35,080 nucleotides of DNA from NCBI GenBank assembly GCA_029883265.1, contig JAOUJM010000022.1, forward strand, positions 1 through 35,080, given 5' to 3'. This document shows, piece by piece, positions 1 to 35,080 of this stretch. How positions within the stretch are numbered: the stretch's first letter is position 1; every line of letters starts with the position of its first letter. The notes below the pieces were generated by a model. It was not told the origin of the DNA. It saw nothing but the letters and a program-made list of their open reading frames with translations, and did no database searches. The DNA comes from Gammaproteobacteria bacterium. Lineage in GTDB: Bacteria > Pseudomonadota > Gammaproteobacteria > S012-40. A program made the position numbers and the translations under genes.

Positions 1-56
1 GGGGTGTAACCAGCTTAGAAGAAGTGTTTCGCGCCAGTTATAGTGGTGATGAATAA
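1..56 (+). CDS. mshE: MSHA extension ATPase MshE, C-terminal end only
   Basis: Only the last 17 or so codons are in the window, in the frame that ends with TAA at 54-56. They read GVTSLEEVFRASYSGDE, which resembles the conserved C-terminal tail (T-S-L-E-E-V-x-R) of the PilB/GspE/MshE family of assembly ATPases. The protein would power pilin polymerisation at the cytoplasmic face of the inner membrane. Its stop overlaps the mshG start by one base (TAATG), so the two are translationally coupled. The gene name rests on the tail and on position directly before mshG. Confidence 0.8.
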   Translation, partial: GVTSLEEVFRASYSGDE

Positions 57-1279
57 TGGCTATGTTCGCTTATAAAGGCCGCAAGTCTGGTCGGGGTGTG
101 GTTAGTGGTGAGATCCAGGCGAACTCTGTTAATGCAGTGGTGCAACAATTACGTAAGAATCAAATTATTCCGATCGAGATCAAACCTATAAAAACAACAC
201 TGCTAAAACCAGAGCTGTTGAAAATGGAATTCGGCAAGAAAAAAGTATCACATTTAGATATTACATTTTTCTCGCGCCAGCTTTATACCTTATTAAAAGC
301 TGGCGTACCGATTGCTCAAGCCTTGAATGGTTTGAATGAAGCCGCATCGAATCCTACGTTCAAAGCAGTAATTGCTCAGTTATGTGAATCACTAGAAGCA
401 GGCGATGATTTTACGGTTGCGCTGGCTAAACACCCAAAATATTTTTCAAATTTATATGTCAATATGGTGAGTGTGGGCGAATCCACAGGCAATTTACCTC
501 AAGTATTATTGCAAATGTCGAATTACTTAAATCAGGAAAAAGAAACACGCGATCAAGTGAAAGCGGCAACGCGCTATCCCATGATGGTGATGTTTGCAGT
601 AGTTGCGGCAATTGTGATTTTGAATATTTTTGTTATTCCTGCATTTAAAAGCATGTTCACGCAAATGGGTTCCGACTTACCGTTTGTGACGCAAATACTG
701 ATTAGTTTTTCGGATTTTATGGTGACATATTGGTACGTGGTGATTGGATTTGTGATTAGTGGTGTATTTGCATGGAAATCATTTGTTGCCTCTCCTCAAG
801 GGAAATTCTTTTGGCACCACTGGAAAATTCGAATTCCTATTATGGGCCCAATCGTTTACGGCTCGGCCATGGCGCGATTTGCGCGAGGATTTTCTATTAC
901 CTCTCGTTCCGGTTTACCAGTGGTGCAAAGTATTCCGCTGTTAGCTAACGCCTTGGATAATGTCTATTTAAAAAGTAAATTTGACGCTTTACGCCAGGGA
1001 GTGGAGCGTGGTGAAGGAATTGCTGTAAATGCAAAACGTTTAGGTATTTTCCCAAACATGGTTAACCAAATGCTCGCCGTGGGTGAAGAAACCGGGCAAA
1101 TGGAGGAGCTGCTAGATGAAATTGCTGATTATTTTGAAGGTGATGTGGCCTACAAACTCAAAGGTCTCAGCGCTTCAATTGAGCCAATAATGATTGCGAT
1201 TATTGGTGGGTTGGTGATGCTTGTGATGCTAGGTGTGTTTTTACCTATGTGGGGCATGATGGATGCTATGCGAGCTTAG
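56..1279 (+). CDS. mshG: MSHA biogenesis inner-membrane platform protein MshG (PilC/GspF family)
   Basis: This 407-residue protein is a PilC/GspF-type polytopic platform protein, which couples the MshE ATPase to pilin subunits in the inner membrane. It shows the duplicated cytoplasmic F domain: the first copy is about residues 70-190 (FFSRQLYTLLKAGVPIAQAL) and the second about 270-390 (FARGFSITSRSGLPVVQSI). Hydrophobic segments lie near residues 173-197, 222-240 and 373-400. Length is normal for the family. The start ATG overlaps the mshE stop. A 205-238 base non-coding gap follows, so the pilin gene downstream probably has its own promoter. Confidence 0.93.
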   Translation: MAMFAYKGRKSGRGVVSGEIQANSVNAVVQQLRKNQIIPIEIKPIKTTLLKPELLKMEFGKKKVSHLDITFFSRQLYTLLKAGVPIAQALNGLNEAASNPTFKAVIAQLCESLEAGDDFTVALAKHPKYFSNLYVNMVSVGESTGNLPQVLLQMSNYLNQEKETRDQVKAATRYPMMVMFAVVAAIVILNIFVIPAFKSMFTQMGSDLPFVTQILISFSDFMVTYWYVVIGFVISGVFAWKSFVASPQGKFFWHHWKIRIPIMGPIVYGSAMARFARGFSITSRSGLPVVQSIPLLANALDNVYLKSKFDALRQGVERGEGIAVNAKRLGIFPNMVNQMLAVGEETGQMEELLDEIADYFEGDVAYKLKGLSASIEPIMIAIIGGLVMLVMLGVFLPMWGMMDAMRA

Positions 1280-1446
1280 TTATTAAGATTTAGTCTGAAA
1301 CTCAATTTGTTTGGTGTTTGCCAATTGCTAAGACCTGGATCACAAAAACACTGATAACTACTTCACATTTCTTATGCAGTCTGCAGTATTTTTTCAGGTA
1401 ATCAATCACAAAGGCCGATAAAAAAGTCATTCAATATGGTTATCAA

Positions 1447-1461
1447 TGGAATGAGATTAGC
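1447..1461 (+). promoter_or_regulatory. possible sigma-54 (-24/-12) promoter for the major pilin gene
   Basis: TGGAAT, five bases, then TAGC gives the required GG-N10-GC geometry (GG 1448-1449, GC 1460-1461). It agrees with TGGCAC-N5-TTGC at TGG, the fifth base and three of four bases of the -12 block. Transcription would start near 1473 and give a leader of about 45 bases to the pilin ATG at 1518. Sigma-54 promoters are known for many type IV pilin genes. One match of this quality is expected by chance in a gap this size, so the call is tentative. Confidence 0.25.
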
Positions 1462-1517
1462 GCCACGGAGACAACCGTCCTTGGGTGAAAGCAGTCACTT
1501 TTGTGAGGATTATTTTG

Positions 1518-1913
1518 ATGAAAAAACAGCAGTCTGGTTTTACCCTAATCGAGTTGGTTTTGGTAATTATTGTATTAGGCGTGTTAGCAGCTACCGCTGT
1601 GCCTAAATTCGTGAACATAAAAGATGATGCGCAAACCGCGTCATTTAATGCCGCAAAAGCTGGTGTAGGTTCTGCCTTCGCCCTAGTGCTCGCTGATAAA
1701 CAAGGTTCACCCAGTGTGCAAGATATTGCTGATGCCTTGCGTGGTACTGATGGTACTGACAAACAAGCGGCGGCAACCGGTGTTCAAGTGTCTACTGATG
1801 GTGGTACCACTTGGTACACAGCGTTAACTTATAAAGACGACGGTGCGGGAAATTGTACCGTTGCTACTGCGGCAGCTACTGATGTTGTTTGTGATATCGC
1901 TGATTTGCAATAA
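1518..1913 (+). CDS. mshA: MSHA major pilin-like prepilin
   Basis: This is a short type IV prepilin of 131 residues. The leader MKKQQSG is cut before FTLIELVLVIIVLGVLAATA, the canonical PilD cleavage site with Phe at +1 and Glu at +5, followed by the hydrophobic N-terminal helix. Two cysteines near the C-terminus (in GNC and VVC) can form the disulfide loop typical of pilins. I chose ATG 1518 over an in-frame start at 1485 because GAGG at 1505-1508 is well placed and the leader is then of normal size. Position after mshG, an isolated transcription unit and a following terminator suggest the major subunit MshA. A MshB-type minor pilin is the alternative. Confidence 0.85.
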   Translation: MKKQQSGFTLIELVLVIIVLGVLAATAVPKFVNIKDDAQTASFNAAKAGVGSAFALVLADKQGSPSVQDIADALRGTDGTDKQAAATGVQVSTDGGTTWYTALTYKDDGAGNCTVATAAATDVVCDIADLQ

Positions 1914-1937
1914 GTTTAGATTAGTCTGAATAATCTG

Positions 1938-1969
1938 GGCGGGAGTACGAAAGTGCCCCGCCTTTTTTA
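1938..1969 (+). terminator. intrinsic terminator after the major pilin gene
   Basis: GGCGGG (1938-1943) pairs with CCCGCC (1957-1962). After a bulged A, an inner GTAC/GTGC stem is closed by a GAAA tetraloop (1949-1952). Six T residues follow. The structure is stable and lies 24 bases after the pilin stop and 18 bases before the mshC start, so it probably lets only part of the transcription through to the minor pilin genes. Confidence 0.88.
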
Positions 1970-1986
1970 TTAGGTGGAATTTATAG

Positions 1987-2511
1987 ATGAGGGTAAAAAG
2001 TCACATTTTTGAAAAAGCTCGACTACCAACACAATCTGGTTTTACATTGATTGAAGTTGTTATGGTGGTAATTATTTCGAGTGTATTATTTGCGTCCGTG
2101 GGTGTGCGGGTATTTAGTCCCTCTGAAAAATCTTCGCCGTTTCAAGCCCAGCGGTTTCTAATTGATGTGCGTCACATACAAGCGCTGGCCATGCTTAATA
2201 ACAAAAAAATTAAATTGGTTCCACTAGCGAATAGTTATAGTGCTACTTGCTTGAATATAGATGCGACTCCGATTTGCGCGCAAACACCTTTATTGGACCC
2301 AACCACGCGCAAACCGTTTCAAGTGAGTTTTAGCAATAATGTGAAATTGTCAGGCGCAGAGCTGGCTTTTGACGGTTGGGGTCGACCGATTGATCCAGTT
2401 ACTGAAAATTTAATTGCTTTGACAGAAGCTTATACCTTACGTGGTGGTTCTACGGTTTGGCAAGTGGAAGTCGCGCCTGTCACTGGTTTTGTCAGTTTGT
2501 TGAGGCTGTAA
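1987..2511 (+). CDS. mshC: MSHA minor pilin MshC (prepilin)
   Basis: A 174-residue pseudopilin with an 18-residue leader ending QSG before FTLIEVVMVVIIS, so it keeps Phe+1 and Glu+5. The rest looks like a GspH/FimT-type minor pilin fold, with two Cys (TCLN and PICA) that may form a loop. AGGTGGA at 1972-1978 is a good ribosome-binding site for ATG 1987. It follows the pilin terminator and starts a closely packed minor-pilin block (C-D-O-P). Assignment to MshC rests on position and size as well as sequence. Confidence 0.82.
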   Translation: MRVKSHIFEKARLPTQSGFTLIEVVMVVIISSVLFASVGVRVFSPSEKSSPFQAQRFLIDVRHIQALAMLNNKKIKLVPLANSYSATCLNIDATPICAQTPLLDPTTRKPFQVSFSNNVKLSGAELAFDGWGRPIDPVTENLIALTEAYTLRGGSTVWQVEVAPVTGFVSLLRL

Positions 2512-2517
2512 ATTAAA

Positions 2518-2928
2518 ATGCGAACGCTATTTAACGTGCAACAACATGGAGTGAACCTGATTGAATTAATGATAGTTATTGTGCTGCTATCCACAGGAAT
2601 TCTTACCTTGTTTCCTTATTTCGTGCAAACCGCGCAAACTGTCACCGTCAATGAAACTTTGCAATCAGGTGCGCAGCTGGCACGTGAATGTATTGAGCAT
2701 ACAATTGTGCAGCGACGCTATGCCAGTAATTATGTTTCGATTGATAATACGATATGCGATGTTTTGCCCGCGATTCCAGGTTTTGTTCGTACGGTCACTG
2801 TCACAACAACCGACAATTCTGTTTATCCGGTATGCCCGGTTGGCATTAGTTGCAAGAAAGTTGATGTGACCGTAAAAAAGAATAATTCGACGGCAGTCAG
2901 TCTCGGTGCATTTTTTGTGGAATATTGA
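2518..2928 (+). CDS. mshD: MSHA minor pilin MshD (prepilin)
   Basis: A 136-residue prepilin with leader MRTLFNVQQHG followed by VNLIELMIVIVLLSTGILTL. Glu+5 is present, but +1 is Val rather than the usual Phe. Cysteines occur at CIEH, ICDV, VCPV and SCKK. It is shorter than typical MshD (about 190 residues in Vibrio, from memory). It begins 6 bases after mshC and ends 3 bases before mshO. Minor pilins of this block are thought to form the pilus-tip initiation complex. Confidence 0.78.
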   Translation: MRTLFNVQQHGVNLIELMIVIVLLSTGILTLFPYFVQTAQTVTVNETLQSGAQLARECIEHTIVQRRYASNYVSIDNTICDVLPAIPGFVRTVTVTTTDNSVYPVCPVGISCKKVDVTVKKNNSTAVSLGAFFVEY

Positions 2929-2931
2929 ATC

Positions 2932-3444
2932 ATGCAACAGAAACGTCAGTCTGGATTCACGCTCATGGAAATGGTTATCACGATCACCATAGTGGGTTTG
3001 CTTGCAGGCGTTAGTGGAAGTCTGTTAACCGGTGGTTTCCGCGCCTATGAATCTAATTCACAAGCAGTGCAGTTGTTAGCCAACCTTCGTTATGCTATGG
3101 AACGAGTTACTCGCGAAGTCATGAGTATGCAAGCAATTACCGGCGGCTATGATATTACAACTATGAGCGCAAATAGATTGCAGTTCACAAAAGGTGATGG
3201 TGTTGCGGTAGACATAATTATCAACCCACCATTAATGTCGCTTACCTATAGTAGCGTACCCGGAGTTATACCGACCCTGGTGGACTCAGTGCAAGCCGCT
3301 AGTTTTAGTTATTTTCAAATGGACGGTTTAACACCAGCGCTTAATGCAAATGAAATATCGTTTGTGCAAATTGAAATTAATTTGAAACGAAATCAAGTGG
3401 CATATACCCAACGCACCCGAGTAGCTATGCGAGCACGTCAATGA
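2932..3444 (+). CDS. mshO: MSHA minor pilin MshO (prepilin)
   Basis: A 170-residue PulJ/GspJ-type minor pilin. Leader MQQKRQSG is followed by FTLMEMVITITIVGLLAGVS, with Phe+1 and Glu+5. The stretch after it (YAMERVTREVMSMQAI) matches the conserved post-helix region of J-type pseudopilins (RxxxRE). It has no cysteine. Its stop overlaps the next start (ATGA), indicating coupled synthesis with MshP. Confidence 0.85.
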   Translation: MQQKRQSGFTLMEMVITITIVGLLAGVSGSLLTGGFRAYESNSQAVQLLANLRYAMERVTREVMSMQAITGGYDITTMSANRLQFTKGDGVAVDIIINPPLMSLTYSSVPGVIPTLVDSVQAASFSYFQMDGLTPALNANEISFVQIEINLKRNQVAYTQRTRVAMRARQ

Positions 3445-4439
3445 TGAAACAACAAAAAGGTGTGAGTATTGTAATTGTTTTAGTCTTACTGGTGGTGATG
3501 TCGGCCGCCGTGATGTCCTTATTAGAAACTTCCGGCAGTCAGGTCGGTGATAGTAATGCGTTAGATAAAAATATTCAGGCATTATTTGCAGCCGAAGCCG
3601 CAGTGGAAATCGCAACGCAGCGTTTTCGTAGTGGAACGGTTTGCTCGGCTTTGGCACGTGACCCGGTGTCGGGATATTACCAAGTGGATAATATGCGTTT
3701 CGCGATTATTGATGCGGTGGAAAATATTGCACCCCATTGTTATGTTACGGCTGAAGCCTGGGTGGGTGATATAAAACGAAGCATTTTGGTCGACATCGCC
3801 ATAACAACTGGTGAGCGTGGCATATTTGAACCTTTTCCTACACAGGATGAATTTGATACCTATTGGATACCAGCGGTAATCCAACCTGCAAACAACGGCG
3901 GTAATAGTGATTGGGATAGCGAGAACTGTCCCATCTCCGTGTGTATGTTTACATTGGAGCCCTCCGGTTCTTTACAAGCAACAGCCGTTTATCCCAATGA
4001 CCAAGGCTATGTTGGTTATCATAGACGCCGCGTAAATCCACCCATCGATACGGGCGCTAACGGTTTAGACATGACATTTTCCCTGGGATTCATGAAAGCG
4101 GGGCGCAATGGATCAGGCGCCAATTTTAATATGTATGTGGATTTTTATGATTCCATTCAAGGCCAAGTGATTCGTGTATGGACCGACAATTCTGCGCCTA
4201 CCTGGGGTGGAGGTGGCGGCTCAAGCGGTAATTGGCAGCGATGGGAGGGCCTGGTGTCTTTACCACCGAATATGCAATACGATGAAGTACGCCTGGGTTT
4301 CGATTTAATGCCCAGAATTCGCACGTGGAGAGGAAATGTAGTGAGTGGCAACGATACATTTATTTATTTCGATAATGTCCGCATCGCTGTGCCCCTAGGG
4401 GCAGGTAGTACCACTATTTTTGGTTGGGAAGAGCTTTAA
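3441..4439 (+). CDS. mshP: MshP-like minor pilin fused to a jelly-roll-like C-terminal domain
   Basis: This protein has 332 residues, about twice the usual size of MshP (around 150, from memory). Residues 1-110 are PilX/GspK-like: a short leader MMKQQKG, then VSIVIVLVLLVVMSAAVMSL without Glu+5, as in tip-type pseudopilins, and the conserved FAAEAAVEIATQRF segment. Residues from about 115 to 332 form an extra aromatic- and Gly-rich domain. It contains a Gly/Ser run at 254-261 and ends DTFIYFDNVRI, the closing strand pattern common in beta-sandwich carbohydrate-binding modules. I infer a tip minor pilin carrying its own ligand-binding head, perhaps replacing the missing MshQ. The ATG at 3444 is an equally possible start. 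Confidence 0.75.
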   Translation: MMKQQKGVSIVIVLVLLVVMSAAVMSLLETSGSQVGDSNALDKNIQALFAAEAAVEIATQRFRSGTVCSALARDPVSGYYQVDNMRFAIIDAVENIAPHCYVTAEAWVGDIKRSILVDIAITTGERGIFEPFPTQDEFDTYWIPAVIQPANNGGNSDWDSENCPISVCMFTLEPSGSLQATAVYPNDQGYVGYHRRRVNPPIDTGANGLDMTFSLGFMKAGRNGSGANFNMYVDFYDSIQGQVIRVWTDNSAPTWGGGGGSSGNWQRWEGLVSLPPNMQYDEVRLGFDLMPRIRTWRGNVVSGNDTFIYFDNVRIAVPLGAGSTTIFGWEEL

Positions 4440-4509
4440 GCGCTAACAGCCCAAAACTTGCATTATTGCCATGACTTGATTTTTAGCTGGCAAGCAACGC
4501 TTGGGTATT

Positions 4510-5454
4510 ATGGGTTTATTGAAAAAAAATACGGTAAAAAACACTGTACTCGTTTCTGTGGTATTGCATGACGAAGCTATATCTTGTATTAAAATCTCGC
4601 TTGAAGAAGCACTCCCCAGTGTCGAATTTTGGGACTACCGTACCTTAGATCCGGTGAGCGGTGTTTTGCAAGATCTACTAGGGCAATTGGCCAAAGATCA
4701 TTCGCTTAAAAATGCATGTTTAAGCACATTATTAGCGCAAGATAGTTATCAAATTAAACAAACCGAAGCACCCCCCGTTCCTCTTGAAAATTTAAATGAA
4801 GCTTTGCAGTGGCAGGTAAATGATTTATTCGATTGGGAGCCCGAGTCGGTCGTGGTAGATTCGATTCCCTTCCCTGAAGATGTGTCTAGTAAAGATCAGG
4901 ATCAAGCGATTTACGTGTTGGCCGCAAAAAAAATTGACGTGCAAAGTCTGGTGGAAATTTTTAGTACCAGCAAACTGAAGTTGGCTTTTATTGATGTTCC
5001 CGAATTAGCGCAACGCAACTTGGCAACATTGTGTGAGCAAGAGCACCACGGTGTGGCCTTAATTTCATTTTCTATGCATTCTTGCCTATTGACCATTAGC
5101 AAGCTTGGTATGCTGTATATGACTCGGCGTTTTGATATTGGTTTAGACAAGCTTTCCGACAAAGAAAATATGATGCAACACTATGAGCGCATAGTCATTG
5201 AAATCCAGCGTTCGTTGGATTTTTACAGCGCGAATTTACATCAGGCGCCGGTGAAAGCATTATATATTTTACCCTTGCAGGTGCAAATACCAGGATTTGT
5301 TGACTATGTAAAAAGCAATCTGTTCATTGATGTGGCAATACTCGATTTGAGTGACCGCTTGAGTTGGAAAACTGAGCCTATGTCGCTGCCGCAGCAAGCT
5401 TTGAGCATTATGGCCATTGGTGCAGGGTTGCGGTTATGGGTGGATGGATCATGA
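4510..5454 (+). CDS. mshI: MSHA biogenesis protein MshI (PilM/GspL-cytoplasmic-like)
   Basis: A 314-residue protein without a membrane segment, resembling the actin-like PilM fold that docks the alignment subcomplex to the cytoplasmic face. The region VEFWDYRTLDP and the block LNEALQWQVNDLFDWEPESV are typical of MshI. I prefer ATG 4510; a TTG nine bases upstream (4501) is in frame, but neither has a clear ribosome-binding site. The stop overlaps the next gene by ATGA. This gene opens the mshI-N half of the locus, which in other genera comes first. Confidence 0.85.
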   Translation: MGLLKKNTVKNTVLVSVVLHDEAISCIKISLEEALPSVEFWDYRTLDPVSGVLQDLLGQLAKDHSLKNACLSTLLAQDSYQIKQTEAPPVPLENLNEALQWQVNDLFDWEPESVVVDSIPFPEDVSSKDQDQAIYVLAAKKIDVQSLVEIFSTSKLKLAFIDVPELAQRNLATLCEQEHHGVALISFSMHSCLLTISKLGMLYMTRRFDIGLDKLSDKENMMQHYERIVIEIQRSLDFYSANLHQAPVKALYILPLQVQIPGFVDYVKSNLFIDVAILDLSDRLSWKTEPMSLPQQALSIMAIGAGLRLWVDGS

Positions 5455-6095
5455 AGCAGCAGATCAATTTCTTTCGACAGGAATTCTTGCCGAAAACCGA
5501 TTGGCTATCCTTACGAATGTTTGCCTACTACGGAGCAATATTGCTCTCAGTATTTGTTTTCTATTATAACTGGCAGGCAGAGCAGATTGTGGTGGCTAGT
5601 GCTAAAGAACAATCGCTGACGGAAAGTGTGAAAACAGTTGATGCTGAGATTAAAAAAATTAGCAACGTACAAGCGGAAAAAATTGATCACGTAAAACTGG
5701 AAAAAGAACTAGTAGAATTGAATAATATACGCAATGCCAAACAAAAAATGTTGACAGAGTTTGGTGATGAATACGAAGCAAGTTTTAGTGGTTTTGCGCC
5801 TTATTTATTGGTGTTTGGGCAGCGGGCGCCACGCGGTTTATGGTTGAATCAAATAGAAATTCGGGCGGAAAATGGTGCTGTTTGGCTTGCTGGGCAAGCG
5901 AGTTCTCCAGGGTTGATTACTCGTTTTATGCAATCACTAGCGAAAACTCAATTATTTGAACAAACACAGTTTAATCAATTCAAAATAGATAGTGTAGTGC
6001 TGGGTAAAGAAGCTGAAGTTCCAGTGATTTACAGTTTTGAATTGGTCAGCTCGAATACCACTGGTCGCCTTGAAATTTTTGCGCAAAAAGAGTGA
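5451..6095 (+). CDS. PilN-like MSHA alignment-complex protein
   Basis: A 214-residue bitopic protein with the PilN plan. A short cytoplasmic N-terminus begins MKQQINFFRQEFLP (compare the INLLP-type motif that binds PilM), one membrane helix spans about residues 25-42, and a coiled-coil stretch is followed by a periplasmic alpha/beta domain. ATG 5451 is chosen because it overlaps the mshI stop (ATGA) and yields a normal N-terminus. An upstream ATG at 5436 would add five residues. It would bind MshI inside and MshJ outside. In some annotations this gene is treated as a second mshI. Confidence 0.82.
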   Translation: MKQQINFFRQEFLPKTDWLSLRMFAYYGAILLSVFVFYYNWQAEQIVVASAKEQSLTESVKTVDAEIKKISNVQAEKIDHVKLEKELVELNNIRNAKQKMLTEFGDEYEASFSGFAPYLLVFGQRAPRGLWLNQIEIRAENGAVWLAGQASSPGLITRFMQSLAKTQLFEQTQFNQFKIDSVVLGKEAEVPVIYSFELVSSNTTGRLEIFAQKE

Positions 6096-6098
6096 GTT

Positions 6099-6806
6099 AT
6101 GCAAGTAGAAACTAACAGTTCTTTACATCCGTGGATGGAAAAATTTGAGCAAGTGCCACCTCGCAAACGAATATTGTATTTTTTAGGTCTGTTAGTTTTA
6201 TTTTATGCAATGCTTGATATGCTGGTTTATACGCCCCAGAGGGATGAGCTTAATCAATTGCAGGGAGTGATCAAAAAACTAGAACAAGAACTAAAAACCA
6301 AACATGTGCAATTAAACAAATTAAAAAAAGGTGATAGTGATGCTTTGATTGATCCAAAGGAAAAAGCGATAAGACGAACTAGTGAAGAAATAAAAAGCAT
6401 AGAGCAGTCCATATTGGATAAAACACAACGCTTGGTTGGTGCAGAAGCTGTATTTGATCTGCTTAAACAATTACTGAGTCAAGTGCCGGGTGTGAGTATT
6501 GTCTCTATGGAAAATCTTCCGCCCGTGGTGCTGAGTCAAGCATCTCCCGCTCAAATGAATGAACAAGTGCCGAAACAGGCAAACCCAAATTCAAACGAAG
6601 ATGGTTTATATCGTCATAGCATGCGTGTGATCTTGCAAGGCTCATATAGAAGTCTGTACCGTTATTTGCATCAACTGGAACAATTTCCTACGCAAGTTTT
6701 TTGGCAATCCTTTAGTTTGTCCAATGAAAAATACCCCGTCAATCAAGTCACACTAGAGCTTTACACCTTGAGCACGCAAGCTGATTGGATGCGAATTAGT
6801 AAGTAA
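6099..6806 (+). CDS. mshJ: MSHA biogenesis protein MshJ (PilO-like)
   Basis: A 235-residue bitopic protein with a cytoplasmic N-terminus, one membrane helix at about 24-42 (ILYFLGLLVLFYAMLDMLVY), a long Lys/Glu-rich coiled coil (about 50-120) and a periplasmic domain. The segment YRHSMRVILQGSYRSLYRYL is the strand-helix typical of the PilO/MshJ fold. It starts three bases after the PilN-like gene and would pair with it in the inner-membrane alignment complex that reaches toward the secretin. Confidence 0.87.
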   Translation: MQVETNSSLHPWMEKFEQVPPRKRILYFLGLLVLFYAMLDMLVYTPQRDELNQLQGVIKKLEQELKTKHVQLNKLKKGDSDALIDPKEKAIRRTSEEIKSIEQSILDKTQRLVGAEAVFDLLKQLLSQVPGVSIVSMENLPPVVLSQASPAQMNEQVPKQANPNSNEDGLYRHSMRVILQGSYRSLYRYLHQLEQFPTQVFWQSFSLSNEKYPVNQVTLELYTLSTQADWMRISK

Positions 6807-6868
6807 GTCGTTGTGCGAATAGATTATAGCCCTAGATTTTGGCGGCATAAGGCTTGCATTACACTAAA

Positions 6869-7237
6869 ATGGTACGGCTATTTTTAGTAAACAGTGGGTT
6901 TTTGCTCCTGGCGGCAGCCAATCTTGCTGCGCAGCCACGATTGAATTTGCCTGATCCAACCCGTCCATTTGTATCGATAGCCAAACCGGCGCAGTCTCCA
7001 GAAGTAGAAAAATCTAATGCGTCAAAAAAAACGGGCGTTTTAACCATGACACGCATCTCGGTAAACGAGCGTGTAGCTGTCATTAATGGTCAAGCTGTGC
7101 GTGAAGGAGAGGATGTGGACGGTATGAAAATAATTCGTATTCGAGCGAATGAAGTTGAATATCGGCGGCGTGGACAAAAAGGAATTATACGTCTGAATAG
7201 TGGAAATATGTTACGCCCAATAAAGGAAAACAACTAA
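6869..7237 (+). CDS. mshK: MSHA biogenesis protein MshK (PilP-like)
   Basis: A 122-residue periplasmic protein with a signal peptide (about residues 1-21, MVRLFLVNSGFLLLAAANLA) and the hallmark LPDPTRPF after it. The second half (VNERVAVINGQAVREGEDVDGMKIIRI) has the beta-strand HR-like fold of PilP/GspC that contacts the secretin. ATG 6869 gives a clean signal peptide; a TTG at 6854 is in frame, but AAGG at 6849-6852 is too close to it. A 62-base gap precedes the gene and one base separates it from mshL. Confidence 0.85.
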   Translation: MVRLFLVNSGFLLLAAANLAAQPRLNLPDPTRPFVSIAKPAQSPEVEKSNASKKTGVLTMTRISVNERVAVINGQAVREGEDVDGMKIIRIRANEVEYRRRGQKGIIRLNSGNMLRPIKENN

Positions 7238-7238
7238 C

Positions 7239-8900
7239 GTGGTCATAAAGCGTCTATTGCTTATTACATGTTGTTGCATGACTCTGTCTGCATGTGAATT
7301 AATGCCTGTGGCCAAAGGCGAAAAGGATTTACAACAAACCATATCAAGCACTATCGCTGAAGCCGGTGAACAGCAAAAACAGGCGGAGTTAGCCGTGCCG
7401 CCTCAAGTGCAACGTGCGTTATTGCCGCCGATTCGTTTGCATAGGCAAGCGCAACAATCTCAAGCTGTTTTGCCCAAACGCTTTGACTTTAATGCGGTTG
7501 ATGCCGATGTGCGTCAAGTGTATTTGAACTTATTTGAAGGTGCCGGCAGTAGTTTAGTATTGCATCCCGATGTAAGTGGCCAAGTCAGCCTGCAACTAAA
7601 AAACACCACGTTGGATGAAGCGATGCGCACCTTACGAGATGTTTATGGTTACGAATATGAAATCAGAGGACAACGCTATTATGTGCTGGGTAGTGGTTTG
7701 CAAACGCGGGTTTATCCGGTGAATTACTTAAGTTTGCAGCGAAAAGGGCAGTCAGACTTGCGCGTTACTTCCAGTGGATTAGTGAACAATGAAAATGGCA
7801 GTGCACCCAATGGCATTCAATTACAAACCGAATCGGAAAGTAACTTCTGGAAACAATTACAGGAGAATTTAATCGCATTAGTCGGCAAAGAAGGTGGGCG
7901 TGCGGTGATAACCAATCCGCAAGCAAGTCTGGTGGTAGTGCGGGCATTGCCGACCGAATTGCGTTTGATAGATGAGTTTTTGGGAATGACGCAAAACACC
8001 TTAAACCGTCAAGTAGTGTTGGAGGCGAAGATTCTAGAAGTGGAATTGAATGATAGTTTTCAAGCGGGTATTAACTGGAGTAATTTATTATCAGCGAATG
8101 GTTTTAGTTTGCGCACTAGTCAAGTTGCTGGAGGATCTTTGCCTGCCAATGGTGGAGTCAGTGGAATCGCAGGTAATACTGCAAATCTTGCCACTAGTCA
8201 GATTAGCAATTCAACAGCCACAGCATTTGGTGGAATCTTTAGTGTCGCTTTAAAAATAAATGAATTTTCAAGTTTTGCCGAAGTGTTGGAAACTCAAGGA
8301 AAAGTGCAAGTGCTGTCTAGCCCTAGAGTATCCACCTTAAATAATCAAAAAGCAGTGATCAAGGTGGGCGGTGATGAATATTTTGTCACGGGCGTGTCTA
8401 GCTCGACTAGCACTTCGGGTGCGACCACTACACAAACGCCTAGCATTGATTTGACGCCGTTTTTCTCTGGTATCGCATTAGATGTGACACCGCAAATTGA
8501 TGCAATGAATAATATTATATTGCATATGCATCCAACCATTAGCGAAGTTTCACAGAAAGAAAAGAGTTTTGTTATTGGTGACCAAAGTTTTTCAATTCCT
8601 TTAGCGTTTAGTGTGGTTCAGGAGTCTGATAATGTGGTGCGAGCACAAACAGGTCAAGTCGTTGTTATTGGTGGTTTAATGAAAGAAGCCGTGAGTGATG
8701 AGAGTGCATCGATTCCTTTGTTGGGACAGATTCCGTATTTAGGTTATTTATTTAAACACAAGCGCATGAGCCGAATTAAAAAAGAATTAGTGATTTTGCT
8801 AAAACCAACGGTGGTGGCGGTTAATGGTGATCCATGGCCACAAATGGCTGGTGAAAGTCAGCGTCACTTCGATACGATTAATAGTTTGGTGAGACAATGA
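7239..8900 (+). CDS. mshL: MSHA outer-membrane secretin MshL
   Basis: A 553-residue secretin lipoprotein starting with GTG. The signal peptide ends in lipobox LSAC with the lipidated Cys at residue 19. The N-terminal half has an STN-like domain (FNAVDADVRQVYLNLFEG), then N-domains, and the C-terminal half is the gate-forming secretin domain ending in GQVVVIGGLMKE, IPLLGQIPYLGYLF and KKELVILLKP. It forms the outer-membrane channel for the pilus. A Ser/Thr-rich loop (SSSTSTSGATTTQ) in the secretin domain is typical of the gate region. It overlaps mshM by ATGA. Confidence 0.95.
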   Translation: MVIKRLLLITCCCMTLSACELMPVAKGEKDLQQTISSTIAEAGEQQKQAELAVPPQVQRALLPPIRLHRQAQQSQAVLPKRFDFNAVDADVRQVYLNLFEGAGSSLVLHPDVSGQVSLQLKNTTLDEAMRTLRDVYGYEYEIRGQRYYVLGSGLQTRVYPVNYLSLQRKGQSDLRVTSSGLVNNENGSAPNGIQLQTESESNFWKQLQENLIALVGKEGGRAVITNPQASLVVVRALPTELRLIDEFLGMTQNTLNRQVVLEAKILEVELNDSFQAGINWSNLLSANGFSLRTSQVAGGSLPANGGVSGIAGNTANLATSQISNSTATAFGGIFSVALKINEFSSFAEVLETQGKVQVLSSPRVSTLNNQKAVIKVGGDEYFVTGVSSSTSTSGATTTQTPSIDLTPFFSGIALDVTPQIDAMNNIILHMHPTISEVSQKEKSFVIGDQSFSIPLAFSVVQESDNVVRAQTGQVVVIGGLMKEAVSDESASIPLLGQIPYLGYLFKHKRMSRIKKELVILLKPTVVAVNGDPWPQMAGESQRHFDTINSLVRQ

Positions 8901-9910
8901 CACAATCCGCTTTAGCTATTGGCAATGCCACGCGTCATGATGTGAGTTTTTCTCAGGAAGTTGTTGATGAATCGTTATTATATGCCGGATTTTTTCATTT
9001 AAATGCCTTGCCGTTTTCCCTGACGCCAGATCCTGAGTATTTTTTTCAACATGCATCGGCGCAAGATGCATTGAATAAACTACTATTCGCGGTGCGCAGT
9101 GGTGAGGGATTTATTAAAATTACGGGCGAGGTGGGTGTAGGCAAAACTTTGTTATGTCGTACGTTTTTGAATATGCTTGAACCGTATTATGTTACGGCTT
9201 ATATTCCCAATCCTTACATGGAACCAATGACGCTGCTTTATGCGATTGCCGATGAACTCGGGATTCAATATCAACATAATAGCAATCAATATGAGTTACT
9301 AAAACAGCTTACTCATTTTCTAATTAACACCTATGCAGAAACAAAAAAGACCGTGGTGGTGTGCTTGGATGAGGCGCACGCCATGCCCTTGATCACAATG
9401 GAAGTGTTGCGATTATTGAGCAATCTAGAAACGCCAAAACGAAAATTGTTGCAGTTGGTATTGTTCGCGCAGCCTGAGCTGGATCGTAAGCTTGAGCATA
9501 GTAGTGTGCGTCAATTGAGACAGCGAATTAGTTTTAGTGGTGTGTTGGCGACATTGAATAAAGCAGAATCCGAAGATTATATTACGCATCGCCTCAACGT
9601 GGCGGGACATCGGGGCTCGAGAATTTTTCATCCGTTGGCAATGCGTCGACTTTACCTGGCCAGTCATGGGGTGCCACGAATTCTAAATATATTGGCGCAC
9701 AAGGCAATGATTTCAGCCTATGCTGATAGTAGTCGCAGCGTATTGCAAAAACATGTGTATGAAGCGATTGAAGATACGGATAGTTTGAGAGTATCCCAGA
9801 CGAAACAAAATAAATCTGGGTTTTATAGGCGCTATTTCTTTTTCCTGATCGCCGCATCGATTGCAACCTACATTGCTGCACAAATTGCCAATGGTTTTTG
9901 GTGGTTGTAA
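8897..9910 (+). CDS. mshM: MSHA biogenesis AAA ATPase MshM (ExeA-like)
   Basis: A 337-residue AAA ATPase of the ExeA/GspA type. Walker A is GEVGVGKT at residues 77-84 and Walker B is VVVCLDEA at about 153-160. The family N-terminal motif (FHLNALPFSLTPDPEYFF) begins at residue 33, so there is an N-terminal extension of roughly 28 residues. A C-terminal hydrophobic stretch (YFFFLIAASIATYIAAQI) probably anchors it in the membrane. The partner is MshN, and the pair is thought to help install the secretin through peptidoglycan. A start downstream of 8897 cannot be excluded, but the overlap with mshL favours this one. Confidence 0.9.
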   Translation: MTQSALAIGNATRHDVSFSQEVVDESLLYAGFFHLNALPFSLTPDPEYFFQHASAQDALNKLLFAVRSGEGFIKITGEVGVGKTLLCRTFLNMLEPYYVTAYIPNPYMEPMTLLYAIADELGIQYQHNSNQYELLKQLTHFLINTYAETKKTVVVCLDEAHAMPLITMEVLRLLSNLETPKRKLLQLVLFAQPELDRKLEHSSVRQLRQRISFSGVLATLNKAESEDYITHRLNVAGHRGSRIFHPLAMRRLYLASHGVPRILNILAHKAMISAYADSSRSVLQKHVYEAIEDTDSLRVSQTKQNKSGFYRRYFFFLIAASIATYIAAQIANGFWWL

Positions 9911-9916
9911 ACGTCT

Positions 9917-11143
9917 ATGAGTTTAGTTAATAAATTATTAGCAGGTTTGGAAAAACAGGAACGACAAGCCGATGGAGTTGCCGTCGCAAAGCCGTCATTG
10001 CTTGATAATATGCATCCGGCTGTTTCACATTTTATTCGTGATCCTTATCATGTTTTTGTGGCAAAAATGGCGGGTATTTTTGTCGGCGGTGTTTTGTTAA
10101 CAATCGTCGCGCTCGTACTGGTCACCGGCAATAATGATCAAGCTCAAGTGGCGCACATTGATAGACCGCCTGATAAGAATAAGGTTGTGCGTGAAGTTTT
10201 TCCACATCAATCCATGCCGCTAGAGGCATCTCCCAAAATCAAGGAGGTGAGTCCTGAACCCAAGCATGATAAAAAGCCTGTACAACAACCGGAGTCGACT
10301 ATTTTAGATATAGAAAAGCAAGTGTTTGAGGAGCCTATCATTGCTCAAACTAGGCCGCTGAAAACTGCGCCAGCGATTAATATCGATAAACCTGTTGAAG
10401 TCGCTCCGTCGATTATCTTGCCAGCAAACAAACCAGTTATGGCTAAACAAGATCCGCAAAAAGTTGCTAGCACTAATAAAAAGAAGCGTAGTGTAAGCAA
10501 ACCAATCGCCCAAACGAAATCTAAAGCATCGATACATAAACAGACTCAGCCACAAAGCGCAGTACTGCAAGCGCAAGTGTTATTTGAGAAGGCGCGGGCG
10601 TATACACAACAAGGTCGAATTGCCGAAGCAGAGAATATTTTTGAAAAAGTGTTACAAACACGGCCGAGTCATGAAGCGGCGAGAATAAGCTTGGCAGGTT
10701 TGCAGCTTGAAAGTGGTCGTTGGGTCGAGGCTTTATCATTGCTGGAAACCGGTAACACTTTAGATAGAAATAATGAAACGTTTTTATTATGGCGGGCGCG
10801 AATTCTGGTTGAGCAAGGTGCTGACACAGAAGCGTTGGCATTATTGGAGACCCGGCCATCGAATCAATTGAAAAATGCTGACTATTTGGCGTTTCTTGCA
10901 ACCCTATACCAGCGCCATGGTTTTCACTATAAAGCCAATTTAACATTTCGTTCAGCGCTAGCGAAACAACCATTTAGCGGCAAAGTGTGGTTGGGTCATG
11001 CTATTTCACTTGAGGCAATTAAAAATTGGCGCGGAGCGCATAACGCCTATCTTAGAGCGCTGGATGATGCAAGCTTAAATGAGGAATTGCGGCATTTTGC
11101 CAATGAACGTATGCCCTTAGTGCAGCGTTTAATGCCTGAGTAA
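9917..11143 (+). CDS. mshN: MSHA biogenesis TPR protein MshN
   Basis: A 408-residue bitopic protein: short cytoplasmic N-terminus (MSLVNKLLAGLEKQE, typical of MshN), one membrane helix at about 52-70, a Pro/Lys-rich periplasmic linker (about 80-210) and TPR-like helix pairs from about residue 215 to the end (AYTQQGRIAEAENIFEKVL, WVEALSLLETG). It follows mshM by six bases and ends the locus. Family knowledge places it with MshM in assembling the secretin. No intrinsic terminator is visible in the 19 bases before the converging hxlR-like gene. Confidence 0.88.
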   Translation: MSLVNKLLAGLEKQERQADGVAVAKPSLLDNMHPAVSHFIRDPYHVFVAKMAGIFVGGVLLTIVALVLVTGNNDQAQVAHIDRPPDKNKVVREVFPHQSMPLEASPKIKEVSPEPKHDKKPVQQPESTILDIEKQVFEEPIIAQTRPLKTAPAINIDKPVEVAPSIILPANKPVMAKQDPQKVASTNKKKRSVSKPIAQTKSKASIHKQTQPQSAVLQAQVLFEKARAYTQQGRIAEAENIFEKVLQTRPSHEAARISLAGLQLESGRWVEALSLLETGNTLDRNNETFLLWRARILVEQGADTEALALLETRPSNQLKNADYLAFLATLYQRHGFHYKANLTFRSALAKQPFSGKVWLGHAISLEAIKNWRGAHNAYLRALDDASLNEELRHFANERMPLVQRLMPE

Positions 11144-11162
11144 GCGCATTAGCATGTGTCGA

Positions 11163-11519
11163 TTATGATTTTATTTTATCGGTGTTACTTAATAGTATTT
11201 CTGTTCCTTTTAAATGTTTTAAGCCCCATTTAACCAGTGCTAACATCACCGGTTTTAAATCCTCGCCTTTGTCCGTAAGGCGATAATGATAACGTTTGGG
11301 TTTGTTTTGATATAAATCCCGCTGCACAATTTTATGTTTTTCCAAGCGCTTTAGCCGATCAGATAAAATATTGGTAGGGATTTGTTCGGGTGACTGGCAA
11401 AGCTCGCTATAGCTCGCCTGACGACGCAACAATAAATCGCGCACGACGATTAAGGTCCACTTATCACCAAGAATATCCAAGCTGTTGGTAACGGGGCAGG
11501 AAGATCGTTTTTTATTCAT
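11163..11519 (-). CDS. HxlR-family winged-helix transcriptional regulator
   Basis: A 118-residue HxlR-type MarR-like regulator. Conserved features are a Cys-Pro near the N-terminus (C8), then SLDILGDKWTLIVVRDLLL, the recognition-helix region IPTNILSDRLKRLEKHKIV, and the wing KRYHYRLTDKGEDL. I chose the ATG at 11519 because the protein then begins just before the conserved Cys; a longer frame from 11618 would run through the operator repeats. C8 is in the position used for redox or electrophile sensing in some HxlR proteins. It is divergent from a GST-like gene and probably controls it and itself. Confidence 0.88.
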   Translation of the reverse strand: MNKKRSSCPVTNSLDILGDKWTLIVVRDLLLRRQASYSELCQSPEQIPTNILSDRLKRLEKHKIVQRDLYQNKPKRYHYRLTDKGEDLKPVMLALVKWGLKHLKGTEILLSNTDKIKS

Positions 11520-11549
11520 GCAATCGCTCACAAAAGAATAATATGACTT

Positions 11550-11615
11550 ACTCACTTGCAAATTGCAAGCGACTGGATTATAAAAGCCATGGTCACTTTT
11601 AATTTGCAAGTGAGT
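11550..11615. promoter_or_regulatory. paired inverted operator between hxlR-like and GST-like genes
   Basis: The 15-base sequence ACTCACTTGCAAATT (11550-11564) recurs as its exact reverse complement at 11601-11615. The left copy also lies in a near-perfect palindrome, CTTGCAA-A-TTGCAAG (11555-11569). The right copy sits in a weaker one (CACTT at 11595-11599 against AAGTG at 11608-11612). Both are in the divergent intergenic gap, 31 and 82 bases before the regulator start, the right one ending 15 bases before the GST start. This is the layout expected for a dimeric autoregulator. The protein that binds is inferred from position. Confidence 0.7.
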
Positions 11616-11630
11616 CAAAGGGAGACAGGT

Positions 11631-12371
11631 ATGCCTGATGCGGTTTTATATCAATTTGTACGTTCACATTATTGTGAAAAAGCACGCTGGACTCTGGATT
11701 ATAAGGGCGTGAAGTTTAAAGTTAAAAATTTAGTACCAGGGCCACATATCTCGCAAGTGAGGAAAATTGCAAAAAAAACTTATGTGCCTGTATTGCATCA
11801 TAATCATCAATATATCCAAGGCTCGGATAGAATCATCGACTATCTCGATGAGTTAAGTACGGAAAACTCATTAACACCAAGTGCAGCGGATGAAGCACAA
11901 CAAGCGCGTCAATGGGAGAAATTCGCCGAAACAGAAATAGGTGTGCCATTGCGTTTGCTTCTTTATTTTTATTTACTGGACGAAAAATCAAAATTAATTG
12001 GATTTCTTGCAAAACCAGGGCCTTGGTATGGCGCGTTATTCTTAAATCTAGCCTATAAGCGTTTGAGTAAAATTATGCGCTCGACAATGCAAATCAATTG
12101 TGAAAATGCCGTACAAGCAAAACAACAAATAAGCGATGCGCTGGAAAAAATTGCCACACATTTACAAACGCATCGTTTTTTGGCGGGCGATCAATTCAGT
12201 CGTGCGGATATGGCGGTATGTAGTTTGTTGTCACCTATGTTATGGGGCTATGAGTTGCAAGCCTACGGTGAAAAATATTTTCCTGAAGCGTTGAAAGAAA
12301 TTCAGCAAGTATACCGAACCTCACCCACGATACAATGGGTGGCAGATTGTTATGAAAGCTATCGTCGCTAA
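11631..12371 (+). CDS. glutathione S-transferase-like protein
   Basis: A 246-residue protein with an N-terminal thioredoxin-fold GST domain: strand LYQFVRSHYCEKARWTL, cis-Pro motif VPVL, and QGSDRIIDYLDE (the Ser/Asp that binds the gamma-glutamyl group). A helical C-terminal domain follows, containing RFLAGDQFSRADMAVCSLL, which matches the N-capping box of GSTs. Cys14 in SHYCEK may make it a thiol-type enzyme. ATG 11631 follows AGGGAG (11619-11624); an upstream in-frame ATG at 11556 lies inside the operator and is unlikely. Substrate unknown; the linked HxlR-type regulator suggests a role in handling reactive electrophiles. The stop abuts the sucD stop. Confidence 0.85.
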   Translation: MPDAVLYQFVRSHYCEKARWTLDYKGVKFKVKNLVPGPHISQVRKIAKKTYVPVLHHNHQYIQGSDRIIDYLDELSTENSLTPSAADEAQQARQWEKFAETEIGVPLRLLLYFYLLDEKSKLIGFLAKPGPWYGALFLNLAYKRLSKIMRSTMQINCENAVQAKQQISDALEKIATHLQTHRFLAGDQFSRADMAVCSLLSPMLWGYELQAYGEKYFPEALKEIQQVYRTSPTIQWVADCYESYRR

Positions 12372-13241
12372 TTAGCCAATAATCGATTGCAGAGTACTAC
12401 CAAGTTCTGCCGGTGATTCGGTTGTGGCGACGCCGGCATCGTTCAGTGCCGCAAATTTCTCGGCGGCTGTACCTTTGCCGCCGGCAATAATGGCACCTGC
12501 GTGACCCATGCGTTTGCCTTTGGGTGCAGTGACACCAGCGATATAAGCGACCACAGGTTTATTGACATCATTTTTTATGTACTCCGCAGCTTCTTCCTCG
12601 GCATTACCACCAATTTCACCAACCATTAAAATAGCTTCGGTTTTGGGGTCAGCTTCAAATAATTTTAAGCAGTCAATAAAATTAGTGCCGGGAATGGGAT
12701 CACCACCAATGCCGATGCAAGTGGATTGCCCATAACCTAAATCGGTGGTCTGTTTTACCGCTTCATAAGTTAATGTTCCTGAGCGTGAAACAATTCCAAT
12801 TTTTCCTGGCAAATGTATGGCGCCTGGCATAATGCCTATTTTACACTCGCCGGGGGTGATAATGCCGGGGCAATTGGGGCCAATTAAGCGCGACGCAGTT
12901 TCTTCCATGACTAAACGTACCTCAAGCATATCCATGGCAGGTATGCCTTCGGTAATACATACAATTAATTCAATACCAGCATCCACAGCCTCAAGAATGG
13001 CGTCTTTGCAAAACGGCGCAGGTACATAAATGACGCTTGCGTTTGCGCCAGTCGTTTCAACTGCGTCGTGCACGGTATTGAACACAGGTAAATCCAAATG
13101 AGTTTGTCCACCTTTACCAGGTGTAACGCCGCCAACCATTTGTGTGCCATAGGCCACGGCCTGTTCGGAGTGAAACGTTCCTTGTTTGCCGGTAAAGCCC
13201 TGACAAATGACTTTAGTATTTTTATTGACTAATACACTCAT
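12372..13241 (-). CDS. sucD: succinyl-CoA synthetase alpha subunit SucD
   Basis: A 289-residue ADP/GDP-forming succinyl-CoA ligase alpha chain. The CoA-binding Rossmann domain starts with [15 protein letters not shown], and the phosphorylated catalytic His is H247 in [19 protein letters not shown] and [12 protein letters not shown] are family signatures. It converts succinyl-CoA to succinate with substrate-level NTP formation, with SucC. Its ATG overlaps the sucC stop by four bases. It is the last gene of the operon, and its stop is directly adjacent to the stop of the converging GST-like gene with no spacer. Confidence 0.98.
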
Positions 13242-14407
13242 GAGGCGGCTCCTAAGGCTTCAACTGCTTTGTGTGCTGCTTCGTTTAATCCGGCAGCGGC
13301 AACAATTTTTAACCCACTATGGTTGAGAATTTCGCGACCTTTCTCGGCTTGATTGCCTTCCAAACGTACGACGACGGGAATCTGAATGCCTACTTCTTCC
13401 ACGGCGCCGACAATACCTTCTGCAATCATGTCGCAACGAACAATGCCACCAAAAATATTAACTAACACGGCTTTCACATTGCTGTCGGACAAAATAATTT
13501 TAAATGCCTCGGCGACACGTTCTTTAGTTGCAGTCCCGCCTACGTCGAGAAAATTGGCAGGGCTGCCGCCGTGAAGTTTGATTAAATCCATGGTGGCCAT
13601 AGCCAGACCGGCGCCATTGACCATGCAGCCTATATCACCATCAAGCGCAATATAATTTAAATCCCATTCTTTGGCTTTAACTTCACGTTCGTCTTCTTGT
13701 GTGATATCGCGTAATTGTGCTAGGTCGGGATGACGAAATAAAGCGCTATCGTCAATATTTATTTTTCCATCCAAGCAAAGTAAATTACCATCTTTGGTGA
13801 CAACTAATGGATTGATTTCGACCAAACTCAAATCTTGTTCGACAAACATTCGCGCTAAACCACTCAATAGTTTAGCGAGTTGTTTAATTTGATCGTTGTT
13901 TAAACCTAATGCAAAGCCCAGTTTGCGTGCTTGGTAGGCTTGTAATCCCACGAGTGGATGCACGGCTGTTTTTAATATTTTCTCAGGTGTTTCGGCTGCT
14001 ACTTTTTCGATATCCATACCACCTTCGCTGGATGCCATAATAACTACACGTCCCAAGGAACGATCAATGACGGCGCCGAGATAAAGTTCAGTTTCAATAT
14101 CGCAAGGTTCTTCGACCAATACTTGATGTATAGGCTGTCCATGTTGATCGGTTTGAAATGTGACTAGGTTTGAACCCAACCATTGTTGCACTAGCTCGGC
14201 TGCTTGCTGTTTATTATCGACGAGTTTGACACCGCCAGCCTTGCCGCGTCCACCGGCATGAACTTGGGCTTTTAATATCCAGCGTTTATCATGTACTGTG
14301 TCGAGCGCTGCATTAAGTGCGTTTGGCTCGCTAATGACTTCATGTTTAGGCACGGCTAGGCCATAGCGAGAAAATAGTTGTTTAGCTTGATATTCGTGCA
14401 GATTCAT
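13238..14407 (-). CDS. sucC: succinyl-CoA synthetase beta subunit SucC
   Basis: A 389-residue beta chain with an ATP-grasp domain ([37 protein letters not shown]) and a C-terminal CoA-ligase domain ([19 protein letters not shown]). Length is standard. GGAGAC lies five to six bases before the ATG. It forms the TCA-cycle succinyl-CoA synthetase with SucD. It follows lpd after a 65-base gap that contains a 12-base palindrome. Confidence 0.98.
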
Positions 14408-14428
14408 ATTGTCTCCGTTTCAACCGTC

Positions 14429-14440
14429 TAGCGGCCGCTA
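14429..14440. repeat. 12-bp perfect palindrome between lpd and sucC, with a 9-bp direct repeat nearby
   Basis: TAGCGGCCGCTA is its own reverse complement and lies in the only appreciable gap inside the suc operon. The left half is part of GTCTAGCGG (14426-14434), which is repeated exactly at 14471-14479 over the lpd stop codon. In the transcript it could mark an mRNA-processing site or protein-binding site between the dehydrogenase and synthetase parts, but no function is shown. Confidence 0.5.
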
Positions 14441-14472
14441 TTTATACCATGTTTGGCCACTACTCGCCCAGT

Positions 14473-15903
14473 CTAGCGGGCTTTCTTTTGCACTGCATGA
14501 ATGGCGCGACCCTGCACACTAAACGCTGCTTCGTGAAAAGCTTCTGAGAGTGTCGGGTGAGCGAACATGGTTAAACATAAATCTTCGCTGCTAGCTTGAA
14601 AATCCATAGCGATTTTTGCCTGCGCAATGAGTTCGGATACTTGTGGTCCAATCATGTGCACGCCAAGAATCCGGTCAGTGTGTTCGTGGGCCAAAATTTT
14701 AATCAAACCTTTGGTGTTATTAATCGCACGGGCACGTCCGTTAGCATTAAACGGGAAGCTGCCGACCCGATAGGGGATATTCGCTTGTTTAAGTTGCTGT
14801 TCAGTCTGGCCAACCCAAGCGATTTCTGGATCGGTGTAAATGACTGCCGGTACGGTTTTTAAAACAGCGAGTGCGTGTTCGCCGGCAATGCGTTCTGCGA
14901 CCATAACGCCTTCTTCTTCTGCTTTATGGGCCAGCATAGGCCCACGAACGACATCGCCAATTGCGAAAATCGTATTCACTTGGGTTTGGCAAAACTCATC
15001 GACTTGGATAAATCCTTTGGCATCAAGCTGAACGCCAATATCATTTTTAAATAAATTTTCTGTATTGGGTCTACGGCCAATGGCAACGATGATTTTATCA
15101 TGGCGGTCCAATTGTTCTTGATTATTCATTTCAAAACGTAAATCGCATTCGCCATCGATAACTTTCACTTCTTTAATGTTGACACCAGTTTTGAATTGTA
15201 GGCCTTGTTGTTGAAAATATTTTGTCGCTTCTTTGGCAATGCTTTCGTCTGCTTCGGGCAGTAAGCCTGGGCGGGTTTTGTAAAGTGTAACTTCAGCACC
15301 TAGTCGCTGCCAAACACTGCCGAGTTCTAATGCGATAACGCCGGCGCCAATAATGCCTAAACGTTTTGGGACTTCAGTGAAAGCCAACGCGCCAGTGGAA
15401 TCGACAATATGCTGATGATCGAATGGCACGCTGGCAAGTGGACTGGGCGTCGAGCCGGTGGCGATAATAATATTTTTAGCTTCAAGTAACTCCGATGAAT
15501 TGCCGTTGATACTCGTGACTTTAACTTGATGTTGTTGCAGAAAACTGGCATGTCCATGAAAAAATTTAATTTTGTTTGCTGCAAATAAGGCGCTAACGCC
15601 TTGAGTTAATTCGCGCACGACTTGATCTTTTCGCGCTAGCATTTTATGTAAATCCACTTTGACCTGCTCGAAATGAATACCATGCATAGTAAATTCGTGC
15701 TGCGCTTTGTGATAAAGTTCAGAAGATTCGATCAAAGCTTTTGATGGTATGCAGCCCACGTTTAAACAAGTGCCACCAGGCGATGGTTGTTTGTTTTCGT
15801 CGCACCATGCGTCGACACATGCGACTTGCAAACCGAGTTGGGCAGCGCGAATGGCGGCTACGTAGCCTCCCGGTCCAGCGCCAATGACTAATACATCAAA
15901 CAT
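14473..15903 (-). CDS. lpd: dihydrolipoamide dehydrogenase (E3)
   Basis: A 476-residue FAD-dependent pyridine-nucleotide disulfide oxidoreductase. The FAD-binding motif is VIGAGPGGYVAAIRAAQLG, the redox disulfide is GGTCLNVGC, the NAD motif is GIIGAGVIALELGSVW, and the C-terminal active-site His-Glu is in FAHPTLSEAFHEA. It reoxidises the lipoyl group of SucB. I place the start at ATG 15903 because AAGGA is seven bases upstream; an in-frame GTG at 15909 is the alternative. Location between sucB and sucC is the arrangement known from Pseudomonas. Confidence 0.96.
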   Translation of the reverse strand: MFDVLVIGAGPGGYVAAIRAAQLGLQVACVDAWCDENKQPSPGGTCLNVGCIPSKALIESSELYHKAQHEFTMHGIHFEQVKVDLHKMLARKDQVVRELTQGVSALFAANKIKFFHGHASFLQQHQVKVTSINGNSSELLEAKNIIIATGSTPSPLASVPFDHQHIVDSTGALAFTEVPKRLGIIGAGVIALELGSVWQRLGAEVTLYKTRPGLLPEADESIAKEATKYFQQQGLQFKTGVNIKEVKVIDGECDLRFEMNNQEQLDRHDKIIVAIGRRPNTENLFKNDIGVQLDAKGFIQVDEFCQTQVNTIFAIGDVVRGPMLAHKAEEEGVMVAERIAGEHALAVLKTVPAVIYTDPEIAWVGQTEQQLKQANIPYRVGSFPFNANGRARAINNTKGLIKILAHEHTDRILGVHMIGPQVSELIAQAKIAMDFQASSEDLCLTMFAHPTLSEAFHEAAFSVQGRAIHAVQKKAR

Positions 15904-15926
15904 ATTCACATCCTTGAGTATTCCGC

Positions 15927-17132
15927 TTAGACATTGAGTAACAAACGGCTGGGGTCTTCGATGAAGTTTTTAATTGCGACAAGAAATTGTACCGCCTCCC
16001 GCCCGTCAATGATTCGATGGTCATACGATAAGGCAACATACATCATCGGTCGAATAACAATTTCACCATCCTCCACCATGGGTCGTTGTTGCACTTTATG
16101 CATACCTAAAATCGCACTTTGTGGAGGATTTAATATGGGTGTTGACATAAGCGAACCGAAAACACCGCCGTTGGTAATTGAAAACGTACCGCCGGTGATT
16201 TCTTCCATGGAGAGTTTGCCATCTTTGGCTTTTTGGCCATATTCGGCAATTTGTTTTTCGATTTGAGCGATACTCATTTGATTGGCATCGCGTAAAATCG
16301 GTACTACCAGTCCTCGTGGGGAACCGACGGCAATACCGATATCAAAATAACCGTGGTAAACAATATCATTATTATCAATCGATGCATTCACGGCGGGGAA
16401 TAAGCTCAAGGCTTCCACTGTGGCTTTTACAAAAAATGACATAAAACCTAATCGTGCTTCGTGTTTTTTCTCGAATTCCTCTTTATACCGATTTCGAATG
16501 TCCATAACCGGTTGCATATTGATTTCGTTAAAAGTAGTCAATATTGCGGCTGTTTGTTGTGCTTCAACCAAACGCTCGGCAATTCGTGTGCGTAAGCGAG
16601 TCATAGCGACACGTTTTTCCGGGCGAGCACCGGTGGGTAGTTGTGTTGGTGCGCTATGGTTAGGTTGAGTTTCGTCAATGTTGCTAGCGGCAGCTAATAC
16701 GTCTTCTTTTAAAATTCGACCATCGCGACCACTGCCGCGGACTTGATTGCGGTCCATATTATTTTCGGCCATGAGTTTGGCCGCCGCAGGATTAATTTTT
16801 GTTTCGGCATTGCTTGTGACCGCTGGTGTTTCGTTTGCCGCCGATGAATGCGCTTCGGTCTTCGTAGCATCTGGGACTGGGGATTCTGCAATTGCGGTTT
16901 CATCTATTTTTGCGATGACTTGTTCGCTAACCACCGTAGCACCTTCGGCTTGCAATACTTCCAGTATGACGCCATTACTCGGCGCCGGAATTTCAAAAAC
17001 GACTTTATCGGTTTCTATATCTGCGATAATTTCATCGCGCTCCACCGGGTCACCCGCTTTTTTATTCCAATTGACAATGATCCCGTCGTTTACCGATTCA
17101 GGGAATACGGGAACTTTTACTTCAACCGTCAT
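15927..17132 (-). CDS. sucB: 2-oxoglutarate dehydrogenase E2, dihydrolipoyl succinyltransferase SucB
   Basis: A 401-residue E2 subunit with one lipoyl domain (lipoylated Lys43 in [11 protein letters not shown]), a variable Ala/Thr/Pro-rich linker, a peripheral subunit-binding domain (about 113-150, [19 protein letters not shown]), a second linker, and the catalytic acyltransferase domain ending SYDHRIIDG (H372, D376). It moves the succinyl group from SucA to CoA. Start ATG 17132 follows AAGGA by seven bases. It lies 13 bases after sucA and 17 or more before lpd. Confidence 0.97.
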
Positions 17133-17145
17133 AAGCCTATCCTTG

Positions 17146-19965
17146 CTATGCTGGGCCGAGTGCTTTCTCGATCAGCTGTGTTAATTGTTGAACATGTTTC
17201 GCCATATTGCCAACCGCTGGTGCAGCAGAGAATGGTCGGCCGGCGTATTCCAAATAATGCTGTTTTCCCAGCAATGCACGCACATGATGCTGACTGGTAA
17301 ACCAAGAGCCTTGATTTTTTGGCTCTTCCTGACACCAAATAAATTCTTTCGCATTAATATAACGATTTAATTGTTTAGCCATGGCTTTGTCAGGAAAGGG
17401 GTAGAGTTGTTCCATGCGAATAATGGCAACATCGTTACGTTCTCTCTCGCGACGTTTTTCCAATAAATCATAATAGATTTTGCCGCTACACATGACGACA
17501 CGTTTGATGCGCTCATCATCGAGTTCATCAATCTCAGGAATAATTTCTTGGAATTGTCCTCGTGTCAAACTTTCTAAATCGCAACTAGCTAACTTGTGGC
17601 GCAATAAACTTTTAGGCGTCATTACGATTAATGGTTTACGACAAGCCATTAACATTTGACGGCGTAACAAATGAAAAATTTGCGCAGCGCTGGTTGGCAT
17701 GCAGACTTGCACATTATGCTCAGCGCAAAGTTGTAAGTAACGTTCGACACGAGCCGATGAATGTTCTGGGCCCTGGCCTTCATAACCGTGCGGTAACAAC
17801 ATAACTAATCCACATAGACGCTCCCATTTTTGTTCGCCTGCGCTAATGAATTGATCGACAACCACTTGCGCAGTATTAGCAAAATCACCAAATTGAGCTT
17901 CCCAAATATTAAGTGTGCGAGGGTCAGTCGAGGCGTAACCGTATTCAAAGGCGAGTACGGCTTCTTCTGATAATAAAGAATTAATCACTAGAAAGGTGCC
18001 ATGATCAGGCCCAAGCTTGCGCAATGGAATATAAACTTTGCCATCGTTCTGATCGTGTAATGCGACATGGCGATGAAAAAAAGTACCGCGGCCCGTATCT
18101 TGGCCGGTTAAACGAACATTAAATTGTTCATTAAGCAGGCTGGCATACGCGAGTGTCTCTGCGCATCCCCAATCTACAGGTTTTTTTCCGGCAAGCATGT
18201 CACGACGATTTTGATAAATCTTTTTCACGCTAGTATGCAAGGATACCCGCTCGGGAATGTGAGTGATTTTTTCACCCAACTGGCGTAGTAAATTGAGATC
18301 GACGCCGGTGTTGATATCACTGTCATAGGTGTGGCCTAAATAGGGCGTCCATTCTCGCGCATAGGCATATTGAAATTTCTTGCGTTCATAAATATTGTCA
18401 ACCACGCTTTCGCCCAATTCGAGGCAGGTTCGGTATTCATTAACCAAATCTTTATCGGCGTCACCTGGAATTAGATGTTCATCCACTAATTGCTGTGCAT
18501 AAAGCGCACGAGTGGTGGGCTTTGCTTTTATGGTTTTATACATCAGCGGTTGGGTTGCCCAGGGTTCATCGGCCTCGTTATGACCGTGTCGACGATAACA
18601 AACTAAATCGATAACCACGTCTTTATGAAAATTCATACGATAGTCGAGTGCCAATTGGGTAACAAAAATAACCGCTTCTGGATCATCGCCATTCACGTGC
18701 AAGATAGGTGCATTCACCATTTTTGCAACATCGGTACAATATAAGGTTGAGCGCGCATCGCGTTGATTACTGGTGGTAAAACCAATTTGGTTATTGATAA
18801 CAATATGTACAGTGCCTTTGGTAGAATAACCTCGGGATTGAGACATGTTAAAGGTTTCCATAACCACGCCTTGCCCGGCAAATGCGGCATCACCATGGAT
18901 AATGACTGGAATGACGTCATTACCTTTTTTATCACCACGTCTATCCTGGCGAGCGCGAACGGAGCCTTCGACGACGGGGCCGACAATTTCCAAATGCGAG
19001 GGATTAAACGATAAGGCGACATGGATGGGACCGTCTGAGGTTTTCACATTGGATGAAAACCCTTGATGGTATTTCACATCACCGGAGCGATTTGCATTGG
19101 TTTGTGCGGTACCTTCGAATTCAGAAAATAATTCCGTGGGTGTTTTACCCATGATGTTAACTAAAACGTTTAAGCGTCCACGATGGGCCATGCCGATGGC
19201 AATTTCTTTGACTTTGCTTTTGCCGCCGCGTTGAATGATTTCGTCGAGCATGGGTATAAGGGCTTCTGCGCCTTCCAAAGAAAAACGTTTTTGTCCAACA
19301 TACTTCGTGTGTAAATAACGTTCCAAGCCTTCTGCTGCGGTAAGGCTTTTTAGTAATGCGAGTTTACGTTCACTGGAAAACTGGGGGGTGCAACGGTCTT
19401 TTTCTAATCGGTGTTGAATCCAACGTTTTTCCGTGGCATTGCTGATATGCATATACTCACTACCGACTGAATGGCAATAGGTTTTGTTAAGAATGTCGAT
19501 GATATTTCGCAAACTGGTTTTTTCAACGCCAATCAAAGTGCCCGTTTCAAAAATCGTATCTAGGTCCTGATCGGATAATTCATAACGTGGTAGTGGCCAA
19601 AACGGGCGCCTGTCTTCAAGCGGATTGATTTGTGCTTTGAGATGTCCGCGAAATCGGTAGGCATTGATTAACTGCATAACTCGAACTTGTTTGCGCTGAT
19701 AGTGGAAATCATGACTGCCTGTAGTAACCGTGGCGCTGGGGCGTTGTATGTGTGCGATACCACGCAGGTTGTCTCGAATCGTGCGGTGACTTTGTTCGCC
19801 TTCGGTGTGCAATTGTTGAAACTGTTCCTGCCAATATTCGGAAACAGAACCGGGGTCGCTCAAGAAGTCTTCATAAAGATCTTCTAGGTAGGCAGCATTG
19901 CTTCCGGCAAAAGCTGAGTTTCTCCATAAGGTTTGTAAGTCCTTACCTTTTTTGGCGCTATCCAT
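17146..19965 (-). CDS. sucA: 2-oxoglutarate dehydrogenase E1 SucA
   Basis: A 939-residue thiamine-diphosphate-dependent E1 component (E. coli SucA is of similar length, from memory). Signatures include [17 protein letters not shown], the ThDP/Mg motif [14 protein letters not shown], and [11 protein letters not shown]. The N-terminal E2-binding segment ([19 protein letters not shown]) is present. It decarboxylates 2-oxoglutarate and is the first gene of the operon. The ribosome-binding site is weak (GAAAG around 19977). Confidence 0.98.
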
Positions 19966-20473
19966 ATTTTGTGATTCTTTCTAGGTCCGAGTTCCGTCTA
20001 ATTATCTTTCGACCATACTTTTCATATCTATAGGGCAAAATCATTGCCAGCCGTAAAGCTTGCTATTTGTTTTGTAAAACTTTTTTATTGACCAAGAAGT
20101 GTGCTTGGTTTTAATGATTTTGATAAAAAAAACCGTATTAGGTTCAGTTATTCATCTAACTTAAAATAGTTCAGCTTGACTTAAGATAGAATTTCTACTG
20201 TTAGCATCAAGCACAAGTAAACAACAACACCAATGAGAAATTTGGACGTGCGAGGGAAATAACACCAAATAACAAACAATGAATGAGTAACTGTCGCTGC
20301 TTTACACCTTGAGGCGTTTAAGCATAGATATATACATTTTGTTTGTTACGGGGTTAAAACACAACCTAGTTGTGATCTAGATAGTGTAACAAAAGTTTTA
20401 AAAGCACTGTCGGAGCGGGAAGGACATTCTTGGGCACGTGGGGATACGTATAAGCCTAAGAATAGGAGGGGTG
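19966..20473. other. non-coding gap between divergent sucA and PKD gene 1
   Basis: About 500 AT-rich bases with no convincing gene. They must hold the suc operon promoter (- strand) and the first PKD gene promoter (+ strand). An inverted repeat GGCAA-AATCA-TTGCC (20034-20048) lies next to a TATAGA-like -10 box read on the - strand, 70 bases before sucA. TGACTTAAG occurs at 20177-20185 and again at 20631-20639. I cannot place either promoter with assurance. Confidence 0.5.
20309..20336 (+). promoter_or_regulatory. possible sigma-70 promoter for PKD gene 1
   Basis: TTGAGG (20309-20314) and TATACA (20331-20336) are separated by 16 bases. This would give a leader of roughly 320 bases before the ATG at 20667, containing the hairpins described separately. 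Other weak matches exist in this AT-rich gap. Confidence 0.3.
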
Positions 20474-20623
20474 ATGAAGTATACGATCAGGCAACAGTCT
20501 GGCGCTTCGCTCAATAATATTTTCCTCTATCGGTTTCACACCGAGTTCTTAGCTGGCACTCGCCAGCGTACCGTTCCCTCTTTACGCTTGTTAAAACAAG
20601 ACCGAGGAGTTGGTGCTAACTAA
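20474..20623 (+). CDS. possible 49-residue leader peptide upstream of PKD gene 1
   Basis: An ATG four bases after a strong AGGAGG (20464-20469) opens a 49-codon frame, MKYTIRQQSGASL..., ending 43 bases before the PKD gene start. The peptide has no signal sequence, membrane helix or recognised domain. The QQSG segment recalls a prepilin leader, but no hydrophobic helix follows. The frame overlaps three hairpins, so its translation could control the downstream gene. The ribosome-binding spacing is short and the frame may be accidental. Confidence 0.25.
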   Translation: MKYTIRQQSGASLNNIFLYRFHTEFLAGTRQRTVPSLRLLKQDRGVGAN

Positions 20624-20629
20624 TTTAGC
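20531..20629 (+). promoter_or_regulatory. structured 5' leader of PKD gene 1 (four hairpins)
   Basis: Four perfect hairpins lie in a row before the gene: CGGT/ACCG (20531-20543), GCTGGC-ACTC-GCCAGC (20552-20567), CTTGT-TAAA-ACAAG (20587-20600) and GCTAA-CTAAT-TTAGC (20615-20629). The ribosome-binding site AGGGGG and the ATG at 20667 follow. None matches a riboswitch that I recognise. Confidence 0.4.
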
Positions 20630-20666
20630 CTGACTTAAGCTGGGTAATGAAGCATAGGGGGTTCGA

Positions 20667-23600
20667 ATGAACACTAAGGCCTTTTCCGTAGGGAATAAGG
20701 AATCGTCAATAAAGTTCAAGTCACTAGCAGTAGTGCTCTTGGCGTTATTGTTAACGGCTTGTATTGGCGGTGTGCCCGACCAAGAAGACTTTAATAATAG
20801 TGATTTTTCATTGGCGGTTGACGACGATAACGGTCGAGTAAGAAATCTTGCCACGGTTAGTTGGGATGATGATGATAACCAACTTATCGTACGTCTGAGT
20901 GAGCGTAGTCGCAGTAATAATGTTGTCATTCGCGCTGCAGGAACCAATCAGTTGATTGCTAATGTCAATCTTGGTGGTAACCAAGTTCGCGTACGTAACT
21001 CCGATGATGATGACGATGATGACGACCGATCTAGTAGCAATCGCACCTTACGAGTCGATTTAAGCCCTTTTGCCGTACCTTGTCAGGTAGTGGTATCAAC
21101 CTCCGATGGTGTTGGTCGTCCGTTTAATGTTCGTAAAGCGCCGAGCAATTGTCTCGTCTCTGCCGTGAATACATCGCCATTAATCATTAAATCAGCGAAA
21201 TGGGATATTAGTGATAATAAATTAAAAGTAAAAGGTTACGGCGCAGACTTAAATCAGCTTGTGACTATTCGCGATGCAGTTAACGGTACTGTGCTTGGTT
21301 CCGCTGTTGCCAACTCTGTAGGTATTTGGAAACTATCGGTTTATGACTTGTTTGTACCCCCTTGCTCAGTCACTGCGACCGTAGTTGACCAGTTTACTGG
21401 CTATGCTCAATCCAGCACATTGTCGGTACGAAATAGTTCGATTAACTGTAGTGCTATTCCCCCCGTCGGTAACGTTCCCGGTGGAACACAGAATTTCTTA
21501 GAAGGCACTATCAATGTTATTCCCGGCTCTGGTGTTATACAAAATGCTGATGGCACAGTACAAGCTATCTTGCCTGCTAGCATTACCTTCCAAGGTGGAG
21601 CGATTAATCAAAATAACGCAGCTCTTAATTATTTCTGGACATTTGATGGCGCAGTGCCTAATTCGTTGGCACAAAATCCAACGGTTAACTTTAATAACCC
21701 AGGTGTATTCCGCGTAACCTTAACCGTGAGTGATAGTTTTGGTAATCGTGATTTAACCCCTGCGACGATGGTGGTTATTGTAAGCGACAATGTGGCAGTT
21801 AATCGTCCAACCGCAAGTATTGTTAGTCCAGTTTCATCACAAACTATTTCCGCAGGACAATCGGTTTATTTTAGCGCGACCGGTTATAACGCGGGTGATA
21901 TTGGCAACCAACCCTTAAGTTATGTCTGGGATTTTGATGGTGGTTCGAATAATACAACTGTGCAAAATCCAGGTAATGTTGTGTTCTATACGCCTGGCAC
22001 TTATTCGGTTCGTTTAATTGCAGTGGATGCTTGGGGACGAGCTTCAGTACCTGACGTGCGCATTGTGCAAGTCACCCAAGGTACTGGAAATCCAAATGTT
22101 CCTACGACAAATCAAGCGCCAATCGCCAGTATTACTTCGCCAACAGAAACGATTATTCGAGTAAATCCTGGTGGCGTGGTTAATTTCAGTGGTTTCGGTA
22201 GTGATTATGATAATCACACCCCGCTAACTTATCGTTGGGATTTCTCTGCGGGCGCGCCGGTTAGCGTACAGCAAACTGCGATTGCTCAATTTAATACACC
22301 GGGTACTTATCTTGTGACCTTAACTGTATTTGACAGCTTAGGCTTGGCATCGGCTGAACCAGCGGTACGGGTGGTTATTGTTGGTAATACGACGGGTAAT
22401 CCTGGTACTGGTAATGGCACAGGTAATGCGACTATTGGTGATTTCTCGCCAAATGGTACGGTCACATTGCCATCACAAGTGGAGCAGACTATTCAAGTAG
22501 GCCAGTCTTTAGATTTCCGCGCTAGTGGTGTTGATGCCAATGGTGGTGTCGCCAATCTAATCTATATGTGGGATTTTGATGATGCCGCGCCAGATAGCAA
22601 CGTTCAGAACCCAGGTATGGTAACTTTTAATCAAGCCGGTGTTTATCGGGTACGTATGACCGTGCGCAATAGCCAGGGTTATAGTGATCCGTCGCCTGAA
22701 ACTCGCATTATCCGTGTATTACAAAATACCGGTCAGCAGGGTTCGCCAATGGCAACGATCAATACGCCTAACTTGAATAATCAAACCATTAGTGTTGGCG
22801 ACAGCTTGAACTTTAGTGCGACAGCAACCAGTTCAACCGGTCAAGTCATTACTAATACTGCTCAGTTTATTTGGGATTTTGCGGGTGCACGTGAGGATGC
22901 ATTTACCTCTGCACCAGGCAATGTGATTTTCAGTCGAGCCGGTACTTATGATGTGACCTTGTTTGTGAAGGATAACGCAGGACGTGCGTCGAGTTTACAA
23001 ACTCGTCGTATTACTGTGCAAAACATTGGAAATGTGAATCAAGCGCCTAAGGGAGCCATTCAAACACCACTAACCGATGTAATGATTTCAAGCGGTGATA
23101 GCATTAACTTTTATGCTAATGGTTCGGATCCGGATAATGGTACGGGTGTGACTTACACTTGGGCGTTCACCGATATTAATGGCAACACTTTTGGTGCACC
23201 GGCTTCGCGTACCGGAGCGACGCCAGGACTGGTTACCTTTAATCAGCCTGGTGTCTATACGGTAAAACTGGAAATGCGTGACAGCAATAATGCAGTCGAC
23301 CCAAAACCAGAAATGCGCACTATTACTGTAACGTCTAGCGGCGTTAACAGTCAGCCACCGACTGCGACAATCACGACTAGCCATGATAATAGTCAGGTCA
23401 ACGGCACGATTAATATTAATCAAGGGACGTCGATTAGTTTTCAGGGAACGGGCACGGACCCCGATGGCACGGACGCCCTTATTCAATATTATTGGACATT
23501 TTCCGGCGCAGCGGCAGACAGTGATGAACAATTCCCCGGTAATGTGCTTTTCAATAAGCCAGGGACGTTTACTGTATCTCTGAATGTGATTGACGAGTCG

Positions 23601-24302
23601 GGTGTACGCAGTTCTTATCCTGCGACTCGCACCATTCGTGTTCAAGGTAATACGACAATTAGCAATCAAGCACCAAATGGTCAAATTAGCCAACCTGTCA
23701 ACACAGGTACGCAAACCATTTCATTGGGTGACACGATTGTGTTCGAAGCTTCAGCCACGGATACGGATAATAATTATCCATTAACATTGGCGTGGGACTT
23801 TGACACGGCTTCGCCTTCGGTGATTCAAACAATCAATTCGGCTGGACAGACTTCACGTCCAGGCAATGTAACGTTTACTAAAGCGGGAACTTACACGGTG
23901 CGTTTGAATGTCATCGACAGCACTGGTGCGGTAGATAGCACGGCTGATACACGAACGATAATTGTTGCGGGAACTCAGGCGAATAACAATCCGCCAAATA
24001 ATAATCCGCCGGTTTCAGGCAACTTGGTTGCGGTTATTGACCAACCGGTATCAAACCAAACCATTAACGTAGGCGCAAGCTTGAACTTTTCAGGTAGTGC
24101 AAGTGGTACAGCAGCGACGGGTACAGTTAAGTACTACTGGGATTTTTACGGCTTGTCGAATAACTGGCAATTGCAAAATCCGGGCAATGTAGTCTTTACC
24201 AAGAGCGGTGTTTATGAAATTCGTTTACGCGTGGTTGTAAATGAGGGTACCTCGCAAGAATTGGTTTCTGATTATGCGACAAGGACGATCACCGTGCAGT
24301 AG
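20667..24302 (+). CDS. large outer-membrane lipoprotein with nine PKD-like repeats
   Basis: A 1211-residue protein. The signal peptide ends in lipobox LLTAC with Cys32; Ile at +2 predicts outer-membrane sorting. Residues about 60-262 hold two related beta-rich modules of about 100 residues, each closing with a Cys pair (C139/C162 and C233/C261). The first contains an eight-Asp run at 113-120. From about residue 279 to the end there are nine tandem PKD-like Ig-fold repeats. Each has the core W-(D/T)-F-D-G-A near the middle, then NPG-V-F, PGTY-VRLTV-D and a closing ITV strand. There is no enzymatic domain, C-terminal anchor or sorting signal. A surface adhesin, fibre or matrix protein is inferred; the partner is unknown. 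The start is supported by AGGGGG upstream, and an intrinsic terminator follows. Confidence 0.85.
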   Translation: MNTKAFSVGNKESSIKFKSLAVVLLALLLTACIGGVPDQEDFNNSDFSLAVDDDNGRVRNLATVSWDDDDNQLIVRLSERSRSNNVVIRAAGTNQLIANVNLGGNQVRVRNSDDDDDDDDRSSSNRTLRVDLSPFAVPCQVVVSTSDGVGRPFNVRKAPSNCLVSAVNTSPLIIKSAKWDISDNKLKVKGYGADLNQLVTIRDAVNGTVLGSAVANSVGIWKLSVYDLFVPPCSVTATVVDQFTGYAQSSTLSVRNSSINCSAIPPVGNVPGGTQNFLEGTINVIPGSGVIQNADGTVQAILPASITFQGGAINQNNAALNYFWTFDGAVPNSLAQNPTVNFNNPGVFRVTLTVSDSFGNRDLTPATMVVIVSDNVAVNRPTASIVSPVSSQTISAGQSVYFSATGYNAGDIGNQPLSYVWDFDGGSNNTTVQNPGNVVFYTPGTYSVRLIAVDAWGRASVPDVRIVQVTQGTGNPNVPTTNQAPIASITSPTETIIRVNPGGVVNFSGFGSDYDNHTPLTYRWDFSAGAPVSVQQTAIAQFNTPGTYLVTLTVFDSLGLASAEPAVRVVIVGNTTGNPGTGNGTGNATIGDFSPNGTVTLPSQVEQTIQVGQSLDFRASGVDANGGVANLIYMWDFDDAAPDSNVQNPGMVTFNQAGVYRVRMTVRNSQGYSDPSPETRIIRVLQNTGQQGSPMATINTPNLNNQTISVGDSLNFSATATSSTGQVITNTAQFIWDFAGAREDAFTSAPGNVIFSRAGTYDVTLFVKDNAGRASSLQTRRITVQNIGNVNQAPKGAIQTPLTDVMISSGDSINFYANGSDPDNGTGVTYTWAFTDINGNTFGAPASRTGATPGLVTFNQPGVYTVKLEMRDSNNAVDPKPEMRTITVTSSGVNSQPPTATITTSHDNSQVNGTININQGTSISFQGTGTDPDGTDALIQYYWTFSGAAADSDEQFPGNVLFNKPGTFTVSLNVIDESGVRSSYPATRTIRVQGNTTISNQAPNGQISQPVNTGTQTISLGDTIVFEASATDTDNNYPLTLAWDFDTASPSVIQTINSAGQTSRPGNVTFTKAGTYTVRLNVIDSTGAVDSTADTRTIIVAGTQANNNPPNNNPPVSGNLVAVIDQPVSNQTINVGASLNFSGSASGTAATGTVKYYWDFYGLSNNWQLQNPGNVVFTKSGVYEIRLRVVVNEGTSQELVSDYATRTITVQ
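21501..24299 (+). repeat. tandem array of nine PKD-like coding repeats
   Basis: Nine in-frame units of about 270-320 bases encode the repeat domains of the first lipoprotein. Units typically begin near N-Q-A-P or an equivalent and end in T-I-T-V. Protein identity between units is moderate and DNA identity low, which points to an old array rather than recent expansion. The first unit has a long N-terminal insertion and the seventh a longer first loop. Confidence 0.8.
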
Positions 24303-24324
24303 TACGGTTCCAATGATGGATCAG

Positions 24325-24353
24325 GGGGCAGTCTTAGGCTGCCCCTTTTTTTT
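24325..24353 (+). terminator. intrinsic terminator after PKD gene 1
   Basis: GGGGCAG (24325-24331) pairs with CTGCCCC (24339-24345). Two more inner pairs are possible around a TTA loop, and eight T residues follow (24346-24353). It lies 22 bases after the stop, so the two PKD genes are probably transcribed separately. Confidence 0.93.
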
Positions 24354-24610
24354 GCGATAAAGTACTTACTAACCCTTGCAAGCCTGACAGCTGTCGACTA
24401 TCTTTTCTCACTATAAGGTCAATGACTAATTTATAAACTAGAGTACTTGGGGAGCGGGACTCGCCAAAAGTTTGACGGGGTGTCATAGTAAAAAAATCTA
24501 TTTAATAAATTCATAATCTTTTTTGTCTTAATTGTATTTTTTGTCGTACCTGCCACCTACCAGTGGTCTAACACCACCAAGCTAATGAGTGTCCGCTAAT
24601 AAATATGCGC
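24354..24610. other. AT-rich gap upstream of PKD gene 2
   Basis: No gene is visible here. The stretch must hold the promoter of the second PKD gene. TTGACG at 24472-24477 is a fair -35 element, but the hexamer 17 bases on is AATCTA, a poor -10, so I do not call a promoter. TGGGGAGCGGGAC (24458-24470) loosely resembles TCGGAGCGGGAAG in the gap before PKD gene 1. Confidence 0.5.
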
Positions 24611-24672
24611 TCCATCCACGGAGTTTGGGATGGACGTGTTTACACACGTGGGATGTCGTTGACAGCGACATC
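24611..24672 (+). promoter_or_regulatory. structured 5' leader of PKD gene 2 (three hairpins)
   Basis: Three perfect hairpins follow one another: TCCATCC/GGATGGA (24611-24634), CGTGT-TTAC-ACACG (24635-24648) and GATGTCG/CGACATC (24652-24672). The ribosome-binding site GAGGGA (24682-24687) comes ten bases later. The first two stems are directly adjacent and could stack coaxially. An mRNA-stabilising or translation-control leader is inferred; it does not fit a riboswitch family that I know. Confidence 0.55.
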
Positions 24673-24693
24673 GTGCAAGGTGAGGGAACACTC

Positions 24694-27600
24694 ATGGCAA
24701 TGATGCACATCGTCCAGCTCAATCGTGGCTGGGTTTTTAATATTCTTTTTTCATTATTCTTTTTATCTGCTTGTGCGCCATCAAATGAAGATGAAAATAT
24801 CGCTGATGGCACAGATGCAATAGTAGCGGGTACGCATCGAAATCCGGTGAATCAAGCGCCGGTCGCAGAAATTGTCGCGCCTATTGGTAATCGTACAATT
24901 AGCGAAGGTCAGTCAGTTATTTTTCAAGGTCGAGGGACTGACGCAGATAATAATACGCCTTTGAGCTATCTATGGAGCTTCGATGGCATAATCCCTAATA
25001 GCCAAGCTCAAAACCCAGGTGAAATAATTTTTCCACACGCCGGGGTTTATCGAGTGCGTTTATCAGTCACCGATAGTTTGGGTTTAAGCTCAAGCAACGT
25101 GGTTGAACGTACCATCGTAGTTACTGGTGTGGGCGTGACTAATCAATCACCGAATGGACAAATTATTTCGCCGGCACAGAATATGTCGATTCGTGTGGGT
25201 GACAGTTTAAATTTAAGTGGAAGTGGCAGTGATGCTGATCGTAATACACCCTTATCCTATTTTTGGGATATGGACGGTGCAGTGCCAAATTTTGCAACAC
25301 AAAATCCGGGCAATGTGGTGTTCAATCAAGCCGGTACCTATCAAATTCGTTTAATCGTGAGTGATAGTCTTGGCCTGCAAGATTCAACACCCGCACAAGT
25401 CACGATTACCGTGAGTGGTGGCAATAATTTTAATCAAGCGCCCAATGGCACAATTATTAGTCCGACCACTGATGTGGTGATTAATCAAGGTGATGTTCTA
25501 AATTTTATTGGAACCGGAAGTGATCCCAATGGCGATACACCACTGAGTTATGCTTGGTTTTATGATGGCGCGGTTCCGGTGTCGAATGGTCAGAACCCAG
25601 GTAATGTAACGTTTAATCAGCCCGGTGATTTCCTTGTTAAATTGACTGTGAGCGATTCTACTGGACTCGCTGATCCAACGCCCGCGACTCGGCGTGTAGT
25701 TGTGCGTGCGGTTAATAATGATAATGAGGCGCCGAACGGCAATATTATTTCTCCCGCATCGGATATGACCATTCAAGAAGGCACTGAATTATTTTTTAGC
25801 GCCAATGGTTCTGACCCGGATAATGATTACCCCTTAGCATATTTTTGGAATTTTGATGGTGCCTGGGTTAATGTCACCAGTCAAAATGCTGGACGTGTGG
25901 TATTCAATCAAGCGGGTACGTATTATATACAACTCAGTGTACAGGATAGTTTAGGCCTGCAAGATCCATCGCCTGCCGTACGTCGTATCGTGGTGCAAAA
26001 ATCAAACGCACCAACGGGTAATCTGCCACCGGAAGGTCAAATAATTTTACCGACGACGCACCAAATAATTAATGTGGGACAAACCATTGCCTTTAGTGGC
26101 AGTGGAAGTGATCCTGATAACAATCAACCTTTGAGTTATCGTTGGAATCTTGATGGTGTGATGCCAAACACAACCAACCAGAATCCCGGCAATATTACAT
26201 TTAGCAAAGTTGGCACTTATCAAATTAGTTTAACCGTGACGGATGCTTTGGGTTTATCCGATCCGACACCGCAAGTGCGAATTGTTCAAGTACGTAGTGT
26301 GCAGTCATCAAATACTCCACCGAGTGGCCGTATCGATAGTCCTCGAGGCGATCGAAGTATTGAAGCAGGGTCTTCGATTTCGTTTAGTGCCTCGGGTAGT
26401 GATATCGATGGCAATTTACCGTTGCGTTATATTTGGCATTTTGCAGGAGCGGCGCCTAATTTTATTGGTGCAAATCCGGGCAATATTATTTTTGAACGTG
26501 CTGGTACTTATGCCGTTAGCATGACGGTAATAGATAGCTTGGGTGCTGCCGATCCTTCGCCAGAGATTCGTACGATTACTGTTTCAAATAATCGACCCAC
26601 GGGGGCACCACCGAATGGGCGCATTGTCTCCCCCGGTACTGATGTTACGATTAATGCAGGTGAACGTTTATTTTTTACCGCAACCGGAAGTAGTCCTGAT
26701 AGTAATACGCCTTTAAGCTATTTTTGGGATATGGATGGAGGCGCAAATAATTCGTCCAGTCAGTCGCCTGGTAATGTGCGTTTTGATCGTGCAGGGGTTT
26801 ATCGTATTGCATTAACCGTCACCGATAGCATTGGATTGCTTGATCTTACACCTGCGGTACGCACTGTTACTGTATTAGGCGGACAAGTGAATCAAGCTCC
26901 CGATACTACAATGGTTGCACCGAGTGCTGATCGTGTAATTAATGTAGGTGAGTCGGTTTATTTTGTTGCTACTGCTACTGATCCGGAAAACGATTTACCG
27001 ATAAGCTACCGCTGGGATTTTAATGGCGGTGCTGTAAATTCAAATCTGCAAAGTCCAGGTTATGTCGCATTCAATCGTGTTGGCACCTATGTGGTGAGAG
27101 TAACGGCAACAGATAGCTTGGGCAATTCCGACGCAACACCGGCATTGCGAACGATTACGGTGCAGCAAGCGAGTAATAGTAATTCACCACCCAACGGGCA
27201 AATTACATCGCCATTAAATAATGTCACTATTGATGCCAATCAAACAGTGAATTTCACCTCGACCGGCAGTGATCCGGATGGTGATTTACCCTTACGTTAT
27301 TTTTGGAATTTTAATGGTGTGATTGCAAATTCCAGTCAACAAAATCCTGGCAATATTCGCTTTCCAAATCCTGGTACTTATGCAGTGAGCTTAACCGTAA
27401 GTGATAACCGTAATCTTGCTGACGCTACACCGGATATTCGCATTATCACCGTACGTGACCAACAACCCGTGGGTAACGCACCTGAGGGACGTATCGTGGC
27501 GCCGGGCAGCAATGTTTCTATTAATCGTGGCGAGTCAGTATATTTTACTGCGACCGTGCGTGATGATTCGGATAACAGTCCTTACACCTACGAATGGGAT

Positions 27601-30363
27601 TTTGATAATGCGCGCAGTAATTTTATTGGACAAAAACCAGGCAATATCACATTTAATAACTCTGGAACCTATCGGGTTCGGTTAAATGTTCGCAATCGTT
27701 TTGGCGTGGCCGATCCCACACCCGCCGAACGTGTGATCACTGTAGGTACGGTGCAAGGAAACTTACCGCCGGATTCTCGCATTGATAATCCATCGGGTGA
27801 TCGTGTCATTGTGCTTGGCAGTAGTTTGAGTTTTAGCGGCACTGGTATTGATCCCGAAGGTCAGGCCATGAGTTATTTATGGACTTTTGGTGATGGTCGC
27901 AGTTCGAGCTCGCGTAATCCGGGTAGTATTAGCTTTAATCAAGTCGGTACCTATCAGGTTCGGTTTACCGCTAGTGATAATTTGGGGCAAGCCGATCCCA
28001 CACCTGCCACGGTCACCGTCAATGTAGTAAATCAACCAAACGCAAATAATCCGCCAAATGGACGTATTGTTTTACCGAGTGGTGCAGTCAGCGTTACGGC
28101 GGGTAATGGCGTGTTATTTACCGGCAGCGCTATCGATCCAGATAATGACACACCTATTCGTTATCATTGGAATTTTGCTGGAGCAGCACCTAATTCAGCG
28201 GCGCAAAATCCTGGTTTTGTTGTGTTTAATAATCCTGGTACTTATCGCGTGAGATTGCATGTGACCGATAACCTAGGTCTCGCCGACCCAACACCGGCTG
28301 AAGTTGTGGTAACGGTAACCGGTAATAATTCCAATAATCCACCCAATGGGACTATTCGTACTCCGAGTGGAAATCTAATGATCGAGCTTGGCGCCACGGT
28401 TAATTTCACTGCACGTGCAACCGATCCTGATGGCGACAATATGACTTATTTATGGGACTACGATGGCGCGTTGCCAAATTCAAACGCTCGTGATCCTGGC
28501 TCGGTGAGTTTTAATCAAGTTGGCACCTTCACTGTGCGGTTTATTGTTAGTGATGAATTTGGTTTGCAAGACCCAACACCTGATTCGGTGGTCATTAGTG
28601 TGAGCAATCCACAAAATCTAAATCAAGCGCCGACTGGAGCTATTGTTACCCCAACCTCAGATGTAACGATTTATGCAGGTGATAGTTTAGATTTACGTGC
28701 GACGGGTAGTGATCCGGATGGTAATTTACCTTTGAGTTTTAATTGGGATATGAATGGCGCTGCAAGCAATAGTAATCAGCAGAATCCAGGCAATGTGCGA
28801 TTCAATATTCCGGGTGTATATCGCATCCGTATGCTGGTGCGTGATTCACAAGGACTAGCTGATCCTACACCGGCAGAGCGTTTGATTACTGTGCGCGGGG
28901 TAGCCGTCGATATGAATGCGCCGAATGGCACCATTACTTCGCCCTCCACTAATCAAACGATTGATGCGGGACAAAGTTTGAATTTCAGTGCAAATGCCAA
29001 CGATCCCGATAATGATTTCCCGTTACGTTATTTCTGGAATATGGATGGCGCTGCACCAAACTTTACCGTGCTTAATCCGGGTAACGTGGTGTTCAATAAT
29101 CCAGGCACTTATCGTATACGTTTTACCGTAACCGATGCTGTAGGATTAAGTGACCCCATACCTGCTGAAATAATTGTGCAAGTCTTGCCCACGGACCAAC
29201 CACCAGCAAATGCGCAACGACCCAATGGCAGTATTGTTTCGCCGAGAGAGCATATGTCGATTACGGTTGGTGAGACCGTGTATTTCGATGGTTCAGGTAA
29301 TGATCCGGATGGTTTGAATGGCTTAATAAGCTATCGCTGGGATTTTGCAGGTGCAGTGCCTAACTCAAATGTTAAATCACCCGGCAATGTTACTTTCGAT
29401 GAAGTCGGTACGTATCGTATACGCTTAACGGTAACCGATGCACAAGGACTATCAGATTTAACCCCAGCTGAGCGCATTATTAGCGTGAAAAGTCCGACTA
29501 GTAATAACAATCCGCCCGAGACATGGTTGATTTCGCCCACCCAAAGTCAAACCATAGCCACAGGCAATAGTGTTTATTTCAATGCGGCAGGTAGTGATCC
29601 TGAAAACCATTTGCCCTTACGTTTTTATTGGGATTTTGCCGGCGTCGCGCCTAATAGCATTGGTCAAACACCGGGTGAGGTAAGTTTTACACAGCCGGGT
29701 ATTTATTATGTCATGGTGCGCGCCGTCGATGCCTTAGGTCTAGCTGATGATACCCCAGCTTTTGTGATCATCACGGTACAGGATCAACCGCAATCAAATA
29801 GCGCGCCTAATGCGATCATTTCACCGTCGACAAATCAAACTATAAGTATTGGTCAAAGCATTGTTTTTCAAGGCAATGCAACCGATCCTGATGGTAACGG
29901 ACCATTTACTTTTCGTTGGGATTTCGGTAGTGTACGCCCCGCGACCTCGTTACAGAATCCAGGTAGTGTCTTGTTTGACCAAGCCGGCGTGTATACGATT
30001 CGTCTAACCGTATGGGATGATCAACGCATCGTCGATGCGACACCGGCGGAAATTACCGTAACCGTTAATGATGGTGGTAATGGCGGTAATCGTGCACCCA
30101 ACGGGCAAATTAGCAGTCCTAGCCGTGATATCACGCTTAATCGTGGCGAAAGCGTGGATTTTCGTGGTTCGGCAAGTGATCCCGATGGAGATGGCGTCAG
30201 CTACCGTTGGGATATGGACGGAGTGGTACCAAACACTACCCGTCAGAACCCAGGTATTGTAAGATTCGACAAATCTGGGGTATATGTCATTAAACTCATT
30301 GTTACAGACACCAAGAGTTTGAGTGATCCCACGCCTCCTACTCGAACCATCACGGTTCGCTAG
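24694..30363 (+). CDS. giant outer-membrane lipoprotein with nineteen PKD-like repeats
   Basis: A 1889-residue protein. The signal peptide (MAMMHIVQLNRGWVFNILFS...) ends in lipobox LSAC with Cys27; Ala at +2 predicts outer-membrane sorting. A short acidic linker (SNEDENIADGTD) is followed by nineteen PKD-like repeats of about 97 residues filling the rest of the chain. The usual repeat core is WDFDGA-PNS--QNPG-V-FN--GTY-IRL-VTDSLGL-DPTPA-R-ITV. I chose ATG 24694 because GAGGGA is six bases upstream and a proper lipoprotein signal begins there; an open frame back to GTG 24589 runs through the leader hairpins and is not credible as protein. No catalytic, anchor or autotransporter domain is seen. 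Probably an extended surface fibre or adhesin, paralogous to the previous gene. Confidence 0.87.
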   Translation: MAMMHIVQLNRGWVFNILFSLFFLSACAPSNEDENIADGTDAIVAGTHRNPVNQAPVAEIVAPIGNRTISEGQSVIFQGRGTDADNNTPLSYLWSFDGIIPNSQAQNPGEIIFPHAGVYRVRLSVTDSLGLSSSNVVERTIVVTGVGVTNQSPNGQIISPAQNMSIRVGDSLNLSGSGSDADRNTPLSYFWDMDGAVPNFATQNPGNVVFNQAGTYQIRLIVSDSLGLQDSTPAQVTITVSGGNNFNQAPNGTIISPTTDVVINQGDVLNFIGTGSDPNGDTPLSYAWFYDGAVPVSNGQNPGNVTFNQPGDFLVKLTVSDSTGLADPTPATRRVVVRAVNNDNEAPNGNIISPASDMTIQEGTELFFSANGSDPDNDYPLAYFWNFDGAWVNVTSQNAGRVVFNQAGTYYIQLSVQDSLGLQDPSPAVRRIVVQKSNAPTGNLPPEGQIILPTTHQIINVGQTIAFSGSGSDPDNNQPLSYRWNLDGVMPNTTNQNPGNITFSKVGTYQISLTVTDALGLSDPTPQVRIVQVRSVQSSNTPPSGRIDSPRGDRSIEAGSSISFSASGSDIDGNLPLRYIWHFAGAAPNFIGANPGNIIFERAGTYAVSMTVIDSLGAADPSPEIRTITVSNNRPTGAPPNGRIVSPGTDVTINAGERLFFTATGSSPDSNTPLSYFWDMDGGANNSSSQSPGNVRFDRAGVYRIALTVTDSIGLLDLTPAVRTVTVLGGQVNQAPDTTMVAPSADRVINVGESVYFVATATDPENDLPISYRWDFNGGAVNSNLQSPGYVAFNRVGTYVVRVTATDSLGNSDATPALRTITVQQASNSNSPPNGQITSPLNNVTIDANQTVNFTSTGSDPDGDLPLRYFWNFNGVIANSSQQNPGNIRFPNPGTYAVSLTVSDNRNLADATPDIRIITVRDQQPVGNAPEGRIVAPGSNVSINRGESVYFTATVRDDSDNSPYTYEWDFDNARSNFIGQKPGNITFNNSGTYRVRLNVRNRFGVADPTPAERVITVGTVQGNLPPDSRIDNPSGDRVIVLGSSLSFSGTGIDPEGQAMSYLWTFGDGRSSSSRNPGSISFNQVGTYQVRFTASDNLGQADPTPATVTVNVVNQPNANNPPNGRIVLPSGAVSVTAGNGVLFTGSAIDPDNDTPIRYHWNFAGAAPNSAAQNPGFVVFNNPGTYRVRLHVTDNLGLADPTPAEVVVTVTGNNSNNPPNGTIRTPSGNLMIELGATVNFTARATDPDGDNMTYLWDYDGALPNSNARDPGSVSFNQVGTFTVRFIVSDEFGLQDPTPDSVVISVSNPQNLNQAPTGAIVTPTSDVTIYAGDSLDLRATGSDPDGNLPLSFNWDMNGAASNSNQQNPGNVRFNIPGVYRIRMLVRDSQGLADPTPAERLITVRGVAVDMNAPNGTITSPSTNQTIDAGQSLNFSANANDPDNDFPLRYFWNMDGAAPNFTVLNPGNVVFNNPGTYRIRFTVTDAVGLSDPIPAEIIVQVLPTDQPPANAQRPNGSIVSPREHMSITVGETVYFDGSGNDPDGLNGLISYRWDFAGAVPNSNVKSPGNVTFDEVGTYRIRLTVTDAQGLSDLTPAERIISVKSPTSNNNPPETWLISPTQSQTIATGNSVYFNAAGSDPENHLPLRFYWDFAGVAPNSIGQTPGEVSFTQPGIYYVMVRAVDALGLADDTPAFVIITVQDQPQSNSAPNAIISPSTNQTISIGQSIVFQGNATDPDGNGPFTFRWDFGSVRPATSLQNPGSVLFDQAGVYTIRLTVWDDQRIVDATPAEITVTVNDGGNGGNRAPNGQISSPSRDITLNRGESVDFRGSASDPDGDGVSYRWDMDGVVPNTTRQNPGIVRFDKSGVYVIKLIVTDTKSLSDPTPPTRTITVR
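24850..30360 (+). repeat. tandem array of nineteen PKD-like coding repeats
   Basis: Nineteen in-frame units of roughly 285-300 bases. Each opens with N-x-x-P-(N/E/D)-G-x-I and closes with a T-V strand. Short DNA blocks such as AATCCGGGCAATGT recur between units, but the units as a whole have diverged. Unit 11 (27760-28044) alone keeps the canonical PKD motif FGDG (27886-27897). Confidence 0.85.
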
Positions 30364-30386
30364 GGGAACGCTTAAGCTCTCTTTTA

Positions 30387-30414
30387 GGGTGGTCGCCAGG
30401 CCACCCTTTTTTTT
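30387..30414 (+). terminator. intrinsic terminator after PKD gene 2
   Basis: GGGTGG (30387-30392) pairs with CCACCC (30401-30406), with possible extra pairs inside the TCGCCAGG loop, and eight T residues follow. It lies 23 bases after the stop codon. Confidence 0.92.
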
Positions 30415-30887
30415 AATATAAATTTTGGCCGTCAATGTATGGCCGCTTTGTCACTATATTATCGCCTGTATTTCATTAAGCTCTTAAAAAGTCGCAAAAA
30501 AATGTTGAGATGCTGTTTGATGATGTGTTTTTTTATAGCTCTTTTTGTAAGCCGATGAAGCAAGGGTTGTGAAATGCAAAATAGGATTGTTCACCAGTGA
30601 GTAAAACAGTATCTTGAAAAGTTGATCGATGAGGTATAGAGCTAAAAGTCGCTGTTGAAACAGTGAACATTCTTATTGGATGCGTAACAAGATTTTGTAG
30701 AGTGTTCATAAGATAGCTTACTTTATAGTTTCCTGGTTTCGACTAATTCAATCTTTGAGCATTCGGGTGTTAGATAAAATACGGGTATTCATAGGTTTTG
30801 AGTTTAAAACCCTATTACTGAGATGTGGGTTTGCGCCCTGCTGGCATCTGCCGCATAATATTGCCCCGTTAACAAAGGGTGAGATGA
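30415..30887. other. non-coding spacer upstream of the dehydrogenase-like gene
   Basis: About 470 bases with no credible gene on either strand. A hairpin with arms ATAGGTTTT and AAAACCCTAT (30791-30815, one bulged C) lies 72 bases before the next start and lacks a T run, so it is not a terminator. GTGAACATTC (30663-30672) and GAGTGTTCAT (30700-30709) form an imperfect inverted repeat. The promoter for the downstream run of genes should be here, but no hexamer pair is convincing. Confidence 0.5.
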
Positions 30888-31658
30888 ATGACAAAACCAA
30901 TCGTTATTATCGGTACAGGAGAAATGGGTGGGGTATTTGCCCGTGGTTTTTTGCGTGCAGGTTATCCGGTATATCCGATCAATCGGGCGATGAACATTGC
31001 CGAGCAGGCACAAGCTTATCCTGAACCTGAGCTTGTCCTGGTCGCCGTAGGCGAAGCGGATTTGCATGCAACGCTAACTTCGATTCCAGCGGCATGGCGG
31101 GACAAATTAGGCTTGCTGCAAAATGAATTATTACCACGTGATTGGCAATCGCATAGTATTGAAAATCCAACAGTGATTTCTGTATGGTTCGAGAAAAAAC
31201 CGGGTCAGGATGCAAAAGTATTGATTGCCAGTCCAGCATACGGGCCAAAAGCGTTGATTTTAGTTGATAGTTTGCAAAGCATTGGCATTGATGCGCGTAT
31301 GTTGAATAGCGAAGAGGAATTACTATTCGAACTCGTGCGAAAAAATGTTTATATCCTCACCACCAATATCGCAGGTTTGGAATGTGGTGGAAATGTGCAA
31401 GGTTTATTAGGTGCACATCAGGGGCTTGCAGAATTAGTGGGCAACGAAGTTATGGATATTCAAGACTTTCTCACGGCAAAACAAAATAATCGTGTAGCCT
31501 TAATGCAAGGATTTGAGGAAGGCATTAATGGTGATCTTGTGCATCAATGTATGGGACGTTCGGCGCCTGCGCGTTTAAAACGTGCATTGGCTTTTGCAGA
31601 TGAAGCTAGTATTGCTGCGCCTAAGTTGCGGCAAATTTACAAACAATTCTGCTGTTAG
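30888..31658 (+). CDS. Rossmann-fold NAD(P)-dependent dehydrogenase-like protein
   Basis: A 256-residue protein starting MTKPIVIIGTGEMGGVFARGF, a GxGxMG dinucleotide-binding motif at residues 9-14 as in the 6-phosphogluconate/ketopantoate/pyrroline-carboxylate reductase superfamily. The C-terminal half is helical (NVYILTTNIAGLECGGNV, about 153-170), as expected for a substrate domain of this group. Substrate cannot be told. It opens the right-hand gene run, and 21 bases separate it from the metallo-hydrolase gene. Confidence 0.7.
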   Translation: MTKPIVIIGTGEMGGVFARGFLRAGYPVYPINRAMNIAEQAQAYPEPELVLVAVGEADLHATLTSIPAAWRDKLGLLQNELLPRDWQSHSIENPTVISVWFEKKPGQDAKVLIASPAYGPKALILVDSLQSIGIDARMLNSEEELLFELVRKNVYILTTNIAGLECGGNVQGLLGAHQGLAELVGNEVMDIQDFLTAKQNNRVALMQGFEEGINGDLVHQCMGRSAPARLKRALAFADEASIAAPKLRQIYKQFCC

Positions 31659-31679
31659 ACCTAAAACCAGGAGACGAAT

Positions 31680-32384
31680 ATGAGTGATGCATCAAGTTTT
31701 GACATTCGATTTCTCGAATTGGGGCCAATGGAAAACCTGGTCTACCTCATCACCGATAAAAAAAGCAAACGCGCTGCTGTGGTTGATCCTGCCTGGCAGG
31801 TTTCTGAAATTATTAAACTAGCACAAGAAAAAGATGTGCAAATCACTGATGTTTTATTAACACACAGTCATTTTGATCATATTAATGGGATCGATGAAGT
31901 GCTAAAAGATTACGATGCACAAGTGCATTTGCTCAAGGCAGAAGCAAAGTTCTGGGGGCATTACCAGGATGCCTCAACGGCCCATCACGGCGGAGACATT
32001 ATCAAACTTGGTGAAACTGAGATCGAAATTCTTCATACCCCGGGACACACGCCTGGCTCTGCATGTTATCACGTGGGTGAGCAATTGATCACGGGTGATA
32101 CTTTATTTGTATTTGGCTGTGGTCGTTGCGATCTCGACGGTGGTGATCCAAACGTTATGTATGACACTTTGCGCAAGTTGGAAAAAGATATGCCGAGTCA
32201 AACCGTCATATGTCCGGGTCATCATTACGCTGAGCATGAACTATCAACCATGGCTGAGCAAGTTGAAGGTAATCCATTTATGCATTTTCATAAGCGCGAA
32301 GATTTTGTGCAATATCGCATGCATGATCACGATAAAACTCGATCATCACCTTATCATGCCGTATTAAGAAAAAACCAAATTTAA
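31680..32384 (+). CDS. metallo-beta-lactamase-fold hydrolase, glyoxalase II-like
   Basis: A 234-residue MBL-fold hydrolase with all metal ligands of the family: H62-x-H64-x-D66-H67 in THSHFDH, H123 in HTPGHTPG, D140 in GDTLF and H181/H182 in CPGHHY. The FGCGRCD stretch after GDTLF is typical of glyoxalase II and persulfide dioxygenase relatives. It probably hydrolyses a thioester such as an acylglutathione. The start is well supported by AGGAG about eight bases upstream. It is followed after two bases by the glycosyltransferase gene. Confidence 0.86.
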   Translation: MSDASSFDIRFLELGPMENLVYLITDKKSKRAAVVDPAWQVSEIIKLAQEKDVQITDVLLTHSHFDHINGIDEVLKDYDAQVHLLKAEAKFWGHYQDASTAHHGGDIIKLGETEIEILHTPGHTPGSACYHVGEQLITGDTLFVFGCGRCDLDGGDPNVMYDTLRKLEKDMPSQTVICPGHHYAEHELSTMAEQVEGNPFMHFHKREDFVQYRMHDHDKTRSSPYHAVLRKNQI

Positions 32385-32386
32385 AC

Positions 32387-33223
32387 GTGCATCCTTCGGT
32401 TTCAGTTATTATTCCCAGTTATAATCGCAGCAGAGTTCTACCGCGAGCGATTAACTCCGTGATGGCGCAAACATCTCCTGTTGCGGAAATTATTGTAATT
32501 GACGACGGCTCGACCGATGCGAGTGCCGAGTTAATCAAATCAAGATTTCCCCAAGTATGTCTAATTCAACAAGCGAATCACGGTGTAAGTCACGCACGTA
32601 ATCAGGGTATTGCTGCAGCTAGTGGTGAATGGATTGCTTTGTTAGACTCCGATGATGAATGGCTGCCTGAAAAAATCGAAACACAACTAGCCGCGTTACA
32701 GCGATCACCTGAGTTTCTATTATGTCATAGTGACGAACAATGGATTCGACGTGGCGTACGAGTCAATGCCATGAACAAGCATCGTAAGTATGGTGGCTGG
32801 ATATTTGAAAAATGTTTGCCGCTTTGTGCGATTTCACCATCCGCTAGTCTCTTGCATCATAGTTTGTTTGATAAATACGGTTTGTTTGACGAGCAGTTGC
32901 CTGCTTGCGAAGATTATGATTTATGGTTACGTTTGTGTGCTTATGAACCCGTACTGTATGTGGATCAAACCTTAATAAAAAAATACGGTGGCCACGAAGA
33001 CCAGCTGTCGGGCAAGTTTTGGGGTATGGATAGGTTTCGCATACGTGCTTTAGAGAAGCTACTGAAACAATCTGAGCTACCTGATAACTATCGAACATTA
33101 AGCCAACAAATGCTTAACAAAAAACTAAAAATATTCATTCACGGCGGTTTGAAACGCGGACGCACCGATGCTATGCAGCCTTATATTCAGTTGCAACAAC
33201 AATTACAGGCTCATTTAGTATGA
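32387..33223 (+). CDS. family 2 glycosyltransferase (GT-A fold)
   Basis: A 278-residue cytosolic GT2 enzyme. It starts VSVIIPSYNRSRVLPRAINSV and has the nucleotide-sugar motif DDGS (39-42), the metal-binding DSDD (87-90) and the catalytic-base region CEDYDLWLR (around 174-182). No membrane segment is present. The start is GTG two bases after the preceding stop. The last base pairs overlap the phosphorylase-like gene (ATGA). The acceptor is unknown; no other polysaccharide genes lie nearby, so a role in a specialised small pathway is possible. Confidence 0.85.
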   Translation: MHPSVSVIIPSYNRSRVLPRAINSVMAQTSPVAEIIVIDDGSTDASAELIKSRFPQVCLIQQANHGVSHARNQGIAAASGEWIALLDSDDEWLPEKIETQLAALQRSPEFLLCHSDEQWIRRGVRVNAMNKHRKYGGWIFEKCLPLCAISPSASLLHHSLFDKYGLFDEQLPACEDYDLWLRLCAYEPVLYVDQTLIKKYGGHEDQLSGKFWGMDRFRIRALEKLLKQSELPDNYRTLSQQMLNKKLKIFIHGGLKRGRTDAMQPYIQLQQQLQAHLV

Positions 33224-34038
33224 TAAATATAATCTGCGCATTGGATTGCGAGGCGCGGGTGTTTATTGATTTCTACAAATTAAAACGGGTGCGTGAACAT
33301 AGTCTTGCGATTTATGAAAATCAGGTTATGCGCGTGCTGGTATCCGGTATCGGTCACCTAGCGGCGGCCACTACGTGTGCTTATGCGGCGGCTTTGTCGG
33401 CAAAAGCATCGGTCTATATTAATATTGGATCGGCGGGCGGAAAAGATTTTTCTATTGGCGACTGTTTTCTAATTGATAAAATTTCCAGCGAAATATTTGT
33501 CGATGATTTCTATCCGGTGATAAGTTTTTCCACAGGTAGTCGTCGTGCCATGCTCAAAAGCATGGATATGCCGAATGCGGCCTATGTTGCAGGTGGTTTG
33601 CAAGACATGGAAGCGTATGGCTTTTATGCGGCGGCCAGACAATTCACCACACTAGAGCTGATTCAATGTATTAAAGTGGTGTCCGACACCCAAGCCAATG
33701 AGCGGGATGGATTGAGCAAACAATTTTTACAAGAGTTGCTGTTGTCGAGTTTTAGTGAAATTCGAAAAATAATTCAAAGCCTGCAGCAGTTATGTGCTGA
33801 ATACGAAATTCAAATAAGTGAGCCACAATATCTGTCGTTGATGTTAAATCAATTCAAATTTAGTGAAGCGCAAAAACAGCAACTCAAACGTTTATTGCGA
33901 GGAATGAATAGTCAGAAAAAATTGTCACCTATCCTGCTAGAACAACTGAGCGGCTGTGGCAAGGCGAATGATGTTTTGATGGTGTTAGCGCAAAAACTGG
34001 CGGATCAGGTTCTGCAGCTAGGTCAATTTGATGATTGA
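33220..34038 (+). CDS. nucleoside phosphorylase-like protein with C-terminal extension
   Basis: A 272-residue protein. Residues 1-180 match the nucleoside phosphorylase/MTA-SAH nucleosidase fold: MINIICALDCEARVF, the VLVSGIGHLAAA glycine loop, INIGSAGG, the nucleoside-binding DMEAYGFY segment (compare MEGAA in MTA nucleosidase) and VVSDTQAN, whose Asp is at the position of the catalytic Asp. The last 90 or so residues are helical and unassigned. It may cleave or phosphorolyse an N-glycosidic bond. It overlaps the glycosyltransferase by ATGA and the radical SAM gene by eight bases. Confidence 0.72.
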   Translation: MINIICALDCEARVFIDFYKLKRVREHSLAIYENQVMRVLVSGIGHLAAATTCAYAAALSAKASVYINIGSAGGKDFSIGDCFLIDKISSEIFVDDFYPVISFSTGSRRAMLKSMDMPNAAYVAGGLQDMEAYGFYAAARQFTTLELIQCIKVVSDTQANERDGLSKQFLQELLLSSFSEIRKIIQSLQQLCAEYEIQISEPQYLSLMLNQFKFSEAQKQQLKRLLRGMNSQKKLSPILLEQLSGCGKANDVLMVLAQKLADQVLQLGQFDD

Positions 34039-35026
34039 AACCATTTATGTTGAGCAATCATGTATTGGTAGTGATCGAGTGCAAACGATTATTAAGCGTT
34101 TTCCGCGTACGCGCATACTTGAGTGTGAATTCTATAGTCAGGTGTTTAATCGGGCAGGACAAAATTTTCGGCTACAAAAAAAATTACCTTGTTTGATACT
34201 GGCGCAAAAACACAAGGGGTTTGTGCTGCCAGCGCCAGCCGGTTATGGCATTGGTGGGAAGCATAACTTTTATTTTTCTCATATGTTGAATTGTTTGTAT
34301 GACTGTCGTTATTGTTTTTTACAAGGCATGTATCGTTCGGCTAACTATGTCTTGTTCGTCAACTATGAAGATTTTGCCACAGATATTGAGCGGAAAATTG
34401 TTGAGCATGGTCAAGACTCTGTGTATTTTTTCTCAGGTTATGATTGTGATAGTCTTGCCTTGGAGCCGGTGAGTCGATTTGTTGAGTTCATATTGCCCGT
34501 GTTTGCGCGAAATCCACAGGCCTATTTAGAGTTGCGCACAAAAAGCACACAGGTGCGGCAATTGCTCGACATTCAAGCGGTTCTGCCAAATGTGATAGTG
34601 GCTTTTAGTTTATCGCCAGAAAAAATTGTACAAGCATTTGAAATCAAGACGCCGAGCCTGCAGAAAAGAATTAGTGCTATGCAAAAGTTACAAGCCAAAG
34701 GATGGCCTATTGGTTTACGCTTCGATCCAGTGTTACTGTTTGAAAATTATGAATTAACTTATAAAGAATTTTTTCATACGGTCTTTACTTCATTGGATAT
34801 AGAAAAAATTCATTCGGTCAGTTTGGGAGGGTTTCGCATGCCAAAACATTTCCATGAAAAAATACTGAAACTTTACCCGGAGGAGCCTTTGTTATCAGCA
34901 GGAATGCAATCTGATAAATCCCTGGTGGCCTATCGCCCCGACGACGAAAAAGAATTGCTGGCATTTTGCCAAGCGGAAATTTTAAAATATATACAACCTG
35001 ATCAGTATTTCCCTTGTCAGTATTAG
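34031..35026 (+). CDS. spore photoproduct lyase-family radical SAM protein
   Basis: A 331-residue protein resembling SplB in length and layout. The radical SAM cluster motif is C88-LYD-C92-RY-C95 (CX3CX2C), with the family context FSHMLNCLYDCRYCFLQGMY. A further Cys, C139 (in YDCDSLALEP), lies 44 residues after the cluster, about where the hydrogen-donor Cys of characterised SPLs is found. ATG 34031 is preferred to an in-frame TTG at 34028. There is no sporulation context, so the substrate may be a DNA photoproduct or another nucleic-acid or nucleoside lesion. Coupled to the phosphorylase-like gene upstream and the SDR downstream. Confidence 0.82.
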   Translation: MIETIYVEQSCIGSDRVQTIIKRFPRTRILECEFYSQVFNRAGQNFRLQKKLPCLILAQKHKGFVLPAPAGYGIGGKHNFYFSHMLNCLYDCRYCFLQGMYRSANYVLFVNYEDFATDIERKIVEHGQDSVYFFSGYDCDSLALEPVSRFVEFILPVFARNPQAYLELRTKSTQVRQLLDIQAVLPNVIVAFSLSPEKIVQAFEIKTPSLQKRISAMQKLQAKGWPIGLRFDPVLLFENYELTYKEFFHTVFTSLDIEKIHSVSLGGFRMPKHFHEKILKLYPEEPLLSAGMQSDKSLVAYRPDDEKELLAFCQAEILKYIQPDQYFPCQY

Positions 35027-35039
35027 GACGAAATAGCCT

Positions 35040-35080
35040 ATGTCAAAAATCATTCTAATCACTGGTGCGAGTTCAGGCAT
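35040..35080 (+). CDS. short-chain dehydrogenase/reductase, N-terminus only
   Basis: The last 41 bases encode MSKIILITGASSG..., the TGxxxGxG start of a classical SDR Rossmann fold. AGGA (35025-35028) lies eleven bases upstream. The gene runs off the window and belongs to the same transcription unit as the SPL-family gene, 13 bases before it. Confidence 0.85.
   Translation, partial: MSKIILITGASSG

Follow-up and report, generated by a model that had tools for sequence, protein, structure and literature searches.

The four genes at the 3′-end of the window (the whole 35,080-nucleotide stretch of DNA analysed here), which encode a family-2 glycosyltransferase (GT2), an MTAN-fold nucleosidase (NUC), a radical SAM protein of the spore photoproduct lyase (SPL) family (RSAM) and a carbonyl reductase (SDR), almost certainly make up one functional unit. 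Genome comparisons indicate that GT2, NUC, an SPL-like RSAM and the SDR, for which one family substitutes an aldo/keto reductase (AKR), share a common inheritance, and what the set most likely yields is an adenosyl-derived, sugar-modified molecule rather than repaired DNA.

The cassette is tightly packed (Table 1). GT2 and NUC overlap in the ATGA at position 33220, NUC and RSAM (start at 34031) share eight bases, and the SDR start codon at 35040 follows the RSAM stop by 13 bases; these positions and overlaps, put forward in an earlier sequence-only reading of the same DNA, are borne out by the open reading frames and the sequence itself, and its placement of the host in the Gammaproteobacteria is likewise correct. 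The window ends with its contig, which joins a second contig of the same genome (C348) through a 157-base, 99% overlap. The matches of GT2, NUC and RSAM to PF00535, PF01048 and PF20903 all exceed the Pfam cut-offs, GT2 carries the conserved motifs DSDD, CEDYDLW and GGHxDQLS and is 42–56% identical to its cassette homologues, and the SDR protein matches many SDR models and conserves Ser131, Tyr144 and Lys148. The earlier family calls of GT2, SPL-family radical SAM and SDR stand, and the gene then termed ‘phosphorylase-like’ is more sharply described as an MTAN-like nucleosidase. A metallo-beta-lactamase-fold gene upstream is probably co-transcribed with the cassette in the window and lies outside the conserved set: it precedes the cassette in just three sampled loci, from relatives of the window's family, and both it and a ProC-like neighbour were rejected as cassette members because they are not conserved with the set.

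Table 1. Coordinates of the cassette genes, the upstream neighbour and the domains and residues discussed in the text (window numbering unless a contig is named).
Feature	Position	Strand	Details
Metallo-beta-lactamase-fold hydrolase	31680–32384	+	PF00753 82 bits; 2 bases upstream of GT2
GT2, family-2 glycosyltransferase	32387–33223	+	278 aa, GTG start; PF00535 118 bits
NUC, MTAN-fold nucleosidase	33220–34038	+	272 aa; core 1–195 plus C-terminal helical domain; PF01048 33.7 bits
NUC Glu11	33250–33252	+	Position of E. coli MTAN catalytic Glu12; invariant 48/48
NUC Met130-Glu131	33607–33612	+	Aligned with MTAN ribose-binding Met173-Glu174; invariant 48/48
NUC Asp156	33685–33687	+	Aligned with MTAN adenine-protonating Asp197; invariant 48/48
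NUC C-terminal helical domain, about residues 163–272	33706–34035	+	Absence tracks long RSAM
RSAM, SPL-family radical SAM	34031–35026	+	331 aa, ATG at 34031; PF20903 75.7 bits
RSAM CX3CX2C [4Fe-4S] motif, C88/C92/C95	34292–34315	+	Invariant 55/55
RSAM Tyr137	34439–34441	+	Position of SPL H-atom donor Cys140 (HMM alignment to 4fhc); Tyr 55/55
SDR, first 41 bases	35040–35080	+	Cut by window end, which is the contig end
Full SDR, 236 aa	L018 (contig C348) 7461–8171	minus	From overlap of contigs

The cassette is found well beyond this one genome. A scan of public genomes recovered 13 relatives of RSAM (47–53% identity) from Omnitrophica, Acidobacteria, Gammaproteobacteria, Sumerlaeota, Chlamydiae, Opitutia (Verrucomicrobia), Neomarinimicrobiota and Alphaproteobacteria, most of them adjoined by two or three of the GT2, NUC and SDR homologues in an order that is mostly kept; the same groups, with the addition of Fusobacteria, make up the carriers of the set or its core beyond the Gammaproteobacteria. 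All four genes sit side by side in 25 of 52 loci, and in 24 of these 25, drawn from several phyla, they run GT2–NUC–RSAM–SDR on one strand. The trees of the four genes correlate (rho 0.53–0.72), and NUC diverges faster (23–34% identity) than RSAM and GT2 (mostly 45–59%). No other widely recurring gene family was found beside the cassette in the sampled loci, the few repeats being confined to small groups of loci. A phage origin was considered and rejected: the IMG/VR scan gave no confirmed relative of RSAM, and two matches labelled ‘Bacteriophage sp.’ are faecal scaffolds of bacterial appearance that carry no annotation.

Within a sample of 369 genomes of the class Gammaproteobacteria, 64 (about 17%) contain the set or its core. 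Window-type RSAM is present in 49 of the 369, NUC in 58 and GT2 in 59, and 44 of the 49 genomes with window-type RSAM also have GT2. Window-type RSAM and NUC occur together in 46 genomes (Fisher p 1e-43), and when any SPL-like RSAM of the set is counted the association strengthens to p 7e-59 with NUC and 1e-60 with GT2; because the genomes are mutually related these values overstate independence, although the carriers nonetheless span dozens of families. In two genomes (G249 and G179) NUC is encoded away from RSAM, in the latter paired with GT2, and in one that is 82% complete (G059) RSAM and SDR are the only members found. Co-occurrence of the partners in relatives, which the sequence-only reading had proposed as a check, is thus strong both across the 369 genomes and in the linked loci, and together with a literature search that found no described pathway with this gene set it supports the earlier idea of a functional unit without a known name. 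That unrelated housekeeping genes merely came to lie together by chance, as might be imagined from the generic nature of the GT2 and SDR families, has a next to negligible probability, given an order fixed across phyla, co-occurrence even of unlinked genes and two fusions; the co-occurrence statistics refute it.

The coupling of NUC to RSAM is particularly close. Twelve of the 369 genomes have NUC without window-type RSAM, and 11 of these encode RSAM-L, a longer SPL-like protein (about 410–475 aa where complete) that is usually distant from the cassette and appears in no genome lacking NUC. Exactly these 11 have a short NUC devoid of the C-terminal domain; in the twelfth (G270), NUC is of the long form and is interrupted by a contig end. 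Three genomes of one family carry a NUC–GT2 fusion and a third SPL-like RSAM type, which adjoins the AKR that replaces SDR (loci L123 and L153). With RSAM-L and this third type counted, all 63 genomes with any of the three SPL-like RSAM types belong to the set. Outside the Gammaproteobacteria, Fusobacterium vincentii encodes a 623-aa NUC–RSAM fusion followed by SDR. As far as gene and domain architecture can tell, NUC is therefore tied to RSAM in two ways, through fusion and through its C-terminal domain, whose presence follows the type of RSAM; this domain is probably a docking domain for RSAM. Its profile has weak similarity to that of the RSAM-L N-terminal domain (E 0.0004–0.001, matched by none of 60 block shuffles), and plain hmmsearch did not confirm its homology to either that domain or the Fusobacterium linker; it is plausible that the docking domain has moved between the NUC and RSAM genes. 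Two genomes of one family (G051 and G295) retain GT2 and RSAM with a NUC core that lacks the catalytic residues, the clearer case (locus L121) keeping the C-terminal domain (E 4e-8) and having lost the nucleosidase core, which implies that deadenylation by NUC is dispensable in these genomes.

RSAM shares the whole fold of SPL (SplB; PF20903, TIGR04070). Its AF2 model (pLDDT 90.4) aligns with SPL structure 4fhg at a VIA Z of 33.2 (rmsd 2.6, 322 residues), and it keeps the CX3CX2C motif and the equivalent of SPL Tyr96, at about 19% sequence identity and with scores below the family cut-offs (95 bits against 400 for TIGR04070, 65.7 against 437.55 for TIGR03886). Among PDB sequences the RSAM profile matched SPL chains alone at E 0.001 or better, and none of these matches is a chain of the queuine lyase QueL (solved structure 6P78); matches to TAL-effector entries were discarded as summed sub-threshold repeats. 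SPL uses the adenosyl radical for H-abstraction, as SPL-fold enzymes do, and both its H-atom donor Cys140, mutants of which are named in PDB titles, and its Arg304/Tyr305 loop, with a role in lesion recognition, are important to it. RSAM has tyrosine in place of the donor cysteine, and the R304/Y305 loop falls in a 7-residue gap of its profile alignment to 4fhc; by visual alignment, RSAM-L has Gln and the third RSAM type has Glu where SPL has Cys140. With cysteine and loop both gone, it is unlikely, to judge from the alignments, that RSAM catalyses the known SPL reaction.

These differences bear directly on lesion repair, one of the two roles that the sequence-only reading had offered, in which RSAM would split spore-photoproduct-like lesions in DNA or RNA and its partners would salvage the products. 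Such a role might be expected from membership of the SPL superfamily, which extends to non-spore formers through TIGR03886 proteins and the SplB-like enzymes of some SOS operons (PMC3765255). Those proteins have a different gene context, the partner genes of RSAM are absent from SPL systems, and the cassette's host is not a spore former. Neither a glycosyltransferase nor a reductase has a sensible place in a repair route, and one carrier apparently comes from groundwater, where UV is absent. No SOS (LexA-type) box was found near the operon and no DNA-repair gene recurs beside the set in the sampled loci. Taken with an invariant Tyr (or Gln or Glu in the other types) at the Cys140 position and the missing loop, this leads us to regard a repair function as very improbable.

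NUC in turn resembles the MTA/SAH nucleosidases (MtnN) in fold and in the equivalents of Glu12, Glu174 and Asp197. Its AF2 model (pLDDT 94.6) aligns with MTA nucleosidases of the PNP/UDP-type fold at Z scores of about 20–22 over 177–192 residues (2h8g: VIA Z 22.0, rmsd 2.5, 192 residues). About 40 residues are deleted mid-protein relative to E. coli MTAN, leaving a core similarly short to that of the Chlamydia nucleosidase CT263; NUC differs from MtnN and CT263 in falling under the family cut-offs (15 bits against 73.8 for TIGR01704, MtnN), in its extra C-terminal helical domain and in its tie to a radical SAM gene. Given this fold and the unvarying set of MTAN catalytic residues, NUC probably acts by taking adenine off a 5′-substituted adenosine.

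We hypothesize that the set carries out adenosyl transfer with subsequent deadenylation, reduction and glycosylation, which is the likeliest mechanism even though we would rate its chances at somewhat under even. RSAM would cleave SAM reductively and add the 5′-deoxyadenosyl radical to an unsaturated acceptor, in place of the H-abstraction and dimer splitting of SPL. NUC, docked to RSAM through its C-terminal domain, would then free adenine by hydrolysing the adduct's N-glycosidic bond; the SDR or AKR would reduce the exposed ribose (in its aldehyde form) or another carbonyl, and GT2 would attach a sugar either to the product or to its precursor, so that its place in the order could be either. 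Gene co-occurrence, fixed order, the fusions, the MTAN residues of NUC and the change from Cys140 to Tyr137 are all consistent with this tentative scheme. Of the two roles considered from the sequence alone, the making of a modified nucleoside or glycoside fits best; the N-glycosidic bond chemistry then inferred is better read as adenine removal from the product of a radical SAM adenosyl transfer than as chemistry on a nucleic acid.

Such a relay has precedents. In the futalosine route to menaquinone, radical SAM adenosyl transfer by MqnE is followed by MqnB, a nucleosidase of the same fold as NUC. Adenosyl transfer by a radical SAM enzyme is also known from arsenosugar synthesis, where ArsS adenosylates arsenic (PMC12159101). 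MqnE and ArsS are of other radical SAM families, however, and no menaquinone or arsenic genes are seen in the cassette. A parallel in logic is hopanoid synthesis, in which the radical SAM enzyme HpnH adds a 5′-deoxyadenosyl group to diploptene, HpnG removes the adenine, a still unidentified enzyme yields bacteriohopanetetrol and HpnI, a glycosyltransferase, attaches a sugar (PMC12583986), a succession of radical SAM enzyme, adenine-removing nucleosidase, reduction and glycosyltransferase like that proposed here. Yet RSAM matches SPL models rather than HpnH, and no squalene or hopene genes are seen beside the cassette. Neither RSAM nor NUC matched the NCBIfam models of hpnH and hpnG at E 0.1 or better; membership of a hopanoid cluster is rejected on this last ground, leaving an analogy of logic only.

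Several observations count against adenosyl transfer and feed its main rival, a reading that we consider unlikely but by no means far-fetched. RSAM would then be an H-abstractor that oxidises, epimerises or rearranges a sugar or nucleotide, while NUC, as a dedicated nucleosidase, would clear the inhibitory by-product 5′-deoxyadenosine and SDR and GT2 would process the product. RSAM does keep the whole fold of SPL, itself an H-abstractor; NUC diverges fast, as expected of an accessory enzyme, and its catalytic core has been lost in G051 and G295 while GT2 and RSAM persist. Canonical MTAN is encoded by none of the 64 genomes of the set but by 34 of the 305 others (p 0.0016, without control for phylogeny), a distribution that would suit a housekeeping role for NUC as well. 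MTAN is, however, missing from the majority of genomes in the class in any case, the remaining radical SAM enzymes of these cells do not require a partner, and the near-exceptionless co-occurrence of NUC and RSAM, together with their fusion in one lineage, exceeds what a general scavenger would need.

It is also conceivable, although distinctly improbable, that what the set modifies is a nucleotide, RNA or another nucleic acid, RSAM binding a nucleotide-like substrate, NUC removing a base, and SDR and GT2 finishing a hypermodified, glycosylated nucleoside. The full-length SPL fold of RSAM (Z 33, 322 residues) would suit such a substrate, and among the next structural neighbours of the RSAM model are RlmN and viperin, whose substrates are RNA or nucleotides. 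The absence from RSAM of the SPL R304/Y305 loop argues against it, as does the finding of neither a nucleic-acid-binding domain nor a recurring RNA-modification gene beside the set.

The enzyme set is real, widespread, apparently undescribed and built from known folds. Perhaps, though we hold this with still more reserve than the mechanism itself, SPL-fold enzymes have been turned into adenosyl transferases that work, joined through a docking domain or a fusion, with an adenine nucleosidase, a carbonyl reductase and a glycosyltransferase to make glycosylated metabolites of a new, ribose-derived class, with three SPL-like enzymes interchangeably recruited for one step. Because RSAM matches only SPL family models, it is in danger of being annotated as an enzyme of DNA repair, a label that is misleading on the evidence presented here, which speaks for an unknown metabolite instead. 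Should the proposed mechanism be true, the cassette would represent new chemistry for SPL-fold enzymes and a further case of a relay between a radical SAM enzyme and an adenine nucleosidase.

Of 369 gammaproteobacterial genomes, just 34 have the canonical MTA/SAH nucleosidase; it is absent from all 64 that hold the cassette genes or their core. The nucleosidase of the cassette has itself lost its catalytic core at L121, with the C-terminal domain retained, a clear case, and L122 is a weak case of the same loss and retention. A further protein, on gut scaffold L096, looks like a nucleosidase remnant lacking the N-terminal catalytic half.

L096 (MT835514.1) and L097 (MT835770.1) are labelled 'Bacteriophage sp.' and look like bacterial scaffolds. 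The 2.1-Mb record NZ_CP084075.1, labelled a plasmid of Fusobacterium vincentii and carrying the nucleosidase-radical SAM fusion at locus L095, is probably that organism's chromosome. At L153 and L155, loci of one family, the similarity of one flanking gene to ParB/Noc proteins is weak. Directly before the cassette in the window stand two further genes, of which the metallo-beta-lactamase-fold gene adjoins the cassette again in just a few related genomes; farther upstream lie two very long repeat proteins.

Features in the window and at compared loci (GT2, family-2 glycosyltransferase; SDR, short-chain dehydrogenase; RSAM, SPL-family radical SAM protein)
Record	Position	Feature	Setting
Window	20667-24302	Tandem PKD-like repeat protein, 1211 aa, lipoprotein-like or secreted	Upstream of operon
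Window	24589-30363	Tandem PKD-like repeat protein, 1924 aa, lipoprotein-like or secreted	Upstream of operon
Window	30386-30407	Strong terminator-like hairpin and T run	After both PKD-like repeat protein genes
Window	30888-31658	ProC/F420-oxidoreductase-like gene	5' of cassette, same strand
Window	31680-32384	Metallo-beta-lactamase-fold gene	5' of cassette, same strand
L096	4505-4987	160-aa protein	Flanked by SDR and RSAM
L121	5396-6058	Nucleosidase	Between GT2 and RSAM
L122	about 5150-5900	Nucleosidase	Between GT2 and RSAM
L153	5320-8459	Third SPL-like RSAM type with its two neighbours	RSAM flanked by aldo/keto reductase and ParB/Noc-like gene
L155	4881-7997	Third SPL-like RSAM type with its two neighbours	RSAM flanked by aldo/keto reductase and ParB/Noc-like gene
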